From positions 124,001 to 188,000 of the forward strand of contig NZ_JALBWV010000001.1 in NCBI RefSeq assembly GCF_022678645.1: a DNA stretch of 64,000 nucleotides, given 5' to 3'. Shown here piece after piece: positions 1 through 64,000 of this stretch. The notes under the pieces are model-generated. The model was not told the DNA's origin and did not search any database. It saw only the letters and a program-made list of their open reading frames with translations. Origin of the DNA: Saccharopolyspora soli (GTDB taxonomy: Bacteria > Actinomycetota > Actinomycetes > Mycobacteriales > Pseudonocardiaceae). Within the stretch, counting starts at the first letter, position 1, and every line of letters starts with the position of its first letter. The translations under genes were made by a program, and so were the position numbers.

Positions 1-1205
1 TCGGCGACGACCTCGACGACGCCGGGCTGAAGGCGGCGCTGCGCGGCAAACCGTCCCAGTGGGCCGCGGCCGCCGCCGACCACCGCACCGAGGTGGTGAC
101 CGATGCGCCGCTGCTGGCGAACGTGGTCGAGGGACCGGACGTCGACCTGCTCGCGCTGCCGGTGCCCCGGTGGCACTCCGAGGACGGCGGCCGGTTCGTC
201 GGGACCGGCTGCTTCGTGGTGACCTCCGATCCGGACACCGGCGTCATCAACGGCGGCTGCTACCGCATGGAGGTGCAGGACGAGGGCCGCTCCACCACCA
301 TCGCCGCCGTGCCGGGCAAGCACGGCGCGCAACACATCCAGCGCTGGTTCGAGAAGGAGGGCCGGGCGCCCGTGGTGGTGTCGTTCGGCCACGATCCCGT
401 GCTGCTGGTCACCGGCGGCACCGAGGTGCCGAGCGGGATCTCCGAACTCGACTACGCCGGGGCGATCGTCGGCGCACCCGTGCCCGTGCTGCTCGGCGAG
501 CACACCGGGCTGCCCATTCCCGCTGGCAGCGAAATCGCGATCGAAGGCTGGCTGCGCCCGGACCACCTCCGCGATGAGGGGCCGTTCGGCGAGTGGACGG
601 GCTACTACTCGGGCGGGCGGCGGCCAGCCCCGGCGGTGGAGATCACGCGCCTGTACCACCGGGACAATCCCGTGCAGCTCGGCGCCCCGCCCGGCAAGCC
701 CCCGCACGACTACTCCTACATGCGCACGGTCATGAAGTCGGCGATGATCGAGGACGCCCTGAACTCCTCCGGTGTCGCTGGCATCCGCGGTGCTTGGGCG
801 CACGAGGCCGGTGGTGGTCGGCTGTTCATCGCGGTGTCGATCGACAACCGGTACGCCGGGCATTCCCGGCAGGTCGGGCACCTCGCCGCCCAGTTGCCCG
901 CGGCGGCCTACATGAACCGGTTCGTGGTGGTGGTCGACGACGACATCGACCCCACCGATCTCGGCGAGGTGGTGTGGGCCATGAGCACCCGCTGCGACCC
1001 GGTGCGTGACATCGATGTCGTCCCCGGCACCTGGGGCAGTAAGCTCGACCCGATGCTGGTCGAGGGTGCCCCGCCCTACAACAGCCGCGCCGTGATCGAC
1101 GCGTGCCGCCCCTTCGAGCGGCGTGCCAGCTTTCCGGCCGTGTCCACCGGGGATCCCGCTTACCTCGACGCGGTGCTGGAACGCTGGGCGGACGTGTTGA
1201 AGTGA
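1..1205 (+). CDS. UbiD-family (de)carboxylase, 5' end outside the window
   Basis: The frame is open from base 3 to the TGA at 1203-1205, giving 400 visible residues; UbiD proteins run to about 480-500, so roughly 80-100 N-terminal residues lie upstream. UbiD enzymes use prenylated FMN to decarboxylate or carboxylate aromatic and alpha,beta-unsaturated acids. The family pattern is clear: PVPRWHSEDGGRF, INGGCYRMEV and, at about bases 569-608, EGPFGEWTGYYS, which carries a conserved acidic residue of the E-R-E catalytic set. The C-terminal part has DPVRDIDVVPGTWGSKLDP, as in other UbiDs. An IclR regulator and a UbiX flavin prenyltransferase follow on the same strand, so cofactor maker and cofactor user are encoded together. 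The substrate cannot be read from the sequence. Confidence 0.9.
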   Translation, partial: GDDLDDAGLKAALRGKPSQWAAAAADHRTEVVTDAPLLANVVEGPDVDLLALPVPRWHSEDGGRFVGTGCFVVTSDPDTGVINGGCYRMEVQDEGRSTTIAAVPGKHGAQHIQRWFEKEGRAPVVVSFGHDPVLLVTGGTEVPSGISELDYAGAIVGAPVPVLLGEHTGLPIPAGSEIAIEGWLRPDHLRDEGPFGEWTGYYSGGRRPAPAVEITRLYHRDNPVQLGAPPGKPPHDYSYMRTVMKSAMIEDALNSSGVAGIRGAWAHEAGGGRLFIAVSIDNRYAGHSRQVGHLAAQLPAAAYMNRFVVVVDDDIDPTDLGEVVWAMSTRCDPVRDIDVVPGTWGSKLDPMLVEGAPPYNSRAVIDACRPFERRASFPAVSTGDPAYLDAVLERWADVLK

Positions 1206-1229
1206 CGAACCGATGAGGAGTGATCGTGA

Positions 1230-2021
1230 GTGGCCAGTGATGTTCCCGCGGTGGCGTCGTCAGTGCGCATCCTGGAGCGGCTCGCGACCGACTGGCCGCA
1301 GCCCGTCGCGCCGCGGGAACTGGTCAATGACCTGGGGATGAACCGCAGCACCTGCTACAACATCCTGGCGACGCTGCAGCGCGCGGGCTGGGTCACCTCG
1401 ACCGGCGAGCGGTCCGGTTGGACGTTGGGACCGAAGCTGCTGACGCTCACCGGTGTCACCGACGACATGGCCGCCGCCATCGGCCAGCGCGAGATCGACG
1501 AGTTGAGCAGGCGGCTGGGATTCGTCGTGTTCCTGGCGGATCCGGACGGTTCCGGCGGATATGTCGTCATCGCCAAGGCGGAGCGGCAGGTCGGCGTGCG
1601 GGTCACGGTCAGCGTCGGCGAGAACTTCCCGTTCTCGGCGCCAGCTCTGATGCACGCCTTCCACGCGTGGCAGCCGCGCGAGAACGTCGACGACCTGGTG
1701 GACCGGCTGGGCGTCAAACAGTTCACCCCGCACACCATCGTCGACCGCGATGAGCTGCACGATCGGCTCGCGCGGACGCGGCAGCGCGGCTACAGCACGA
1801 GCCTGCAGCAATACGACATGGCGCAGAGCGGAGTCGCCGCACCGGTGTTCGACCGCCGCGGCCAGGTGGCCCGCGTGGTGTGCTCGCTGGCGTTCTTCAC
1901 CGAGCTGCACGCCGACAACGTCGCCCGCATCGGCAGCTTGGTCGCCGAGTGCGCGGACCGGATCACCGCGCGGACGGGCGGACGTCGACCCGTGGACGAG
2001 GAGGTCCAGCATGACCACTGA
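1230..2021 (+). CDS. IclR-family transcriptional regulator
   Basis: 263-residue protein. The N-terminal winged helix (residues about 5-65) contains VSSVRILERLA-type and ELVNDLGMNRSTCYNILATL segments, the usual IclR recognition helix pattern. The rest (about 75-255) is the IclR effector-binding domain with FLADPDGSGGYVVIAKAERQ and the late GVAAPVFDRRGQVARVV motif. The GTG at 1230 is chosen because GAGGAG ends at 1220, ten bases upstream. The gene lies between ubiD and ubiX and its 3' end overlaps the ubiX start by 11 bases, so it is probably cotranscribed and senses the aromatic acid or its breakdown product. The ligand is inferred from context only. Confidence 0.9.
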   Translation: MASDVPAVASSVRILERLATDWPQPVAPRELVNDLGMNRSTCYNILATLQRAGWVTSTGERSGWTLGPKLLTLTGVTDDMAAAIGQREIDELSRRLGFVVFLADPDGSGGYVVIAKAERQVGVRVTVSVGENFPFSAPALMHAFHAWQPRENVDDLVDRLGVKQFTPHTIVDRDELHDRLARTRQRGYSTSLQQYDMAQSGVAAPVFDRRGQVARVVCSLAFFTELHADNVARIGSLVAECADRITARTGGRRPVDEEVQHDH

Positions 2022-2736
2022 CAACGGGCCGCGACGGCCCTGGGTCGTGGGCGTCACCGGGGCCAGCGGAACGCCCTACGCCGCAGCGGTGCTGCGCGGC
2101 CTGCTCGACGCCGGTGAGGACGTCGACCTGGTGCTCAGCCAAGCCGCGCGGCTGACGCTGCTGGACGAGACCGGACATACCGTGCGGGACAAGCACTGGC
2201 AGGCCGACGTCGGGGCGTGGATCGGGCGCGACGTGTCGCGGGTGCGCTACTGGACGGCGGGTGACATGGCGGCTGGCCCGGCCAGCGGCTCGTACCGGAC
2301 GAAGGGCATGGTGGTGGTACCGGCGACCACCGCGTCGGTCGCCGGTATCGCTACCGGCACCAACAAGAACCTGTTGCAGCGGGCCGCCGACGTGACGCTC
2401 AAGGAGCGGCGCCGACTCATCCTGGTGCTGCGCGAAACTCCGTTGCGTCTATCCACATTGGACAACCTGCGGGCGTTGGCCGTGGAGGGCGCGATCATCA
2501 TGCCCGCGAGTCCGGGTTTCTACGCCGGAGCCAACGACATCGACCAGCTGGTGGACTTCCTCGCGGGCCGGGTGCTGGATCTCTGCGACGTCGAGCACGA
2601 CCTCTACCAGCGCTGGGCGGGCACCCTGGGAGCCGCCAGATCGCGGCAACCCGACCCCGGCCGCGACGACGACGGTGGCGGCGAATTCGATCTCGCCGAC
2701 TCGGACACCGCATATCTGGCCCCGCGCGCCAGGTAG
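2011..2736 (+). CDS. UbiX-like flavin prenyltransferase
   Basis: 241-residue flavoprotein of the UbiX/Pad1 family, which joins dimethylallyl phosphate to FMN to make the cofactor of UbiD enzymes. Visible are the N-terminal GVTGASGTPYA flavin-phosphate loop (residues about 15-25), ATTASVAGIATGTNKNLLQRAADV, and the strongly conserved LVLRETPLRLSTLDNL followed by IIMPASPGFY. The ATG at 2011 is chosen because GGAGG lies just upstream inside the iclR reading frame and the conserved part begins soon after it; the open frame runs further upstream without UbiX similarity. A C-terminal tail of about 30 charged residues goes beyond the usual end of about 200. Its place next to ubiD supports cofactor supply. 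Confidence 0.92.
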   Translation: MTTDNGPRRPWVVGVTGASGTPYAAAVLRGLLDAGEDVDLVLSQAARLTLLDETGHTVRDKHWQADVGAWIGRDVSRVRYWTAGDMAAGPASGSYRTKGMVVVPATTASVAGIATGTNKNLLQRAADVTLKERRRLILVLRETPLRLSTLDNLRALAVEGAIIMPASPGFYAGANDIDQLVDFLAGRVLDLCDVEHDLYQRWAGTLGAARSRQPDPGRDDDGGGEFDLADSDTAYLAPRAR

Positions 2737-2866
2737 TTTCCTCCGGGGGCTCGCCGCTCCAGTGTGGACATCCGACGGGCTCGCTGTTTTGCGGTCCCGC
2801 GATCTGCCTGGTATGCCCGAGCGAGGCGATTTTCCGCTGCCGAACCGCACCCCGAAGGGACGCAGG

Positions 2867-3853
2867 ATGCCCATCCCGAAGGCCGAGCTGCACGTGCACA
2901 TCGAGGGAACCCTCGAACCAGAGCTGGCCTTCCGCCTCGCCGAGCGCAACGACGTCAGCCTGCCGTTCCGCTCGATCATCGAACTGCGGAAGGCGTACTC
3001 GTTCGACAGCCTCCAGTCGTTCCTCGACCTCTACTACCAGATGATGCAGGTCCTGCGCACGGAGCAGGATTTCGAGGACCTGGCGGCGGCGTACCTCGCA
3101 CGGGCGGCGCGGCAAGGCGTTCGGCACGCCGAGATCTTCTTCGACCCGCAGGCCCACAGCGAGCGCGGTATCCCGATCGACCGGGTGATCAACGGCCTCT
3201 CGCGCGCATTGCAGGCCGCTGCGGAGCGCCACGGTATGACGACCCAGCTGATCTTGTGCTTCCTGCGGCACTTGCCCCAGCACGCGGCGGTGGCGACGCT
3301 GCGCGAAGCCGAGCCCCACCTCGATCGCATCAGCGGCGTCGGTCTCGACTCCAGCGAGTTGGGCCACCCACCGGAGAAGTTCCGCGATGCGTTCGCCATG
3401 GCGCGGGATCTCGGGCTGAGGTGCGTGGCGCACGCGGGCGAGGAAGGACCTGCCGACTACATCCGGGCAGCGCTGGACGAGCTCAACGTCGAGCGGATCG
3501 ACCACGGCGTCCGGTGCCTCGACGACGGTGCGCTGGTGGCACGGCTGCGCCGGGAGCAGATCCCGCTGACGGTGTGCCCGCTTTCCAACGTCAGGCTGCG
3601 CGTCGTCGATGACCTCGCACAACATCCGCTGCGCACGATGCTCGCCGAAGGTCTGCTGGTGACCATCAACTCCGACGACCCCGCCTACTTCGGCGGGTAC
3701 GTCGAGGACAACTTCACCGCGGTGCGCGACGCGCTCGGCCTCGGCGAGGAGGACATCAGAACACTGGCGCGGAACTCGTTCCACGCATCGTTCCTCACCG
3801 CCGAACAGCGCTCGCGGTATCTCGCCGAGGTGGACGCTTACCGATTCTCGTGA
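2867..3853 (+). CDS. Adenine deaminase (type 2, adenosine-deaminase fold)
   Basis: 328 residues of the metal-dependent adenosine/adenine deaminase family, a TIM barrel that hydrolyses adenine to hypoxanthine and ammonia for purine salvage. Zinc ligands are visible as HVHIEG near residue 9, HAGEEG in the middle, and SDDP near residue 270. The extended SDDPAYFGGYVEDNF and the VGLDSSELGHPP segment match the bacterial/fungal adenine deaminase branch (Pseudomonas PA0148-like) rather than true adenosine deaminases; this is from memory of the family. The start at 2867 has GAAGGGA seven bases upstream and gives the family's N-terminus, although the frame is open from 2675. It stands alone between the ubiX and CBS genes. 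Confidence 0.85.
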   Translation: MPIPKAELHVHIEGTLEPELAFRLAERNDVSLPFRSIIELRKAYSFDSLQSFLDLYYQMMQVLRTEQDFEDLAAAYLARAARQGVRHAEIFFDPQAHSERGIPIDRVINGLSRALQAAAERHGMTTQLILCFLRHLPQHAAVATLREAEPHLDRISGVGLDSSELGHPPEKFRDAFAMARDLGLRCVAHAGEEGPADYIRAALDELNVERIDHGVRCLDDGALVARLRREQIPLTVCPLSNVRLRVVDDLAQHPLRTMLAEGLLVTINSDDPAYFGGYVEDNFTAVRDALGLGEEDIRTLARNSFHASFLTAEQRSRYLAEVDAYRFS

Positions 3854-3957
3854 GCCCCGAAGTCCGTGCTAACGCGGGATTCTGCCAAACCCGACAAATC
3901 GTTACGCTGTTGGGACAGCGAGGGAGCCAAGGCGACTCCAGATCGGAGGTGGCGGCC

Positions 3958-4389
3958 ATGCGGATCGCCGACGTCCTGCGGAACAAGGGATCGGAGGTGG
4001 CGACCATCTCGGCCACCAGCACGGTGTCCGAGCTGGTGGCCGAGATGGCCGACCACAACATCGGCGCGATGGTGGTGACGGATGCCTCCGGCGGGATCCT
4101 CGGCATCGTCTCGGAACGCGACGTCGTCCGTCGTCTCAACGACCACGGACCCGACATCCTGCAGGCGCCGTTGACGCGGATCATGACCACCGATGTGGTC
4201 ACCTGCGGCCCCGAAGACTCGGTCGAGCGGCTGACGGTGGTGATGACCGAGCGCCGCATCCGGCACATCCCCGTCGTCGCCGCGGACCGCATGGTCGGCA
4301 TCGTGAGCATCGGTGACATGGTCAAGAGCCGGATCAGCCAGCTTGAGCAGGAGCAGGAGCACCTGGAGTCCTACATCACCAGGGGCTGA
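3958..4389 (+). CDS. Protein of two CBS domains
   Basis: 143 residues made of two CBS motifs (about 10-62 and 75-128) and a short charged coiled tail (QLEQEQEHLESY). CBS pairs bind adenine nucleotides or SAM and act as energy or redox sensors. GSEVATISATSTVSELVAEM begins the first repeat and GIVSERDVVRRL closes it; RRIRHIPVVAADRMVGIVSIGDMV closes the second. The ATG at 3958 is chosen over the earlier GTG at 3850 because the domain starts here and GGAGGTGG precedes it. No effector domain is attached, so the partner is unknown. Proteins of this architecture are common in actinobacteria, often in stress regulons. Confidence 0.85.
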   Translation: MRIADVLRNKGSEVATISATSTVSELVAEMADHNIGAMVVTDASGGILGIVSERDVVRRLNDHGPDILQAPLTRIMTTDVVTCGPEDSVERLTVVMTERRIRHIPVVAADRMVGIVSIGDMVKSRISQLEQEQEHLESYITRG

Positions 4390-4445
4390 TCGGCGCAGAC
4401 GTAACCTAGATCCGTCAAAGCGCTATCGCGGCTACGATGAGGTGC

Positions 4446-5135
4446 ATGGATGTGCGCACTCAGATGCTCGAAGCCGCGGAGAAGCTGTTGGACGCGTCCC
4501 CGGACCGGGACATCGCGACCCGTGCCGTGTGCGAAGCCGTCGGGGTTGGCGCCCCGGTGCTGTACCGCCTCTTCGGCGACAAGAACGGGCTGCTCAGCGC
4601 GGTGGTCGACTACGGTTTCGACCGCTACCTGGCCACCAAGCGCGCCGCGGAGCCCTCCGAGGACCCGGTGGTGGACCTGCGGAACGGGTGGGACACCCAC
4701 ATCGCGTTCGCCCGCGCGCACCCGGCCGTGTACCGGCTGATGTTCTCGCCCAGCTTCGCCCAGGTGCCTGCCGCCGCGCAGGAGGCCATGCGGTTGCTGC
4801 AGGACGTGCTGGTGCGCTGCGCGGCGGTCGGCAAGCTGCGCGTCGCCCCGGACATCGCGGCGCAGGCCATCATGTCGGCCAACATCGGTGTCGCGCTGAG
4901 CCTGGTCACCCAGCCCGACACCTACACCGATCCGGGCCTGTCGGACCGAGTGCGGGATGCCCTGCACGACAGCCTGCTGGTAGACACCGAGCACTCCGGA
5001 TCGAACAAGGAGCCGGGTGTCAGCACTGCGGCCCTGCAACTCCTAGCGCTCCTGCGCACCGAGCGCAGCCCACTGGGCGAGCCGGAAACCGCGCTGCTGA
5101 TCCACTGGCTCGACGAGCTCGGCCGCTCCTCCTGA
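4446..5135 (+). CDS. TetR-family transcriptional regulator
   Basis: 229 residues. The N-terminal helix-turn-helix covers about residues 5-50 and includes ATRAVCEAVGVGAPVLYRLFGDKNGLLSAVV, the standard TetR recognition pattern. The remaining all-helical part is a ligand-binding domain with no recognisable subgroup. The start is either ATG 4437 or ATG 4446; 4446 is preferred because GATGAGG then serves as a ribosome binding site. It is upstream of the amidase and ABC importer block, same strand, 251 bases before the amidase, and might control it, but no operator was identified. The 250 bases between 5136 and 5386 hold no gene that I can see. Confidence 0.85.
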   Translation: MDVRTQMLEAAEKLLDASPDRDIATRAVCEAVGVGAPVLYRLFGDKNGLLSAVVDYGFDRYLATKRAAEPSEDPVVDLRNGWDTHIAFARAHPAVYRLMFSPSFAQVPAAAQEAMRLLQDVLVRCAAVGKLRVAPDIAAQAIMSANIGVALSLVTQPDTYTDPGLSDRVRDALHDSLLVDTEHSGSNKEPGVSTAALQLLALLRTERSPLGEPETALLIHWLDELGRSS

Positions 5136-5386
5136 CTGGCGTCGCAACAGCGTCCACATAGGACCCATTTGCGGGATCGGTACGGCGGCGCAGCCGGTTC
5201 GCGAACGACGGCGGTACCGTCGGCAACGCGCGCAACTGCCCGCGATCGCGGCAAAACTCCTAGTCAGCGGCTTGTCGTCGGGCCTGCCGGGTGGCGTAAC
5301 CCGGTCAAGATGCCGGTGACCTGCGGCCGTAACGGCCACCTGCCACGGTATCCGGGTTCGGCGAGCCGACTGACGAGGAGTGGCTG

Positions 5387-6937
5387 ATGTTCGCGGTTCC
5401 CGATTTGGATGAGGTGGTCTCGGCCGCGGCCACCCTGGGAATTCGGCTCGGACGGCAGGAAGCCGTGCGGTACCAGGAACACCTGGCCGAGCACCTCAGT
5501 GCGCTGGACGAGTTCGTGCAGGCGAGGATCGACGAGGGCAAGCCCGAGATCTCCCACCCGGCGAGGGATCCCGGTCACCGGCCGAGCGAGAACGAGGATC
5601 CGCTGGCGGCCTGGCTGTGGAAGTGCACCATCAAGGGAGCCGATGACGGGTTGCTCGCGGGCAGGACGGTCGGCTTCAAGGACCACATCGCGGTGGCCGG
5701 TCTGCCGCTGACCTTCGGTTCCTTCGCGATGGAGGGCTTCCTCGCCGACTTCGACGCCACCGTGGTCACCCGCACGCTCGCCGAGGGCGGCACCATCATC
5801 GGAAAGCACACCATGAACGGTTTCGCCGGTGGCTTCGGCTTCGGCGGCGGAATCGGGGACTACTGGCGCCCCAAGAACCCGCACAACCCCGAGCACGTCA
5901 CCGGCGGATCGTCCTCGGGTTCGGCGGCGGCGGTGGCGGCCGGGGACGTGGACATCTCCTTCGGCGGAGACCAGGGCGGCTCGATCCGGATTCCCGCGGC
6001 GTGGTCCGGCACCGTCGGGCTCAAGCCCACCTTCGGTCTGGTCTCGCACTTCGGGATCGGGTTCGGTTCCGACCAGAGCCTCGACTTCACCGGTCCGATG
6101 ACGCGCACTGCCGCCGACGCCGCGATCGCGTTGCAGGCCGTGGCGGGTTACGACGGCCTGGATCCCCGCCAGGGCCGGGAGGTTCCCGAGCGGCTGGACG
6201 TGCTCAGCACCCTGGAGGACGGCGTCGCCGGGATCCGGATCGGTGTGCTGGGCGAGGGTTTCGACGAGGCCGAGCCGGATGTGCGCGACGCCGTGATGGC
6301 CGCCGTGGACGTGCTGGCCGGGGCTGGCGCGGAAGTGTCCAAGGTGTCGATTCCCGAGCACCGCGCGGTGCACACCGCCGCCAATGCGCTGGGTGCTGAG
6401 GGCATGCGCGCGCTGTTCGACACGGGATTCTTCGGCATGTTCACCAAGACCTACTACCCGGCTTCGTTGATCGCGGCGATCAACAGGATGTGGGCCCGCG
6501 AAGCCGACCTGCTGCACCCGCGCACGAAGCTGAACTACCTGCTCGCCGAATTCAGTCGGCGGAACTACCACGGCAGGGTCTACGCGAAGGCGCAGAACGT
6601 TCGGGCGGCCTACGTCCGGGCCTACGACGCCGCACTGGCCGAGGTCGACGTGCTGGTGATGCCGACCTGCGTGTTGAAGGCGCCCCGGTACGAGGCACCG
6701 GAGGACCACCTCGCCGCGGTGGACTTCGACCTGAACGCCGCCGCCAATCCCGCTACCCGCAACACCAGACCGTTCAACTACACCGGCCACCCGGCCCTGG
6801 CCGTGCCGTGCGGGAAATCCGGTGGGCTGCCGGTGAGCATGCAACTGGTCGGCCGGTTCTTCAGCGATCCGCTGCTGCTGCGGGTCGCGCACACCTACCA
6901 GCAATCCCTTCCACACCAGGAGATCACCGCCGTCTAG
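5387..6937 (+). CDS. Amidase of the amidase-signature family (first of two)
   Basis: 516 residues. Amidase-signature enzymes hydrolyse amide bonds with a Ser-cisSer-Lys triad. Lysine is in VGFKDHIAVAG (about residue 97), the glycine/serine-rich stretch is GGSSSGSAAAVAAG, and the nucleophile loop is GDQGGSIRIPAAWSG. A C-terminal HPALAVPCGKSGGLPVSMQLVG is typical. GAGGAG at 5375-5380 supports the ATG at 5387. It is longer than the second amidase at 13007 and includes an N-terminal helical region of about 80 residues before the core. It is followed by a peptide/amide-type ABC importer, so it probably acts on the imported substrate in the cytoplasm; no signal peptide is visible. The specific amide is unknown. 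Confidence 0.9.
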   Translation: MFAVPDLDEVVSAAATLGIRLGRQEAVRYQEHLAEHLSALDEFVQARIDEGKPEISHPARDPGHRPSENEDPLAAWLWKCTIKGADDGLLAGRTVGFKDHIAVAGLPLTFGSFAMEGFLADFDATVVTRTLAEGGTIIGKHTMNGFAGGFGFGGGIGDYWRPKNPHNPEHVTGGSSSGSAAAVAAGDVDISFGGDQGGSIRIPAAWSGTVGLKPTFGLVSHFGIGFGSDQSLDFTGPMTRTAADAAIALQAVAGYDGLDPRQGREVPERLDVLSTLEDGVAGIRIGVLGEGFDEAEPDVRDAVMAAVDVLAGAGAEVSKVSIPEHRAVHTAANALGAEGMRALFDTGFFGMFTKTYYPASLIAAINRMWAREADLLHPRTKLNYLLAEFSRRNYHGRVYAKAQNVRAAYVRAYDAALAEVDVLVMPTCVLKAPRYEAPEDHLAAVDFDLNAAANPATRNTRPFNYTGHPALAVPCGKSGGLPVSMQLVGRFFSDPLLLRVAHTYQQSLPHQEITAV

Positions 6938-7042
6938 CACGGGCGCTGGCGGGTTCGAGGCGAACAGCGCGCCACGGTGCGGTTCGCCGGGTCCGCGCAC
7001 GTCTTCCGACAGGACGTCGCGGACGGAGAAAGGGGACAGGAC

Positions 7043-8086
7043 ATGAGCGAAACCATCGTGACGGGGGCGCCCCCGCTCGCCCGGCCGACCGAGACGACGT
7101 CCGCCACGCTTGAGGTGCGCAGGCTCGTCACCGATTTCCGCACCGAAAGCGGCACGCTGCGCGCCGTCAACGAGGTCTCCTTCCGGCTCGACCGCGGTCG
7201 GGTGCTCGCCGTCATCGGGGAGTCCGGTAGCGGCAAGAGCGCCATGCTGCGCTCGATCCTCGGCATCCAGCCGAAATCCGCCATCGTCACCGGCGAGGTC
7301 CTGCTCGGCGGGCGAGACCTGCTGCGGCTGTCGCCGAAGGAACGCGCCGCCACGCGCGGACGCGACGTCTCCATGGTCTTCCAGGATCCGCTCACCGCAC
7401 TCGACCCCGTGTACACAGTGGAGCAGCAACTCGTGGAAACGGTGCGCACGCACGCGGAAGTCAGCAGGAGCACAGCCCGTCGGCGCGCGCTGGAACTGCT
7501 GGAGCTGGTGCAGATCCCGTCGCCCGCCGAGCGGCTGAGCGCCTACCCTTCCGAACTCAGCGGTGGCATGCGGCAGCGGGTGGTGATCGCCATGGCGGTG
7601 GCTGGTTCACCCAAGGTGCTGCTGGCCGACGAACCGACCACCGCGCTCGACGTCACCGTCCAGGCCCGCATCCTGCGGTTGTTCCGCGAACTGCAACAGG
7701 CGCAGGACATGGACATGATGATCGTGACGCACGATCTCGCCGTCGCCGCCGACATCGCGGACGACGTCGCCGTCATGTACGCCGGGCGGATCGTCGAAGC
7801 GGGACCGATCGGTACCGTGTTGCGGGCGCCGTCGCACCCCTACACCCAGGGCTTGGTCGAAGCGAACGTCCGGCCCGGACAGCGGATCCGGCCGCGGGCC
7901 ATTCCCGGTGCACCGCCGAGTCTGGCGAGGCTGCCACCCGGCTGCTCGTTCGCGCCGCGCTGCGACGTCGCCACCGTGGCCTGCTGGCAGGAGTTGCCGG
8001 AACCGGTGGCGGTCGGCCCCGGTCGGTGGAGCCGGTGCCTGCACAGCACCCCGAGCGGCCCGGTGGAGTCGCCCCATGTCGCGTGA
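7043..8086 (+). CDS. ABC importer ATP-binding protein, OppD/DppD type
   Basis: 347-residue ATPase of the oligopeptide/dipeptide importer class. Walker A is GESGSGKSAM, the signature is LSGGMRQRV, Walker B is VLLADEPTTALD, and the switch His is in IVTHDL. The C-terminal extension with PGCSFAPRCDVATVACW is the Opp/Dpp-type cysteine cluster (PF08352), which may hold an iron-sulfur centre. The ATG at 7043 is preceded by AAAGGGG. Its end overlaps the start of the substrate-binding protein by 11 bases. It works with the membrane proteins at 9719 and 10776 and the second ATPase at 11717. Confidence 0.93.
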   Translation: MSETIVTGAPPLARPTETTSATLEVRRLVTDFRTESGTLRAVNEVSFRLDRGRVLAVIGESGSGKSAMLRSILGIQPKSAIVTGEVLLGGRDLLRLSPKERAATRGRDVSMVFQDPLTALDPVYTVEQQLVETVRTHAEVSRSTARRRALELLELVQIPSPAERLSAYPSELSGGMRQRVVIAMAVAGSPKVLLADEPTTALDVTVQARILRLFRELQQAQDMDMMIVTHDLAVAADIADDVAVMYAGRIVEAGPIGTVLRAPSHPYTQGLVEANVRPGQRIRPRAIPGAPPSLARLPPGCSFAPRCDVATVACWQELPEPVAVGPGRWSRCLHSTPSGPVESPHVA

Positions 8087-9716
8087 CGGGCTCGGCCGGT
8101 CGCGGGCGGCCTCGCTGCGGAAGAGCATCGCGCTGATCGCGGTGGCCGCCCTGACGTCGGCGTGCATGGGAGTCAGCGGCGGCGCCCCGGCGGGCGGCCG
8201 GAACGGCATGGGCGGCACCCTGCGCATCGCGATGTCGGCCAGCAACATCCCGTTCCCCACCACGCCTCCGGACCAGGGTTACGAGGGGTACCGGTTCGTC
8301 GGCAACAACATCTACGACGGGCTGACCAAGTACGACCTCGACCAGTCGGATGCCATTCCCAGCCCGCAACCCGCGCTGGCCACCTCATGGACGCTTTCCC
8401 CGGACCAGCTCACCTGGACCTTCAACCTGCGCCGGGACGTCACCTTCCACGACGGCACCCCGTTCAACGCCGACGCGGTGATCTTCCAGCTGGACCGGGA
8501 AACGGACACCGAGCACCCGTTCTACGACACGCTCGCGGCCGGTCGCCTGGCCACTTACCTGCTGTTCTTCAAGAGCTGGCAGAAGATCGACGACTACACC
8601 GTGTCCATCACCACGACAGCCCCGTACGCCTGGCTGCTCTACGACCTCACGCACGTCTACTTCCCGAGCCCGACCGCGGTGATGAAGTACGGCAACAACA
8701 ACTACGCGCAGCACGCCACCGGCACCGGGCCGTTCGTGATGACGAACTACGTCGACGGCCAGGTGATGGAGCTGTCCGCGAACGAACGCTACTGGGGCGG
8801 GCGGCCCAAGCTGGACAAGATCGTGCTCTACCCGCAGCCGGTCGCGGCGTCCCGGGTGGCGATGTTGCAGTCCGACGGGGTGGACTGGGCCGAGGTGCCG
8901 TCCCCCGACGCGCTCGACCAGCTCAAGAGCCAGGGGTACCAGATCTTCATGGGGGAGTACCCGCACGGGATCATGCCCCGGTTCAACCAGTTCCGCCCGC
9001 CGTTCAAGGACAACCTCAAGCTGCGGCAGGCGCTCAACTACGCGTTGAACCGGCCTGGCGCCGCCGCGCTGATCAACAACGTCGGCTACCCCGCCAAGCA
9101 GTACGTCTACCCCGGACACCCGGACTACGACCCGGCGTTCCCCGGCTACACCTACGATCCGCAGCTGGCCAGGCGACTGCTCGCGGAGGCCGGTTACCGG
9201 CCGGGACAGTTGAAGCTGCGCATGGGTTATCCGACCGGAGGGTCCGGGAACATGTTCCCGGACCCGATGATGCAGCAGTTGCAGGCTGACTTCAAAGCGA
9301 TCGGCGTCGACGTCGAACTGCTGCCGCTGGAGTGGAGCACCATCCTGACCATCGGCTTGACCGGGCTGAACGCACCGGAGTGGTCGGACATCGACATCCT
9401 GTGGGCCTCGCCCGCGGCCGGGCAGGAACCGGACGGCTACCAGCTGACCTTCCTGTGCCAGCGGCCGGGGAACAAACCGAACGCGGCCGGGATGTGCAAT
9501 CCCGACGTGGACCGCAACTACCTCGCCGCGTCGGCCTCCTTCGATCCGCAGGAGTCGAACCGCTACCTGCGGCAGATGATGGACGCCGCGCTGCGGAACG
9601 CGGATTTCCTGTTCTGGATGCACGACCTGAACCTGCGGGTGATGGCACCGCGAGTGCACGGTTTCGTGCAGCCGAAGTCGTGGTGGGTCGACTTCACCAA
9701 GATCTGGGTGGGCTGA
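8076..9716 (+). CDS. ABC importer substrate-binding lipoprotein (SBP_bac_5)
   Basis: 546 residues. It begins with a basic stretch and hydrophobic helix (IALIAVAALTSAC), with cysteine at the lipobox LTSAC near residue 30, so it should be lipid-anchored outside the membrane. The rest is a family-5 solute-binding protein as used for peptides, nickel and amides: FVGNNIYDGLTKYD, LRRDVTFHDGTPFNADAV, ATGTGPFVMTNY and RQALNYALNR. The ATG at 8076 overlaps the upstream ATPase gene, showing translational coupling. The bound ligand is likely an amide or peptide-like compound because amidases flank the operon on both sides; that is inference. Confidence 0.93.
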   Translation: MSRDGLGRSRAASLRKSIALIAVAALTSACMGVSGGAPAGGRNGMGGTLRIAMSASNIPFPTTPPDQGYEGYRFVGNNIYDGLTKYDLDQSDAIPSPQPALATSWTLSPDQLTWTFNLRRDVTFHDGTPFNADAVIFQLDRETDTEHPFYDTLAAGRLATYLLFFKSWQKIDDYTVSITTTAPYAWLLYDLTHVYFPSPTAVMKYGNNNYAQHATGTGPFVMTNYVDGQVMELSANERYWGGRPKLDKIVLYPQPVAASRVAMLQSDGVDWAEVPSPDALDQLKSQGYQIFMGEYPHGIMPRFNQFRPPFKDNLKLRQALNYALNRPGAAALINNVGYPAKQYVYPGHPDYDPAFPGYTYDPQLARRLLAEAGYRPGQLKLRMGYPTGGSGNMFPDPMMQQLQADFKAIGVDVELLPLEWSTILTIGLTGLNAPEWSDIDILWASPAAGQEPDGYQLTFLCQRPGNKPNAAGMCNPDVDRNYLAASASFDPQESNRYLRQMMDAALRNADFLFWMHDLNLRVMAPRVHGFVQPKSWWVDFTKIWVG

Positions 9717-9718
9717 GC

Positions 9719-10663
9719 ATGCTTCGTACCGCGATCCGACGCACCCTGCTGGCGATCCCGACGCTGCTGGGCGTCACGGTGGTGGTGTTCCTACTGGTCA
9801 ACGTCCTGCCAGGAGATCCGGCCGCGGCGATCCTCGGCGACAACGCCACGCCAGCCGCGCGTGAGCAGGTCCGGCAGCAGTTGGGGCTGGACGAGCCGCT
9901 GCCGCTGCGGTACCTGGACTGGCTCACCAGGGCGCTTTCCGGCGACCTCGGGTATTCGCCGTACCGGCAGCGCCCGGTGGCCGATCTGCTCGCCCAGGCC
10001 GTCGGCAACACCGCGGCGCTGGCCATCTGCTCGGCACTGGCCGGACTGCTGGGCGGGGTGGCACTCGGCTTCATCGCCGGACGGCGGCGCGGCACCTGGA
10101 TCGACCGGGTCATCTCGGTCTTCACGCTCTCCGGGTTGAGCATCCCGTCGTTCTTCCTCGCCGTGGTGATGCTGATGGTCTTCGCGGCGAAGCTGCGGTG
10201 GTTCCCCGCCGCGGGGACCGGTTTGGACGTCGGTTTCGTCGCGTTCTTCCCGCACGTCGTGCTACCGCTGATCGCGGGCAGCCTGACCGCGCTGGCGATC
10301 ACCACCAGGGTCACCAGGTCCAGCATCGTGGAGGCCGAGGCGTCGGATTTCGTGCAAACGCTGCGGGCCAAGGGATTGGGCGGCGCCGGGATCGCCCGGC
10401 ACGTGATGAAGAACGCCATCTCGCCGGTGCTGACCACCTCCGGACTGCAGGTCGGCTACCTGCTCGGCGGCTCGGTGCTGATCGAGACGATCTTCAGCTG
10501 GCCGGGCATCGGAATGCTGGTCTACAACGCGGTGAGCACCCGCGACCTGGTCGTGGTGCAGGGCGCGACGCTCGTCATCGCCCTCACCTTCGTGATCGTG
10601 AACCTCGTCGTCGACCTCCTGCAGACGGCGATCGATCCACGCCTGCGCCGAGCAGTCCGGTAG
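9719..10663 (+). CDS. ABC importer permease, OppB/DppB type
   Basis: 314 residues with six expected membrane helices. The N-terminus IPTLLGVTVVVFLLVNVLPGDPA is the hallmark of DppB/OppB permeases. The cytoplasmic EAA loop that docks the ATPase is seen as FVQTLRAKGLGGAGIARHVMKNA, followed by PVLTTSGLQVGYLLGGSVLIE. The ATG overlaps the last bases of the preceding gene region (stop ends at 9716, start at 9719), indicating tight coupling. It pairs with the DppC-type permease at 10776. Confidence 0.93.
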   Translation: MLRTAIRRTLLAIPTLLGVTVVVFLLVNVLPGDPAAAILGDNATPAAREQVRQQLGLDEPLPLRYLDWLTRALSGDLGYSPYRQRPVADLLAQAVGNTAALAICSALAGLLGGVALGFIAGRRRGTWIDRVISVFTLSGLSIPSFFLAVVMLMVFAAKLRWFPAAGTGLDVGFVAFFPHVVLPLIAGSLTALAITTRVTRSSIVEAEASDFVQTLRAKGLGGAGIARHVMKNAISPVLTTSGLQVGYLLGGSVLIETIFSWPGIGMLVYNAVSTRDLVVVQGATLVIALTFVIVNLVVDLLQTAIDPRLRRAVR

Positions 10664-10775
10664 GCGCCGTGGAAGTGCTTCGGAAGACCTTGTGCAGGAC
10701 TGATGGGCAAGACTCCCCACCGGCTCATCGAGGACGACTGGGTGCGGGTGTCCCGCAGGAACCTAGGAGCGGTAG

Positions 10776-11693
10776 ATGACCACGACAAGCGCACCTCAGA
10801 CCGTCGAGGCGTTGCGCGCGGCCTGGTACGCCGGGGACGTCGGCGTCGAGGCGCGCACCTACTGGGCCGAGACGTGGCGGCGGTTCCGGCGCAACCGGGT
10901 GGGCCTGTGCTCGCTCGCCGTGCTGGTCCTGCTGGTCGGCGCGGCGGTGTTCGCGCCGCTGCTGACCCCGCACGATCCGTTGGTGGGCGAGCCGCTGGAC
11001 CGGCTGGCACCGCTGTTGTCCGCTGGCCATCCGCTCGGCACCGACGAGTTGGGCCGCGACATGGTGGCCCGGCTGCTCCACGGCGGGCGGCTGTCCCTGC
11101 TGGCCGGTTTCGCGCCCACCCTGGTGGCGACGCTGATCGGCACGTTGATCGGCACCTGGGCCGGTTTCTCGCAGGGCGTGGTCGGCACCGTGCTGATGCG
11201 CGCGATGGACATGATCTACGCGTTCCCCGCCATCCTGCTGGCCATCGCGGTGAGCGCGGCACTCGGTCCGGGGCTGCGCAACGCCATCGTCGCGGTCACG
11301 ATCGTGTTCATCCCGCCGGTGGCGCGGGTCGCCGAGCAGGCCACCCGCGCGGTCGTGGTGCAGGAGTACATGGAAGCGGCGCGGCTCAGCGGCGCCGGGC
11401 GCTTCAGGCTGGTGCGCACCCAACTGCTGCCGAACGTGCTGAACGAGATCATCGTCTACGCCTCCGGTCTGGTCGGGGTGGCGATGGTGATCGCGGCGAG
11501 CCTGAGCTTCCTCGGTCTGGCCTCGCAGCCGCCGACCCCGGAATGGGGCTACATGCTCGAAGGTCTGCGCGGCTCGATCTACCTCGCGCCGGAGATCGTC
11601 GTCCTGCCGGGCATCTTCATCTTCGTCACTTCGGTCGCCTTCAACACCTTCAGCGATGCGCTGCGCGAAGCCATGAACACCCGACTCAGCTGA
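10776..11693 (+). CDS. ABC importer permease, OppC/DppC type
   Basis: 305 residues. The N-terminal cytoplasmic segment TWRRFRRNRVGLCSLAVLVLL and the periplasmic-type loop with PLGTDELGRDMVARLLHGGR are the standard DppC signature. The EAA loop is YMEAARLSGAGRFRLVRTQL. Five to six membrane helices can be seen. The start at ATG 10776 has TAGGAGCGGT just before it. A 112-base gap separates it from the OppB-type gene, without an evident terminator, so it is most likely in the same transcript. Confidence 0.92.
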   Translation: MTTTSAPQTVEALRAAWYAGDVGVEARTYWAETWRRFRRNRVGLCSLAVLVLLVGAAVFAPLLTPHDPLVGEPLDRLAPLLSAGHPLGTDELGRDMVARLLHGGRLSLLAGFAPTLVATLIGTLIGTWAGFSQGVVGTVLMRAMDMIYAFPAILLAIAVSAALGPGLRNAIVAVTIVFIPPVARVAEQATRAVVVQEYMEAARLSGAGRFRLVRTQLLPNVLNEIIVYASGLVGVAMVIAASLSFLGLASQPPTPEWGYMLEGLRGSIYLAPEIVVLPGIFIFVTSVAFNTFSDALREAMNTRLS

Positions 11694-11716
11694 CCGTCGA
11701 GAACAGGGGAGACCAC

Positions 11717-12715
11717 ATGACAGCCGCCCAGCACACTGCGGCGCAGCCGCTGCTCCAGGTGGACCAGGTCAGCAAGACCTTCGGCGTCCGCCGCGGGCTG
11801 AAACGGGCCACCGTGCACGCGGTGGACGAGGTGTCCCTCGTGGTGCGGCCAAGTTCCACGCTCGGCATCGTCGGCGAATCCGGCTGCGGGAAGTCCACCC
11901 TCGCCCGGCTGGTGCTCGGCCTGTACCCGGTCGATGCCGGGGACATCCGCTTCGCCGGGAAGTTGTTGCCCCGCACCGGGAAACGGCCTCGTGCGGTGGT
12001 CGAGCAGATGCAGATGGTGTTCCAGGACCCGTACTCGGCGCTCAACCCGCGCGCCTCGGTCGGCGGCTCCATCGCATTCCCGCTGGAGGTCCAGGGCGTG
12101 GGCAACGCGGAGGTCCGCGAGCGGGTGGCGCAGGCGTTGGAGGACGTCGGCCTGCACGGCAACTACGCCACCTACTACCCGCACCAGCTCAGCGGCGGCC
12201 AGCGCCAGCGCGTCAACATCGCCAGGGCGCTGGCGATGCGGCCGAAGCTTATCGTGCTCGACGAGTCGGTGTCCGCATTGGACAAATCGATCCAGGCGCA
12301 GATCCTGAACCTGCTCCAGGACCTGCAGGAGAGCTACCAGCTGACCTACATCTTCATCAGCCACGACCTCAACGTGGTCGAGTACATGAGCGACCACGTG
12401 GCGGTGATGTACCTCGGGCAGGTCGTGGAGACTTGCGGTGCCGAGGCCCTCTACCACCAACCGCTGCACCCCTACACCCAGGTGCTGCTCGCCTCAAGCC
12501 CGTCGCTGGAGGTCACCGAGCGGACCACGGCGCCGGAGCCGACCAGCGGCGAGATGCCCAGCCCGCTGGATCCGCCCAGCGGCTGCCGGTTCCGCACCCG
12601 CTGCCCGTTCGCGATGCCGACTTGCGCGACCACCACCCCGGTGCTCGCCGAGGCCGCCCCCGGCCACCTGGTGGCCTGCCACCTGTACCCGTCGAGTCAA
12701 CCCGCTGCGAAATGA
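11717..12715 (+). CDS. ABC importer ATP-binding protein, OppF/DppF type
   Basis: 332-residue second ATPase of the importer. Walker A is GESGCGKSTLARL, the signature LSGGQRQRVNIARAL, Walker B LIVLDESVSALD and the switch ISHDL. The C-terminal SGCRFRTRCPFAMPTCATT is the Opp/Dpp cysteine cluster. In VLDESVSALD a serine replaces the usual proline/threonine of the D-loop region, as in many OppF proteins. AGGGGAGACC precedes the ATG at 11717. Together with the four preceding genes it completes a five-part importer. Confidence 0.93.
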   Translation: MTAAQHTAAQPLLQVDQVSKTFGVRRGLKRATVHAVDEVSLVVRPSSTLGIVGESGCGKSTLARLVLGLYPVDAGDIRFAGKLLPRTGKRPRAVVEQMQMVFQDPYSALNPRASVGGSIAFPLEVQGVGNAEVRERVAQALEDVGLHGNYATYYPHQLSGGQRQRVNIARALAMRPKLIVLDESVSALDKSIQAQILNLLQDLQESYQLTYIFISHDLNVVEYMSDHVAVMYLGQVVETCGAEALYHQPLHPYTQVLLASSPSLEVTERTTAPEPTSGEMPSPLDPPSGCRFRTRCPFAMPTCATTTPVLAEAAPGHLVACHLYPSSQPAAK

Positions 12716-12794
12716 GGAAGTTGTGGCTTGGTTCGCGCGGGTGGTCGCTCACCTGGCGCAAGCCCGGTCCACACGACCCCGCGAGGAGAGTGAA

Positions 12795-12980
12795 GTGGCT
12801 GCTGATATCAGGGCGACGGTGACGGTGCTGCTCGACACCGCCGGTATCACCGCCTCCGCCGAGGAGTTCGACAAGTTCACCGACAGCTACCCGGTGCTGC
12901 GGGCCCAAGCCGACGGCCTCTACCTCCCGCACCTCGACACCGAGGAGCCAGCATTGTCGTTCGATCCGGTCGTCGAATGA
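12795..12980 (+). CDS. Small AtzG/GatC-like partner of the downstream amidase
   Basis: 61 residues, predicted from GTG at 12795, with GAGGAG six bases upstream; an in-frame GTG at 12723 would give 85 residues and cannot be excluded. It has two short helices and ends PALSFDPVVE. Short proteins of this build, placed directly before an amidase, belong to the AtzG-like (DUF4089) group, structural relatives of GatC that wrap around the amidase-signature subunit, as in AtzE/AtzG carboxybiuret hydrolase. The next gene is an amidase 26 bases downstream. The assignment rests on size, position and the C-terminal EPALxFxP pattern; sequence identity is low. Confidence 0.6.
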   Translation: MAADIRATVTVLLDTAGITASAEEFDKFTDSYPVLRAQADGLYLPHLDTEEPALSFDPVVE

Positions 12981-13006
12981 CCACCGCACGGACATCCGGA
13001 GGAGCC

Positions 13007-14416
13007 ATGTCGCAGGACCTGCCGTTGACGATCGAGGATGCCGCCGCCGCGCTGCGCGCTGGCGAGGTGACCGCAACCCAGCTGACGTCCGGGTTCCTGG
13101 ACCGGATCGCCGCGCTGAACAACACCCTCGGCGCGTTCGTCGCCGTCACGCCCGAGACGGCCCTGGAGGCCGCCGCGGTGGCCGACGAGGACTTCGCGGC
13201 CGGGGTGGATCGCGGTCCGTTGCAGGGAATTCCACTGGCGGTCAAGGACATCATCGCCACCCACGACGCGCCGACCACGGCCAACTCGCGGGTGCTCGAC
13301 CCGGAATGGGGCAAGGGGACGGACGCCCCGGTGGTCGCCCGGTTGCGCGCGGCTGGCTCCGTGGTGCTCGGCAAGTCCACCACGAGCGAGTTCGCCATCG
13401 GACTTCCCGACCCGGACAAGGGTTTCCTGGTTCCGCGCAACCCGTGGCAGCTGGAGCACAGCGCCTCTGGGTCGAGTTCGGGCACCGGGATCGCGGTGGC
13501 GGCAGGGCTCGCGCTCGGCGGGCTGGGCACCGACACCGGCGGCTCGGTGCGCAGCCCGGCGGCGTTCAACGGGCACACCGGGTTGAAGGTGACCTTCGGC
13601 CGGGTACCGAAGAACGGCGTCGCGCCGCTGGGTTACACATTGGACAGCGTGGGACCGATGGCGCGCAGCGCGCACGACTGCGCGGTGCTGCTGGAGGTGA
13701 TGGCGGGCTACGACTCCGGTGATCCCTGCGCGGCGCGGGTCGACGTCCCGAAGTACGCCGAAATGCTGACCGGCGACGTGCGAGGTCTTCGGATCGGCAT
13801 GCCGATCCCGTACTTCTACGACTCCGACGAGGTGAGCGAGGAGGTCCGCACCAGCGTGTTCGCCGCGGTGGAGGTGCTCAAGGGCGCGGGCGCCGAGGTG
13901 GACGAGATCGTGGTGCCCCATGCCAAACAGGCCAAGGACGCCAACCACATCACGCTGATCGCGGAGGCATACGCCTACCACCGCGACAACCTGGTCAACC
14001 GGTGGACCGACTACGGCCGCTACACCCGCCGGACCCTGGTGCGCGGCGCATTCCTCAACGCGGGCGACTACCCGCAGGCGCAACGGTTCCGATCGTTCTT
14101 CCGGCGAGCAGTGGCCGAGCTGTTGCGCGAATACGACGTGCTGATCACGCCATCCAGCCCTTCCCCGGCGCCACGCATCGACGAGATGTCACCGGAGAAG
14201 CAACTGTTCAGCGCGAACTTCACCGGACCATGGAACCTGATCGGATTGCCAGCGGCTGCGTTGCCGTGCGGGTTCAGCGGCGCGGGCTTGCCGTTGTCGA
14301 TGCAGATCATCGGCAAGCCGTTCGCCGAAGGCGAAGTGCTCAAGGTCGCCGACGCCTACCAGCGGCTGACCGACTGGCACCGCAAGGTTCCCGAGGTGCT
14401 GTCGCCACAACCATGA
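13007..14416 (+). CDS. Amidase of the amidase-signature family (second)
   Basis: 469 residues, close to GatA and AtzE in length. The catalytic lysine is in IPLAVKDIIATHDAPTTANS, the Ser-rich stretch is HSASGSSSGTGIAVAAGLAL and the nucleophile loop is GTDTGGSVRSPAAFNG. GGAGGAGCC precedes the ATG at 13007. The N-terminus LTIEDAAAALRAGEVTATQL is GatA-like. With the small gene upstream it could form a two-subunit hydrolase of the AtzE/AtzG kind. GatCAB itself is unlikely because gatB is absent and the genes are in an importer operon. The hairpin at 14448 follows and may end the transcript. Confidence 0.9.
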   Translation: MSQDLPLTIEDAAAALRAGEVTATQLTSGFLDRIAALNNTLGAFVAVTPETALEAAAVADEDFAAGVDRGPLQGIPLAVKDIIATHDAPTTANSRVLDPEWGKGTDAPVVARLRAAGSVVLGKSTTSEFAIGLPDPDKGFLVPRNPWQLEHSASGSSSGTGIAVAAGLALGGLGTDTGGSVRSPAAFNGHTGLKVTFGRVPKNGVAPLGYTLDSVGPMARSAHDCAVLLEVMAGYDSGDPCAARVDVPKYAEMLTGDVRGLRIGMPIPYFYDSDEVSEEVRTSVFAAVEVLKGAGAEVDEIVVPHAKQAKDANHITLIAEAYAYHRDNLVNRWTDYGRYTRRTLVRGAFLNAGDYPQAQRFRSFFRRAVAELLREYDVLITPSSPSPAPRIDEMSPEKQLFSANFTGPWNLIGLPAAALPCGFSGAGLPLSMQIIGKPFAEGEVLKVADAYQRLTDWHRKVPEVLSPQP

Positions 14417-14447
14417 CAACGACTCCTCGCAGTCCCGATATATTCGA

Positions 14448-14496
14448 AGTGAAGGGCACCTTTGACCGACTGTGCCGGTCAAACGTGCCCTTCACT
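14448..14496. repeat. Family A intergenic hairpin, copy 1
   Basis: Inverted repeat with 21-base arms at 14448-14468 and 14476-14496, starting AGTGAAGGGCACCTTTGACC, with a seven-base loop and a single mismatch. A second copy with the same arm sequence is at 45001-45048. There is no T-run, but the stem could act as an intrinsic terminator behind the amidase gene. The repeated exact arm sequence suggests a dispersed genomic element rather than a gene-specific terminator. Confidence 0.85.
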
Positions 14497-14656
14497 CGTC
14501 ACACCGCAGGGGTGAATCCGAGGGCGGGGGTGCGAAATCGAGCATTTACGTCGGTGGTCGGCGGCGGCAACGTGGCGGCGGAAACTGGGGCTTGCGCCGC
14601 CGATACCGTGTCGTGCCGGGCGATTTGGCGGCGGACTCGCGAACGGAGGCGGCGTC

Positions 14657-15451
14657 GTGAGCTCGGGACCAATCGACGAGCGCGAGTACATGGCGAAGGC
14701 GCGTGAGCGCGCCCGGTCGGCGGGCGTCGTTCGGCAGCGTTCTTCGCTGCGGCTGCACGGTCTGATCCGATCGGGGATCAGGCTGGGCCTGCTGCCGCAT
14801 CGGGGACAGCTGGTGGAAGGACAACTCGTTGACGACTACGCCACCAGCCGCAACGCCGCTCGCGAAGCGATGTCCTTGTTGGCCGAGGAGGGACTGGTCA
14901 CCCGTCGTCCCGGCTACGGCACCGTGGTGGTCGGCATGATCCGCGAACTGGCGCTGGAGGACATCTCCGCGCAGCGCGGCAGCGCGACCGGCGCTGCGGT
15001 CGACAATCCGCACGAGTACCAGAACATCGAGATCGAGACGGCTCGCATCCCGATCACCCCGCTGTTGCGGAACCGGTTGCGCACCAACGAATCCACGGTG
15101 TGGGTGACGGAATGGATGACGCTGCGCGACGGCGAGCCCTTCTGCATCTACATCAACTACTCGCTGGGCAACAGCGCCCGGCAACTCGGCACCGACGCGG
15201 CCTCGGACGGCCTGCTCGCCATCTTCCGCCGCACCTACGGACGTGCCCTGGGACGGATCGACACCACGGTCGAATCCCTGACCTGCGATGCGCGCACCGG
15301 TCGGGCGTTGCGGGTCGAAGCGGGTTCGCCGCTGCTGTTCCGGGAGCGGCTGATGGTCGACGTAGACGGGAACCCGCGGGAGTGCAATCACACGTTCTTC
15401 GCCGGTGCGAAGGTGTCGCTGCGGTCGGTCACCACGATCGACTCCGACTGA
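14657..15451 (+). CDS. GntR-family regulator with UTRA domain (HutC subfamily)
   Basis: 264 residues. A winged helix occupies about residues 30-95, with LVDDYATSRNAAREAMSLLAEEGLVTRRPGYGTVV. It is followed by a UTRA ligand-binding domain (about 105-260) ending in RERLMVDVDGNPRECNHTFF. The GTG at 14657 is chosen because ACGGAGG lies eight bases upstream; ATG 14690 is an alternative that still contains the whole domain. The gene lies between the amidase operon and the MFS exporter on the same strand and may control either. The sensed molecule is not evident. Confidence 0.88.
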   Translation: MSSGPIDEREYMAKARERARSAGVVRQRSSLRLHGLIRSGIRLGLLPHRGQLVEGQLVDDYATSRNAAREAMSLLAEEGLVTRRPGYGTVVVGMIRELALEDISAQRGSATGAAVDNPHEYQNIEIETARIPITPLLRNRLRTNESTVWVTEWMTLRDGEPFCIYINYSLGNSARQLGTDAASDGLLAIFRRTYGRALGRIDTTVESLTCDARTGRALRVEAGSPLLFRERLMVDVDGNPRECNHTFFAGAKVSLRSVTTIDSD

Positions 15452-15676
15452 TGGTGCCCACCGCGATACCGGCGGTCGTGCTGATGAAGTCCTACCCGGC
15501 AGATGCGGGTTTCGACACCACAACCGGGGGTGGAATGCGCCCCGGCCTGGGGGACCGGGCTAGGAGCCGGGCAAATCGCGGAGTTCGGTACGTCTCGTAG
15601 TACTGGCGGCGAACCGGATGAAAGAGGTTAATTAGAGACACGAACGATCGCCGACAACGAAAGAGGTCCGCGCAGC

Positions 15677-17182
15677 GTGTCCACCTCCGCAGAGACCGCG
15701 AGTACGCACGGTGATTCCCGGCAATCCTTCGACGATCGCGAGGTGCGCCGACGCTGTCGGCAGGCCCTCGGCGTTACCACGCTCGGACTGATGTTGGTCC
15801 TGGTGAACGCCACGTCGCTGAACGTGGCGCTGCCCGCGATGTCCGCGTCCTTCGGGGTCTCGGCAGCCACCGCGGACTGGTTCCTGGTGGCGTTCATGCT
15901 CAGCAACACCGCGTTCATCCTGGTCTTCGGCCGGATCTCCGACCTGCTCGGCAGGCGCAGCATCTACCTCGTCGGGCTCGCGTGTTTCACCGTGATCAGC
16001 CTGCTGTGCGCGGTCGCCCCGAACGCCCCGGTGTTCATCGTCCTGCGGGTGTTGCAAGGCATCGCGGCAGCCACCACGGTCACCAACACGACCCCGATCC
16101 TGGCCGATGTGTTCCCGCCGGAGCGGCTGGTGCAGGGGATGGGCCTCAACCTCACCGCGGCGGCGGTGGCCAACACGATCGGTCCGGCGCTCGGCGGACT
16201 GATGATCACGTTCGTCGACTGGCGGGCGCTGTTCCTGGTCAACGTGCCGTTCGGGGTCGCGGCCGTGGTGTTGGGCGCCCGGCTGCTGCCCCGCAGACCG
16301 CGGTCGCGGGGCAAGCGGGAGCGCTTCGACGTCGGGGGAGCGGTGCTTTCGACGTTCGGGCTCGCCGCGGTCCTCTACGGCATCAACCGGATCGGGGTGT
16401 GGGGGCCCGACGATCCGCGGGTGCTCGGCGCGATGGTGTTCGGCGCGTTGCTGTTGGTGCTGTTCGTGCTGGTCGAGCGCCGGACAGCCGCGCCGCTGCT
16501 GGATCTCCAGCTGATCCGCAGGCCGGGTCGTGCCCAGGCTTACGGTGCCGCGTTCTTCAACTCCTTCTGCCGGGCCGGAGTGGTGGTGCTCGTCGGGCTG
16601 CACCAGCAGATGGTCGAACAGCGCAGCGCTGCGGTGGCGGGAATCGTGGTGCTGCCGCTGGCATTGCTGATGATGGTGTTCTCGCCGATCTGCGGGCGGC
16701 TGGCGATGCGCTGGTCGGCACGCTCGCTGTCGAGCCTGGGCGCACTGCTGGTCCTGATCGGTCTGGTCGGCTTGGCGGTCCAGATGGCGGCAGCGCACCT
16801 GCCGGTCGGAATGCTGCTGTGTTGGCTCGGTTTCGTCGGCGCCGGAATCGGCTTGTTCACCGCACCGAACACGGCGTCGATCATGGCCGGGGTGAGCAGC
16901 AACCAGCGCGCGGTGGCCAACGGCGTCCGATCGATGCTCTACAACAGCGCGCAAGCGGCTGGAACCGTGGTGACGTTGCTGATCGTTACCACCTGGCTCG
17001 GAACGTCGGGAATCACCTCGTACGCGGCGACCGCAGGGGCTTCCGCGGTGCGACTGGGTTTCGTCGTCGCGATGGCAACGCTGGCGGCATCGGCCCTGGT
17101 AGCTTTGCTCCTCTCGCTGCTGCGCGGCGGCTCGTGGCGGACCCAGCCAGCAACGCCCGCCGCGAGCGCACGTGCCGAGTAA
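15677..17182 (+). CDS. MFS transporter, DHA2 drug-exporter type
   Basis: 501 residues with 14 predicted membrane helices. The motif A region reads FGRISDLLGRRSIYLVG between helices 2 and 3, motif C is seen in LTAAAVANTIGPALGGLMI, and FVDWRALFLVNVPFGV is the usual DHA2 loop. The start is GTG 15677, the first in-frame start; AAAGAGGT is upstream. The 225-base gap after the GntR gene includes a short AT-rich stretch, GGTTAATTAGAGAC, at about 15627, which is a reasonable promoter or operator region. Members of this group usually export drugs or toxic metabolites by proton antiport. Confidence 0.88.
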   Translation: MSTSAETASTHGDSRQSFDDREVRRRCRQALGVTTLGLMLVLVNATSLNVALPAMSASFGVSAATADWFLVAFMLSNTAFILVFGRISDLLGRRSIYLVGLACFTVISLLCAVAPNAPVFIVLRVLQGIAAATTVTNTTPILADVFPPERLVQGMGLNLTAAAVANTIGPALGGLMITFVDWRALFLVNVPFGVAAVVLGARLLPRRPRSRGKRERFDVGGAVLSTFGLAAVLYGINRIGVWGPDDPRVLGAMVFGALLLVLFVLVERRTAAPLLDLQLIRRPGRAQAYGAAFFNSFCRAGVVVLVGLHQQMVEQRSAAVAGIVVLPLALLMMVFSPICGRLAMRWSARSLSSLGALLVLIGLVGLAVQMAAAHLPVGMLLCWLGFVGAGIGLFTAPNTASIMAGVSSNQRAVANGVRSMLYNSAQAAGTVVTLLIVTTWLGTSGITSYAATAGASAVRLGFVVAMATLAASALVALLLSLLRGGSWRTQPATPAASARAE

Positions 17183-17266
17183 TTGTTCCCGCTGGGCATT
17201 CGGATTTCCGGAGTTGAGGTGCGAGGGACGCACCACTCGTAGCGCGCCGCAGTGGCTGGCGGGTTC

Positions 17267-17761
17267 TCAGAGCCCTGTCAGGGCGGCTGCGGTGGGAGCC
17301 CAGCGGTCGGCGTATTCCCTCAGCTTCGGGTCGTCGGCGTAGGTGGCGTCGATGAGGTAGAGGCCGGGGAGTGCGCACGTGGCACCGAGCTCGCTGAGGA
17401 CCGGTTTGAGCAGTACGTCCGGAGCCAACGCGTGGGCGGGCCCAGCGCCGAGCATCAGCGGCACCGCGACCACCCCTTGCAGCCCGGTACCGCCCGCGAA
17501 CTGGTCCAGGAACAGCTTGAGCATGCCGGTGTAGGTCGCCTTGAACGTCGGGCTGGCGAACACGACGAGGTTGGATTCCTGCACCGTGCGAACCGCCGCC
17601 GCCACCGCTTCATCGCCCCATCCGAGCAGCCCGGGTCCGAGCTCGACGACGTCCACCACGTTGTCGACCGGCCGCGACATGAGCGCTTCGGCGAGCATCC
17701 GGCCCGCGTCCAGGGTGCGGGACGCGGGTTTCGGGTTCCCGGCCACGACAGTCGTTTTCAC
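17267..17761 (-). CDS. NADPH-dependent FMN reductase family protein
   Basis: 164 residues with a flavodoxin-like fold. The N-terminus VVAGNPKPASRT is the phosphate-binding loop of the family, and VVFASPTFKATYTGMLKLFLDQF is the conserved flavin and dimer region. The GTG start at 17761 is set by GAGGAGGA just upstream; the open frame continues further with no similarity. Related proteins supply reduced FMN to monooxygenases or reduce quinones. It is tandem with the DUF2071 gene, but 276 bases apart, a stretch in which I see no gene. The physiological partner is unknown. Confidence 0.85.
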   Translation of the reverse strand: MKTTVVAGNPKPASRTLDAGRMLAEALMSRPVDNVVDVVELGPGLLGWGDEAVAAAVRTVQESNLVVFASPTFKATYTGMLKLFLDQFAGGTGLQGVVAVPLMLGAGPAHALAPDVLLKPVLSELGATCALPGLYLIDATYADDPKLREYADRWAPTAAALTGL

Positions 17762-18037
17762 GGCTCCTCCTCGGCTGATGTGTTGTGCGGGTTCCGCGGC
17801 GTTGACCGCGGAAATGCCCGGAACCTGCACAACGATGTCGGTGCGGATGGCCGCGCGGCCCCGTGGTCGCAGGGGATCGAAGGCTGTGCCTCGAAGCCAG
17901 CGCGCCCCTCGAAGGTAGACCAGGACACCACCTTCGATGCAGGTCGCCGTCGACACGCTGCTGAACTGCGGAGATCGGGTTCCGCGCCGGAAACCCGGCA
18001 CTTGGTCGCAGGACTGGGCGAGTGATCGGCGGCGGAA

Positions 18038-18772
18038 TCAGTCGGCGTGCTGAGGCCAGTCGAAGCGGGCCGGGACGCCCGGTGACCACAGCACGCTGAC
18101 CGGTGGCCCGGTAACGCGCAGTCCGGCTGCCGACACGAAGGAATCGGCGAGGTGGGTGAGCTCGGCGCGGTGCAACCGCCAGCGCGGATGGGCGTTGGGG
18201 AGATAGCTGGTGCGGCCTCCGCGTGCGCGATGCAGTCCCCACCGGGCGGTGAGGAAGTGCTCAAGCTCGGTTGGGTCGCGCAGCGGCGGTCCGACGCGCA
18301 CCGACATGCTGCTGGTGATGCCGCCTCCGCTGGGCCACCGACGGCGCGCAGTGTAGGTGAAGTGGTCGCCGTCGCAGACGACGGACATGCGCGACCACAG
18401 GTAGGGCAGGCCCATGCCGGCTCGTGCCGCCAGCACCGGGAGCAACCGGTTCGCGTCCATGGATCGGAAAACGACGCCCCGGCGCCCGGAGGAGTCCACC
18501 GAGTACAGACGCACGTTGGTCTCCGCGAAGCGGCCCAGGTACGGCAGCCCTGGGCTTCCCGCGACGCCGACGCGGTCCATGCGGAAAGCGACGAGCCCGA
18601 CGTAGGTCTGCCCGTCCAGCACGTCAGGCCGCACGCCACCGGGCATCAGCGGCCGAACAACCGATGGCTCGACCGGCCAGTGCACGAACGTCACGTCCCG
18701 CCACCATTGCGTGCTCATCCGCCCGCGCACCGGCCGTTGGGGTGTAGGCGTGACTGGTTCCAGGGCTGCCAT
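18038..18772 (-). CDS. DUF2071 (YqjF-like) protein
   Basis: 244 residues from ATG 18772, or 226 from ATG 18718, which begins exactly at the conserved MSTQWWRDVTFVHWPVEP. This opening, followed by VRPLMPGGVRPDVLDGQTYVGLVAFRM, is diagnostic for the YqjF/DUF2071 family, which shares the acetoacetate-decarboxylase-like beta fold. The biochemical role is not established. The first ATG has GGAGCAGCAGG upstream, hence the longer form is listed. It is divergent from the membrane protein gene at 18887, with about 114 bases between them. Confidence 0.82.
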   Translation of the reverse strand: MAALEPVTPTPQRPVRGRMSTQWWRDVTFVHWPVEPSVVRPLMPGGVRPDVLDGQTYVGLVAFRMDRVGVAGSPGLPYLGRFAETNVRLYSVDSSGRRGVVFRSMDANRLLPVLAARAGMGLPYLWSRMSVVCDGDHFTYTARRRWPSGGGITSSMSVRVGPPLRDPTELEHFLTARWGLHRARGGRTSYLPNAHPRWRLHRAELTHLADSFVSAAGLRVTGPPVSVLWSPGVPARFDWPQHAD

Positions 18773-18886
18773 CCTGCTGCTCCAACGAGATTCGACCGGG
18801 CGAGTTGATCGTTCCGGGGACCCCTCCCGGTTTCGGTGCCGACAATGGGAAACGGCTCCGCCAGTTTGCCCGAGGAGGGGACGACG

Positions 18887-20314
18887 ATGGATCTGCGGAC
18901 GCGGCCCATACCGGCGCCAGCGGTCCAGCCCCGCGATCCGCTGGCCATCGCGTTGGCGAACGCCTCGCTGCTCGGCGCCGGGTACTTGATGCTGGGTCGG
19001 CGGCGGCTCGCGATCGCCGCCGGATCGGTCACAGCCGTGCTCGTCGCCATGCTGGCCTGGGTCGTGCCGTCGGTGTGGTTCGAGGTCGTCGTGCTCCTGT
19101 GGTGGGCGGCCGTCGTGGTGCACGGCTGGTGCCTGGCAGGTGGGCGGCTGACCCGGCAGCGCGGGGTGGCAACGCAGCGATTGATCGCCCTCGCCATCAC
19201 GCTTCCCGTGCTGCTGTCCGTCGGCCTCCTCCGCTTCGACGCCGCGCGGATCGAGCGCGTCGCTGCCGAGGCTCGCCGCAACGGCGACTGCTCGCAGGCA
19301 CTGGCGGTCCTGGACAGGATGTGGGTTGGCCACCGCTTGGCCGACGCGCCGCTGACCGCCCGTGGCGACGACACGGTCCAGGCGTGCGAACAGCTTGGGA
19401 TGGCCAGGGGTGAGCTCGAAACCGCTCGCACTGGCGACATCGAGGCGCTGAAGCTCGGTTTCAGCCGTCTGTCCACAGTGCTCGCTGAACTGCCCGGTCA
19501 CGAGAAGATGGTCGAGAACGCGCTGGACGGTTTCCTCGACCGCCTGCCCGCCGAGGACGCCTGCGACACCAATGCGATCATCGACTGGCTCGGCCAGCGG
19601 CAAGCCAGCGCCGATGTGCTGGACCGGGCGGTCGACGTCGTCCAGCGGATCGCGCCCGCGGCGATCGTCGGGTGCGGCGACGATCTCATGGCGGCCAACG
19701 ACTGGCAGCAGGCACGTGCGCACTACCAGCAATTGCTCGACCAGTACCCCGGCCACGAGCTCGCCGCCAAGGCCGGTGAGGGCGTCACGCGGGCCACCCA
19801 GGCGATCGAGTTGGCGAACGTGCGGGGCCTTCTGCAACCTCCGTCCGAGGGTGAGCAACCCGCCTATTGCGCCAACCCGGCGCCCTACAGCGGCGCCGCC
19901 CCCTACGGTGTCGCCGGGCCGGACCGCGCAATGCTGTTCGGCAACGACGAGTACACCAACAGGCTCCCCGCCGACTGGAAGGCGGCCGACGCCGCCGATG
20001 CAGTGCTGGTGATCTGCGCTGGCGATACCGAGTACGGAGCCCCGGTCGAAACCTGCCCGTACGAGTCAACCTTCGCGCTCGACGGGTACGACGACGTGAC
20101 GTTCCGGAAGACAGCGATTCCGGTCCGCGTCTACGAGGTGCGCACCGGGCGGCTCGTGGCCGACACCAGGGTGGAGATCGGCGGCGCGAGCTGTCCGGAA
20201 GTGCTGGAGTACACCACCTACAACTACCTCGACGTCGGCCCGCCATCCGAGGTGTACGTGGCCGCGTCGGATCCCGACATAGGCGCCGCCTTCGCTGCGC
20301 TGATCACCCCGTGA
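18887..20314 (+). CDS. Membrane protein with TPR-like soluble domain, function unknown
   Basis: 475 residues. Three to four hydrophobic segments lie in the first 120 residues (LAIALANASLLGAGYLML, AIAAGSVTAVLVAMLAWVV, WFEVVVLLWWAAVVVHGW and LIALAITLPVLLSVGLL). A long soluble part follows, with helical repeats such as NDWQQARAHYQQLLDQYPGH that look like tetratricopeptide units. The C-terminal domain (about residue 330 onward) has four cysteines, in YCANP, VICAGD, ETCPYES and GASCPEV, probably pairing outside the membrane. GAGGAGGGG at 18872-18880 sets the ATG at 18887. The family occurs in actinobacteria without known function. The 266 bases downstream hold no gene, only the tandem repeat listed next. 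Confidence 0.7.
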   Translation: MDLRTRPIPAPAVQPRDPLAIALANASLLGAGYLMLGRRRLAIAAGSVTAVLVAMLAWVVPSVWFEVVVLLWWAAVVVHGWCLAGGRLTRQRGVATQRLIALAITLPVLLSVGLLRFDAARIERVAAEARRNGDCSQALAVLDRMWVGHRLADAPLTARGDDTVQACEQLGMARGELETARTGDIEALKLGFSRLSTVLAELPGHEKMVENALDGFLDRLPAEDACDTNAIIDWLGQRQASADVLDRAVDVVQRIAPAAIVGCGDDLMAANDWQQARAHYQQLLDQYPGHELAAKAGEGVTRATQAIELANVRGLLQPPSEGEQPAYCANPAPYSGAAPYGVAGPDRAMLFGNDEYTNRLPADWKAADAADAVLVICAGDTEYGAPVETCPYESTFALDGYDDVTFRKTAIPVRVYEVRTGRLVADTRVEIGGASCPEVLEYTTYNYLDVGPPSEVYVAASDPDIGAAFAALITP

Positions 20315-20472
20315 TCCCGTTAGAACTCGCGCGGATTGGGGGTGACCGCAGGTGGTCGTCAGGCAAGCGGCGTGAGCCGCTTCTTCCCAACCTCGCAGCT
20401 TGCACCGCCGCGGGTTCACGGTGCCCACCCTTCTGGGGTTCTCCCCGCGAGGACAGCCCCGACGCCGCGTAT

Positions 20473-20508
20473 TGGACATGCATAAGTCGGTGGACATACG
20501 TAAGTCGG
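20473..20508. repeat. Tandem 18-base direct repeat
   Basis: Two adjacent 18-base copies, TGGACATGCATAAGTCGG at 20473 and TGGACATACGTAAGTCGG at 20491, differing at three central positions. It lies in the non-coding gap between the convergent ends of the membrane protein gene and the P450-operon ferredoxin. The half-site ACGTAAGT and close head-to-tail spacing resemble a protein-binding site, but no gene starts nearby. Confidence 0.7.
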
Positions 20509-20580
20509 GGATCCCGGAGTCGAGAAGACCGCTGAGGTTCCGCTACCCGCACCGCCACGCAAACCAACCGGCGCACCCTC

Positions 20581-20775
20581 CTATTCGTCCACCGTGATGG
20601 CCAGTGCTGGGCAGACGGATGCGGCGTGCTGGACGTCGGCGATCAGGTCCGCGGACGGGTTTTCGTTGAGCAGCACCACGATGCCGTCCTCGTCGCGCTG
20701 GTCGAACACCTCCCCGGCAGCCACGACGCACTGCCCGGAGGCCACGCACTTGTCCTGGTCGACGGTCACCTTCAT
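20581..20775 (-). CDS. Small P450-type ferredoxin (three cysteines)
   Basis: 64 residues with CVASGQC and a single later CP pair (SVCPALAI): three cysteine ligands with an alanine where a [4Fe-4S] protein has its second cysteine. This is the [3Fe-4S] pattern of actinobacterial P450 electron donors. ATG 20775 follows AGGAG. It is the last gene of the P450 operon, 28 bases after the P450 at 20804, and most likely supplies electrons to it. It resembles the ferredoxin at 23298 and may be its paralogue. Confidence 0.93.
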   Translation of the reverse strand: MKVTVDQDKCVASGQCVVAAGEVFDQRDEDGIVVLLNENPSADLIADVQHAASVCPALAITVDE

Positions 20776-20803
20776 GGGAACTCCTGGTCGTTGTTTTGGC
20801 CGG

Positions 20804-22033
20804 TCACCAGGTGACGGGCAGTTCGTAGACGCCGTAGACGGATCCGTCGTGCTTGAACGGGATTTGCTCGACGTCGGCGGCCAGCCGCAGGGTGGGGATG
20901 CGCCGGTAGAGGGTGCCGTAGACGACCTGCAGCTCCATCCGGGCCAGCGGCTGTCCGAGGCATTGGTGCACCCCGAACCCGAAGGCCACGTGGTGGCGGG
21001 CGTCGCGGTGGATGTCCAGCCGGTTGGGGTCGGGGAAGGCATCGGGGTCCCGGTTGCCGATGTCGTTGGCCATGATCAGCCCTTCGCCAGCGCGGACGAC
21101 CTGACCGGCGATCTCGATGTCCTCCAGCGCGACCCGGCGCCGCCCGTTGTGCGTGATGTGCAGGTAGCGCAGCAGTTCCTCGACCGCCCCGGAGATCAGC
21201 TTCGGATCGTCGGTGTCGCGGAGCGTGGCCAGCTGGTCGGGGTGTTCCAGCAGGGCCAGCGTGCCCAACGCGATCATGTTCGCGGTGGTCTCGTGCCCCG
21301 CGATCAGCAGCAGCACCCCCATTCCCGCCGCTTCCTGCCGGGACAGCTCACCGGCCTTGACCCGCTCGGTCAGCCCGGACAGCAGGTCGTCACCGGGGTC
21401 GCGGAGCTTCTCGCCCATCAGGTCGTCCAGGTAGCGCGACAGCTCGCCGAAGGCGGCGGTCCGCTCTTCGGGCTTCGCGTCCCTCCTGATGATGATCTTG
21501 CTGTTGCTCTGGAAGAAGTCGTGGTCGGAGTAGGGGACGCCGAGCAGTTGGCAGATCACCAGCGAGGGCACCGGCAGGGCGAACGCCTCGACCAGGTCCA
21601 CCGGTTTCGGCCCGGCCAGCATGCCGTCGATCAGGTCGTCCACGATCTTCTGCACGGCGGGCCGCAGCCCCTCCACCCGCTTGATGGAGAACGGTGCCGT
21701 CACCATCCGCCGCAGGCGCGCGTGTTCGGGATCGTCCATCAGGATGAAGCCGATGCTCGACCTGTTGGGATCGATCGGAGCCGGGCTCGGATAGCCGGGG
21801 CGGGTGATGTCGGCGCTGACCCGCGCGTCGGCCAGCAGGGCCCGCTGGTCGGCGTAGCGGGTCACCAGCCACGGCGTGCTGCCGTCCCACAGCCGGACCT
21901 TCGTGAGCGGGCCTTCTTCCTGCTTGGCCTGCAGATCAGGAGGTGGATCCAGCGGGCACCCCGTCGCCCTGACCATCGGGTACTGCGGGATCTCGGACGA
22001 GTTCTCGCCGGTTGGACTCAACGTGCTGGGCAT
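20804..22033 (-). CDS. Cytochrome P450 (second of the operon)
   Basis: 409 residues, the usual length of a soluble bacterial class I P450. Motifs: I-helix LIAGHETTANM, K-helix EELLR, and the heme loop FGFGVHQCLGQPLARMEL with the cysteine ligand. The N-terminus PMVRATGCPLDPPPD resembles the CYP105 group of actinomycete xenobiotic and macrolide hydroxylases. AAAGGAGAGG precedes ATG 22033; the frame continues upstream without P450 similarity. An adjacent ferredoxin and ferredoxin reductase give it a full electron chain. The substrate is unknown. Confidence 0.95.
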   Translation of the reverse strand: MPSTLSPTGENSSEIPQYPMVRATGCPLDPPPDLQAKQEEGPLTKVRLWDGSTPWLVTRYADQRALLADARVSADITRPGYPSPAPIDPNRSSIGFILMDDPEHARLRRMVTAPFSIKRVEGLRPAVQKIVDDLIDGMLAGPKPVDLVEAFALPVPSLVICQLLGVPYSDHDFFQSNSKIIIRRDAKPEERTAAFGELSRYLDDLMGEKLRDPGDDLLSGLTERVKAGELSRQEAAGMGVLLLIAGHETTANMIALGTLALLEHPDQLATLRDTDDPKLISGAVEELLRYLHITHNGRRRVALEDIEIAGQVVRAGEGLIMANDIGNRDPDAFPDPNRLDIHRDARHHVAFGFGVHQCLGQPLARMELQVVYGTLYRRIPTLRLAADVEQIPFKHDGSVYGVYELPVTW

Positions 22034-22113
22034 TGCGTACCTCTCCTTTCGGGAGGACGTGCGCCGCGGGGTGCGCGCGTCTTTCACTTGCAGAACGGCG
22101 AGTTTCGACTGGG

Positions 22114-23301
22114 TCAGGTGGCTGCTACGAGGTCGGCGAGCGCATCGACGACCTCCTGCCGCCGCATTCGGGTCTGCTTCGGCATGTTCCAGCCCACCAC
22201 GCCGATGACCGCGCCCGCCCGCCGGTAGCGCACGACGAAGCGTCGATCCGCCACACCGCCGTCCACAATGGATACTTCGGCGTCCGCGCCAGGCATCCCG
22301 TACGCCTGGATCTTGGCGTCGAACTGGTCGGTCCAGAAGTACGGCACCGGGGTGTAGGGCTGGTCCGCGCCGAGGATGTTGGCCGCGACGGTGTTGGCCT
22401 GCTCGGTGGCGTTGGTCCGGTTCTCCAGCCGCAGCGAGGTGCCGAGCTGGTCGTGGTGCCAGCGCGCCACGTCGCCGACGGCGTAGATCCCCTCCGCTGC
22501 CCGGCAGCGCGAATCGCACACCAGCCCGTTGTCGACCTGAAGGCCGCTGTCGGCCAGCCAGTCCGTTGCCGGATCGGCGCCGAGCGCCACTACGACGACG
22601 TCGCCGGGCAGGACCTCCCCGTTGTCCAGGCGAACTCCGGTCACCCTCCCGTGACGTCCGGTCAGACCGCTGACCGGGGCACCGAGCCGCAGGTGGACCC
22701 CGTGTTCGACGTGCAGTTCAACGAGCAGTCCCGCGATCAAGGGGCCGAACTGGCTCGCCAGCGGAGCTGGCTGGGGCCCGGTCAGGGTGACCGCGAGTCC
22801 CAATCCCCGTGCGGTGGCGGCGACTTCGGCGCCGAGTACGCCGTCTCCGACCACCACGACCCGCGATGCGGCCAGCAGATCTGCGCGCAGTGCCAGGGCA
22901 TCGTCGAGCGTGCGAAGCACGTGGACACCTGCCAACTCGGCCTGGCCGGGAAGCATGCGCGGCCGCAGCCCCGTGGCCACGACGACAGCATCGGCGCGCA
23001 GGGCGCGTCCGGATTCGGTGTGCACGGTGCGGGTCGCGGCGTCCAGACCGACTGCTGGGTCACCGAGGACGATCTCGGCATCCAGTGTGGACAGATGGGT
23101 CTGCGGTCGCAGCTGTGCTCGGTCGAGATCCCACGAGCCGGAAAGCACCTGTTTGGACAGTGGCGGGCGATCGTAGGGCAGGTGCCGCTCGTCGCCCAGC
23201 AAGGTCAACGTTGCCCGGAAGCCCTTGCGCCGCAAGGACTCCAGGGTCGCCAGTCCGGCTGCGGAGGCGCCAACCACCAGGACGCTGGCTGGTTCGGTCA
23301 T
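22114..23301 (-). CDS. FAD/NADH ferredoxin reductase (P450 reductase type)
   Basis: 395 residues of the putidaredoxin-reductase family. The FAD site is VLVVGASAAGLATLESLRR at the N-terminus, the NAD site VVVVGDGVLGAEVAATARG in the middle, and the second FAD motif AEGIYAVGDVARW towards the C-terminus, followed by the reductase C-terminal domain with PYFWTDQFDAKIQAYG. It transfers electrons from NAD(P)H to the small ferredoxins. Its ATG at 23301 overlaps the ferredoxin stop as ATGA, so the two are translationally coupled. One reductase apparently serves two ferredoxins and two P450s. Confidence 0.94.
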   Translation of the reverse strand: MTEPASVLVVGASAAGLATLESLRRKGFRATLTLLGDERHLPYDRPPLSKQVLSGSWDLDRAQLRPQTHLSTLDAEIVLGDPAVGLDAATRTVHTESGRALRADAVVVATGLRPRMLPGQAELAGVHVLRTLDDALALRADLLAASRVVVVGDGVLGAEVAATARGLGLAVTLTGPQPAPLASQFGPLIAGLLVELHVEHGVHLRLGAPVSGLTGRHGRVTGVRLDNGEVLPGDVVVVALGADPATDWLADSGLQVDNGLVCDSRCRAAEGIYAVGDVARWHHDQLGTSLRLENRTNATEQANTVAANILGADQPYTPVPYFWTDQFDAKIQAYGMPGADAEVSIVDGGVADRRFVVRYRRAGAVIGVVGWNMPKQTRMRRQEVVDALADLVAAT

Positions 23302-23498
23302 GCCTTCTCGCTCAACTGGATCGCGGCGGCGGGGCACATGCTCGCGGCTTCGCGGACCGTGGTGTGCAGCGGCTCGGGCGGCTCAGGATCGAGCAGGATC
23401 ACGATGCCGTCTTCCTCGCGCTGGTCGAACACCTCTGGGGCGAGCAGCACGCACTGGCCCGCGCCGCAGCACTTGTCCTCGTCAACGCTTACCTTCAT
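23298..23498 (-). CDS. Small P450-type ferredoxin (three cysteines, first)
   Basis: 66 residues: CCGAGQC at residues 10-16 and MCPAAAI near residue 53. The second position of the cluster motif is glycine, which fits a [3Fe-4S] centre; the extra cysteine beside the first ligand is unusual. The stop overlaps the reductase start by four bases. It probably receives electrons from that reductase and passes them to the P450s. Confidence 0.92.
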   Translation of the reverse strand: MKVSVDEDKCCGAGQCVLLAPEVFDQREEDGIVILLDPEPPEPLHTTVREAASMCPAAAIQLSEKA

Positions 23499-23546
23499 CA
23501 GCGGTTCTCCTCTGCCTGCGGTGCCGCGACCGCAACGCCTTCGTCG

Positions 23547-24203
23547 TCAGGCCCGCGGGGTCACCGGCGCCAGCCACAACCCCGCGATCGCGTCGATCAG
23601 CCCGGTCGCGGCGTCGTGCCAGCTGGACCGGGGTGTCGGGGCGCCCTCGGCGAGCGCGCGTTCGCGCTCGGCGCACGTGTGCACCATCAACTGGCGGGCC
23701 ATGTCGCCGCGTTCCAGGCGAACTTCCACCGGCAGTTCGGGCAGGCACCGGTTGAAGCCTTCCAGGATCTGGCGCAGCGACGGTGAGGTCATGGCTTCGT
23801 CGATCATGATCGCCCGGAGCGCGGGATCGGTCATGACCTGGGCGCCGAACCGGGCGAACCAGGTGGGGGAGCCCAGGGCGGCCAGGTGCTCGGTGTTCGG
23901 GCGCACCAGGCAGGCCACCCAGTCCCGCACGTCGGTGGAGCCGTCGACCTCGGCCACCATCCGCACGCGCACCCGCTCGATCTGCTCGGTGTGCTTGCGC
24001 GCGATCGCCCGCACCAGATCGGCTTTGGTGCCGAAGTGGTAGCCGACGGCGGCGCTGTTGCCCTGACCCGCGGCCTCGCTGACTTGGCGGTTGGACACCG
24101 CGAACACACCGTGCTCGGCGAACAACCGCTCGGCCGCGGTGAGGATCAGTTCGCGCGTCGCGTTGACGCGTTCGGCCCGGACGGTCTTCCCGGCCACGGT
24201 CAC
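23547..24203 (-). CDS. TetR-family regulator of the P450 operon
   Basis: 218 residues from GTG 24203, whose GTGA overlaps the stop of the P450 gene. The helix-turn-helix is in residues about 10-60, with LILTAAERLFAEHGVFAVSNRQVSEA and AVGYHFGTKADLVRAIA. Its position inside the P450 operon and the palindrome upstream of the first P450 suggest it represses its own operon and the divergent exporter; this is inference from layout. The ligand may be the P450 substrate or product. Confidence 0.88.
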   Translation of the reverse strand: MTVAGKTVRAERVNATRELILTAAERLFAEHGVFAVSNRQVSEAAGQGNSAAVGYHFGTKADLVRAIARKHTEQIERVRVRMVAEVDGSTDVRDWVACLVRPNTEHLAALGSPTWFARFGAQVMTDPALRAIMIDEAMTSPSLRQILEGFNRCLPELPVEVRLERGDMARQLMVHTCAERERALAEGAPTPRSSWHDAATGLIDAIAGLWLAPVTPRA

Positions 24204-25423
24204 CACCTCACCGGAACTTCGCGCAACCCGCCGACCGCCAGTCCCTCGACCCGGCGCAGCTCGTCCACGCCGACGGCGAGTGCCAGGGTGGGAAGTCGAC
24301 GCAGCAGCACATCCAGCACGACCTGCAGTTCGGTGCGGGCCAGCGCCTGTCCCAGGCACGAGTGCGCCCCGGCGCCGAAGGCCAGGTGGGCGTTCGGGCT
24401 GCGGCCGAGGTCCATCTCGTCGGCGTCGTCGAACGCCGTGACGTCGCGGTTGGCCGCGGCCATGCTGCACACCACGGTGGTGCCGCCGGGCAGCAGCGTG
24501 CCAGCGACCTCGGCGTCCTCGCCGATGTAGCGTGGCATGCCGAACCCCTGGTTGGCGTCGAAGCGCAGCGCCTCCTCAACGGCAGTGCGCACCAGCGACC
24601 GATCCGCCACCAGCTGCTCCCACCGCGTGCGGTCGGCCAGCAGCATGGCCACCATCTTGCCGATCATGTTCGCCGTGGTCTCGTGCCCGGCGACCAGCAG
24701 ACCCTGGCCGGTGGCCACCAGTTCAGCGTCGGACAACCGGCCACCCTCGGCGTCGGTGCCGGTGATCAGCTCGCTGAGCAGGTCTTCACCCGGTGCCGCC
24801 CGCTTGGCGGTCACGTGGGCGGCCATGTACTCGACGAATTCGGCCTGCGCCGCGTCGATCTCGGCCTGCGCGTACCGGGTCAGGTTGAGCAGCGTGTCGG
24901 ACCAGTGGGCGAATTTGTCCCGGTCCGAGTCCGGGACGCCGAGCATGGTGCAGATCACCCACACCGGCAACGGGAAACCCAGGCCCGCCTTGAGATCCGC
25001 CGGATGGCCGTGCTTCACCATGTCGTCGATGAGCTGGTCGGCCATCGCTTCGATGCCGGGCCGCAGCGCGGCCATCCTCTTGGCCGTGAACCACTTGCCG
25101 ATCATCCGCCGCCAGCGCTGGTGCCCGCTGCCGCTTTGGGGTATCGACTCGCCCATCGAACTGTTGAACACCCCGCCCGACTCGTTGGCCGCGATCCGGG
25201 CCGCGTCATCGGCGTTGAGCTGCCGGGTGAACCGCGGGTCGGAGAGCACCTGCTTGACATCCGCGTAGCGGGTGACCAGCGACGCCTCGTCCCCGCTGGG
25301 CAACGTCACCCGCGCGACCGGACACTCCTGCCGCAGCCGCTCCCACTGCTCCGGTGGCTCCAGCGCCGCTTCGCTGGGAATCGGGTAGTTCAGCACCTGC
25401 TCGCGGTCACCGTTTCCCGCCAC
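24200..25423 (-). CDS. Cytochrome P450 (first of the operon)
   Basis: 407 residues. Motifs: I-helix LLVAGHETTANMIGKMV, K-helix EEALR and heme loop FGAGAHSCLGQALARTEL. It has the CYP105/CYP107-like layout but differs clearly from the other P450 at 20804, so the two probably do different steps. It starts the operon: P450, TetR, ferredoxin, reductase, second P450, second ferredoxin. The first four genes are separated by overlaps or fewer than 50 bases. The promoter must lie in the 124 bases before the divergent exporter. Confidence 0.95.
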   Translation of the reverse strand: MAGNGDREQVLNYPIPSEAALEPPEQWERLRQECPVARVTLPSGDEASLVTRYADVKQVLSDPRFTRQLNADDAARIAANESGGVFNSSMGESIPQSGSGHQRWRRMIGKWFTAKRMAALRPGIEAMADQLIDDMVKHGHPADLKAGLGFPLPVWVICTMLGVPDSDRDKFAHWSDTLLNLTRYAQAEIDAAQAEFVEYMAAHVTAKRAAPGEDLLSELITGTDAEGGRLSDAELVATGQGLLVAGHETTANMIGKMVAMLLADRTRWEQLVADRSLVRTAVEEALRFDANQGFGMPRYIGEDAEVAGTLLPGGTTVVCSMAAANRDVTAFDDADEMDLGRSPNAHLAFGAGAHSCLGQALARTELQVVLDVLLRRLPTLALAVGVDELRRVEGLAVGGLREVPVRW

Positions 25424-25482
25424 GGTGTCCTCCTTCGCGTCGGCTCCGGTCCGTACCCAGTTAACCGATCCGGCTGGTTTAA

Positions 25483-25500
25483 GTCAATCAATTGATTTAA
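25483..25500. promoter_or_regulatory. Candidate TetR operator between P450 operon and exporter
   Basis: An AT-rich palindrome in a GC-rich background: AATCAATTGATT at 25486-25497 is a perfect 12-base inverted repeat, flanked by TTAA on both sides (TTAAGTC and TTTAA). It lies 60 bases upstream of the P450 start and 48 upstream of the exporter start. A TetR gene is encoded in the operon, which makes it the natural candidate. Confidence 0.6.
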
Positions 25501-25547
25501 TCTCGGACCGGTCGTGTGGATCGATTGCCCAGACGGAGGCCCTTGCC

Positions 25548-27017
25548 ATGCCGAACGCCCTCGCCCAGCCCGACGATGCCGGGGCTTCCCGCTCCCCGCG
25601 GACGAACACCGTCGTGTTGGTGCTGGCCCTCGGCGGCATCGTGGTCTCGTTGATGCAGACCCTGGTGATCCCGCTGGTCCCCATGCTGCCCGCGCTGTTG
25701 AGCGCTTCGGCCTCCGACGCCACGTGGGCGATCACCGCCACGCTGCTGGCCGGTGCCGTCGCGACGCCGGTGGTGGGCAGGCTCGGCGACATGTACGGCA
25801 AGCGGCGCATGCTGCTGGTCAGCCTGGGGCTGCTGGTGGCTGGTTCGGCCGTCTGCGGGCTCAGCAGCACGCTGGCGCCGATGGTCGTCGGACGGGCTCT
25901 GCAAGGGCTGGCGGCCGGTGTCATCCCGCTGGGGATCAGCATCATGCGCGATGAACTGCCGGCCGAACGGCTCGGTTCGGCGACGGCGTTGATGAGCGCT
26001 TCACTGGGCGTGGGCGGCGCACTCGGCCTGCCCGCAGCCGCCTTCCTGGCCGAGCGCGCCGACTGGCATGTGCTGTTCTGGACGGCGGCGGGCCTCGGCG
26101 CGCTCGTCGCCGTGCTGGTGCTGACGCTCGTGCCGGAATCCGAGGTGCGCACCGGTGGGCGCTTCGACTTGGTGGGCGCGGCAGGACTGTCGGCGGGGCT
26201 GATCTGCCTGTTGCTGGCGATCTCCAAGGGAGCCGACTGGGGCTGGACCAGCGCTCGTACCGAGCTGCTGTTCGGTGCGTCGGCGGTCGTGCTCGTCCTG
26301 TGGGGCTGGTGGGAACTGCGCACCCGGCAGCCGCTGGTGGACCTGCGCACCACCGCGCGTCGCCAGGTGCTGCTCACCAACGTGGCGTCCGCCGTGTTCG
26401 GGTTCGCCATGTTCGCGATGTCCCTGGTGCTTCCGCAATTGCTGCAACTGCCCGAGGCCACCGGCTACGGTCTGGGGCAGACGATGCTGGCGGTGGGGTT
26501 GGTGATGGGGCCTTCCGGCCTGGTGATGATGGCGATGGCACCGGTGTCCGCGCGCGTCTCGAAAGCCAGGGGGCCCAAGGTGACGCTGATGCTCGGCGCG
26601 CTCGTGGTCGCCGCTGGCTACGGCCTGGGCGCCGCGCTGATGTCCGAGGTCTGGCAGCTGGTGCTGGTCTCCAGCGTGATCGGGGCTGGCATCGGTCTTT
26701 CCTACGGGGCCATGCCCGCGCTCATCATGGCGGCGGTGCCGGTTGCGGAAACGGCCGCCGCCAACAGCCTCAACACGCTGATGCGGTCCATCGGCACCTC
26801 GATCTCCAGCGCGGTCTCGGGCGTCGTGCTGGCGCAGCTGACAATCACGTTCGGCTCGCTCGTGCTTCCCAGCCAGAACGGTTTCCGCCTGGTCATGGTG
26901 ATCGGCGCCAGCGCGGCGCTCGTCGCGCTCGCGATCGCGGCCTTCCTGCCCGCCCGACGCCCGACTTCCGCCACAGCGGTGCCGCACACCGCCGCGGCAC
27001 CAGCCAAGGCCGGCTAG
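25548..27017 (+). CDS. MFS transporter, DHA2 exporter type, divergent from the P450 operon
   Basis: 489 residues, 14 predicted helices. Motif A is GRLGDMYGKRRMLLVSLG and motif C is ALMSASLGVGGALGLPAAA. ACGGAGG at 25533-25539 supports the ATG at 25548. The gene is divergent from the P450 operon over 124 bases containing a palindrome, so exporter and P450s are probably controlled together by the TetR protein and the exporter removes the inducer or product. It shares its type, but not close sequence, with the MFS protein at 15677. Confidence 0.88.
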   Translation: MPNALAQPDDAGASRSPRTNTVVLVLALGGIVVSLMQTLVIPLVPMLPALLSASASDATWAITATLLAGAVATPVVGRLGDMYGKRRMLLVSLGLLVAGSAVCGLSSTLAPMVVGRALQGLAAGVIPLGISIMRDELPAERLGSATALMSASLGVGGALGLPAAAFLAERADWHVLFWTAAGLGALVAVLVLTLVPESEVRTGGRFDLVGAAGLSAGLICLLLAISKGADWGWTSARTELLFGASAVVLVLWGWWELRTRQPLVDLRTTARRQVLLTNVASAVFGFAMFAMSLVLPQLLQLPEATGYGLGQTMLAVGLVMGPSGLVMMAMAPVSARVSKARGPKVTLMLGALVVAAGYGLGAALMSEVWQLVLVSSVIGAGIGLSYGAMPALIMAAVPVAETAAANSLNTLMRSIGTSISSAVSGVVLAQLTITFGSLVLPSQNGFRLVMVIGASAALVALAIAAFLPARRPTSATAVPHTAAAPAKAG

Positions 27018-27218
27018 CGGCGGGGCGGATCCCCAGAATCGTCCACGGTGGACTATCTGATTGTGAATCCACTGTGATCGGCACGTCGAGCTGTCGATGC
27101 GGTCACACATTCGGTGTCGTGATTCGTGTCCTGGTATAAGCTGTGCTCCTACCGATTCGCGTCGGCCAGTTTCTTCCGCGGAACTCAAATCACCCAATTC
27201 GCTGAAGGGGGAATTTGA

Positions 27219-27983
27219 GTGGATGTCTTGCATGGCTCAGGTGTCTGCCAGGACGCCGAGGCCGATCGAAAACCCGCGCGCACCAGGCGGACGGCCTCGG
27301 TCGTGCGGAACCGGTTGCTGGTGGGGCTGTCGTTCTCCACTGGTGCGGTCGACGTGATTTGCTACCTCGCGCTGGGCAAGGTCTTCGCGGCGTTCATGAC
27401 GGGAAATGTGGTGTTCCTCGGGCTGGCCGCGGTCAGTTCGCTGGACTCGGGCGGCTCGCTGGGACCGGACGTCGGACGAGTGGTCGTCGCGATGCTCGGA
27501 TTCGCAGCGGGTGTGTTGTTTTCGGCGAAGCTCGTCATGCCCTTGAAAAACGGGGCCGTCGAAGTGTGGCCACGTCGAGTCTCGATAGCGCTCGCCGTCG
27601 TGGCCGCTGCTGAGGCAGCTTTCCTCATCCTGTGGCTGGCGATCGCCGGTCACCCGTCCACCGTGGTGGGCGACGTCCTGATCGGAATTCTCGCGGTCGC
27701 GATGGGAATTCAGATGGACGCCGTTCGATCGCTGCGAGTACCGGAGATCTCCACCACGGCCGCAACCGCCACCATCGTCAGCTTCGTCAACCAGCTCGCG
27801 AATCGGTCCGATTCCGCGGACCGCTGGCTGTACGCGCGAATCATGGCGGCCATGGTCGTCGGTGCGGTGGCCGGGGGAGTAGTGCTGTTGTTCGCACCGC
27901 TTTACGCCCCGATCATCCCCGTGGTCGTGACGATCGCGGTGATCGCGTTCGCCACGGCCGCGCTGAAGCCAGCAGCTCGCTAG
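27219..27983 (+). CDS. DUF1275 (YoaK-like) membrane protein
   Basis: 254 residues with about six hydrophobic segments. FSTGAVDVICYLALGKVFAAFMTGNVVFLGLA is the family's conserved N-terminal core, followed by GIQMDAVRSLRVPEISTTAATATIV. The role is unknown; transport has been proposed. GTG 27219 is preceded by GAAGGGGG. It lies ahead of the oxalate locus regulator, with a family B hairpin immediately downstream. Confidence 0.85.
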   Translation: MDVLHGSGVCQDAEADRKPARTRRTASVVRNRLLVGLSFSTGAVDVICYLALGKVFAAFMTGNVVFLGLAAVSSLDSGGSLGPDVGRVVVAMLGFAAGVLFSAKLVMPLKNGAVEVWPRRVSIALAVVAAAEAAFLILWLAIAGHPSTVVGDVLIGILAVAMGIQMDAVRSLRVPEISTTAATATIVSFVNQLANRSDSADRWLYARIMAAMVVGAVAGGVVLLFAPLYAPIIPVVVTIAVIAFATAALKPAAR

Positions 27984-28008
27984 ACGGCGCCGTCCGGCGC
28001 TGCAAGCG

Positions 28009-28054
28009 GTCGTGAGTGTTCAGCCGGGCTGGAGCCCGGTTGCGCACTCACGAC
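28009..28054. repeat. Family B intergenic hairpin, copy 1
   Basis: Two 22-base arms with three mismatches and a GG loop. The outer ends are GTCGTGAGTG and CACTCACGAC, the inner ends CCGGGCT and AGCCCGG. It follows the DUF1275 gene and could terminate it. The same outer arms recur at 38664 and 52113. Confidence 0.82.
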
Positions 28055-28185
28055 GCTTGTGGACACCAGTGATCGCGAATTCACTGAGCGCGCCAAAGCG
28101 AATGCTGTCGAATGGTTGACGGGTGCGATGATTGGAGGCGTCGCGGGAGCGACCGCGTGCGGCCCAGGCGGAGAGGAGTCGCCTC

Positions 28186-29118
28186 GTGCTGTTCCGTCAG
28201 CTGGAGTACTTCGTGGCAGTAGCCAGGGAGCGGCACTTCGCGCGGGCGGCGGAAGCCTGCTACGTGTCGCAGCCCGCGCTCTCGGCGGCGATCGCCAAGC
28301 TTGAACGGGAGCTCAACGTCACGCTGATCAACCGCGGGCACAACTACGAGGGCCTGACCCCGGAGGGCGAACGGCTCGTCGTGTGGGCAAAGCGGATCCT
28401 GGCCGAGCAGGACGCGTTCAAGGCCGAGGTGGCCGCCGTCCAGTCGGGCATCACCGGGACGCTGCGGCTGGGTGCGGAACCCACGGCGTCAACGACCGTG
28501 GCGCTTCCGGTGGCCGCGTTCTGCGCCGCGCACCCCTTGGCCAAGGTGCAGGTCCGCTCCCGGTCGTCGACGACCGAGCTGCGCCGCCAACTGCGCGATT
28601 TCGAACTGGACGCCGCCATCGCGCGCTTCGCGCCGCACGACCAGGAAGGTCTGCAAGTGGTGCCGCTGTACGAGGAGCGGTTCATGGTGCTGGCCTCCGG
28701 TGACCACCTCACACCCCAGACCGACACCATGCGGTGGGCCGACGCGGCCCAGTTGCCGCTCGCGCTGCTCACCTCCGACATGCGGATCCGACAGGTGATC
28801 GACAGCGCGTTCGCGGACAGCGGGGTCGAGGTGACCCCGCAGGTGGAGACGGATTCGGTCGCTTCCCTCTACGCGCTGGTGGGCGACGGCGAGTGGGCGA
28901 GCATCGTGCCGCACGCGTGGTTGCGCGCGATGCCGGTGATCGGCCGGACGAGAGTCGTCCGCCTGGTCGAGCCGGTCGCCAGGGCGCAAGTCTCGGTGGC
29001 GATCAATGCGGCGACACCGGGTTCGGTCGTGGCTCGGGCATTCGTCAAGGCGGCCATGGGTTTGCGCCTGGAGGAGTTCTTCGACCAACCGCTGCCGACC
29101 GAGCATCCCGTGCGGTGA
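28186..29118 (+). CDS. LysR-family regulator of the oxalate locus
   Basis: 310 residues. The N-terminal helix-turn-helix is typical: FVAVARERHFARAAEACYVSQPALSAAIAKLE. A periplasmic-binding-like effector domain follows from about residue 90. The GTG at 28186 follows GAGAGGAG; the longer frame from 28132 adds unconserved residues. It is convergent with the acyl-CoA ligase and their 3' ends overlap by 74 bases. It is the obvious candidate to bind the LysR-type site at 30761 in the oxalate promoter region, though this is inferred from location. Confidence 0.88.
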   Translation: MLFRQLEYFVAVARERHFARAAEACYVSQPALSAAIAKLERELNVTLINRGHNYEGLTPEGERLVVWAKRILAEQDAFKAEVAAVQSGITGTLRLGAEPTASTTVALPVAAFCAAHPLAKVQVRSRSSTTELRRQLRDFELDAAIARFAPHDQEGLQVVPLYEERFMVLASGDHLTPQTDTMRWADAAQLPLALLTSDMRIRQVIDSAFADSGVEVTPQVETDSVASLYALVGDGEWASIVPHAWLRAMPVIGRTRVVRLVEPVARAQVSVAINAATPGSVVARAFVKAAMGLRLEEFFDQPLPTEHPVR

Positions 29119-30676
29119 GCGCGTACTTCTGTTCGATCGCCAGCCGGTCGAGCCCGCCCTTGGCGGTGTGCGGCAGCGCCGCGACGACTTCGAGCCGGTC
29201 GGGCACCTCGAAGGCGGCCAGCCGGTCGCGGCAGTACCGCAGGACTTGGTCGGAATCGACGCCCTCGTCCAGAACCACGGCAGCGCCAACCCGTTGCCCG
29301 TAGGTCGTGTCGGGGATGGCGAACACGGCCGCTTCGGTCACGCCGGGACAACCGCCGAGGATGTTCTCGACGTGCTCGGGCGAGATCTTCTCGCCCCCGC
29401 GGTTGATGATGTTCTTGATGCGCCCGGTGACGAACAGGTATCCGTCCTCGTCCAGCGAACCCAGGTCGCCAGTGCGGAACCAACCGTCGGCGAAGCTGTG
29501 CGCCGTCCCGGCCGGATCGGTGAGGTAGCCGCGGGCGACGGTGGCACCGCGCACCCACACCTCGCCCACGGTGCCGATGGGGCACGAGTGGCCGTTCTGG
29601 TCGACGACGCGGAGGTCCACGCCGGTCGCCCGGCCGACCGACCCGTGCTTCAGCGGGCCGCGGTGCGGCAGTGGCTCGCTGGTCGCCTGGTGCGTGGATT
29701 CGGTCATCCCGTAAGCGGACAGCAGCGGCACGCCGAGCATGCGCTCCAGCGCCCGTCCCGTGGCCGCGTTGAGGGGCGCGCTGCAACTGCGCACGAACCT
29801 CAACGGCGCGACCTGCGGGCCTGGGTACTCCCGAGCCGATCGCTCCAGCAGGATTTCGTGGATGGTCGGGACCGCGGTGAACCACGTTGCCGCTGCGGCG
29901 CGCACGTCGTCCCAGAACGTGTGCGCCGAGAACCGTCCCCGTTCGGGAAGCAGCACGCATCCCCCGCTGGCCAGGGAGGCCAGCAGCGACGCGAACAGCC
30001 CGTGGCCGTGGAAGAACGGCATCGCCGCGACCGTCGCATCGCCGGGTCCCAGCTCGTAGGTGGCGCAGATGTCTCGCACGGAGGCGGCCACGTTGGCGTG
30101 TGAGAGCGGAACCATCTTCGCCTGGTCGGTAGTCCCGGCGGTGAACAGGACGAGGGCGTCGCGGTCGGAGAGTTCGTGCGCCGCACCCCGGACGTTTCGC
30201 ACGGCGTGCGGACTGGCGTCGAGTTCGGAAGTCGCGGTTTCAGCGCGGGAGAAGTCGACGCGCAAGGTCCACATCGGAACGCGAACCTCCGCCACGGGTT
30301 GGCCGACCAGTACGGCCTGCGCGCCCAATTCCTCGATCCGGGCGGACATCTGCGACTCGGGGAGTGCGGGGTCCAGTGGAGCGACCACCAGCCCGGCCCG
30401 CGCCGCACCCAGCAGCCCAACGACGAACTCGGCGGTGTTGGCGCAGACGAGTCCGACCGCGTCTCCGGGACGCAGCCCCGCGTTGCCCAATCGGGCGGCC
30501 ACGTCATCGGCCAGGGCCGCGAGGGTGGCGTAGGACAGGTGGACGCGGTCTCCGGTGACGACGAGCGCGCTGGCGTCGGGACGATCGCGGACCTGCCCGT
30601 CCAGGAGGTCGAGCAGACCCGTGATCGCCGGAGGCCGGTAGCGGCTCGCGTCGTGTGCGGCTGCCGGAACGGTCAT
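29045..30676 (-). CDS. Acyl-CoA ligase, probable oxalate-CoA ligase
   Basis: 543-residue AMP-forming ligase. The P-loop VLFTAGTTDQAKMVPLSHANV carries alanine where most members have serine. Later motifs are SAYGMTESTHQ, DGWFRTGDLGSLDEDGY, GRIKNIINRGGEKISP and the catalytic lysine region PHTAKGGLDRLAI, in which the expected lysine appears as AKGG. MPFFHGHGLFASLLASL is the form seen in oxalyl-CoA synthetases of the AAE3/Pcs60 group. ATG 30676 follows AGGGAGG. Divergent oxc and frc genes make oxalate its likely substrate: oxalate + CoA + ATP to oxalyl-CoA + AMP + PPi. It ends inside the convergent LysR gene. Confidence 0.8.
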   Translation of the reverse strand: MTVPAAAHDASRYRPPAITGLLDLLDGQVRDRPDASALVVTGDRVHLSYATLAALADDVAARLGNAGLRPGDAVGLVCANTAEFVVGLLGAARAGLVVAPLDPALPESQMSARIEELGAQAVLVGQPVAEVRVPMWTLRVDFSRAETATSELDASPHAVRNVRGAAHELSDRDALVLFTAGTTDQAKMVPLSHANVAASVRDICATYELGPGDATVAAMPFFHGHGLFASLLASLASGGCVLLPERGRFSAHTFWDDVRAAAATWFTAVPTIHEILLERSAREYPGPQVAPLRFVRSCSAPLNAATGRALERMLGVPLLSAYGMTESTHQATSEPLPHRGPLKHGSVGRATGVDLRVVDQNGHSCPIGTVGEVWVRGATVARGYLTDPAGTAHSFADGWFRTGDLGSLDEDGYLFVTGRIKNIINRGGEKISPEHVENILGGCPGVTEAAVFAIPDTTYGQRVGAAVVLDEGVDSDQVLRYCRDRLAAFEVPDRLEVVAALPHTAKGGLDRLAIEQKYALTARDARSAAVGRRTPPGANPWPP

Positions 30677-30760
30677 GACCACCACCTCCCTGGTTGGAGC
30701 CGTTGTCCGCGAGCCTGCGCTGGAGTGCCGCGCACGTCCAATACGCGCTGGTGAACGCCC

Positions 30761-30777
30761 GATAGCAGACCTCTATC
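30761..30777. promoter_or_regulatory. LysR-type binding site in the ligase/oxc promoter region
   Basis: GATAG-N7-CTATC, a 17-base inverted repeat containing the T-N11-A core of LysR-type boxes. It lies 85 bases before the ligase ATG and 136 bases before the oxc ATG, inside the 236-base divergent region. No other gene starts there. The LysR gene at 28186 is the presumed binder. Confidence 0.62.
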
Positions 30778-30912
30778 AAGGTGGTCGCCAGGGCTTGCGG
30801 GTTCGATAACCACCGCTTACCAGCTCTTCGGTGACAGGTCTTGGACGCCGCAACGCCCGCTGCGGAGGGTGGAAGTAGCAGGCATCAACCGAACGGCAAG
30901 GACCTCGGGATC

Positions 30913-32646
30913 ATGACCACTTCCACGCTGCAGACAGCCGAAAACCCGCGCACCGACGGGTACCACCTGGCCGTCGACGCGCTCAAGCTCAACGACATCC
31001 AGACCATCTACGGCGTGGTGGGCATCCCGATCACCGATCTGGCCCGCCTCGCGCAGGCGTCGGGCATTCGCTACCTCGGGTTCCGCCACGAGAGCGACGC
31101 GGGGCACGCGGCAGCCGCGGCCGGATTCCTGACCAAGAAACCCGGCGTGTGCCTGACCGTTTCCGCACCGGGCTTCCTCAACGGACTCGTCGCGCTCGCC
31201 AACGCCACCCGGAACTGCTTCCCGATGATCCAGATCTCCGGGTCCAGCGAGCGGCACCTGGTGGACCTCAAGCAGGGCGACTACGAGGAGCTCGACCAGC
31301 TGGCCGCGGCCGAACCGTTCGCCAAAGCCGCCTACCGGGTGAGCCGGGTCGAGGACATCGGCCTCGGCATCGCGCGAGCGATCCGCACCGCGGTGTCCGG
31401 GCGTCCAGGTGGGGTCTACCTCGACATCCCGGCCGCGGTACTGGGCGAGGTCGTCGACGCGGCAGCGGGCGCTGCCACGCTGCGGCGGGTTGTCGACCCG
31501 GCACCGCGCCAGCTGCCCGCGCCCGAGGCGGTGGACCGCGCGATCGAGCTCCTGGCAGGTGCGCAGCGGCCGCTGGTGGTGCTCGGCAAAGGCGCCGCAT
31601 ACGCGCAGGCGGACGACCAGATCCGTGAGTTCGTCGAGTCCACCGGCATTCCGTACGTGCCGATGTCGATGGCCAAGGGCCTGCTGCCCGACGGCCACCC
31701 GCAGTCGGCGGCCACCGCGCGTTCGCTGGCGCTGCGCCGCAGCGACGTCGTGATGCTCGTCGGCGCCCGGCTGAACTGGCTGCTCAACCACGGCCAGGCA
31801 CCGCAGTGGAACCCCGACGCGAAGTTCATCCAGGTGGACATCGCCCCCGAGGAGATGGACAGCAACCAGCCCATCGCCGCGCCGCTCGTCGGCGACATCG
31901 GGTCGGTGTTCGACCTTCTCGCCGAGCGGGCCAAACCCGGCCAGATCGCGGCCCCCGCCGCCTGGCGGGACGAGCTAGCGGCGCGCTCCGCGCGGAACGT
32001 CGCCAAGATGGCGGAGCGCCTCAAAGCCGATCCGCATCCGATGCAGTTCATCGGCGCCCTGAAGGCGGTGCGCGACGTGCTGCACGAGCACCCCGAGGTC
32101 TACCTCGTCAACGAGGGTGCCAACGCGCTGGACACCGCCCGCAACGTGATCGACATGCAGGTGCCGCGCCACCGCCTCGACAGCGGCACCTGGGGCGTAA
32201 TGGGCATCGGCATGGGCTACGCGATCGCCGCCGCCGTCGAAAAAGGTGCGCCGGTGGTGGCCGTCGAGGGCGACAGCGCCTTCGGATTCAGCGGTATGGA
32301 GCTGGAGACGATCTGCCGCTACCAGTTGCCCGTGGTCACCGTCGTGCTGAACAACGGCGGCGTCTACCGCGGCGATGACGTCAACCCGCTGGAGACCGAC
32401 CCGTCGCCGACGACCCTGATGCCCGAGGCGCGCCACGACCAGATGATCGAGGCGTTCGGCGGCAAGGGGTACCGCGCGACCACACCCGCCGATGTCGCCG
32501 CCGCCCTGACCGATGCGTTGGCCGCGGGCGGCCCGGCACTCATCGACTGCGCGATCGACCCCTCGGCCGGGACCGAGAGCGGCCACATCGCACACCTCAA
32601 CCCCAAGGGGATCACCGTCGGCAACATCGCGTCGCCGGAGCAGTGA
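30913..32646 (+). CDS. oxc: Oxalyl-CoA decarboxylase
   Basis: 577 residues of a thiamine-diphosphate enzyme that converts oxalyl-CoA to formyl-CoA and CO2. The activating glutamate is E60 in GFRHESDAGHAAAAAGFL, as in the Oxalobacter enzyme. Further identity with known Oxc is high in TKKPGVCLTVSAPGFLNGL, MIQISGSSERHLVDL and QGDYEELDQL. The cofactor pyrophosphate/metal motif is GDSAFGFSGMELET to VLNNGG. ATG 30913 is chosen; the earlier open frame lacks similarity. The frc gene follows 48 bases downstream in the same operon. Confidence 0.95.
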   Translation: MTTSTLQTAENPRTDGYHLAVDALKLNDIQTIYGVVGIPITDLARLAQASGIRYLGFRHESDAGHAAAAAGFLTKKPGVCLTVSAPGFLNGLVALANATRNCFPMIQISGSSERHLVDLKQGDYEELDQLAAAEPFAKAAYRVSRVEDIGLGIARAIRTAVSGRPGGVYLDIPAAVLGEVVDAAAGAATLRRVVDPAPRQLPAPEAVDRAIELLAGAQRPLVVLGKGAAYAQADDQIREFVESTGIPYVPMSMAKGLLPDGHPQSAATARSLALRRSDVVMLVGARLNWLLNHGQAPQWNPDAKFIQVDIAPEEMDSNQPIAAPLVGDIGSVFDLLAERAKPGQIAAPAAWRDELAARSARNVAKMAERLKADPHPMQFIGALKAVRDVLHEHPEVYLVNEGANALDTARNVIDMQVPRHRLDSGTWGVMGIGMGYAIAAAVEKGAPVVAVEGDSAFGFSGMELETICRYQLPVVTVVLNNGGVYRGDDVNPLETDPSPTTLMPEARHDQMIEAFGGKGYRATTPADVAAALTDALAAGGPALIDCAIDPSAGTESGHIAHLNPKGITVGNIASPEQ

Positions 32647-32694
32647 GCCCCGCACACCGCCCTCTCACCGAGAACAACGAAAGAAGGAAGCACC

Positions 32695-33951
32695 ATGACT
32701 GCAAAGCCACTCACCGGAATCAAGGTGATCGACTTCACCGGGGTCCAGGCCGGTCCGGCGTGCACCCAGCTGCTCGCCTGGTTCGGCGCCGACGTCATCA
32801 AGGTCGAGCGCATCAACGGCGGCGACGTGACCCGTCGTCAGCTGCGCGACGTCCCGGACCTGGACGCCCTCTACTTCACCATGCTCAACAGCAACAAGCG
32901 CTCGCTGGCCATCAACACCAAGTCCGCCGAGGGCAAGCAGGTCATGGAGAAGCTGGTCCGCGAGGCCGACATCCTCGTCGAGAACTTCGCGCCGGGCGCC
33001 CTGGACCGGATGGGTCTCGGCTGGGACCACCTCCACGAGCTCAACCCCCGCCTGATCTTCGGTTCGGTCAAGGGCTTCAACGAGGACTCGCCCTGGTCCG
33101 ACCTCAAGGTCTACGAGAACGTCGCGCAGGCCGCCGGTGGCGCCGCGTCCACCACGGGCTTCTGGGACGGCCCGCCGACCATCAGCGGCTCGGCGCTCGG
33201 CGACAGCAACAGCGGCATGCACCTGCTGATCGGCCTGCTCACCGCGCTCATCCAGCGCAATGCGACCGGTGTGGGGCAGAAGGTGTCGGTGTCCATGCAG
33301 GACGCCGTGCTCAACCTGACCCGCGTCAAGCTGCGCGACCAGCAACGCCTGGAGCGGGTCGGCTACCTGGAGGAGTACCCGCAGTACCCGAACGGCGAGT
33401 TCGGCGACGCGGTGCCGCGCGGCGGCAACGCCGGTGGCGGCGGGCAGCCCGGCTGGGTGCTGAAGTGCAAGGGTTGGCAGACCGATCCCAACGCCTACAT
33501 CTACTTCACCATCCAGGAGCAGAACTGGGCGCGCACCTGCGAGGCCATCGGCAAGCCCGAGTGGACCGACGACCCGGAGTACGCCACCACGGCGGCGCGC
33601 CAACCGCACCTCTTCGACATCTTCGCCGAGATCGAGAAGTGGTTGGCCGACAAGACGAAGTACGAGGCGGTCGACATCCTGCGCGAGTTCGAGGTGCCCT
33701 GCGCGCCGGTGCTCAGCATGAAGGAGATCGCCGAGGACCCCGCGCTGCGCAAGAGCGGCACGGTCGTCGAGGTCGAGCAGCAGGACCGCGGCCCCTACCT
33801 GACGGTGGGCAGCCCGATCAAGTTCTCCAGCTTCACGCCCGACATCACCGGTGCGCCGCTGCTCGGCGAACACACCGACGACGTCCTCGCCAGCATCGGC
33901 TACGACGCGGCCGACATCGCCAAGCTGCACGCCAACCAGGTCGTCGCCTGA
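32695..33951 (+). CDS. frc: Formyl-CoA:oxalate CoA-transferase
   Basis: 418 residues of the class III CoA-transferase family. It moves CoA from formyl-CoA to oxalate, giving oxalyl-CoA for the decarboxylase and releasing formate. The catalytic aspartate is D170 in [14 protein letters not shown] (Asp169 in the processed Oxalobacter protein). Conserved [20 protein letters not shown] at the N-terminus and the glycine loop [13 protein letters not shown] strongly support this assignment over other class III transferases. GAAAGAAGGA precedes the ATG at 32695. A perfect hairpin eight bases after the stop likely ends the operon. Confidence 0.95.
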
Positions 33952-33958
33952 CCCGGAC

Positions 33959-34006
33959 GCTCATGAAGGTTCCCCGCGCGCGAGCACGCGGGGAACCTTC
34001 ATGAGC
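33959..34006. terminator. Perfect hairpin after frc (family C)
   Basis: Arms of 20 bases at 33959-33978 and 33987-34006, fully complementary, with an eight-base loop. The left arm reads GCTCATGAAGGTTCCCCGCG. It lies eight bases after the frc stop and between convergent genes, so it can stop transcription from both sides. There is no T-tract. A related hairpin with the AAGGTTCCCC core is at 35386. Confidence 0.8.
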
Positions 34007-34038
34007 GACGGCGGAACGGCCGTGCGCGTGATCGGCCA

Positions 34039-34647
34039 TCACAGGCCAAGACCGCGCAGCAGGATGCCGAAGCCGCGCCGGAACTCCTCCTCGGGTGGGA
34101 TGGCTTGGGCCTGTACGGCGGTCTCCGACAGGAATGGGAATTCTTCGGACGGCAGTGCGGCCAGGGCAGTGGTGCCCGGTCCGGACAAGGGGCTGAAGTG
34201 TTCGACCTGCAGGGCGCCGAAGACGTATCCCAGGATGGCCCGGAAGGCGATCACCCGTTGCTTCCCGGTGAGTCCCGCTTCCGCCAGTACCGTCAGCACC
34301 GTCTCGCCCCAGCGGCGCGAACCAGGCGAACGGTGCCGGTAGGCGAGCAGCAATGGCATGACCGCCGGATGGTCGGATACCGCCACCCGCACTCGGTCGG
34401 CGAGCACGCTCAGGCGCCGTCCGGCCGAACCCCGCGGTGTGCTCAGGTCCACGGCTTGCAGGATCAGGTCGACCACGAGTTCCTCGACTTCGCTGCGATC
34501 GGTGACGTAGCGGTACAGCGACATGGTGCCCATGCCGAGTTCCTGGGCAACCGTCCGCATCGAGAGAGCGCCGAGCCCGTCGCGGTCGACGACCGCCAGC
34601 GCTGCGGTCGCGATCTGGGTGGGCGTCAGGGATCGAGGTCGTGGCAT
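34039..34647 (-). CDS. TetR-family regulator with TetR_C C-terminal domain
   Basis: 202 residues from ATG 34647. The DNA-binding part is LTPTQIATAALAVVDRDGLGALSMRTVAQELGMGTMSLYRYVTDRSEV. The remaining helical domain is of the actinobacterial TetR_C type. It is divergent from the peroxiredoxin-like gene, with two related 15-base palindromes between them, so autoregulation and control of that neighbour are likely. The longer open frame from 34695 includes the operator region and is rejected. Confidence 0.88.
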   Translation of the reverse strand: MPRPRSLTPTQIATAALAVVDRDGLGALSMRTVAQELGMGTMSLYRYVTDRSEVEELVVDLILQAVDLSTPRGSAGRRLSVLADRVRVAVSDHPAVMPLLLAYRHRSPGSRRWGETVLTVLAEAGLTGKQRVIAFRAILGYVFGALQVEHFSPLSGPGTTALAALPSEEFPFLSETAVQAQAIPPEEEFRRGFGILLRGLGL

Positions 34648-34658
34648 GACCTTTGACA

Positions 34659-34702
34659 GCGTACAGCATACGCGCATAGTTTCGTAGGCGTACACTGCAC
34701 GC
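34659..34702. promoter_or_regulatory. Pair of candidate TetR operators
   Basis: Two similar 15-base inverted repeats 14 bases apart: GCGTACAGCATACGC at 34659 (five-base perfect arms) and GCGTACACTGCACGC at 34688 (one mismatched pair on each side). They fill the 71-base region between the TetR and peroxiredoxin-like genes. Two adjacent copies of one palindrome strongly suggest repressor binding. Confidence 0.68.
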
Positions 34703-34718
34703 TTATGGAGGGTCCGTG

Positions 34719-35249
34719 ATGCGAGAGGTCAGCGAGCGCGAGTTGGTAGCCGTCACCGGCGAGCGCATCCGAGTTCCCGATTCCGAGCACCTGGTGCACC
34801 TGCAGTTCCGGCGGTTCGCCGGTTGCCCGATCTGCAACGTGCACCTGCGCTCCATCGTTCAACGGCACGACGAGATCACCGCGGCGGGGATCCGCGAGGT
34901 GGTGTTCTTCCACTCACCCGCAGCCGAACTGCGCTCCTACGACCTGCCCTTCGCGGTCATCGGCGATCCGGGCAAGCGCTACTACCGCGAGTTCGGCGTC
35001 GAATCCAGCCTTCGTGCTCTGCTGCATCCGCGGACGTGGGGCGCGATCCTGCGCGGCTCAGCACTGACGCTCATGGGCAAGTACCGGCCGCCCGCGGCCG
35101 CGCAGGCGGGCGGTCGGCTTGGCTTGCCAGCGGACTTCCTGATCGCTCCCGGTGGCCGGGTGCACGCCGCCAAGTACGGCGCGCACGCCTACGACCAGTG
35201 GTCGGTCGACGAGTTGCTCGGACACGCTCGGGCGGCGACGTCCCGATGA
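34719..35249 (+). CDS. Peroxiredoxin-like thioredoxin-fold protein (AhpC/TSA-2 type)
   Basis: 176 residues. The active-site motif is FAGCPICNVHL, a CPxC in the position of the thioredoxin/peroxiredoxin catalytic loop, followed by VVFFHSPAAELRSYDLPF and VIGDPGKRYYREFGV, all typical of the peroxiredoxin-like (PF13911-type) group. It lacks a signal peptide. ATG 34719 is preferred over GTG 34716 because TGGAGGG then has normal spacing. It probably handles peroxide or thiol stress under the adjacent TetR repressor; the substrate is unknown. Confidence 0.8.
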   Translation: MREVSERELVAVTGERIRVPDSEHLVHLQFRRFAGCPICNVHLRSIVQRHDEITAAGIREVVFFHSPAAELRSYDLPFAVIGDPGKRYYREFGVESSLRALLHPRTWGAILRGSALTLMGKYRPPAAAQAGGRLGLPADFLIAPGGRVHAAKYGAHAYDQWSVDELLGHARAATSR

Positions 35250-35385
35250 CGTGGTACGACCTGATGCGCTGCACCGACACCTTCGGCGGTGGCGCGTCGG
35301 CCCAGGAGACGCCAGTTGGTCGCGGACCTACGTCACGGAGGCCGTGACTGGTGCGGGTGGCGGTGGCCATCGTCGCCTGGCGTGG

Positions 35386-35437
35386 ACGCGAAAAGGTTCC
35401 CCGTGCGCGATCATCGCGCGGGGAACCTCTTTCGCGT
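35386..35437. terminator. Hairpin between convergent genes (family C)
   Basis: Near-perfect arms of about 24 bases (ACGCGAAAAGGTTCCCC left, GGGGAACCTCTTTCGCGT right) with a three-base loop TCA and two single-base bulges. It lies between the ends of the peroxiredoxin-like gene and the small secreted protein gene and can terminate both. It shares the AAGGTTCCCC core with the hairpin at 33959. Confidence 0.75.
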
Positions 35438-35475
35438 CGTAATTCTTCCCGCAGAACAAGCACTTCTGGGATCGG

Positions 35476-35751
35476 CTAGTGGGTGGTGTCCCCGCCGACG
35501 GCTCCGTTCACTCCGCTGTCGCCGTGGGAGCCGCTGTAGTTGGAGCCGTGTCCTCGCGGACCGCCGTCCACGCTGCCGTTGCTCGGGCGGGCGTGGGAGT
35601 GGTGGTGGGCGTCGTGGCTGCCCGAATGGTTGGCCTGCATCGCGGGCATGGCGGCCAGGTCGGTCGTGGCGGCCGAAGCAACGCCCCCGATGCCCAGCGC
35701 CAGCGGCGCGGCCAGGGCCAATCCGACCATTGCTCGTGAAGTGGTACGCAT
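35476..35751 (-). CDS. Small secreted His/Gly-rich protein
   Basis: 91 residues. A signal peptide is clear: basic start, LALAAPLALGIGGVASA, likely cleavage after ASA near residue 27. The mature part is low-complexity and rich in His, Gly, Ser, with SGSHDAHHHSHARP, which could bind metal. GGGGGAACTGC precedes ATG 35751. No known family is recognised. It is followed, on the same strand upstream, by a membrane oxidoreductase pair, but about 130 bases separate them. Confidence 0.7.
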   Translation of the reverse strand: MRTTSRAMVGLALAAPLALGIGGVASAATTDLAAMPAMQANHSGSHDAHHHSHARPSNGSVDGGPRGHGSNYSGSHGDSGVNGAVGGDTTH

Positions 35752-35882
35752 TGCAGTTCCCCCGTCTTGGAGATTGCGATTGATGCTGTCGAGCTTGGCT
35801 CGTCGAGCGTGCGTTCCGCGTCGCGGCTAGCAACCAGATGGGCTTACCGGCTAGCTGCAACCGGTGTCCTGGAAGGCCGTAA

Positions 35883-36311
35883 CTACTGGGCGGCTGCCCG
35901 CGCCCGCCGCCAGGTGTTCGCCAAGCCGATCAGCAGCACCAGTACCCAGATCAGGCCGAGCGCGACGAGCAGTCCGGTTGACGTGTCGCCGTCGTGCAAG
36001 CCGGGACTCGGCGGAGTGCCGTAACGGCGCCACAGCAGCGGAACCGACAGCAACCCGAGCACACCGCTCAGTGCCGCACCTACCAGCAGCGGGCCGCGCC
36101 ACGAATGCGGCACGACGCGCGTGATGACGAGACCGGCCAACCCGACGACCGGTGCCACGAGCCCGTCGTGCACCACTGGCCCGCCCAGCAACCACGCCCA
36201 CGCGACGATGCTGCTCGACCCCTGCGACAGCACGAATTGTCCGAACAGGACACCGCCCCACACCAAGGCCGCCAGTCCGGGCAGCGCCAACACCACTCGC
36301 GCGGGCCTCAT
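35883..36311 (-). CDS. Small integral membrane protein coupled to the Mo-oxidoreductase
   Basis: 142 residues with four hydrophobic segments (VVLALPGLAALVWGGVLFG, HDGLVAPVVGLAGLVITRV, GPLLVGAALSGVLGLLSV, TGLLVALGLIWVLVLLIGL). Its ATG at 36311 overlaps the stop of the molybdopterin protein as ATGA, so the two are made together. No family with known function is recognised; it may be a membrane partner of that oxidoreductase. Confidence 0.75.
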   Translation of the reverse strand: MRPARVVLALPGLAALVWGGVLFGQFVLSQGSSSIVAWAWLLGGPVVHDGLVAPVVGLAGLVITRVVPHSWRGPLLVGAALSGVLGLLSVPLLWRRYGTPPSPGLHDGDTSTGLLVALGLIWVLVLLIGLANTWRRARAAAQ

Positions 36312-37435
36312 GCCGCCTCCAGTCGGCGCACCCATTTGGTCTGCAGCACGCCCGGCCGGTTCGGCGCGATGATCCGGCACGGGTAGCCGTGGTCGGCGTC
36401 GAGCGGTTCGCCGTTGAGCCGCAACGCCAGCAACGTCAACGGATCCGCGGTGTGCACGCCGGGCAGGATGCTGGCCCGGTAGAGCCCGTTGAGCTCCAGC
36501 GACACCACGTGCAGGTCGGTCCCCGGCTGGGCACCTGCCGTCCGCAGCAGGTCGGGCAGTGCGACCCCGGTCCAGGTCGCCGACTGGCTCCAGCCCTCGA
36601 CGCACGCGATCGGCAACTCGGCCGTGGTCTGCGGCAACGCCGTGAGCTCCGACAACGAGAATTCGCTGGTACCGGAGCCGGTGACAACTTCAAGTCGCCA
36701 GGCCGGATCGTAAGCGGCCGCCAGCACACCAGCGGCAGCTGCGGTCCGGTTCACCGGCACGCCCTGCGGTCCGTTGTCCGTCCGCCACGACAGCACCGAC
36801 ACCCGGCGCAAGGCGGGCACGGTGGCTCCTGCGGTCGCCACCACCGCGACACCGGTGACCAGCGCGGTCGCGCCGAGGAACCCACGCCGGGACAGGCCCT
36901 GAGCTGCTGGTTCGTCCCGGCCCACGCGCTCGCCCAGCGCGCGGCTGATGATCGGCAGCTTCACCGCGATGTGCACCAGGATCGAACCGATCGCGATCCA
37001 GGCCACCGCGTAGTGCACGGTCGGGAAGTAGAAGTTCCACGGGTAGTTCTGCGCGACGTTGAGCAGGCCGGTGGTCAGTTCGAAGAAGGCCGCGGCGGAC
37101 AGCACCAGGATCGACACCCGCTCCAGCGCGTGCGGCAGCGAACGCACCAGCGGCTTCTCGAAGAGCTTCGGGTAGACGCTCCAGAGTTTCGCGAACAGCA
37201 GCGGAATCGACGCGATACCGGAGATCACGTGCGTGCCCTGGGTGACCCGGTAGAGCCACACCGGCCGACTCGGCCAGCCGAACCAGGACGGCGGATGCTG
37301 GATCAGGTGGCTGATCAGACCCGTCACGAAGCACAACCCGAACGTGAGAGCGAGCCACAGCCCGATCCGCGCAGTCGCCCGCTCGTCGTGCGCTGCCGCA
37401 CCGAACCGCGGCCCCTCCCGCAACCGTCTCAACAC
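36308..37435 (-). CDS. Cytochrome b-like / molybdopterin (SUOX-fold) fusion oxidoreductase
   Basis: 375 residues. The first 190 hold about four membrane helices with histidines typical of a b-type cytochrome (TGLISHLIQHPP, TQGTHVISG, PTVHYAVAWIAIGSILVHI). A cytoplasmic SRRGFLGATAL segment leads into a fifth helix. The C-terminal 170 residues are a sulfite-oxidase-fold molybdopterin domain, with the Mo-ligand cysteine expected in LPIACVEGWSQSATWTGVAL and the ending DHGYPCRIIAPNRPG. Related fusions occur in actinobacteria; substrates are unknown. GTG 37435 is the first in-frame start. The rest of the locus gives no hint of a redox partner beyond the small membrane protein. Confidence 0.82.
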   Translation of the reverse strand: MLRRLREGPRFGAAAHDERATARIGLWLALTFGLCFVTGLISHLIQHPPSWFGWPSRPVWLYRVTQGTHVISGIASIPLLFAKLWSVYPKLFEKPLVRSLPHALERVSILVLSAAAFFELTTGLLNVAQNYPWNFYFPTVHYAVAWIAIGSILVHIAVKLPIISRALGERVGRDEPAAQGLSRRGFLGATALVTGVAVVATAGATVPALRRVSVLSWRTDNGPQGVPVNRTAAAAGVLAAAYDPAWRLEVVTGSGTSEFSLSELTALPQTTAELPIACVEGWSQSATWTGVALPDLLRTAGAQPGTDLHVVSLELNGLYRASILPGVHTADPLTLLALRLNGEPLDADHGYPCRIIAPNRPGVLQTKWVRRLEAA

Positions 37436-37515
37436 GCCAGCGACGCTAGAACGGCCCCGTGCCAGGTGACAGGGTTTGCCTGCTTACCGATTTGTGACGG
37501 GCGGACGCCAGTTGC

Positions 37516-38517
37516 TCAGGACTTTCCGCGCTGCGCCTCGGCGATGCTCGCGGTGTAGTGGTCGGCGATGTCGTCGCTCGTGCACAGCCAAACCTCCGGC
37601 GTCGAAGCGATCGTCTTGAGCACGCGCGCCAGGTACTTGAAGCGGTACGGCTGTCCGACGATGAAGGTGTGCAGCGGCAGGGCCATGACCCGGCCGGTGC
37701 TGGCCGAGTCCGCGAGCAGTTGCTCGAACTGGTCGAGGACGATCCGCTCGTAGTCGGGACCGGAGAGCCCAGGCGTCGTCACGAACATCATGAAGTCGTT
37801 GACGTCCAACGAATACGGCACCGACAGCATGCCCGGGACGTTCAGCTGGAACGGTTGATCGTCGCAGCACCAGTCGAGGAGGTAGCTGATCCCGGCGTCG
37901 GCGAGCAGTTCCGGTGTCGCGGCGGTTTCGGTGAGGCCGGGCCCGAGCCAGCCCCGTGGCCGGGCCGGGAGCGCGGCGTCCAGCGTTGCGAACATCTCCT
38001 GCAGGAACTGCGGCTCGGCCGCGGGATCCATGTCGTGCGCCATGATCGAGTTGGTCTTGCCGTGCGCGACCCATGCCCAGTCGCGCGCCACGCCAGCCTC
38101 GATGATCTCCGGGTACGCGGTGCACACGTCGGAGTTGACGATGCCTGTGGCGCGGATGCCGACTTCGTCGAAGAGGTCCAGCAACCGCCAGAAGCCGACC
38201 CGGTTGCCGTATTCGCGCCACCCGTGCGACAGCGGGTCGGGCACCGGACCACCGGCCCGGTCGATCGCGATGTCCGGGCGGAAGCGCTCGATGTTGAGAC
38301 CGACGTAGAACGCCAACCGGGCGCCGCCCGGAAAGCTCAGCGGCGGTCGGGAGACGATCGGGGAATAGGAGAAGAGTGGCAGTACCGCCTCTCCGCGTTT
38401 TTCAGTGGTGGTTGCGTCCACGCGAATCTCGCGTTTCGTGGTTTCTTGTGGCTGGTTTGCGTCACGGTCCCCTGGGGTGCGGTTGAGGAGGGCTGGGGTT
38501 GGTACGGGGCTACTCAT
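37516..38517 (-). CDS. Polysaccharide-deacetylase-family hydrolase (PuuE-like)
   Basis: 333 residues from ATG 38517, preceded by GTGGAGGAAAC. The NodB-like fold is seen in HGWREYGNRVGFWRLLDLFDEVGIRATGIVNSDV and in HGKTNSIMAHDMDPAAEPQFL, which corresponds to the PuuE/allantoinase-type lineage (HG followed by polar residues) rather than chitin deacetylases. PHTFIVGQPYR near the C-terminus is a likely metal or active-site histidine region. It is cytosolic (no signal peptide). The gene is single and has a perfect palindrome 54 bases upstream. The substrate is unknown: a ureide or acylated small molecule is possible. Confidence 0.82.
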   Translation of the reverse strand: MSSPVPTPALLNRTPGDRDANQPQETTKREIRVDATTTEKRGEAVLPLFSYSPIVSRPPLSFPGGARLAFYVGLNIERFRPDIAIDRAGGPVPDPLSHGWREYGNRVGFWRLLDLFDEVGIRATGIVNSDVCTAYPEIIEAGVARDWAWVAHGKTNSIMAHDMDPAAEPQFLQEMFATLDAALPARPRGWLGPGLTETAATPELLADAGISYLLDWCCDDQPFQLNVPGMLSVPYSLDVNDFMMFVTTPGLSGPDYERIVLDQFEQLLADSASTGRVMALPLHTFIVGQPYRFKYLARVLKTIASTPEVWLCTSDDIADHYTASIAEAQRGKS

Positions 38518-38570
38518 GTTTCCTCCACGACGCGGATCTTGGCGGTGGGTTCGCATGAATGCTCGAACCA

Positions 38571-38584
38571 TCACATTAATGTGA
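38571..38584. promoter_or_regulatory. Perfect AT-rich palindrome upstream of the deacetylase-like gene
   Basis: TCACATTAATGTGA is a perfect 14-base inverted repeat with only four G or C, standing out in a GC-rich background. It lies 54 bases before the start of the hydrolase gene, where a repressor would act. The TetR gene at 38811 is the nearest regulator, but this is not proven. Confidence 0.62.
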
Positions 38585-38663
38585 AGGTCAAACGAGCCCT
38601 GCTATGACGTCGGGCACATGTGGAGATAAATAAGAAGGTGCGTGGGTTGGAGCTCGCCTTGGG

Positions 38664-38709
38664 GTCGTGAGTGGTAACGGTCGTCATGGCGACCATTTCC
38701 ACTCACGAC
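38664..38709. repeat. Family B intergenic hairpin, copy 2
   Basis: Arms of 20 bases at 38664-38683 and 38690-38709 with two mismatches and a six-base loop TCATGG. Outer ends are GTCGTGAGTG and CACTCACGAC, identical to copy 1 at 28009. It lies between the TetR gene and the hydrolase gene. Confidence 0.82.
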
Positions 38710-38733
38710 GCGGCAGCGGCTCGGACGGTAGGT

Positions 38734-38779
38734 GCTCGTGAGTGAAAGCGCCGGTTCCAACCCAACACCGCTCACAAGC
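38734..38779. repeat. Family B hairpin, degenerate copy 3
   Basis: Arms GCTCGTGAGTG and CGCTCACAAGC, with two outer mismatches, and inner CCGGTT/AACC pairing. It is 25 bases from copy 2. Its decay suggests an older insertion of the same element. Confidence 0.6.
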
Positions 38780-38810
38780 CTCGGCACCACGCACGCCAAT
38801 CCCGCACCCT

Positions 38811-39422
38811 TTACGAGTCGCTGGGCCCTGCGGGCGGGCGGAGTCCGTCGAGGATGATGCGCAGGTTTCGGCGCCCTTGATCGGTTTTTGGTTCGAGCCC
38901 GATGGTGTGGTCGGCGGGTATCGCGGTCGCGAGGACGAACGGGATGTCCCGCCAGTCGAGGTCATCGCGGATCACGTGCTTGTCCTGCGCCCGCTGGACG
39001 AGTTGGCGCACGGCCCGCTGTAGCTGGTTGATCCGCGGCTTGAGATCGAGATGGGCTCCGGCGCCGGACAGCGCGTCGTGCAAACCACAGCTCGACGTCC
39101 GCAACCGCACGTAGACCTCGGCGAACTCGACGAAACCCCGCCAAGCGTCGGAGGCTTCGAGCGCACGCCGGGCACTTTCGGTCATCTCGTCGATGGTGTC
39201 CGTGAGGATCGCCGCGAGCAGCGCATCCACTGACGGAACCCGCCGGTAGAGCGTCCCCAGGCCCACTCCGGCACGTTGCGCGATGTCACGAGTGGTGACG
39301 GCGAGTCCCTGCTCGTCGAGCGCTTGCCGTGCTGCGGTGATCAGCCGCTCGACGTTGCGTTGCGCGTCCGCTCGCGGGCGGGTTTTGCCCTGCGCGAGCA
39401 GCGCATCCACTGCGGAGTGCAT
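38811..39422 (-). CDS. TetR-family regulator divergent from the Gfo/Idh gene
   Basis: 203 residues from ATG 39422. The helix-turn-helix is LITAARQALDEQGLAVTTRDIAQRAGVGLGTLYRRVPSVDALLAAI. The C-terminal part is of the actinobacterial TetR subgroup with a DWRDIPFVLATAIPADH segment. It is divergent from the Gfo/Idh oxidoreductase over 90 bases and likely represses it. The open frame upstream, to 39716, runs antisense to the neighbour and is not used. Confidence 0.87.
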   Translation of the reverse strand: MHSAVDALLAQGKTRPRADAQRNVERLITAARQALDEQGLAVTTRDIAQRAGVGLGTLYRRVPSVDALLAAILTDTIDEMTESARRALEASDAWRGFVEFAEVYVRLRTSSCGLHDALSGAGAHLDLKPRINQLQRAVRQLVQRAQDKHVIRDDLDWRDIPFVLATAIPADHTIGLEPKTDQGRRNLRIILDGLRPPAGPSDS

Positions 39423-39436
39423 GGTCGGAGTGTAGC

Positions 39437-39499
39437 TAACCGGGTCGCCATGTTCCGGTTCTGGTACGGTCGGATAAATGGAACAGCTTGACCCGGTTA
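39437..39499. promoter_or_regulatory. Widely spaced inverted repeat between TetR and Gfo/Idh genes
   Basis: TAACCGGGTC at 39437 and its exact complement GACCCGGTTA at 39490, 43 bases apart, flank the presumed promoter. Inside them lies a second pair, TGTTCC at 39451 and GGAACA at 39480. The 10-base arms are perfect. Repressor binding at both ends of the region would fit a divergent promoter. Confidence 0.5.
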
Positions 39500-39512
39500 T
39501 GGAGGCGTGCGG

Positions 39513-40601
39513 ATGACCAGGCCGATTCGCGTCGGGGTGCTGGGGGCCAACCCGGACCGGGGGTGGGCCGCGCGTGCGCACCTCCCGGCGATCATCGCGT
39601 CGCCCGAATTCGCACTCACTGCCGTCGCGACAACCCGCCAGGACAGCGCGGAAGCCGCGCGTGCGCGGTTCGACGCACGACACGCGTTCACTGATGCCCG
39701 CAGCCTCGCGTCGCACCCCGACGTCGATCTAGTGGTAGTCACCGTGAAAGTGCCCGCGCACGTCGAGTTGGTCACTGCGGCGCTGGAGGCTGGCAAGCAC
39801 GTGTACTGCGAATGGCCGCTGAGCACGACGGCCGCCGAAGCCGCCGCGTTGACCGCGAACGCGAACTCCGCTGGGGTCCATGCGGCTGTTGGCTTGCAGG
39901 CGCGTTTCGCCCCCGCCGTGCGCCAAGCCCGCGCGATGATCGCGGACGGCCGCATCGGGACGGTGCAGTCAGCCACGCTTTACAGCGCTCGCAGCAAGGG
40001 GAACACGCGTGACGTTCCTGCCTGGACGGCCTACACCTACCACCGCGGAACCGGTGCCGGTCTGGTCGAGGTCCTCGGTGGACACGCGATCGACCTCGTG
40101 CAGCACCTGCTCGGTCCGATCCGCGAGCTGTCCGCGAGAACAGCAATCCGAAGCCCCGAACACCGGATCGCCGAAACCGGCGAACCGATCAACGTCACCG
40201 CCCCTGACCACTTCCTCGCCAACGCCGAACTCGACAGCGGCGCGGTCATGTCCATCCAACTGCACGACGGCGAAGCGGCCGCACCGAGGACGCGCATCCA
40301 GATCGCAGGCACGGAAGGCAACATCGCGCTCACCTCAGTGCCAGAAGCCAACCCCTGGGCGGCGCAACTGCAGATCGGCGAACTAGCGCTCGCCGAATCT
40401 CGACCAGAAAGACCACAGTGGACACCGGTGCCGGTACCGGCCGACGACGCGAGCGAACTGCCAACAGAAGTGGCCAACGTAGCGCGTTTGTACCGACAGC
40501 TAGCAAAAGATCTCCGAGCAGGCTCGCGCATCACGCCAGACTTCAGAGCAGCCCACGACCTGCACGAACTCATCGAACAGGCCCTGCTGCCCGGCCAGTG
40601 A
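39513..40601 (+). CDS. Gfo/Idh/MocA-family oxidoreductase
   Basis: 362 residues. The N-terminal Rossmann fold begins VGVLGANPDRGWAARAHLPAI and contains VYCEWPLSTT, equivalent to the EKP motif but with EWP. The C-terminal domain has HRGTGAGLVEVLGGHAIDLV, with the catalytic histidine expected in GGHAIDL. Family members oxidise sugars, inositols or related polyols with NAD(P). ATG 39513 is preferred over GTG 39507, since TATGGAGG then has normal spacing. It is followed by a sugar-type MFS transporter and the E1/E2 operon. Confidence 0.88.
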   Translation: MTRPIRVGVLGANPDRGWAARAHLPAIIASPEFALTAVATTRQDSAEAARARFDARHAFTDARSLASHPDVDLVVVTVKVPAHVELVTAALEAGKHVYCEWPLSTTAAEAAALTANANSAGVHAAVGLQARFAPAVRQARAMIADGRIGTVQSATLYSARSKGNTRDVPAWTAYTYHRGTGAGLVEVLGGHAIDLVQHLLGPIRELSARTAIRSPEHRIAETGEPINVTAPDHFLANAELDSGAVMSIQLHDGEAAAPRTRIQIAGTEGNIALTSVPEANPWAAQLQIGELALAESRPERPQWTPVPVPADDASELPTEVANVARLYRQLAKDLRAGSRITPDFRAAHDLHELIEQALLPGQ

Positions 40602-40691
40602 GTCCGGAACCGCCGGTAAGCGCGTGAACGTGCAAGGAATTGTGCAGGCGTCGGCAAGAAAGGGTGGGTTTTCGGTTCTAGCGTCAGCGGT

Positions 40692-42098
40692 ATGGCAGCA
40701 GTCACCATCGCCAGTGAGCAGGACGTCGCCGACTTCATCGAAGCGGATCGGCCCGCCGGTTCGCGGATGCGTTGGGTTTGGGTGCTCGGTCTGGGCGGCG
40801 TTTTCTTCGAGGCTTATGCCAACGCCGCGCTGTCCGCCGGGCTCGGACCGCTGACCGACGAACTTGGGCTCGCCGCTGGCGAAGTTGGCTTGCTGGCCGG
40901 GTCGTCGATGCTCGTGGCGCTGGTGCTCGGGCCGGTGGCGGGGTTGCTCGCCGACCGGCTGGGGCGGGTGCCGATGTTGGTGGCCGCGAAGGTCGTCGCG
41001 CTGCTGTCCGCGATCATCGCTTCGACCTCCTCCGACTTGGCGCTGCTGCTGCTCGGGCGAGGTCTTGCTGGCGTGGCTTGGGCGTTCGACTTCGCCGTCG
41101 TCATGGCCTACCTCGCCGAGTTCCTGCCGACGCGCAAGCAGAGCAAGCTCAACCGCTGGCAGGGCATCTGGTACGTCGCCACCACCTGCAACCTCCTGAT
41201 CACGGTTGCCATCTACCAGGCGGGCGTCGGGCAGAGCATCTGGCGCTGGTCGCTCGCGTCGGCCGGGCTGATCGCTGCCGTGCTCGGCGTGCTGCAAGTG
41301 TTCCTGCTCAGCGAAAGCCCGCGTTGGCTGGCGAGCAAGGGCCGCTTCGACAAGGCCGCCCGAACACTGCGCGAGATCTACGGCGTCGACGTGGTCGCGG
41401 GCTCGGCAACGGCGGCACCCGCGCGGCCGCGGGAGTCGTCGCTGGGCGACATCTCCCAGTTGCTGCGTCGCCCGTACCGGCGGCGCACGGTGCTGGCCGT
41501 CGTCACATTCTTCTGCCAGGGTTTGGAATACTTCGCCATCGGCTGGTACCTGCCGGTGATCTCGTTGCAGCTGTTCGGCGACGACTTCACCGCCGCCGCG
41601 CTCGGTGCCACGCTGTTCAACGTGTTCGGCATCGTCGGCGGATTCGCTTCAGGCGTGCTGGCCCAGCGGTTCACCATTCGGCGCACCATGCTCGTCGGAT
41701 TCGCGCTCGCCGCCGTCGTGCTGATCCTGCTCGGCGTCCTCTTCGACGGCATCCCGCTGTGGCTCGCGTTCACGCTGCCCGCGCTGTTCCTGCTGCTGCA
41801 CTCCGGTGGCCCAGCGCCTGGCGGGATCAGCCTGGCCGCAGCGGCGTATCCGAGCAACCTGCGCGCCCTCGGCTCGGGCGTCACCAACATGGCGGGCAGC
41901 ACTGGTGGCGTCGTCGGGTCGTTCGTGTTCCCGCTGGTCCTTGACGCACTCGGGGCGGGACCCGCGATCGTCGTGATGGCCGCCATCCCGCTCACCGGGT
42001 TCCTGACGTCCTTGTTGATCCGCTGGGATCCGGAACGAGATCAGCGGCCCAGCGACGCGCGCACGGCGGAGACGATCTCCCCAGCACCGGGCACGTAG
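40692..42098 (+). CDS. MFS transporter (metabolite:H+ symporter / sugar type)
   Basis: 468 residues, 12 predicted helices. Motif A is GLLADRLGRVPMLVAAK and the cytoplasmic repeat after helix 6 includes SESPRWLASKGRFDKAARTLREI, typical of the sugar and aromatic-acid porter families. Its 3' end overlaps the convergent E1 beta gene by 58 bases. ATG 40692 is the first in-frame start. Together with the Gfo/Idh gene it may import and oxidise the substrate used by the operon that follows. Confidence 0.87.
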   Translation: MAAVTIASEQDVADFIEADRPAGSRMRWVWVLGLGGVFFEAYANAALSAGLGPLTDELGLAAGEVGLLAGSSMLVALVLGPVAGLLADRLGRVPMLVAAKVVALLSAIIASTSSDLALLLLGRGLAGVAWAFDFAVVMAYLAEFLPTRKQSKLNRWQGIWYVATTCNLLITVAIYQAGVGQSIWRWSLASAGLIAAVLGVLQVFLLSESPRWLASKGRFDKAARTLREIYGVDVVAGSATAAPARPRESSLGDISQLLRRPYRRRTVLAVVTFFCQGLEYFAIGWYLPVISLQLFGDDFTAAALGATLFNVFGIVGGFASGVLAQRFTIRRTMLVGFALAAVVLILLGVLFDGIPLWLAFTLPALFLLLHSGGPAPGGISLAAAAYPSNLRALGSGVTNMAGSTGGVVGSFVFPLVLDALGAGPAIVVMAAIPLTGFLTSLLIRWDPERDQRPSDARTAETISPAPGT

Positions 42099-43015
42099 GC
42101 GTCCTCCAATTCGGGGCTGAGCGGGATTGGCGCGAACGGTGCGCCAACCCGCTCGATCGGCGCGTCGAGGTAGTCGAAGGCGGCGTGCTGCACGGCCGCC
42201 GCGATCTCAGCTCCGAAACCCCCGTGCTCGACCGCCTCGTGCGCGACGACAAGCCGGTTCGTGCGGCGCACCGAGGCGACGATCGCGTCGAGATCCAGCG
42301 GCACGAGCGTGCGCGGATCGATCACCTCGACCTCGACTCCTTCGGCTGCAAGGCTTTTCGCCGCGTCTAGCGCCTCGTGAACGAGTCGCGACAGCGCGAC
42401 GACCGTGACGTCCCGGCCCTCTCGCAGCACGCGGGCCTGGCCCAGCGGCAGCGGCTTGATGCGGTCCGGCACCGGCCCTCGGCGGAAGTACAAGGTCTTG
42501 TTCTCGATGACCACGACCGGGTTGTCGTCGTGGATCGCGCTCGCGAGCAGCCCAGCGGCGTCCTCCGCGCAGCTGGGCATCACCACCTTGAGTCCGGGTA
42601 TGTGCGTCAGCCAGCTCTCCAGGCTCTGCGAATGCTGGGCGGCACCCCGGTAACCGGCACCGCCCTGGGTGCGCAACACCATCGGCACGCTCAGCTGGCC
42701 ACCGGACATGAAATGCGCCTTGGCCGCCTGGTTCACCAGTTGGTCCAGGGCGAGGGTGATGAAGTCGATGTACATGATCTCCAGCACCGGCCGCAGGCCG
42801 GACTGGGCGGCCCCGACCGCGACACCGCAGATCGCGGCCTCGCTGATCGGTGTGTTGATCAGCCGCTTCGTGCCGAACTCGTCGGCCAGGCCCGCGGTCG
42901 TGGTGTACGGCCCGCCTTGTGCGACGTCCTCGCCGAGCACGAACACCCTGGGATCGGCGCGCATCGCCTCGGCGAGCGCGGTGCTGATTGCCTTCGCGTA
43001 GGTCGTTTCGGGCAC
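42041..43015 (-). CDS. 2-oxoacid/acetoin dehydrogenase E1 beta subunit (pair 1)
   Basis: 324 residues. Transketolase pyrimidine-binding domain: VFVLGEDVAQGGPYTTTAGLADEFG, TPISEAAICGVAVGAAQSGLRPV; C-terminal domain with EVIDPRTLVPLD. The start is GTG 43015, GGAG upstream, nine bases after the E1 alpha stop. Last gene of the operon; its 3' end overlaps the convergent MFS gene. It forms an alpha2beta2 E1 with the 43025 gene, which decarboxylates a 2-oxo acid or acetoin and passes the acyl group to E2 lipoate. Confidence 0.93.
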   Translation of the reverse strand: MPETTYAKAISTALAEAMRADPRVFVLGEDVAQGGPYTTTAGLADEFGTKRLINTPISEAAICGVAVGAAQSGLRPVLEIMYIDFITLALDQLVNQAAKAHFMSGGQLSVPMVLRTQGGAGYRGAAQHSQSLESWLTHIPGLKVVMPSCAEDAAGLLASAIHDDNPVVVIENKTLYFRRGPVPDRIKPLPLGQARVLREGRDVTVVALSRLVHEALDAAKSLAAEGVEVEVIDPRTLVPLDLDAIVASVRRTNRLVVAHEAVEHGGFGAEIAAAVQHAAFDYLDAPIERVGAPFAPIPLSPELEDAYVPGAGEIVSAVRASLGR

Positions 43016-43024
43016 GGCGCTCCT

Positions 43025-43987
43025 TCACGCGTAGACGAGCGACGCCGCGCGCGCCGCGGACGGCGCCGGGCTCGCCTTGGCGAACTCCACTGCTTCGGCC
43101 ACCGCCCGTTCGGCGTCTTGCTCGGCGGATGTCACGTCGTCGTCGGTGAACCAGCCAGCCGTGGTGCCCTGCGCGGCCAACCGCCGGATCGGGTCCTTGC
43201 GCTGCCAGTCCTCGGCCGACAGCGCTTCCCGGTAGCGGTCCGGGTCGCCCTCGTAGTGGCCGCGCAGCCGGTGGGTCAGGCATTCCAGCAGCGCGGGCCC
43301 TTCGCCGTGCCGCGCTCGCGCGAGCACCTGCCCGAACGCCTCCCACACGGCCGCGGCATCGTTGCCGTCGACCGTCTCCCGTGAGAATCCGTACGGGGCA
43401 ACCACATCTGCTACCCGCTCCACCACAGTGTGCGCCGAGCGGGGTGTGAACTCGGCGAAACCGTTGTTCTCGCAAACGAAGACCACCGGCAGCCGCCACA
43501 ACGCGGCCAGGTTCACCGACTCCGCGAAGTGGCCAGCCTGCGCGGCGCCGTCTCCGAAGAACACCACGGCCACGGCATCGCGGTCGGACAGCTGGCTGGC
43601 GAGCGCGCTGCCGACCGCCATCGGGATGTTGCCGCCCACCACGCCGGTCGCGCCGAGCAGGCCGTGCTCGGTGTCCACCAGGTGCATCGATCCGCCGAGA
43701 CCCTGGCACAGGCCGCCCGCGCGGCCCATCAGCTCGGCCATGATCCCGTCCAGCGGTGCGCCTTTGGCGATGGCGTGCCCGTGCGCCCGATGTCCGCTGT
43801 AGACGGGATCGTCGCTGCGCAACTGCCCGCACACGGTCGCGGCCACCGCCTCCTGGCCGACGCTGAGGTGGATCAGGCCGTGCACCTCGTCGGCGCGCTT
43901 GAGCTGCCCGACGCGTTCCTCGAACGCACGGATCCGGCACATCACGCGGAGCGCGGCCAGCGCCGTACTGCCTTCGAACGCGCTCAT
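43025..43987 (-). CDS. 2-oxoacid/acetoin dehydrogenase E1 alpha subunit (pair 1)
   Basis: 320 residues. The thiamine-diphosphate motif is FFGDGAAQAGHFAESVNL to CENNGFAEF; GLCQGLGGSMHLVDTEHG and GHRAHGHAIAKG are typical of AcoA/PdhA. The ATG at 43987 overlaps the stop of the second E1 beta as ATGA. The acetoin dehydrogenase AcoA type is closest by general pattern, but alpha-ketoacid activity is equally possible. Confidence 0.93.
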   Translation of the reverse strand: MSAFEGSTALAALRVMCRIRAFEERVGQLKRADEVHGLIHLSVGQEAVAATVCGQLRSDDPVYSGHRAHGHAIAKGAPLDGIMAELMGRAGGLCQGLGGSMHLVDTEHGLLGATGVVGGNIPMAVGSALASQLSDRDAVAVVFFGDGAAQAGHFAESVNLAALWRLPVVFVCENNGFAEFTPRSAHTVVERVADVVAPYGFSRETVDGNDAAAVWEAFGQVLARARHGEGPALLECLTHRLRGHYEGDPDRYREALSAEDWQRKDPIRRLAAQGTTAGWFTDDDVTSAEQDAERAVAEAVEFAKASPAPSAARAASLVYA

Positions 43988-44973
43988 GTGGTGGCCTTCG
44001 CGTCCGCGGCGGGATCGAGCACCGCCCGCACGGCGAGCGCGATCTTGTCCTCGTCGGGCAGCACGTACTCCTCCATCGGCTTGCTGTAGGCGATCGTCGT
44101 GTCCAATGCCGTGACGTGCTTGATCGGTGCTCGCAGGTCGGCGAAACCGTGCTCGGACACCTCGCTGGCGATCACGGCGGCCACCGAGGCGTGCCGGGTG
44201 GCCTGGTCGACGAGTACCAGCCTGCCGGTCTTCGCGACGGATTCCAGGATCGTCGCGGTGTCCAGCGGTGCGATGGTGCGCGGGTCGATGACCTCGGCGC
44301 TGATGCCGTCGGCGGCCAGCCGCTCGGCTGCGGCGAGCGCGCGGTGCACGGTCCAGCCGGTCGCGACGATCGTGACGTCGCTGCCGGAGCGCTTGACGTC
44401 GGCCACGCCGAAGGGCACGGCGTAGTCGCCCTCGGGCACCTCGCCGTTGTCCAGCATGAGCAGGTAGTGCTGCAAGTAGAGCACCGGGTTGTCGTCGCGG
44501 ATCGCCGTGGTCATCAGTCCTTTGGCGTCGGCGGGGGTGGACGGCAGGGCCACCTTGAGGCCGGGCACGCCGAGGAACATCCCGTAGATCGACCCGGTGT
44601 GCTGGCCAGCCCAGCCCGCGGTGAAGCCGTAGCCCGCCTTGAGCACCAGCGGCACCCGCACCTGGCCGCCGGTCATGGTGTGCATCCGCGGTGCTTCGTT
44701 GACGACCTGGTCCATGGCGACGAGCAGGAACTCGGCCATGTAGAGCTCGACGACCGGTCGGTAGCCAGCCATCGCGGCGCCCACCGCCATCCCGATCTCC
44801 GCGGTCTCCGAGATCGGGGTCACCCGCACCCGGTCGCTGCCGAACGCGGTCAGGTACGGATCGTTCTCGGTGGTCGCGATGTTCTGTCCGAAGTAGAGCA
44901 CGTTGTCGTCGCGTGCCATCTCCTGCCGGATCGCCTCGTCGATCGCTGCGACGTAAGGCAGCTCACGTGCCAC
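43984..44973 (-). CDS. 2-oxoacid/acetoin dehydrogenase E1 beta subunit (pair 2)
   Basis: 329 residues from GTG 44973, set by AGGAGGA five bases upstream; the longer open frame reads through a family A hairpin and is an artefact. Motifs are VLYFGQNIATTENDPYLTAFG, TPISETAEIGMAVGAAMAGY and VIDPRTIAPLDTATILESV. It is clearly distinct from the pair 1 E1 beta, with different residues around the active site (for example GYGFTAGWAGQHTGSIYG in place of GAGYRGAAQHSQ). ATGA coupling to the pair 1 E1 alpha shows a single operon. Confidence 0.93.
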   Translation of the reverse strand: MARELPYVAAIDEAIRQEMARDDNVLYFGQNIATTENDPYLTAFGSDRVRVTPISETAEIGMAVGAAMAGYRPVVELYMAEFLLVAMDQVVNEAPRMHTMTGGQVRVPLVLKAGYGFTAGWAGQHTGSIYGMFLGVPGLKVALPSTPADAKGLMTTAIRDDNPVLYLQHYLLMLDNGEVPEGDYAVPFGVADVKRSGSDVTIVATGWTVHRALAAAERLAADGISAEVIDPRTIAPLDTATILESVAKTGRLVLVDQATRHASVAAVIASEVSEHGFADLRAPIKHVTALDTTIAYSKPMEEYVLPDEDKIALAVRAVLDPAADAKATT

Positions 44974-45000
44974 GTTCTCCTCCTGAGAGCCCGGTTTTCG

Positions 45001-45048
45001 AGTGAAGGGCACCTTTGACCGACATACCCGGTCGAAGGTGCCCTTCAC
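45001..45048. repeat. Family A intergenic hairpin, copy 2
   Basis: Left arm at 45001-45021 identical to copy 1 at 14448 (AGTGAAGGGCACCTTTGACC and onward), right arm at 45029-45048 with one substitution, loop of about seven bases. It lies within the operon between E1 alpha and E1 beta of pair 2, so it might lower downstream expression or protect mRNA ends; this is inference. Confidence 0.85.
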
Positions 45049-45103
45049 CCATCACTGGATCGGTGGGTGGACTGGGCGGTTTCGGTCCGCGCGACCGCCG
45101 GGT

Positions 45104-46129
45104 TCACGAAGCCTCGGCGTAGGCGAGCGCTTCCTCGGGCTCCGGCAGCGGGCTCTCCAACCCGAATTCGACCGCCGCCGCCATCTCGTCCCGCACCACG
45201 TTCGCCAGGTCGTCGGCTTCGGCGGCGGTGAGCACACCTCCGGTGACGAGGGCGCCCCGGAACCGGGGGATCGGGTCGCCGCGTTTGGCGGCCTCGTACT
45301 CCTCGACCGCGCCGAACACCACGACCGCCTCGTGCTCGGGGAAGTGCAGCGGCACACCGGGCGGCGCGATGATGTTGCCGTGCGCGCTCAGCCGGTACAC
45401 CTTGGACTCCACGAGCGTCGGCCCCCCGCCCCCGCGCGCCCGCGCGACGGCCTCGGCGACGGTGTCGTGCACGGCGATGGGGTCGCCGCCGTCCACGGTC
45501 ACACCGGGCATGCTGTATGCGGTGGCCTTGATCGACAACGGCTCACCGGCGGCCGCGTTGGCGTCCTCCTGGTCGCTGCGCGTGACGACGTTGTAGTTGT
45601 TGTTCTCCATCACGTACACGATCGGCAGCTTCCAAAGCGACGCGATGTTCAGCGATTCGTGGAAAGCGCCCTGCTTCGACGCGCCGTCGCCGAAGAAGCA
45701 CAGCACCACCTGCCCCGCGCCGCGCACCTGGGCGGCATACGCGACACCGGTGGCCTGCGGGATGTTCTGCGCGACGATGCCGGAGGTGCCGAGGAATCCG
45801 CGGCTGGGATCCGCGAGGTGCATCGAACCGCCGTAGCCCTGGCACAGGCCGGTCTTGCGGCCGTAGATCTCCGCCATGATCAGGCGCGGGTCGGTGCCGA
45901 GCACGATCGGGTACCCGTGGCAGCGGTACGTCGCCATCAGCTGGTCGCCGTCGCCGATCGCCGCCAACGAGCCGACGATGGACGCCTCAGCGCCGTCGGC
46001 GAGGTGCGTGTGCCCGCGGATGACACCGGGGTGCTCGGTGAAGGTCCGCTTCACCCGCTCCTCGAACTCCCTGACGCGCAGCATCTGGTTGAGCATCCAC
46101 ACCCGGCGGTCGTCGTCGACTCCGCTCAC
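45104..46129 (-). CDS. 2-oxoacid/acetoin dehydrogenase E1 alpha subunit (pair 2)
   Basis: 341 residues. Motifs: GLCQGYGGSMHLADPSRG, FFGDGASKQGAFHESLNIASLW and YVMENNNYNVVTRSDQED. Longer C-terminal tail than pair 1. GTG 46129 overlaps the upstream isomerase stop as GTGA. Pair 2 differs from pair 1 enough that a different substrate, or a hetero-assembly, is plausible. Confidence 0.93.
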   Translation of the reverse strand: MSGVDDDRRVWMLNQMLRVREFEERVKRTFTEHPGVIRGHTHLADGAEASIVGSLAAIGDGDQLMATYRCHGYPIVLGTDPRLIMAEIYGRKTGLCQGYGGSMHLADPSRGFLGTSGIVAQNIPQATGVAYAAQVRGAGQVVLCFFGDGASKQGAFHESLNIASLWKLPIVYVMENNNYNVVTRSDQEDANAAAGEPLSIKATAYSMPGVTVDGGDPIAVHDTVAEAVARARGGGGPTLVESKVYRLSAHGNIIAPPGVPLHFPEHEAVVVFGAVEEYEAAKRGDPIPRFRGALVTGGVLTAAEADDLANVVRDEMAAAVEFGLESPLPEPEEALAYAEAS

Positions 46130-46992
46130 CGTGGGGCCTCCTGCATCGAATCGTGGACGGAGCGCACCGTCCGGTCGAACATTTCGGAGATGGGCAACGC
46201 GCGCAGTTCATCGGAGAGCACCTCGACGCCCCACGGGCCGTCGTAGCCGAGTTCGCGCAGCACCGACACGTAGCCCCGCACGTCGAACTCGCCCTCGCCG
46301 GGCAGCCGCCGGTACCGCGTGGTCTCCGAGACGTGGTCGGGCATGTCGGCCCGCATCCCGTCGCTGAGTTCTACATAGGACAGATAGCGGGGCGGTATGA
46401 CGCGCAGGTCCTCCGGTGTCAGACCGAGCTTGCCGAGGTGCCAGAAGTCCACCGCCAGCCCGCTGTTCTCGGCACCGGCGCCCTCGACGACTTCCAGTGC
46501 GGTGTCGAGGGTCGGTGCGTTGAGGTCGAAGGGCATCAGCTCGTAGACGATCGGCGCGCGGTGCCGCGTGGCGGCGTCCGCGCACAGCTCGCCGAAGCGG
46601 TCGATGAGCTTGGCGCGCTCGCACGGCGTGCCGAGGATGTTGCCGACCTTGATGTGGTGCGCGTCCAGTTCCGCGGCGGCGTCGAAGAGCAGCTTGCGCG
46701 TCTCGTCGGAAGCCTGCCTGCCGGGCGTGCCGGGGTCGAGGAACCAGTCGTTGAGGAACTCGATCTCCAACACGTCGAGGCCGTGGTCGCGGAAGATCTG
46801 CCCGATCTCGGCGAGACTGCGGTGTTCGAGCAGGTGCGCGAGGTCGGCGTGCCACAGGCCGAGGCCAGCCATCCCGGTGCGCGCGGCTTCGGCGCAGCGC
46901 TGCGGCCAGTCGAACAGGCTCCACTCGCGGCCGGTGTGGACCTCGACCGGACCGGCTGTGGTCCAGTACGAGCCGAGTATGCGAGCCGTCAT
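46126..46992 (-). CDS. TIM-barrel sugar isomerase/epimerase (AP-endonuclease-2 fold)
   Basis: 288 residues of the xylose-isomerase-like family, a metal-dependent (beta/alpha)8 barrel. LEIEFLNDWFLDPG, HIKVGNI, APIVYELMPFD, GLAVDFWHLGKLGL and YVELSD each supply the usual Glu, His and Asp metal ligands. Family members isomerise or epimerise sugars and inosose derivatives. ATG 46992 overlaps the E2 stop (ATGA), and its own stop overlaps pair 2 E1 alpha. Its place in an E1/E2 operon is unusual and suggests a polyol or sugar-acid pathway rather than plain acetoin use. Confidence 0.85.
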   Translation of the reverse strand: MTARILGSYWTTAGPVEVHTGREWSLFDWPQRCAEAARTGMAGLGLWHADLAHLLEHRSLAEIGQIFRDHGLDVLEIEFLNDWFLDPGTPGRQASDETRKLLFDAAAELDAHHIKVGNILGTPCERAKLIDRFGELCADAATRHRAPIVYELMPFDLNAPTLDTALEVVEGAGAENSGLAVDFWHLGKLGLTPEDLRVIPPRYLSYVELSDGMRADMPDHVSETTRYRRLPGEGEFDVRGYVSVLRELGYDGPWGVEVLSDELRALPISEMFDRTVRSVHDSMQEAPR

Positions 46993-48080
46993 GGGTCGCT
47001 CCTTCCCCCGAGCAGCAGGGCCAGCGGTTCGGTGAGCAGTTCACGCACGCGCGCCAGGAATGCCGCCGCGTCGGCGCCGTTGAGGATGCGGTGATCTGCC
47101 GTGAGCGTCGCGCGCAGCACGCGGCCTACCGCTAGCACGCCGTCGCGCGCGCACGCGCGTTCCTCGACGGCGCCGACAGCGAGGATCGCCGCTTGCGGTG
47201 GGTTGATCACGGCGGTGAACTCGCTCACCCCGTACATCCCGAGGTTCGACACGGTGAACGTGCCGCCGTCGAGTTCGGCGGGTGTGAGCAGACCCGTGCG
47301 GGCGCGCTGGGCGAGCGTGTGCGCGGCGCGGTCGATGTCGGTCAGGGTGCGGGTGTCCGCGTCGAACACGGTGGGCACCAACAGCGCGTCCTCAGCTGCC
47401 ACCGCGATCCCGACGTTGACCCGTCCGTATAGGTGGAAGGTGTCGTCGAGGTATGCCGCATTGACGCGCGGGTGTGCACGCAAGGCGAGCGCGACCGCCT
47501 TGACGACCATGGCGTTGTAGGTCGGTGCCTCGCCGGTGACCGTCGCGATCCGGTCCCGCAGCTCGGCGCAAGCGTCCATGCCGATCTCGGTGGTGACCGT
47601 GAATTCGGGGATCGTGCGCTTCGCCTCAACCATCCGCGCGGCCACCGTCCGCTGTCCGGTGGTCGGCTCGACGACCGTCACCGCACCCCTGGCATCCTGC
47701 TCAGCACTGGCGGATGGCGTGGCCGCCTCGACGTCGGCGCGCACGATCCGCCCACCGGGGCCGGTTCCGTTGATGGCGGCGAGGTCGATGTTCTTGTCCC
47801 GAGCGAGTCGTCTTGCCAGCGGAGACGACTTGAGCCGCACGTCCGCGGTGGCCGCTTCGATCCGCGCGATGGGCGCGCCCACCGCGCGGGTTTCGCCCGC
47901 CCCGGCAAGGATTTCCAGCCGCCCGGCGAGCTCAGCCTGGTAGGTCACCGTCGCTTTGTCGGTCTCGATCTCGACCAGGTCGTCGCCGGGGCGCACCTGG
48001 TCGCCGGACTCCCGCAGCCAGCCGACGATCACCCCGTCGCGCATCGACTCCGACAGCCGGGGCATGAGCATCTCGGACAC
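46989..48080 (-). CDS. E2 dihydrolipoamide acyltransferase
   Basis: 363 residues from GTG 48080; ATG 48071 is a possible start too. One lipoyl domain with the lipoylated lysine at about residue 42 (VEIETDKATVTY), one peripheral subunit-binding domain (KSSPLARRLARDKNIDLAAINGTGPGGRIV, about 110-145), and a catalytic domain ending with TLTADHRILNGADAAAFL, carrying the catalytic histidine. FTVSNLGMYGVSEFTAVIN is also typical. It takes acyl groups from E1 to CoA. A single E2 appears to serve two E1 pairs, and no E3 gene is found in the window. Confidence 0.92.
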   Translation of the reverse strand: MSEMLMPRLSESMRDGVIVGWLRESGDQVRPGDDLVEIETDKATVTYQAELAGRLEILAGAGETRAVGAPIARIEAATADVRLKSSPLARRLARDKNIDLAAINGTGPGGRIVRADVEAATPSASAEQDARGAVTVVEPTTGQRTVAARMVEAKRTIPEFTVTTEIGMDACAELRDRIATVTGEAPTYNAMVVKAVALALRAHPRVNAAYLDDTFHLYGRVNVGIAVAAEDALLVPTVFDADTRTLTDIDRAAHTLAQRARTGLLTPAELDGGTFTVSNLGMYGVSEFTAVINPPQAAILAVGAVEERACARDGVLAVGRVLRATLTADHRILNGADAAAFLARVRELLTEPLALLLGGRSDP

Positions 48081-48084
48081 CGCG

Positions 48085-48831
48085 TCACCAACCCGCGACG
48101 GAACCGGCGTCCACCGGCATCGCGATGCCGGTGACGAACGACGAGTCGTCCGAGCACAACCACGCGACGGCGGCGGCGACCTCGGCCGGATCACCAGGAC
48201 GGCGCATCGCCTGCGGGCGCAGGATCTCCTCCTGCCGCTGCGGGCTGATGCCGCTCATCAGCGGCGTCATGATCGCTCCAGGGCACACGGCGTTGACCCG
48301 GATCCCCTCCTCGGCGTACTCGATGGCGCCGTTCTTGGTCAACCCGACGATGCCGTGCTTGCTGGCGGTGTAAGCGCTGAGCAGTCGCACGCCGCGCAGG
48401 CCCGCGTTCGACGAGGTGTTGACGATCGACCCGCCGCCACCGCGCAACATCTGCTGGATCTGGTACTTCATCCCGAGGAAGGTGCCGCGCAGGTTGACCG
48501 CGATGACCCGGTCGAACTCGGCGGCCTCGGTGTCGGCGAGCAGCTTGTGCACGCCGATCCCCGCGTTGTTGTGGGCGAAGTCGAGGGAACCGAACCTTTC
48601 GACGACGTGCGCGACGAGCGCTTCGTTGTCCTGCTCGCTGGCGACGTCGCAGGCGAAGAACTCGGCCCGCCCGCCAGCGTCCTCGATCGTCCGGACGGTT
48701 TCCGCGCCGCCCTCGCGCGCCGATTCGAGATCGGCCACGACGACCGCGGCACCCTCGGCCGCGAGCCGGATCGCGCAGGCCCTGCCGATTCCGCTCGCCG
48801 CACCGGTGACCAATCCTGCCTTGCCGTGCAT
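48085..48831 (-). CDS. Short-chain dehydrogenase/reductase
   Basis: 248 residues from ATG 48831 (GTG 48834 is three bases upstream). Cofactor motif VTGAASGIGRA near residue 8, NNAGIG, and the catalytic set S-Y-K with SNAGLRG and YTASKHGIV. ARPGDPAEVAAAVAWLCSD-type C-terminus is classical. The D in VVVADLES suggests NAD preference. First gene of the operon; E2 starts four bases after its stop. Could be an acetoin/diol or sugar-alcohol dehydrogenase. Confidence 0.9.
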   Translation of the reverse strand: MHGKAGLVTGAASGIGRACAIRLAAEGAAVVVADLESAREGGAETVRTIEDAGGRAEFFACDVASEQDNEALVAHVVERFGSLDFAHNNAGIGVHKLLADTEAAEFDRVIAVNLRGTFLGMKYQIQQMLRGGGGSIVNTSSNAGLRGVRLLSAYTASKHGIVGLTKNGAIEYAEEGIRVNAVCPGAIMTPLMSGISPQRQEEILRPQAMRRPGDPAEVAAAVAWLCSDDSSFVTGIAMPVDAGSVAGW

Positions 48832-48868
48832 CACGCTCGAAAGCTAAGCGCACCGGGCCGGGAAGACC

Positions 48869-49873
48869 TTAGTCTGCGTGCGGGATTACTTGCCCATTCA
48901 TGCGCGTCGCGGCCGCCCGCCGCACCTCCCGCGGGCTCTGGCCGTACTCGCGCTTGAAGACGTTCGAGAAGTGGGCGGCATCGGAGAAACCCCAGCGGAA
49001 CGCGATTTCCGTGACGGTGCTGGCACCGGGCTGCTCCAACTCGGCGCGGCAGCGCGCCAACCGGGACTTGCGCACGAACGCCGCGACCGACTCGCCGGTG
49101 TCCTCGAACAGGCTGTGCAGCGAGCGCAGCGAAATCGCGTGCGCCCTGGCGATGGACTCGGGGCCGAGACCGGGATCCTGCAGGTGGACCCGGATGTAGC
49201 GGCGGATGTCGGCGCGCAGCGCATCGCGAGCGGCGGCCTTGCTGCCGGGTAGCCCCGGCTCGACCGCGGCCCGCAGCAACTCCAGCGCAACGTCGGTGGC
49301 GGTGCTGACGGCCGAATCCGCACCAGCGGCCAGACCGGGCAATTCGTCGGCGAGCGCGTCCAGGTATCGGACGAGCAGGCGTGTGCTGGGACTTTCGCCG
49401 AGCGAGGGCAGCGCCTGCAGGTCGGCCAGCCGCGGGCACACCGCGAGCACCCGGTCCCTCGGGAAGATCAACGTGCGTTTCACGAACGGCTCGACGACCT
49501 CGACGTCGACCGGATGCGCACCGTCCCACAGGATTGCCTCACCGGAGGTGACCACGTGCTCGCCGGAGGCGTAGCGGATCCGCTCCGCACCCCGGCGGAC
49601 CGTCTGGAAGCCGATCGCCGATTCGCCCACGCCGCCCATCAGCACGTCGTGGCGCCCGGAGAACGGCGTGCACACGCAGTCCACCAGCGTCAGCTCGCCG
49701 AACCTGCGGCGCACGACCGTGCCCTGGAACTTCTTGGGCGTGCGATGGGTGAACCGGACGTCGAAGCCGACGTGAGTCGACGCCAGGATGTCCGCCCACT
49801 CGTCGGCGACGCCGAAGCGGTCGGCCGTTCGCTGGATGCACCAGCGTTCGGGCGCGTTCGACAAGGGCGCCAT
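48869..49873 (-). CDS. AraC-family regulator with AraC_binding_2 N-terminus
   Basis: 334 residues from ATG 49873, with AGGGAGG upstream. N-terminal about 200 residues form a cupin-like AraC_binding_2 sensor. The C-terminal DNA-binding domain has IARAHAISLRSLHSLFEDTGESVAAFVRKSRLARC and the second helix-turn-helix TVTEIAFRWGFSDAAHFSNVFKREYGQSP. It is directly upstream of the SDR/E2/E1 operon in the same direction (38 bases gap) and divergent from the alcohol dehydrogenase, so it probably activates both. Confidence 0.9.
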   Translation of the reverse strand: MAPLSNAPERWCIQRTADRFGVADEWADILASTHVGFDVRFTHRTPKKFQGTVVRRRFGELTLVDCVCTPFSGRHDVLMGGVGESAIGFQTVRRGAERIRYASGEHVVTSGEAILWDGAHPVDVEVVEPFVKRTLIFPRDRVLAVCPRLADLQALPSLGESPSTRLLVRYLDALADELPGLAAGADSAVSTATDVALELLRAAVEPGLPGSKAAARDALRADIRRYIRVHLQDPGLGPESIARAHAISLRSLHSLFEDTGESVAAFVRKSRLARCRAELEQPGASTVTEIAFRWGFSDAAHFSNVFKREYGQSPREVRRAAATRMNGQVIPHAD

Positions 49874-50048
49874 TGCCCCGCCTCCCTGTTGCCGTGCGAT
49901 CGTCCGGTCAGCCTGTCTCGAAAGGTGCCCTGCTTTCAACCGCCGTCTTGGCTACGCGCGCGCGAGTTGTTGTCACTTCACGCGGTTCCGACCGCGTTCG
50001 CGGAGTGTGGCGGTAGCGTCGCGGAGGGTCTGCGGAAGGGAGTGTCAC

Positions 50049-51056
50049 GTGCGTGCCGGAGTGTTCCGCGGTGCGGGGCGGATGCCGATCGAGCAGGTGC
50101 CCGATCCGGTGGCCGGACCCGCCGACGTAGTGCTGGAAGTGCGGGCGTGCGGGGTCTGCGGCTCCGACCTGCACGCCTACACGCAGGGGTTGTTCACCAA
50201 GCCCGGCCAGATCATGGGCCACGAATTCGCTGGGGAGGTCGTGTCGGTCGGCGCGGAGGTCGCGGGTATTGCGCGCGGCGACCGGGTGACCGGGCTGCCC
50301 ATCCAGCCGTGCGGAGCGTGCCGTCGTTGCCGCGAGTCGGTCGGGCACCTGTGCGAGGTGTGGAACACGCGCAGCATTGCGTTCGGGCTGCCGGGTGCCT
50401 TCGCGGAGCAGTTGCGGATTCCAGACGCGGTGCTCGGCTACAACGTCCACAAGTTGCCGGACGCCGTGACCTTCGAAGCAGGTGCGCTGGTCGAGCCGCT
50501 CGCCGTCGCCGTGCACGCTGTCCGGCAGGCGGCGCTGAGTCCGGGCCAGTCCGCGGTGGTGCTCGGCCTCGGCACGATCGGACTGCAAGTGGCGCAGGTC
50601 CTGATGGCCGAAGGAGCGTCGCCGGTGATCGGCGTCGACCGATCGCCGCTGCGCCGGTCGATCGCCGAACGGCTCGGCGTCACGGTGTTCGCCGACGTGG
50701 CCGACGTGCCCGGTGACCCGGAGATCGACACCGTCTTCGAGGTGACCGGCGCGCCTGCCCTGGTGGCTCATGCCGCCGAAATAGCCCGCCCACGGGGAAC
50801 CGTGCTGATCGTGGCGCTCTACGAGGAGCCCGCCCAGTTGGACCCCACGCGGCTGGTGCACAAGGAGCTCACGGTGCGCGGAAGCGCGATGGTCACCCCG
50901 GAGGACTTCCGCGACGCCATCGACCTGCTCGCAACCGGAAAGGCCCAGACGGAACCCCTGATCACGCACCGCAAACCGCTGGCCGAACTGGGCGCCGCCT
51001 TCGACGCGCAAACGGACGCGGACCAAGCGGTGAAGGTCATGGTCGTGAACGACTAG
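50049..51056 (+). CDS. Zinc-dependent alcohol/polyol dehydrogenase (MDR family)
   Basis: 335 residues from GTG 50049; GAAGGGA lies seven bases upstream. Catalytic zinc ligands: Cys in RACGVCGSDLHAY and His-Glu in MGHEFAGEV. Structural zinc: PCGACRRCRESVGHLC. Cofactor site GLGTIGLQVAQVL followed by VIGVDRSPLRRS, an NAD-type aspartate. This is the threonine/sorbitol/2,3-butanediol dehydrogenase branch. It is divergent from the AraC gene and probably part of the same catabolic unit as the E1/E2 operon; 175 bases separate the two starts. Confidence 0.9.
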   Translation: MRAGVFRGAGRMPIEQVPDPVAGPADVVLEVRACGVCGSDLHAYTQGLFTKPGQIMGHEFAGEVVSVGAEVAGIARGDRVTGLPIQPCGACRRCRESVGHLCEVWNTRSIAFGLPGAFAEQLRIPDAVLGYNVHKLPDAVTFEAGALVEPLAVAVHAVRQAALSPGQSAVVLGLGTIGLQVAQVLMAEGASPVIGVDRSPLRRSIAERLGVTVFADVADVPGDPEIDTVFEVTGAPALVAHAAEIARPRGTVLIVALYEEPAQLDPTRLVHKELTVRGSAMVTPEDFRDAIDLLATGKAQTEPLITHRKPLAELGAAFDAQTDADQAVKVMVVND

Positions 51057-51212
51057 GGACTGTTTCAGCAGTGGCCTGCCCGGACCGCAAGTGGCTACGC
51101 CGCCGGTAAAACCAGCCCCGGCCGCGCAGCCGGTTTCGAACGGGGACCGCCGATCTCCTGCGGCTGCGGTCGCCTGTCAATGTGGCCGTCACCGCCAGGT
51201 AGGCTCCGCACC

Positions 51213-52064
51213 GTGACGGATGATGCACGGGATGGCGACATCGCCGCAGCTGAGGCCGATCTTCCGGTCATCGACATGTCTGTTCCCAGCATTGCACGGG
51301 TCTACGACGCATTCGTCGGCGGCAAGGACAACTACGAGGTCGACCGCGCGCTGTACCGGCAGGTGCTGGAATTCGCGCCGGAAGCGCCCGCGTTCGCGCG
51401 CGAGCACCGCGACTGGCTGATCCGGGTCGTCCGCTTCCTCGCTGGCACCGCCGGAATCGACCAGTTCCTCGACTGCGGCTCCGGGCTGCCCACCGCGGAG
51501 AACACCCACCAGGTGGCACAGCGCGTCAACTCCGAAGCGCGGGTCGTCTACGTCGACAACGACCCGGTCGTGCAAGCCCATGGGCGGGCGTTGCTGGAGG
51601 AGAACGATCGAACTCGCTTCGTCGCGGGCGATCTGACGGATCCGGCTGCTCTGCTGGCCGATCCGATGGTGCGCGGGCACCTCGACTTCAACCGGCCCCT
51701 CGCGCTCATCCAGTGCAGCACCATCCACCACGTGCCCGATTCGCAGGATCCGAACGGGATCATGGTGGCTTACATCGACGCGCTGCCATCCGGCTCCTAC
51801 GTCGCCCTGACCCACTGGTACGACCCGGCCGACGGCAGTGGCGTCAGCGCAACCGCACGCCGCATCCAGGACTTGTTCAACAACGGCGGACTGGGCTCGG
51901 CGACGTTCCGCAGCCGAGCCCAGATCGAGTCGCTGTTCACCGGACTGGAACTGCTCGAACCGGGACTGACCCGAATCGCGGACTGGTGGCCGAGCGGACC
52001 GAGGCTCAAGCCCCTCGCCGACATCGACGACATAGTCCTCGGCGGCGTCGGACGCAAGCCGTGA
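51213..52064 (+). CDS. DUF574 SAM-dependent methyltransferase-like protein
   Basis: 283 residues from GTG 51213. The family pattern is present: PSIARVYDAFVGGKDNYEVDR near residue 27, FLDCGSGLPTAENTHQVAQ as the SAM-binding loop, and VYVDNDPVV for the ribose-binding acid. QCSTIHHVPD follows. The family is widespread and highly multiplied in actinobacteria; the substrate is unknown. It has no evident operon partner. The start gives a sensible N-terminus; a longer frame from 51180 also exists. Confidence 0.88.
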   Translation: MTDDARDGDIAAAEADLPVIDMSVPSIARVYDAFVGGKDNYEVDRALYRQVLEFAPEAPAFAREHRDWLIRVVRFLAGTAGIDQFLDCGSGLPTAENTHQVAQRVNSEARVVYVDNDPVVQAHGRALLEENDRTRFVAGDLTDPAALLADPMVRGHLDFNRPLALIQCSTIHHVPDSQDPNGIMVAYIDALPSGSYVALTHWYDPADGSGVSATARRIQDLFNNGGLGSATFRSRAQIESLFTGLELLEPGLTRIADWWPSGPRLKPLADIDDIVLGGVGRKP

Positions 52065-52112
52065 ATCCCCGCGACCACACTCTGCACCACAGGATGACGG
52101 GCCCGATTGGGG

Positions 52113-52156
52113 TCGCGAGTGCGTAACCGGGCTCCAGTCCGGCTGTGCACTCACGA
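52113..52156. repeat. Family B intergenic hairpin, copy 4
   Basis: Imperfect arms of about 20 bases (TCGCGAGTGC left, GCACTCACGA right, with inner ACCGG/CCGG pairing) separated by a short loop. It follows the methyltransferase gene and precedes the xylanase promoter; probably a terminator or a dispersed element. Same outer motif as 28009 and 38664. Confidence 0.65.
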
Positions 52157-52160
52157 GATC

Positions 52161-52190
52161 TTGACGCCTCGTGCGGGTACGGCTTAATGT
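52161..52190 (+). promoter_or_regulatory. Candidate promoter of the xylanase gene
   Basis: TTGACG at 52161-52166 and TAATGT at 52185-52190, 18 bases apart, match a sigma-70/HrdB-type -35 and -10. The predicted start of transcription is about 52197, and the operator-like repeats begin just after it. Confidence 0.6.
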
Positions 52191-52200
52191 CCGTTGCGCG

Positions 52201-52230
52201 AAGTTTCTGAAACTTTCCGGAACTTTCCGG
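52201..52230 (+). promoter_or_regulatory. Candidate operator of the xylanase gene
   Basis: AAGTTTCTGAAACTT at 52201-52215 is a perfect 15-base inverted repeat. It overlaps an exact tandem repeat of AACTTTCCGG at 52211-52220 and 52221-52230. GAAA/TTTC palindromes of this kind lie before xylanase genes in Streptomyces and relatives. The location at or just after the transcription start suggests a repressor roadblock. Confidence 0.65.
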
Positions 52231-52261
52231 GAGACGTCGGTACCCAGGAGCGGAGTCCGCG

Positions 52262-53374
52262 ATGATGCCGAACCGCCTCGTCACCGCCACTTTCGTCGCA
52301 GCGCTCGCAGTTCCGCTGGTAGCCCAAGCCGCTGCTGCGCAACCCACCGATCGCGGCGCGCCCGACACGCTGCGCGCGGCGGCGCCCGAGGGGTTCGTCA
52401 TCGGATCGGCCGTCGCAGGCGGCGGCCACCACTCGGAACAGCCCTATCCCGATCCGTTCACTTCGGACGCGCCGTACCGGGACGTGCTCGCCAGCGAGTT
52501 CAGCTCGGTCTCGGCGGAGAACCAGATGAAGTGGGAGTACCTCCACCCCGAGCGGGACCGCTACGAGTTCGGCATGGCCGACGCGATCGTCAGCTTCGCC
52601 GAGCAGCACGGCCAAGCGGTGCGCGGGCACACCCTGCTGTGGCACAGCCAGAATCCCGAGTGGTTGGACAACGGCGACTTCTCCGCCGACGAGCTCCGCG
52701 AGATCCTGCGCGAGCACATCATGACCGTGGTGGGCCGCTACGCGGGCCGCATCCAGCAGTGGGACGTGGCCAACGAGATCTTCGACGACTCCGGCAACCT
52801 GCGGACAGCGGAGAACATCTGGCTCCGCGAGCTCGGACCGACCATCATCGCCGACGCGTTCCGCTGGGCCCACGAAGCCGATCCCGAGGCGGAGCTGTTC
52901 TTCAACGATTTCGGCGTCGAGGGCGTCAACGCCAAGAGCGACGCCTACTACGCGCTCATCAAGGACCTGCAGGCCCAAGGCGTGCCGGTGCACGGCTTCT
53001 CCGCGCAGGCCCACCTGAGCATCGAGTACGGTTTCCCCGCCGACCTGGAGGAAAACCTCCGCAGGTTCGACGAACTCGGCCTCGCCACCGCCATCACCGA
53101 GCTCGACGTGCGGATGATCCTGCCCGACAACGGCGTGCCGACCGATGCGCAGCTGGCGCAGCAGGCCGACTACTACCGCCGAACACTGGTCGCCTGCCTG
53201 AACGTCGACGGCTGCGACTCGTTCACCATCTGGGGCTGCACGGACAAGTACTCCTGGGTCCCGGTGACTTTCCCCGAAGAAGGAGCGGCAACGGTCATGT
53301 GGGACGGCTTCGTCCGCAAACCCGCCTATTTCGCGCTGCGCGACACGCTCGCCCAGACACGGGACAACCGCTGA
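52262..53374 (+). CDS. Secreted GH10 endo-1,4-beta-xylanase
   Basis: 370 residues. Signal peptide LVTATFVAALAVPLVAQAAAAQ, cleaved near residue 27. The rest is a single GH10 TIM barrel: VRGHTLLWHSQNPEWL, the acid/base E172 in QWDVANEIFDDSG, VHGFSAQAHLS and the nucleophile E280 in AITELDVRM; DSFTIWGCTDKYSWVP closes the barrel. No carbohydrate-binding module is attached. ATG 52262 or 52265. It cleaves xylan outside the cell. A promoter with a GAAA/TTTC operator lies directly upstream. It is next to remnants of a sugar uptake locus, suggesting the region once handled plant polysaccharides. Confidence 0.95.
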   Translation: MMPNRLVTATFVAALAVPLVAQAAAAQPTDRGAPDTLRAAAPEGFVIGSAVAGGGHHSEQPYPDPFTSDAPYRDVLASEFSSVSAENQMKWEYLHPERDRYEFGMADAIVSFAEQHGQAVRGHTLLWHSQNPEWLDNGDFSADELREILREHIMTVVGRYAGRIQQWDVANEIFDDSGNLRTAENIWLRELGPTIIADAFRWAHEADPEAELFFNDFGVEGVNAKSDAYYALIKDLQAQGVPVHGFSAQAHLSIEYGFPADLEENLRRFDELGLATAITELDVRMILPDNGVPTDAQLAQQADYYRRTLVACLNVDGCDSFTIWGCTDKYSWVPVTFPEEGAATVMWDGFVRKPAYFALRDTLAQTRDNR

Positions 53375-53416
53375 TCCAGGACCTGATCAACACCGATGAT
53401 CCGAGGTCGCTGCGGG

Positions 53417-53524
53417 TCATGCGACCGGTACCCGCATCACCGGCCGGTAGTAACCGGCGGGCCACGGTTCGTCGCCGATCTCAACCAGGGCGGGAGGTTC
53501 GTAGGTGAGCTCGTGCTCGGTCAT
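53417..53524 (-). CDS. Putative orphan lasso-peptide-type RiPP precursor
   Basis: 35-codon ORF on the minus strand, ATG 53524, TGA 53417-53419, with GAAAAGAAG eight bases upstream. The first half contains TYEPPALVEIGD, the YxxP...G leader pattern recognised by lasso-peptide RRE proteins (YEPPxLVExGDF type). The C-terminal part, GYYRPVMRVPVA at the end, has no Asp/Glu at ring position 7-9 and no Thr two before a Gly, so it may be a degenerate or different core. No lasso B or C genes are in the window. The call rests on leader pattern and RBS; a chance ORF is possible. Confidence 0.42.
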   Translation of the reverse strand: MTEHELTYEPPALVEIGDEPWPAGYYRPVMRVPVA

Positions 53525-53711
53525 GCGATCAACTTCTTTTCGGGAGTGCTTTGGTGTTCCGCGTACGCCGAACGCTCGATGTGCGCTGGCATCCGGTCAG
53601 GGACCCGAGAGTCCCGTTCCGGTAAATGCCGTAGTTGTCCAGAGCGCTTTCTTCGCACTTTCCTGCCAGGGCGGGTGAAACGCAGACGCCCTGCGCCCCT
53701 GAGCCGTGCGG

Positions 53712-54001
53712 TCATCGGGACCTCCGGATGACCGCCGCACCGAGCGGGGCGAGCACGACCTGCTCGCGCACTTCCTCGCCGGACAGCAGATCCGTGCCGC
53801 CGGGCGACACCGGGATGGTCGCTTCCTCGTCGGCGCTGTGGTTGAGCAGGAACAGGAACTCCTCCTGCTCGCCCTGCCTGGTGGTGCATTCGACGTGGCT
53901 TGGCACGTTCGGGTGCGGCTGGGTGACGTCGGCCGCTGCGACGGCCTCCAGCAAGACCTGGTTGAAGGTGAGCTCGTCCAGCAGCGTCGCCAGGTACACG
54001 A
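53712..54001 (-). pseudogene. C-terminal fragment of GH42 beta-galactosidase
   Basis: About 95 residues, ATTLL-type start YLATLLDELTFNQVLLEA, then VPSHVECTTRQGEQEEF, LFLLNHSADEEATIPV and VVLAPLGAAVIRR, the C-terminal beta-sandwich (domain C) of GH42 enzymes. The catalytic barrel is missing. The coding part joins directly to a permease fragment at about 54001, so one deletion removed the rest. The stop is at 53712-53714. Confidence 0.72.
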
Positions 54002-54199
54002 CTAGTCCGACGGCAGCCCGATTTGGTCGAGCAGGTTGACGATCGGGCTGGTGCCGGGCAGGTAGAGGAACGCCCAGATGATCGAGGCGATCACGCCGGG
54101 AATGGCGTAGGGCAGGAACGCGACCATCTGGAACACGCTGCGCAGCCGGACCACCACGGTGTCGAAGATCAACGCCATCAGCAGCGCCAACCCGAGCAA
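54002..54199 (-). pseudogene. Internal fragment of a MalF-type sugar ABC permease
   Basis: About 65 residues, LGLALLMALIFDTVVVR followed by FQMVAFLPYAIPGVIASIIW and FLYLPGTSPIVNLLDQIGL, the middle of a sugar-type permease with two helices. Both ends are cut: the upstream part is missing after the LacI gene and the downstream part stops at the GH42 fragment. It is a relic of a carbohydrate importer. Confidence 0.72.
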
Positions 54200-54268
54200 C
54201 AGCGCGCAGCGCGGATGTTCCTCTGCGGCAAGGGATTCCGAGCTGGGCTCCGTGCAGCGGAGGTCGGG

Positions 54269-55324
54269 CTAGCGGTGGGCTGAACGGTGGCGGGCGGCGA
54301 GCCGTTGCGAGCTCTGCCGGATGATGAGCTCCGGGGCCACCTGCACGCGCTTTTGAAAGTTTCGGTCGCCACCGATCTGGTCCAGGAGCAGTTCGATGCT
54401 CCGCTGGCCCACGGAGGCGAAGTCCTGCCGGACCGTGGTCAGCGGCGGTGGGTAGTACGCGGCTTCCGGGACGTCGTCGAAACCGGCCACGACGACGTCG
54501 TCGGGTACCGCGATACCCGCCTCCGCGAAGGCGTGCAGCAGACCGATCGCCATCTGGTCGTTGGCCACGAACACCGCCTGCACGTCACCCCGTCTCGCCA
54601 GTTTGCGGCCGATTTCGTAGCCGTTCGCGGGGCTCCAATCGCCGCGCGGCGGATCGGGTACCCGTGCACCGGCGTGCACGAGTTCCTGCTGCCATCCGGC
54701 CAGCCGCGCCTCGGCCTCCAGCCAGTTGGCCGGTCCGGCCACGTGCCACACCGTGTCGACGCCCTGGTCCAGCAGGTGCCGCGTGGCCATCCGCGCGCCG
54801 AGTTCCTGGTCGACGCTGACGACCGGCAGCCCCGGAGCGACGCCTCCTTCGGCCACGACCAGGGGCAGCGTGTCGCGCAGCGTGTCGAGCGCGGCGACCG
54901 TCCCCAGGACCGGGGCGATCACGACGATCCCCTCCACGCCCTGATCGGTCAGCCGAGACACCGCCTCGCGCAGGCTGGCCGGGGTCGGTACCCCGGAGTT
55001 CGCGACGGCGACGAAGTAACCGGCCTCGCGCGCCGCGCGCTCGACGCCGTTGAGGGTTCGCATCGGCCCGTACAGCGTGGTCTCGTACCCGATCACGCCC
55101 AGCGCCTGGGAGCGCTTGGTCACCAGGGCGCGGGCGGCGCTGTTGCGCCGGTACCCCAACCGCTCGATCGCTTCCTGGACGCGTCGGCGGGTGTCGGGGC
55201 GAACCGAAGGGTGACCGTTGAGCACCCGCGAGACCGTCTGGTGGGAAACGCCAGCGGCCCGCGCGACATCCGTCACGGTCGCTGCCCTACCGGCCCGGTC
55301 GGGCAGATTCGGCTGACTGGCCAT
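54269..55324 (-). CDS. LacI-family transcriptional regulator
   Basis: 351 residues from ATG 55324. Helix-turn-helix at residues about 20-65: TVTDVARAAGVSHQTVSRVLNGHPSVRPDTRRRVQEA. The periplasmic-binding-like sensor follows, with VEGIVVIAPV, LPVVSVDQE and VFVANDQMAIGLLHAF. The gene is complete, with a perfect operator about 90 bases upstream, although the sugar importer and beta-galactosidase it presumably controlled are deleted. Likely ligand is a beta-galactoside or similar oligosaccharide. It may still regulate the xylanase or itself. Confidence 0.9.
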   Translation of the reverse strand: MASQPNLPDRAGRAATVTDVARAAGVSHQTVSRVLNGHPSVRPDTRRRVQEAIERLGYRRNSAARALVTKRSQALGVIGYETTLYGPMRTLNGVERAAREAGYFVAVANSGVPTPASLREAVSRLTDQGVEGIVVIAPVLGTVAALDTLRDTLPLVVAEGGVAPGLPVVSVDQELGARMATRHLLDQGVDTVWHVAGPANWLEAEARLAGWQQELVHAGARVPDPPRGDWSPANGYEIGRKLARRGDVQAVFVANDQMAIGLLHAFAEAGIAVPDDVVVAGFDDVPEAAYYPPPLTTVRQDFASVGQRSIELLLDQIGGDRNFQKRVQVAPELIIRQSSQRLAARHRSAHR

Positions 55325-55738
55325 TCGCGGTCTCTCGCAATTTGGCCCGGAGTGGTCATGGGCCGTGTCCTGCCGAGGAAATAGCTCCTCAGTCGTTCGC
55401 AGTACCGACACTACATGTTAGCGCTAACAGATCTTTGATCATACTGTCCGCAGGCGAGCGGCCATCACGGGATCTTCGATCCGCTGTTGAGTTCGGGCAT
55501 CGACCGGAATCCGCGATTTGTTCTTTAATTCTCCGTTTTCCGGCTGACCGTGACGCGCTGATTCGAACACGCCGTGCAGCCGGGGCAGCCACTCGCTGGT
55601 CGTGAGTTCCAGCAGCAGGCAGCTCGAATACCTGCCAGCCGCCAGGACGAATGGCGGCTGGCGGTGACGACATCCGGCTCGCGCGGCGCCACGCTCGCAA
55701 TGGGGGTTCGTCAAGCGGGGCCCGAGGAGAGAGCAACC
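55325..55738. other. 414-base region between LacI and PrsW genes, no gene seen
   Basis: Divergent upstream regions of the LacI and PrsW genes. It contains the LacI-type operator at 55416-55429 and an AT-rich patch near 55500-55545 (TTTGTTCTTTAATTCTCC), but no ORF with codon bias or a ribosome binding site that I can support. Confidence 0.7.
55416..55429. promoter_or_regulatory. LacI-family operator
   Basis: TGTTAGCGCTAACA, a perfect 14-base inverted repeat with a central CG, the standard form for LacI/GalR regulators. It lies 92 bases before the LacI start, so the gene is probably autoregulated. Confidence 0.8.
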
Positions 55739-56710
55739 ATGATGCCATCAGCAGCGGGCGCGGCCCCGGACCAAGCCGAATCCACCGAAACCCAGCCGCG
55801 CAAGCCGCGGACCAGACCGGGGTGGGTGCGGATCTTCGTCAGCGGACTGGTGCTGTGGTTGGGCTCGGTGCTGGTCACGTTCACGACCGGGAACGTCACC
55901 CTGATCCCCACCATCATCCTGCTGGGCAGCTTCCTGATCCCGGTCACCTTCGTCGCCTACGCCTTCGAGCACTCCGATCAGGTCGTCACCGGCCAGCGGG
56001 TCTTCACCGCCTTCGTGTCCGGCGGGGTGCTCGGTGTGCTGGGGGCCTCCGTCCTGGAGTCCGCCTTCCTCGGCCGTCCTTTCGGGCTGACCTACCTCGG
56101 CGTCGGACTGATCGAGGAGGCCGTCAAGCTCGCGGCGCTGTGGTTGCTGGCGCGGCGCTTGCCCCGCTACACGATGCGGGACGGGATGGTGCTGGGTGCC
56201 GCCGTCGGGTTCGGCTTCGCCGCGTTCGAAAGCGCTGGCTACGCCTTCAACGCGCTGTTCACCTCTGGCGGCGGCCTGTCGCTGCTGAACCTGGTCGAGA
56301 CCGAGGCGCTGCGCGGCATCGCGGCACCGGTCGGGCACGGGCTGTGGACGGCGATCCTCGGCGCGGCGCTGTTCGCGACCGCCGCGCGGCGTGGCCGACT
56401 GAGGCTCGGCGGCGCGATCTTCGGTTGGTACGCGCTGGTGGTTGTGCTGCATGCCATGTGGGACGGCTCGCGGGGTATCGCGGGCTGGCTGACGCTGGTG
56501 CTGACCGGCACGCCGCGGCAGTGGCTGCTGATCGAACTCGGCGCGGCGTCAACCGCGACCCAGGGCCAACTGCACCTGTACACGGCGCTGATCTGGGTGT
56601 TGTTGCTGGTGGACGCGCTCATAGGTGTCCTGGCGCTGCACGGTCGCTGGCGGCGGGCGACCGCCACGCCGCGTCCGCCCGCGGAAGACGACGCGAATGA
56701 CCGAATGTGA
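55739..56710 (+). CDS. PrsW-family intramembrane metalloprotease
   Basis: 323 residues with about eight membrane helices after a short cytoplasmic N-terminus. The conserved PrsW features are all present: EEAVK in GLIEEAVKLAALW, the second acidic motif in GFAAFESAGYAFNAL, and H-x3-DG in VLHAMWDGSRG. The paired glutamates and histidine would bind a metal. Members cleave anti-sigma factors in the membrane. ATG 55739 (or 55742) follows GAGGAGAGAG. No anti-sigma gene is adjacent; the ECF42 sigma at 59985 has no typical membrane anti-sigma. Confidence 0.88.
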   Translation: MMPSAAGAAPDQAESTETQPRKPRTRPGWVRIFVSGLVLWLGSVLVTFTTGNVTLIPTIILLGSFLIPVTFVAYAFEHSDQVVTGQRVFTAFVSGGVLGVLGASVLESAFLGRPFGLTYLGVGLIEEAVKLAALWLLARRLPRYTMRDGMVLGAAVGFGFAAFESAGYAFNALFTSGGGLSLLNLVETEALRGIAAPVGHGLWTAILGAALFATAARRGRLRLGGAIFGWYALVVVLHAMWDGSRGIAGWLTLVLTGTPRQWLLIELGAASTATQGQLHLYTALIWVLLLVDALIGVLALHGRWRRATATPRPPAEDDANDRM

Positions 56711-56770
56711 TCAGCCGCGACCCGAACTCGCAGGAATGCGCTTCGGGGGTCGCGCTGGAAGGGTGGCGTT

Positions 56771-57172
56771 GTGTTCCGATGCCTGATCGTCGACGACAGT
56801 CCGCGTTTCGCCGCTGCCGCTCGCGGGCTGCTGGAAGGCGGGGACATCGCGGTCGTCGGGGTGGCCGCCACCGGTGCGGAGGCGTTGTGGCGGGCGGCCG
56901 AAATGCGGCCGGACTTCGCCCTGGTGGACATCGATCTCGGTGAGCAGAGCGGCTTCGACGTGGTCCGGCGACTGCACCGCGAAGCTGGCCTCGCGCCGTC
57001 CCGGCTGATCCTGATCTCCACCCACGCCGAGCAGGACTACGCGGAGCTGATCGAGGCCAGTCCGGTGGTCGGGTTCCTGTCCAAGACCGAGCTGTCCACC
57101 GCCGCCATCCACGAACTGCTCCGGCGAGCCCACGACGACGAGGGACCGGTCAGCGGGCTTCCAGGAAGGTGA
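56771..57172 (+). CDS. Stand-alone response-regulator receiver protein
   Basis: 133 residues with a complete receiver domain: acidic pocket DD at 8-9, phospho-acceptor D53 in FALVDIDLGEQSG, S in LILISTHAEQD, and K in LSKTEL. No output domain follows; it ends with a short tail overlapping the convergent NarL gene by 23 bases. GTG 56771 is the start. It could act as a phosphate sink or bind a partner; the histidine kinase at 57863 is the nearest candidate donor. Confidence 0.85.
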   Translation: MFRCLIVDDSPRFAAAARGLLEGGDIAVVGVAATGAEALWRAAEMRPDFALVDIDLGEQSGFDVVRRLHREAGLAPSRLILISTHAEQDYAELIEASPVVGFLSKTELSTAAIHELLRRAHDDEGPVSGLPGR

Positions 57173-57794
57173 CCACGGCCAGCACCCGGCGGTGCACGTC
57201 GTCGGTTTCCCCGAGATTCAGCTTGGCCAGCACGTGCCGCACATGCTTCTCCACCGTTCCCTCCGTGAGCCACAACCGGCGGGCGATGCCCGCGTTGGAG
57301 CGCCCTTCGGCCATCAATGCCAAGACCTCGCGCTCCCGCGCGCTGAGCGCGGCGAGCGGGTCGTCGCGCCGGTGTGCGGTGACCAGTTCCCGCACGAGCG
57401 CAGGGTCCACGACCGAACCCCCTTTGGCGATGCGCTCCAGCGTGTCGACGAATTCGTCGACGTTGGTGATGCGGTTCTTGAGCAGGTAACCGATCCGCTG
57501 CCCGGTGGCCAGCAGTTCCATCGCGTGCTCCACCTCCGCATGCGCGGACAGCACCAGGATGGCGGTCTCGGGGAACTCGGCGCGGATCACCCGTGCCGCG
57601 TCCAGGCCCTCGGTGGTGTGCGTCGGGGGCATCCGGATGTCGACCACCACCAGCTCGGGAACCAGGTCGCGCACCAGCGCGAGCAACCCCGAGCTGTCGC
57701 CAGCCTGCCCGACGACGTCGAAACCCGACCGTTCGAGCAGACTGGCCAGGCCCTCGCGAAGCAGGACGTCGTCCTCGGCCAGAACTACTCGCAC
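57150..57794 (-). CDS. NarL/LuxR-family response regulator
   Basis: 214 residues. Receiver with AEDD at the N-terminus, phospho-acceptor at about residue 52 in VVVDIRMPPTHTTEGL, and K in YLLKN. The C-terminal LuxR helix-turn-helix reads LSAREREVLALMAEGRSNAGIARRLWLTEGTVEKHV. GTG 57794 or 57797 starts it; GGAG favours the first. Divergent from the histidine kinase, 65 bases apart, forming a two-component pair. Confidence 0.92.
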   Translation of the reverse strand: MRVVLAEDDVLLREGLASLLERSGFDVVGQAGDSSGLLALVRDLVPELVVVDIRMPPTHTTEGLDAARVIRAEFPETAILVLSAHAEVEHAMELLATGQRIGYLLKNRITNVDEFVDTLERIAKGGSVVDPALVRELVTAHRRDDPLAALSAREREVLALMAEGRSNAGIARRLWLTEGTVEKHVRHVLAKLNLGETDDVHRRVLAVVTFLEAR

Positions 57795-57862
57795 CACGGC
57801 TCCATCGGTTTGACCAGCATCTTCGACCAGCGTCTCACCGGTAAGCGTCCCACGCTGTGGGC

Positions 57863-59287
57863 ATGTCGTGGAGACCGCGCAACCCGTCCGAGCCCCAGCT
57901 CAGCGCCGGGCTGACGCGCCGCATGCTCATCGCCAGCGGCCTGCTCGCGCTGGTCATCGGTGCTGCCTTCGCCGTCCTGCTCGCCTCGGTCGCCGACCTG
58001 CGCGCGTCGGAGCGCAGCACCCGCCAGTCCGAAGAGGTGGTCGTCGCGGCCAACCGGCTGGAGCGGCTGGTCGTGGACGTCGAGGCGGGCGAGCGCGGAT
58101 TCCTCGTCACCGGGCAGGACGACAGCCTCGCGCTGTGGCGATCCGGGCAGGCTGCCATTCCCGCGCAGGCCGAGACGCTGCAACGCTTGGTGGCCGACAG
58201 CCCCGGACAGCTCGGCCTGGCCAGGCAGATCCAGCAGGCTGCCAACGCCTACATCCAGGACTACTCGACCCCGTTGGTCGAGACCGCGCGACGAGACCTG
58301 GCCGCCGCCCGAGCTCAAGCGGCCAACGGCGAGGGAGTGCGACGCATCGACGCGATCCGGGCTGAGTTCGACCGCCTGGTGACGGTCGAACAGGGTCTGG
58401 AGGTGGAGAGGCAGAGCCGCTCCGGCGCGGCTGGCCGCCGCGCCATCGCCGCGGCCGCCACCGGTCTCGCCGGATCGATCCTGCTCATCGTCATTTTCGC
58501 GGCCTACCTCGCCCGCGTGATCGTCGGGCCGGTCCGCCGGGCCGCGGCGATGGCCGGTCGGCTCGCCAGCGGCGACCTCGGCGCGCGGCTGCCGGAGCGC
58601 GGTGTTGGCGAGATCGGTGTCCTGGAACGCAGTTTCAACACGATGGCGCGCTCGCTGCAGTCCAGCCGGGAAGAGCTCGCCGCCTCGCGGGCCCGGATCG
58701 TGGCCGCGGCGGACCAGGCGCGGCGACGCATCGAGCGCGACTTGCACGACGGCGTCCAACAGCGGCTGGTGTCGCTGGCACTGGAACTGCGCGCTGCGGA
58801 GGCGGCCGCGACACCCGAGCTCAAGCAGCGGCTGGCCGGTGTCACCAGCGAGCTGGTGGGTGCGACCGACGACCTGCGGGAGCTGTCCCGTGGTATCCAC
58901 CCGGCGATGCTGTCCGAGGGCGGACTACCGCCTGCGCTCCGGGCGCTGGCCCGCCGCTCGGCGGTGCCGGTCGAGCTCACCGCGGACATCCCGGAGCGGC
59001 CGCTCGAACAGGTCGAGGTGGCGGCGTACTACGTCGTCTCCGAGGCGCTCACCAACGCAGCCAAGCACGCCCGCGCATCGGTGGTCCACGTGGCGGTGTG
59101 GGCGCGGGACGACGGCCTGCACCTGGTGGTCCGCGACGACGGCGTCGGTGGTGCGACGACCGGGCAGGGCTCGGGACTGGTCGGGCTGACCGACCGGGTC
59201 CAGGCGCTGGGCGGAACGATCACGATCACCAGCCCGCCAGGCGAGGGCACCACGCTGGTGGTGGATCTCCCCACCGAAGTCCGCTGA
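57863..59287 (+). CDS. Sensor histidine kinase with CHASE3 and HAMP domains
   Basis: 474 residues from ATG 57863. Two helices (about 20-40 and 195-215) enclose an extracytoplasmic CHASE3 sensor; TRQSEEVVVAANRLERLVVDVEAGERGFLVTG is its typical opening. A HAMP region follows with RRAAAMAGRLASGDLGARLPERG. HisKA_3: RRRIERDLHDGVQQRLVSLAL, with the phospho-histidine in LHDGVQQ. The ATPase domain has SEALTNAAKHA and DDGVGG...GLVGLTDRVQALGG. It phosphorylates the NarL-type regulator encoded divergently. Confidence 0.93.
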   Translation: MSWRPRNPSEPQLSAGLTRRMLIASGLLALVIGAAFAVLLASVADLRASERSTRQSEEVVVAANRLERLVVDVEAGERGFLVTGQDDSLALWRSGQAAIPAQAETLQRLVADSPGQLGLARQIQQAANAYIQDYSTPLVETARRDLAAARAQAANGEGVRRIDAIRAEFDRLVTVEQGLEVERQSRSGAAGRRAIAAAATGLAGSILLIVIFAAYLARVIVGPVRRAAAMAGRLASGDLGARLPERGVGEIGVLERSFNTMARSLQSSREELAASRARIVAAADQARRRIERDLHDGVQQRLVSLALELRAAEAAATPELKQRLAGVTSELVGATDDLRELSRGIHPAMLSEGGLPPALRALARRSAVPVELTADIPERPLEQVEVAAYYVVSEALTNAAKHARASVVHVAVWARDDGLHLVVRDDGVGGATTGQGSGLVGLTDRVQALGGTITITSPPGEGTTLVVDLPTEVR

Positions 59288-59513
59288 CCAGCACCCGGCC
59301 ACCAACCCTTCGCTTCGGTCACACGTCGAATATCGCCGCACCGAGACCTCCAGTACGAGGTGAATATTCCAAAATCTCCACACCACAGCCTGTCAACCGC
59401 ATCGGTGGACCACTCGCCGATAGTCGCAATTCCGGGCGGCGGCACTTAGCGTGTTTAACGCCCACAATGGCGAGATTCTCAATTTGAGAATGTTCCTCCG
59501 AGAGGAGCGTCCA

Positions 59514-60020
59514 GTGACGACGGCACTCGACAACCTGCATGTGGTGATGCTGGAATCCCTCCAAGATCCAGAGGTTGACGTCAAGAACTACAAGAACAAC
59601 TTCCACACCCTGACATCCACTGCTGGCCAGGTTTATAGCTACAAGATTGCGCAGCTGAACGACCCCTCGCAGTGGCCTGGCGGTGCGGGGGCGTATTACG
59701 CGGCGCAGCAGAGCTGGAACAACGTCGCGTACGACCTCCAGAACTGGGCCAATACGACCCTCAAAAAGGCCAATTTGAACATCAGCGATTTCGTCTACGA
59801 CGACGTCACGATTTCCCCTCGGTTGACCGAAGCGATCAAGTGTGCAGAACAATTGATCCAGAACCCGGGCGACGACCAGACGAAGGTCGACTTCCAAAAG
59901 GTGTCGAGGTGTAGCGAACCTTGGGAACATCGACCTTCGCACGTCGTTTTCAACTTGTTCGTCACGTCAACTTGGGGTGTTCGGCTATTCCGAGTCCGTC
60001 ATGCCTGCCAGTTCCGTTAG
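59514..60020 (+). CDS. Low-GC gene of unknown function
   Basis: 168 residues from GTG 59514, with GAGAGGAG just upstream. The DNA is clearly poorer in GC than its neighbours, roughly mid-50s percent by eye, with codons such as AAG, AAT and AAC. The protein is rich in Asn, Gln, Tyr and helices ([20 protein letters not shown]). No signal peptide or membrane helix; no family recognised. After about residue 125 the sequence changes character and an alternative frame also looks protein-like, so a frameshift or truncation is possible. The 3' end overlaps the convergent sigma factor gene by 36 bases. Confidence 0.6.
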
Positions 60021-61172
60021 CCGACGTTCGATGAAGCGCCGCTCGGCGCCGTCGTCGGTGAGTAGTCGGGCACGTCGGTAGGCGTCGCGCGCCTCGTCGA
60101 TGCGCCCCAGTCGTCGCAAGAGCTCGGCTCTGGTCGAGTGCAGGTAGCGGAAGTCCTCGAGTCCGAGTTGGTCGACGATGTGAAGGCCCGCATCGGGGCC
60201 GTCCGTCTCCGCGACTGCGATCGCGCGGTTGAGCTCCACGACGGGGGAGCCGGTCAGGCGCGCTAGCTTGCTGTACAGCGCTCCGATCTGCGCCCAGTCG
60301 CATGGAACCTCGGCATGCAAGGAGGCGATGGCAGCCTGGATGACATAGGGCCCGCGCCCGCCCAGGGCGAGCGCCCGATCGAGCTCGGCGCGGCCTGCGG
60401 CGATCAGCTTGGGGTCCCACCGCGATCGGTCCTGATCATCCAGCAGCACGAGTTCGCCATTGCTGAACCGCGCCTCGCGGCGAGAGTCGTGCAAGAGCAT
60501 CATTGCCCGCAGCCCGAGAACCTCCGGGTCGTCCGGGAGCAGTTCGGCCAGCGCCCGTCCCAGCCAGAGTGCCTCCGCGGCCAGCTCGTCACGCCCGCCG
60601 TAGCCCTCGTTGAAGATCAAGTAGACAACCGCGAGTACGGCATCGAGACGTTCGCGGAGCAGGTGATCTGGTGGCACCCGAAACGGGATCCTCGCGGCTT
60701 TGATCTTGCGTTTGGCGCGCACCAGTCGCTGTGCCATCGTTGATTCGGGCACCAAGAAGGCGCGGGCGATCTCGTCAGTACGGAGCCCGCCCAGGGTGCG
60801 CAGGGTGAGCGCCACCTGCGCTTCTACCGCAAGCGCCGGATGGCAGCAGGTGAAGATGAGTTCCAGACGCTCGTCCCGGAAAGTCAGTGGCGGTTCTGGC
60901 ACGTCCCGACGCCCTTCGCTTATGAGCACCCCAAGCTTGGCCGCCAGGACCCGGTCGCGACGGATGCGGTCGGTCGCTCTGTTGCGCGCCGTCGTCGTCA
61001 GCCAGGCGCGCGGGTTCCGTGGGACGCCCTCGCGTTGCCACCGGTCGGCGGCTGTCGCGAAGGCCTCCTGTGCTGCTTCCTCTGCGAGGTCGAAGTCCCC
61101 GACGAACCCGACCACGCTCGCCACGATGCGGCCCCATTCCTCTCGGAAGACCCGCTCGAGCTCGATTACCAA
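59985..61172 (-). CDS. ECF42-type sigma factor with TPR-like C-terminus (DUF6596)
   Basis: 395 residues. Sigma region 2: [30 protein letters not shown] and [17 protein letters not shown]. Region 4: [34 protein letters not shown]-terminal 220-residue helical domain with [22 protein letters not shown] and TPR-like repeats is the hallmark of ECF42. The TTG at 61172 is the likely start: GGAGG is four bases upstream and the stop of the YCII gene overlaps it. ECF42 regulators act with YCII/DGPF proteins instead of an anti-sigma factor. Confidence 0.92.
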
Positions 61173-61513
61173 TACACCTCCGAGGGACGAATCTCCACGG
61201 CGCCGCCGTACCGCGCCGCTGGAACACGAGCGGCCACCTCGATGGCCGCGTCGAGGTCCTCGGCCTCCAGGATGAACAAGCTGCCCACAGCCTCTTTCAT
61301 CCCTACGAACGGGCCGTCGGTCGTCAGAGTCTTGCCGCCTTCCACGCGGACGGTGGTCGCGTTCGCCGGCACACCCAGCGGCGGTACCGACGTAACGCCC
61401 GCCATCTGCCTGATGCCCTGGTAGTCGTCGTGCACCTGTTGCTGTTCATCCTCCGGCAGCGAGGCCTGCCGCTCCTGGGCGTCGCCCTGATAGACCAGCA
61501 TCACGTACTTCAT
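61166..61513 (-). CDS. YCII-related (DGPF) protein, partner of the ECF42 sigma
   Basis: 115 residues from ATG 61513, with GAGGAGAT upstream. [11 protein letters not shown] opens the family and [32 protein letters not shown] contains the DGPF signature. The overlap of seven bases with the sigma gene (TTGGTAA) and conserved pairing of the two families across actinobacteria indicate a functional unit. The role of DGPF proteins is unproven; they resemble a small dimeric alpha/beta fold. Confidence 0.92.
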
Positions 61514-61547
61514 TCCATCTCCTCCTGCTCTCTGCCAGCCGCCTTCA

Positions 61548-61907
61548 TCAGGCCAGGGATTCGAGATACTCCTGCGTCTCTCGCTTCTTGAAGTATTGCG
61601 CCCAGCCAGCCGGCTGCGCCCCGAACTGAGGTTCGCGGGCGGTTGGGTCCGCACCGTGCTCGACCAGAACTCTCACGGTCGCCAACTCGCCGGCCGCCGC
61701 CGCGTGGTGCAAGGGTGTGACGCCGTCGGAGGTGACGCCGTTGACCTCGAAACCAAGGGTCACGAGCAGTCGAAGCGCCGACCAGTTACGCGACTCGGCA
61801 AGCCGCGGCACCAAGTCCGCGTGTTCATCGCGCAGCCCGGGTTCTGCGGCCAGCAGCGACTGCAGCGTCGTCTCGTCAGCAGCCTCGGCCGCCTCTACAA
61901 AATTCAT
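61548..61907 (-). CDS. Ankyrin-repeat protein
   Basis: 119 residues, ATG 61907 after GAGGAG. Ankyrin units: ESRNWSALRLLVTLGFEVNG and DGVTPLHHAAAAGELATVRVLVEHGADP, both classical. The short C-terminus has KKRETQEYLESL. It sits 35 bases upstream of the YCII gene on the same strand and may be the first gene of the ECF42 transcript. Function unknown; such proteins mediate protein contacts. Confidence 0.85.
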   Translation of the reverse strand: MNFVEAAEAADETTLQSLLAAEPGLRDEHADLVPRLAESRNWSALRLLVTLGFEVNGVTSDGVTPLHHAAAAGELATVRVLVEHGADPTAREPQFGAQPAGWAQYFKKRETQEYLESLA

Positions 61908-62129
61908 GTTCCTACTCCTCACGTGATGGCCACTCAAACCCAGGAACTACCGGTGAGCTCCAGGCCCGAACTCGCTGACCGGGCCGTTCAACCACTAAGA
62001 CGAATGAGCAGTCGCGGAATCGACAGCTCCAGGCGAAAAGGCTGACTGCTTACGAGGCTCCGCGCGTGCCTAGCCATGCGTGGGAGCTTGGCGAACTGAC
62101 CCTCAACTTTGATCGGCGCCAAGGATCGG

Positions 62130-63065
62130 GACCTCGACCTCGACCTCTACCCGACCACGGCCCCGGCACCCGCTACACCCTGCGCTGGGGTCGGTCGGCG
62201 TTGCGCGACTTCGCGGTGGTGCCGCCCGGCAAGGGGATCATGCACCAGGTGAGCCTGGATAAGCTCGCGCGCGTCGTCGTGGCCGAAGCGGGCTGGGCGT
62301 ACCCCGACATCTGCGTCGGCACCGACTCGCACACCACCATGGTCAACGGCATCGGCGTGCTGGGCTGGGGGATAGGCGGAATCGAAGCCGAAGCGGCCAT
62401 GCTCGGCGAGTCCATCAACATGCTGCTGCCCGCGGTCGTCGGCGTCCGGCTCACCGGCGCGCTGCCGGACGGGGCTACCGCGACGGACCTCGTGCTCACG
62501 ATCACCGAACTGATGCGCGGGCACGGGGTCGTGAGCAAGATCGTCGAGTTCTACGGCGCGGGTGTCGGAGGGCTCTCGGTGCCCGACCACGAGCCCGGAG
62601 TTCGGTTCGACCCGCGCCTACTTCCCGATCGACGCGGAAACGATCCGCTACCTGCGGTTCACCGGACGCGCAGCCGACCAGGTCGCGCTCATCGAGGCGT
62701 ACGCGAAGGCGCAAGGCTTGTGGCACCAGCCGGAATCGGTCGCCGACTACACGGAAACGGTCGAATTCGACCTGAGCACCGTGCAGCCGTCGCTGGCCGG
62801 ACCACGACGGCCCCAGGACCGAGTTCCGCTGCGCGACGCATCGCGGAATTTCCGCACCGCACTCGCCGAATCATCACCCGATGCGGACCCAGCCACGACC
62901 ATCCCGCTGCAACTGAACGGCACCGAGCACGCACTGCACCACGGCGTCGTGGGAATCGCGGCGATCACCTCGTGCACGAACACGTCGAACCCGGCCGTGA
63001 TGATCACCGCCGGTCTGCTGGCGCGCAACGCGGTGCGGCGCGGGCCGCGGAGCAAGCCGTCGGGA
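62130..63065 (+). pseudogene. Aconitate hydratase pseudogene (truncated and frameshifted)
   Basis: Aconitase sequence without start or end. Frame one, up to about 62585: [41 protein letters not shown] and [20 protein letters not shown]. From about 62585 the reading moves to another frame: [25 protein letters not shown] and [18 protein letters not shown]. About 20 bases (matching a RATISNM-like segment) are missing at the shift. The first roughly 150 residues and all after the cluster-binding cysteine region are absent, so the enzyme is dead. Confidence 0.85.
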
Positions 63066-63120
63066 GGTGTTGCGCGCGGCCGTCGGTGCACGACCTTCAC
63101 CGAATCCGGAGAGTCTGCGG

Positions 63121-63146
63121 GTGGCGATTTCCCGCGAAATCGTCAC
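63121..63146. repeat. Family D hairpin, copy 1
   Basis: GTGGCGATTTC and GAAATCGTCAC arms with a CCG/C loop and one mismatch, in the gap after the aconitase relic. It shares the CGATTTC core with the hairpin at 63164. Confidence 0.65.
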
Positions 63147-63163
63147 CCATCCCCCCACGAGGA

Positions 63164-63189
63164 GCGCCGATTTCGCGAGAAATCGGCGC
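63164..63189. repeat. Family D hairpin, copy 2
   Basis: GCGCCGATTTC and GAAATCGGCGC are perfect 11-base arms with a GCGA loop. It lies nine bases after the end of the convergent EamA gene and may terminate it. Confidence 0.75.
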
Positions 63190-63197
63190 GTCCGCTC

Positions 63198-64000
63198 TCA
63201 CTGCCCAGCGCGGACTTCGGCTGCTACGGCGACCACGATCGTCGCGGCACCGGCTAGGACCACCGGGTGGAAGGGCTCGCGGAGGGCGAACACTCCGATC
63301 AGGTAGGCGACGACCGGGACCGCATAGGCGTAGGTGCTGACCAGGGCAACCGGGGCAGCCCGCAGCAGCCAGTTGTAGAGCACGAAACCGGCCAACGAAT
63401 CGATCAACACCAAGTAGCCGAGCGCGAGCCAGGAGCCGGTGGCGACTGCGGCAGGCGCGAAATCGCCCGGCTCGCCCCGGAAAACGCCGATGGCGAGCAG
63501 AACCAGGCCGCCGACCAGCAGTTGCACGACGGTCGCGGCCCGCGCGCCCGGCAGCGAACCCGACCGCGACGCCCACAGCGTCCCGCCCGCCCAACTGATC
63601 GCGGCGCCAACCACCACGAGCACCCACGCCGACCACCGGACACCGCCTCCTGAACCGGCGACCAGCACCACGACCACCCCGGCGAAGCCGACCAGCAGCC
63701 GCGCGACACCAGCCCGAGTTGGCCGATCACCGACGGCGACCCGCAGCACCACGACCCACAGCGGGACGACCGCCACCAGCAGAGCGGCGGTGCTGGCGAA
63801 GACGTGCTGCTCGGCGACGGCCACCATGCCCTGCGCGCCCAGCAAACAAACGCCGACCCCGGCGGCGGTGCTGAGTTGCCGACGGCTCAGCCCGCGCAGC
63901 GCGCTGGGCCGGGCGGCGCCGAGCACGATCCCGGCCACCACGAAGACAGTTCCGGAAGCCAGCAGCGGAGGCAGCGTCGCCACCATCACCCGCATCGCCG
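63198..64000 (-). CDS. EamA/DMT-family exporter, 5' end outside the window
   Basis: About 267 residues visible, open to the window end; EamA proteins are about 300 long, so some 30 N-terminal residues are missing. Nine to ten hydrophobic segments, with [33 protein letters not shown] closing the first EamA repeat and [21 protein letters not shown] and [21 protein letters not shown] in the second. Members export amino acids or metabolites. Ends next to the family D hairpins. Confidence 0.88.

Follow-up and report, generated by a model that had tools for sequence, protein, structure and literature searches.

Genes and gene remnants at the locus

The window (the whole 64,000-nucleotide stretch of DNA that was analyzed) contains, as the sequence-only reading had stated, a genuine 35-codon open reading frame (ORF), which runs from ATG to TGA on the minus strand (53417–53524) and encodes MTEHELTYEPPALVEIGDEPWPAGYYRPVMRVPVA. 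It lies between a GH10 gene (52262–53374, plus strand; PF00331, E = 9.8e-91) and the gene of a LacI-family regulator (54269–55411, minus strand; PF00356 and PF13377). Two gene remnants share this interval. The first (53712–53999, minus strand) retains only the C-terminal domain of a GH42 β-galactosidase (PF08533, E = 1.2e-10): its 95-residue ORF covers positions 2–58 of 58 of the model, and the catalytic part is missing. The second (54002–54199, minus strand) derives from the interior of a sugar ABC permease gene and covers positions 89–145 of 295 of the UgpA model NF007852 (E = 1.7e-8, below the cut-off). Both pieces (53712–54199, minus strand) are adjoining remnants of a sugar-use operon downstream of the LacI gene; they are neighbours of the lasso relic described below and lie outside it. 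The presence of three remnants between two apparently whole genes suggests repeated deletion at the site.

No sister strain with an intact or an empty site was found among 22 genomes of the genus. The DNA between the flanking genes (53375–54268) was matched in 12 of the 22, including the genome itself, at E up to 1e-3, and the non-self matches are short, with at most 73 query bases and a best E of 2.6e-10. At E up to 1e-60, the LacI protein was found in one of the 21 other genomes, beside GH43 and GH2 genes. As no lasso protein of Streptomyces ureilyticus was matched in the 17.6 kb around it, neither an empty nor an intact site is seen there.

Homology to two parts of a lasso-peptide cluster

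An intact lasso cluster with the gene order A-C-B1-B2 is present in Streptomyces ureilyticus YC419 (NZ_JAAKZX010000207.1, L119 13225–16118). Its B2 protein is named as lasso B2 by NCBIfam NF033537 (E = 2.6e-32, above the cut-off), B1 scores 97 bits with NF033530 (cut-off 70) inside a longer frame, and the macrolactam cyclase C scores 243.8 bits with NF033561, under the cut-off of 300. The precursor, MTEHAPTYEPPTLVELGDFADLTLGGIRHLSVDFITSAYGW, has a strong lasso leader (38.8 bits), and, assuming cleavage one residue past the penultimate Thr of this leader, its core would have an Asp at position 9. Two DDE transposase genes are found about 3 kb from the cluster (L119 8431–10195, plus strand).

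Positions 53417–53660 of the window (244 bases) match one S. ureilyticus contig twice, with strand and order preserved. One alignment covers the upstream region and the leader, with 84% identity over 178 bases (150/178, E = 2.6e-50), and the other the end of the B2 gene, with 85% over 61 bases (52/61, E = 1.3e-12). They score 216 and 77, against maxima of 33 and 39 for shuffled sequences (200 shuffles each), and elsewhere in positions 48001–60000 no match to that contig was found at E up to 1e-3. In S. ureilyticus, where precursor, C, B1, and B2 are intact, the two pieces are 2,786 bases apart, separated by the core, C, B1, and most of B2, whereas in the window these 2.8 kb are absent and the same two pieces abut in frame. 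What the two loci share is the upstream region, the leader, and the B2 end. The abutting segments are two separated parts of one intact cluster, with order and strand kept; on sequence grounds, the ORF is a chimera of two genes from one lasso-peptide cluster, an in-frame fusion of a precursor leader to the C-terminus of B2. The two alignments have seven bases in common, CGGCGAC (53471–53477, minus strand). The breakpoint is there or close by, and its exact position cannot be fixed. Bases similar to TCGGYGA are found near the junction at the leader end, and at two sites near the B2 end.

Leader half and retained upstream region

The leader remnant, MTEHELTYEPPALVEIGD, comprises codons 1–18 (53471–53524, minus strand); 47 of its 54 bases and 14 of its 18 residues are the same in the S. 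ureilyticus precursor. With the NCBIfam model NF033521 (lasso_leader_L3), residues 8–18 score 19.2 bits for a cut-off of 19 (E = 8.8e-4), the match spanning profile positions 1–11 of 20 only, and in a six-frame search of the whole genome the site scores 18.0 bits (E = 0.056), under the cut-off. A lasso-leader call from the model alone is therefore marginal. The earlier description of the leader as lasso-like is borne out by the DNA homology to the S. ureilyticus leader, which settles the lasso origin of the ORF. A passage of PMC6856326 gives the lasso leader motif as YxxPxLxxxGxxxxxTx, and the YxxP...G part is present in the relic. The homology stops at Gly-Asp; the Phe and the Thr at position −2 that follow in S. 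ureilyticus are absent. According to a passage of PMC10368454, lasso precursors have Thr, or in rare cases Ile or Val, as the penultimate leader residue. A penultimate Thr is missing from the fused peptide, which has no Thr at all beyond residue 7.

The region upstream of the ORF (53525–53648, minus strand), identical to that of S. ureilyticus at 103 of 124 bases, is what remains of the lost cluster's promoter and 5′ untranslated sequence. A scan of 53360–53760 for sigma-70-like promoters and terminators gave 0 sites. The ribosome binding site that had been judged plausible is present as AGAAG, but it is weaker than the GGAAG of S. ureilyticus. Base changes relative to S. ureilyticus number 7 in 54 in the leader and 7 in 54 in the tail, too few for a selection test.

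B2 half

The remainder of the ORF, codons 19–35 and the stop codon (53417–53470, minus strand), encodes EPWPAGYYRPVMRVPVA, of which 14 of 17 residues are the same as the last 17 of the S. ureilyticus B2 protein. A second host gives a similar match: the C-terminus of a B2 protein in a genome of the family (G038), encoded in a locus with C and B1 (order C-B1-B2), is 58% identical to residues 17–35 of the relic (E = 0.029). Matches in these two hosts point to B2 as the origin of the second half, that of G038 being support independent of Streptomyces. The remnant begins at a Glu, 12 residues past the histidine of the HAW motif. This Glu at His+12 is present in 30 of 30 family B2 tails, from loci fetched out of matches in 119 of 390 family genomes. 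Lasso B2 leader peptidases have a transglutaminase-like domain with catalytic Cys and His. In the relic, the HAW histidine and everything N-terminal of it are gone, so that only the stretch after HAW is kept and neither catalytic residue is present.

A lasso core is expected to carry an Asp or Glu at ring position 7–9. No such residue is found in the fused peptide, where Glu19, itself part of the B2 half, is the last acidic residue. The lack of a ring acid in the second half had been noticed in the sequence-only reading, which had considered a new core type among its explanations. This is refuted, since the sequence taken for a core is the C-terminal end of a B2 peptidase: the ring acid is missing because this half did not originate as a core.

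Eight residues of the second half, WPAGYYRP, were also searched as a DNA pattern in a species-level genome collection, in which 17 stretches were found. One (L065, from S. ureilyticus) is a B2 C-terminus, in a protein ending HAWVEVGETPVGEPWPAGYYRPMLRVRVA. Two others (L071 and L068) gave weak alignments to B2 (E = 0.005 and 0.008) over 18 and 20 residues around the motif and were judged to be chance matches, and the remaining 14 gave no B2 alignment at E up to 0.01.

Distribution

No orthologue of the whole peptide was found in the 22 genomes of the genus (protein search, E up to 1), with matches in 13 including the genome itself and a best non-self E of 0.185, nor among the 390 genomes of the family (E up to 0.05), where 7 were matched, six of them non-self. 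Among the 23 loci from both searches (L022–L044), one (L041, in G038) is the B2 C-terminus presented above, and the other 22 have no lasso protein at E up to 0.001. By tblastn, the peptide matched three plasmid and five phage records, each partially and with E of 1 or more. It gave a single match in PHROGs (E = 0.21) and none in Pfam at E up to 1.

The relic DNA stretch occurs in 1 of the 390 family genomes, the window's own, and both pieces, separate, in 1 of 295 genomes of the genus of S. ureilyticus. That the sequences of hosts from two different families are so alike, even in the region upstream of the gene, suggests horizontal transfer. The lost type of lasso cluster is rare in both sampled groups, in keeping with patchy gain and loss of such clusters.

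Lasso-peptide genes elsewhere in the genome

When the 64-kb window was searched by tblastn with the S. ureilyticus A, C, B1, and B2 proteins (E up to 0.05), the only matches were the two halves of the ORF, and no other lasso genes were found. Beside the ORF there is no B1, B2, or C gene by this search, save for the 3′ end of B2 inside the ORF itself, in agreement with the earlier statement that no RRE, protease, or cyclase gene is nearby. In the genome as a whole, the only match above the cut-off for the B2 family PF13471 is on contig C181, and those for the PqqD family are on C181, C122, and C139, with none on C96, the contig of the window. The earlier proposal to look for lasso B and C genes in the complete genome leads to a separate cluster on C181, of another lineage than the relic.

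The C181 cluster (L019 6128–11634) has the order C-B1-B2-A1-A2-A3-D, with ABC-transporter genes. It contains three different precursors in tandem; assuming cleavage one residue past Thr, their cores would be FGIGGVAEGWNPIADRA, EFVGPYTEQILPFEDHSNEG, and AGPPAQAQEILWPIVDATYPLG. One of the ABC transporter proteins encoded in this cluster matches the window at 7556–7837 and 11822–12559 with 26–29% identity, more than 40 kb from the ORF. The cluster resembles the relic in biosynthetic class and in having precursors with an L3-type leader. It differs from that of S. ureilyticus in gene order, and its B2 and C proteins share only 46% and 30% identity with their S. ureilyticus counterparts, which indicates that the relic comes from another cluster lineage. 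By these comparisons, the C181 cluster is not the source of the relic.

Origin of the fusion and alternative explanations

The ORF is almost certainly the scar of a collapsed lasso cluster, in which the leader of A would have become fused in frame to the tail of B2. The sequence-only reading had listed a relic of a deleted cluster, beside a deletion scar, among its explanations. Two gene remnants do adjoin the ORF, and the relic is supported by the two-part homology, more exactly as the deletion junction itself. We infer an ancestor that would have carried the cluster in the order A, C, B1, B2, like S. ureilyticus; this order is taken from one cluster, as both halves were found in only one relative. 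A single deletion of about 2.8 kb would then have eliminated the cleavage site of the leader together with the core, C, B1, and the B2 body, so that the A leader ran directly into the final 17 B2 codons. The frame would have been kept, leaving a 35-codon ORF behind the old upstream region. As a CGGCGA motif is present near both ends, with the breakpoint in or near it, short direct repeats probably mediated the deletion. The body of B2 is not found elsewhere in the genome, where the only B2 is that of C181. The shortness of the tail alignment (61 bases) counts against a deletion.

An in-frame join is expected in about one third of random deletions and is therefore no evidence for or against function. 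Since the B2 histidine is gone and the leader has no Thr at position −2, the fused product could hardly serve as a precursor or a peptidase, and it is presumably inactive now. The relic is a genetic scar, and no new peptide or peptide class is needed to account for it.

There is a slight chance that the collapse accidentally gave rise to a decoy regulator, a leader-only microprotein that is still expressed from the former cluster's upstream region and interacts with the RRE protein belonging to the genome's other lasso pathway. The proposal that the fused peptide is made, binds the RRE protein encoded on C181, and tunes the C181 pathway fits the retention of the upstream region and of the leader up to Gly-Asp, but is scarcely credible, as the peptide is not conserved in other genomes, its ribosome binding site is weaker than that of S. 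ureilyticus, and the C181 leaders (YEAPIAVELGD, YEAPTAVELGN, YETPQVVELGS) are unlike that of the relic.

Processing in trans had also been considered. In that case the ORF would be an orphan precursor, and its product would depend on the lasso enzymes encoded on C181 or on other RiPP enzymes. The genome does hold C, B1, B2, and three precursors on C181, and the YxxP motif is kept in the relic leader. This is nevertheless very unlikely, because the fused product has no Thr at position −2 as cleavage site, no core, and no ring acid, its second half being the C-terminus of B2 with no acidic residue after residue 19. The absence of an orthologue among the 390 family genomes and the distance of the C181 enzymes from those of S. 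ureilyticus argue in the same direction. An assembly error joining two pieces of an intact cluster, conceivable in a draft of 184 contigs, has a negligible probability, as the junction is near position 177,470 of a 345,483-base contig, the B2 search of the assembly finds only that of C181, and the motif common to both sides of the junction is only about 7 bases long.

The feature is ordinary in kind, but clearly resolved. No report of a leader–B2 fusion of this sort was found in the lasso-peptide literature, judged by titles. A fusion scar can give rise to an orphan RiPP-precursor call that barely passes the standard lasso leader model; a quick test is to set the supposed core against the tails of the pathway's own enzymes.

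Comparable loci in other genomes

A locus of another genome of the genus (G020, L120 6562–6870; G020:C2:1734558–1734866) has a lasso leader (18.7 bits, or 19 with its neighbours) with a B2 fragment about 130 bases downstream. Neither C nor B1 was detected in 13 kb around it by tblastn with the S. ureilyticus and C181 proteins. It resembles the relic in being composed of a leader and a B2 fragment, with no C or B1 detected. Unlike in the relic, there is no fusion: the precursor frame continues past the leader into a core-like stretch, and the B2 piece comes from the interior of the gene and is interrupted by a stop codon, whereas that of the relic is C-terminal. Taken with the relic, a lasso cluster has been reduced to a leader and a B2 piece twice in the 22 genus genomes searched.

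A lasso-leader ORF encoding VVYEPPQLEELGGVVDLMLGNGEHDTADKGQYYW (L061, G015:C1:119097–119141) scores 19.4 bits, above the cut-off, but no Thr precedes its possible core; the single B2 listed for G015 lies on a different contig. B2 matches with one in-frame stop each, TGA at G007:C1:3774793–3775122 and TAA at G019:C126:7108–7401, are possibly further decaying lasso clusters.
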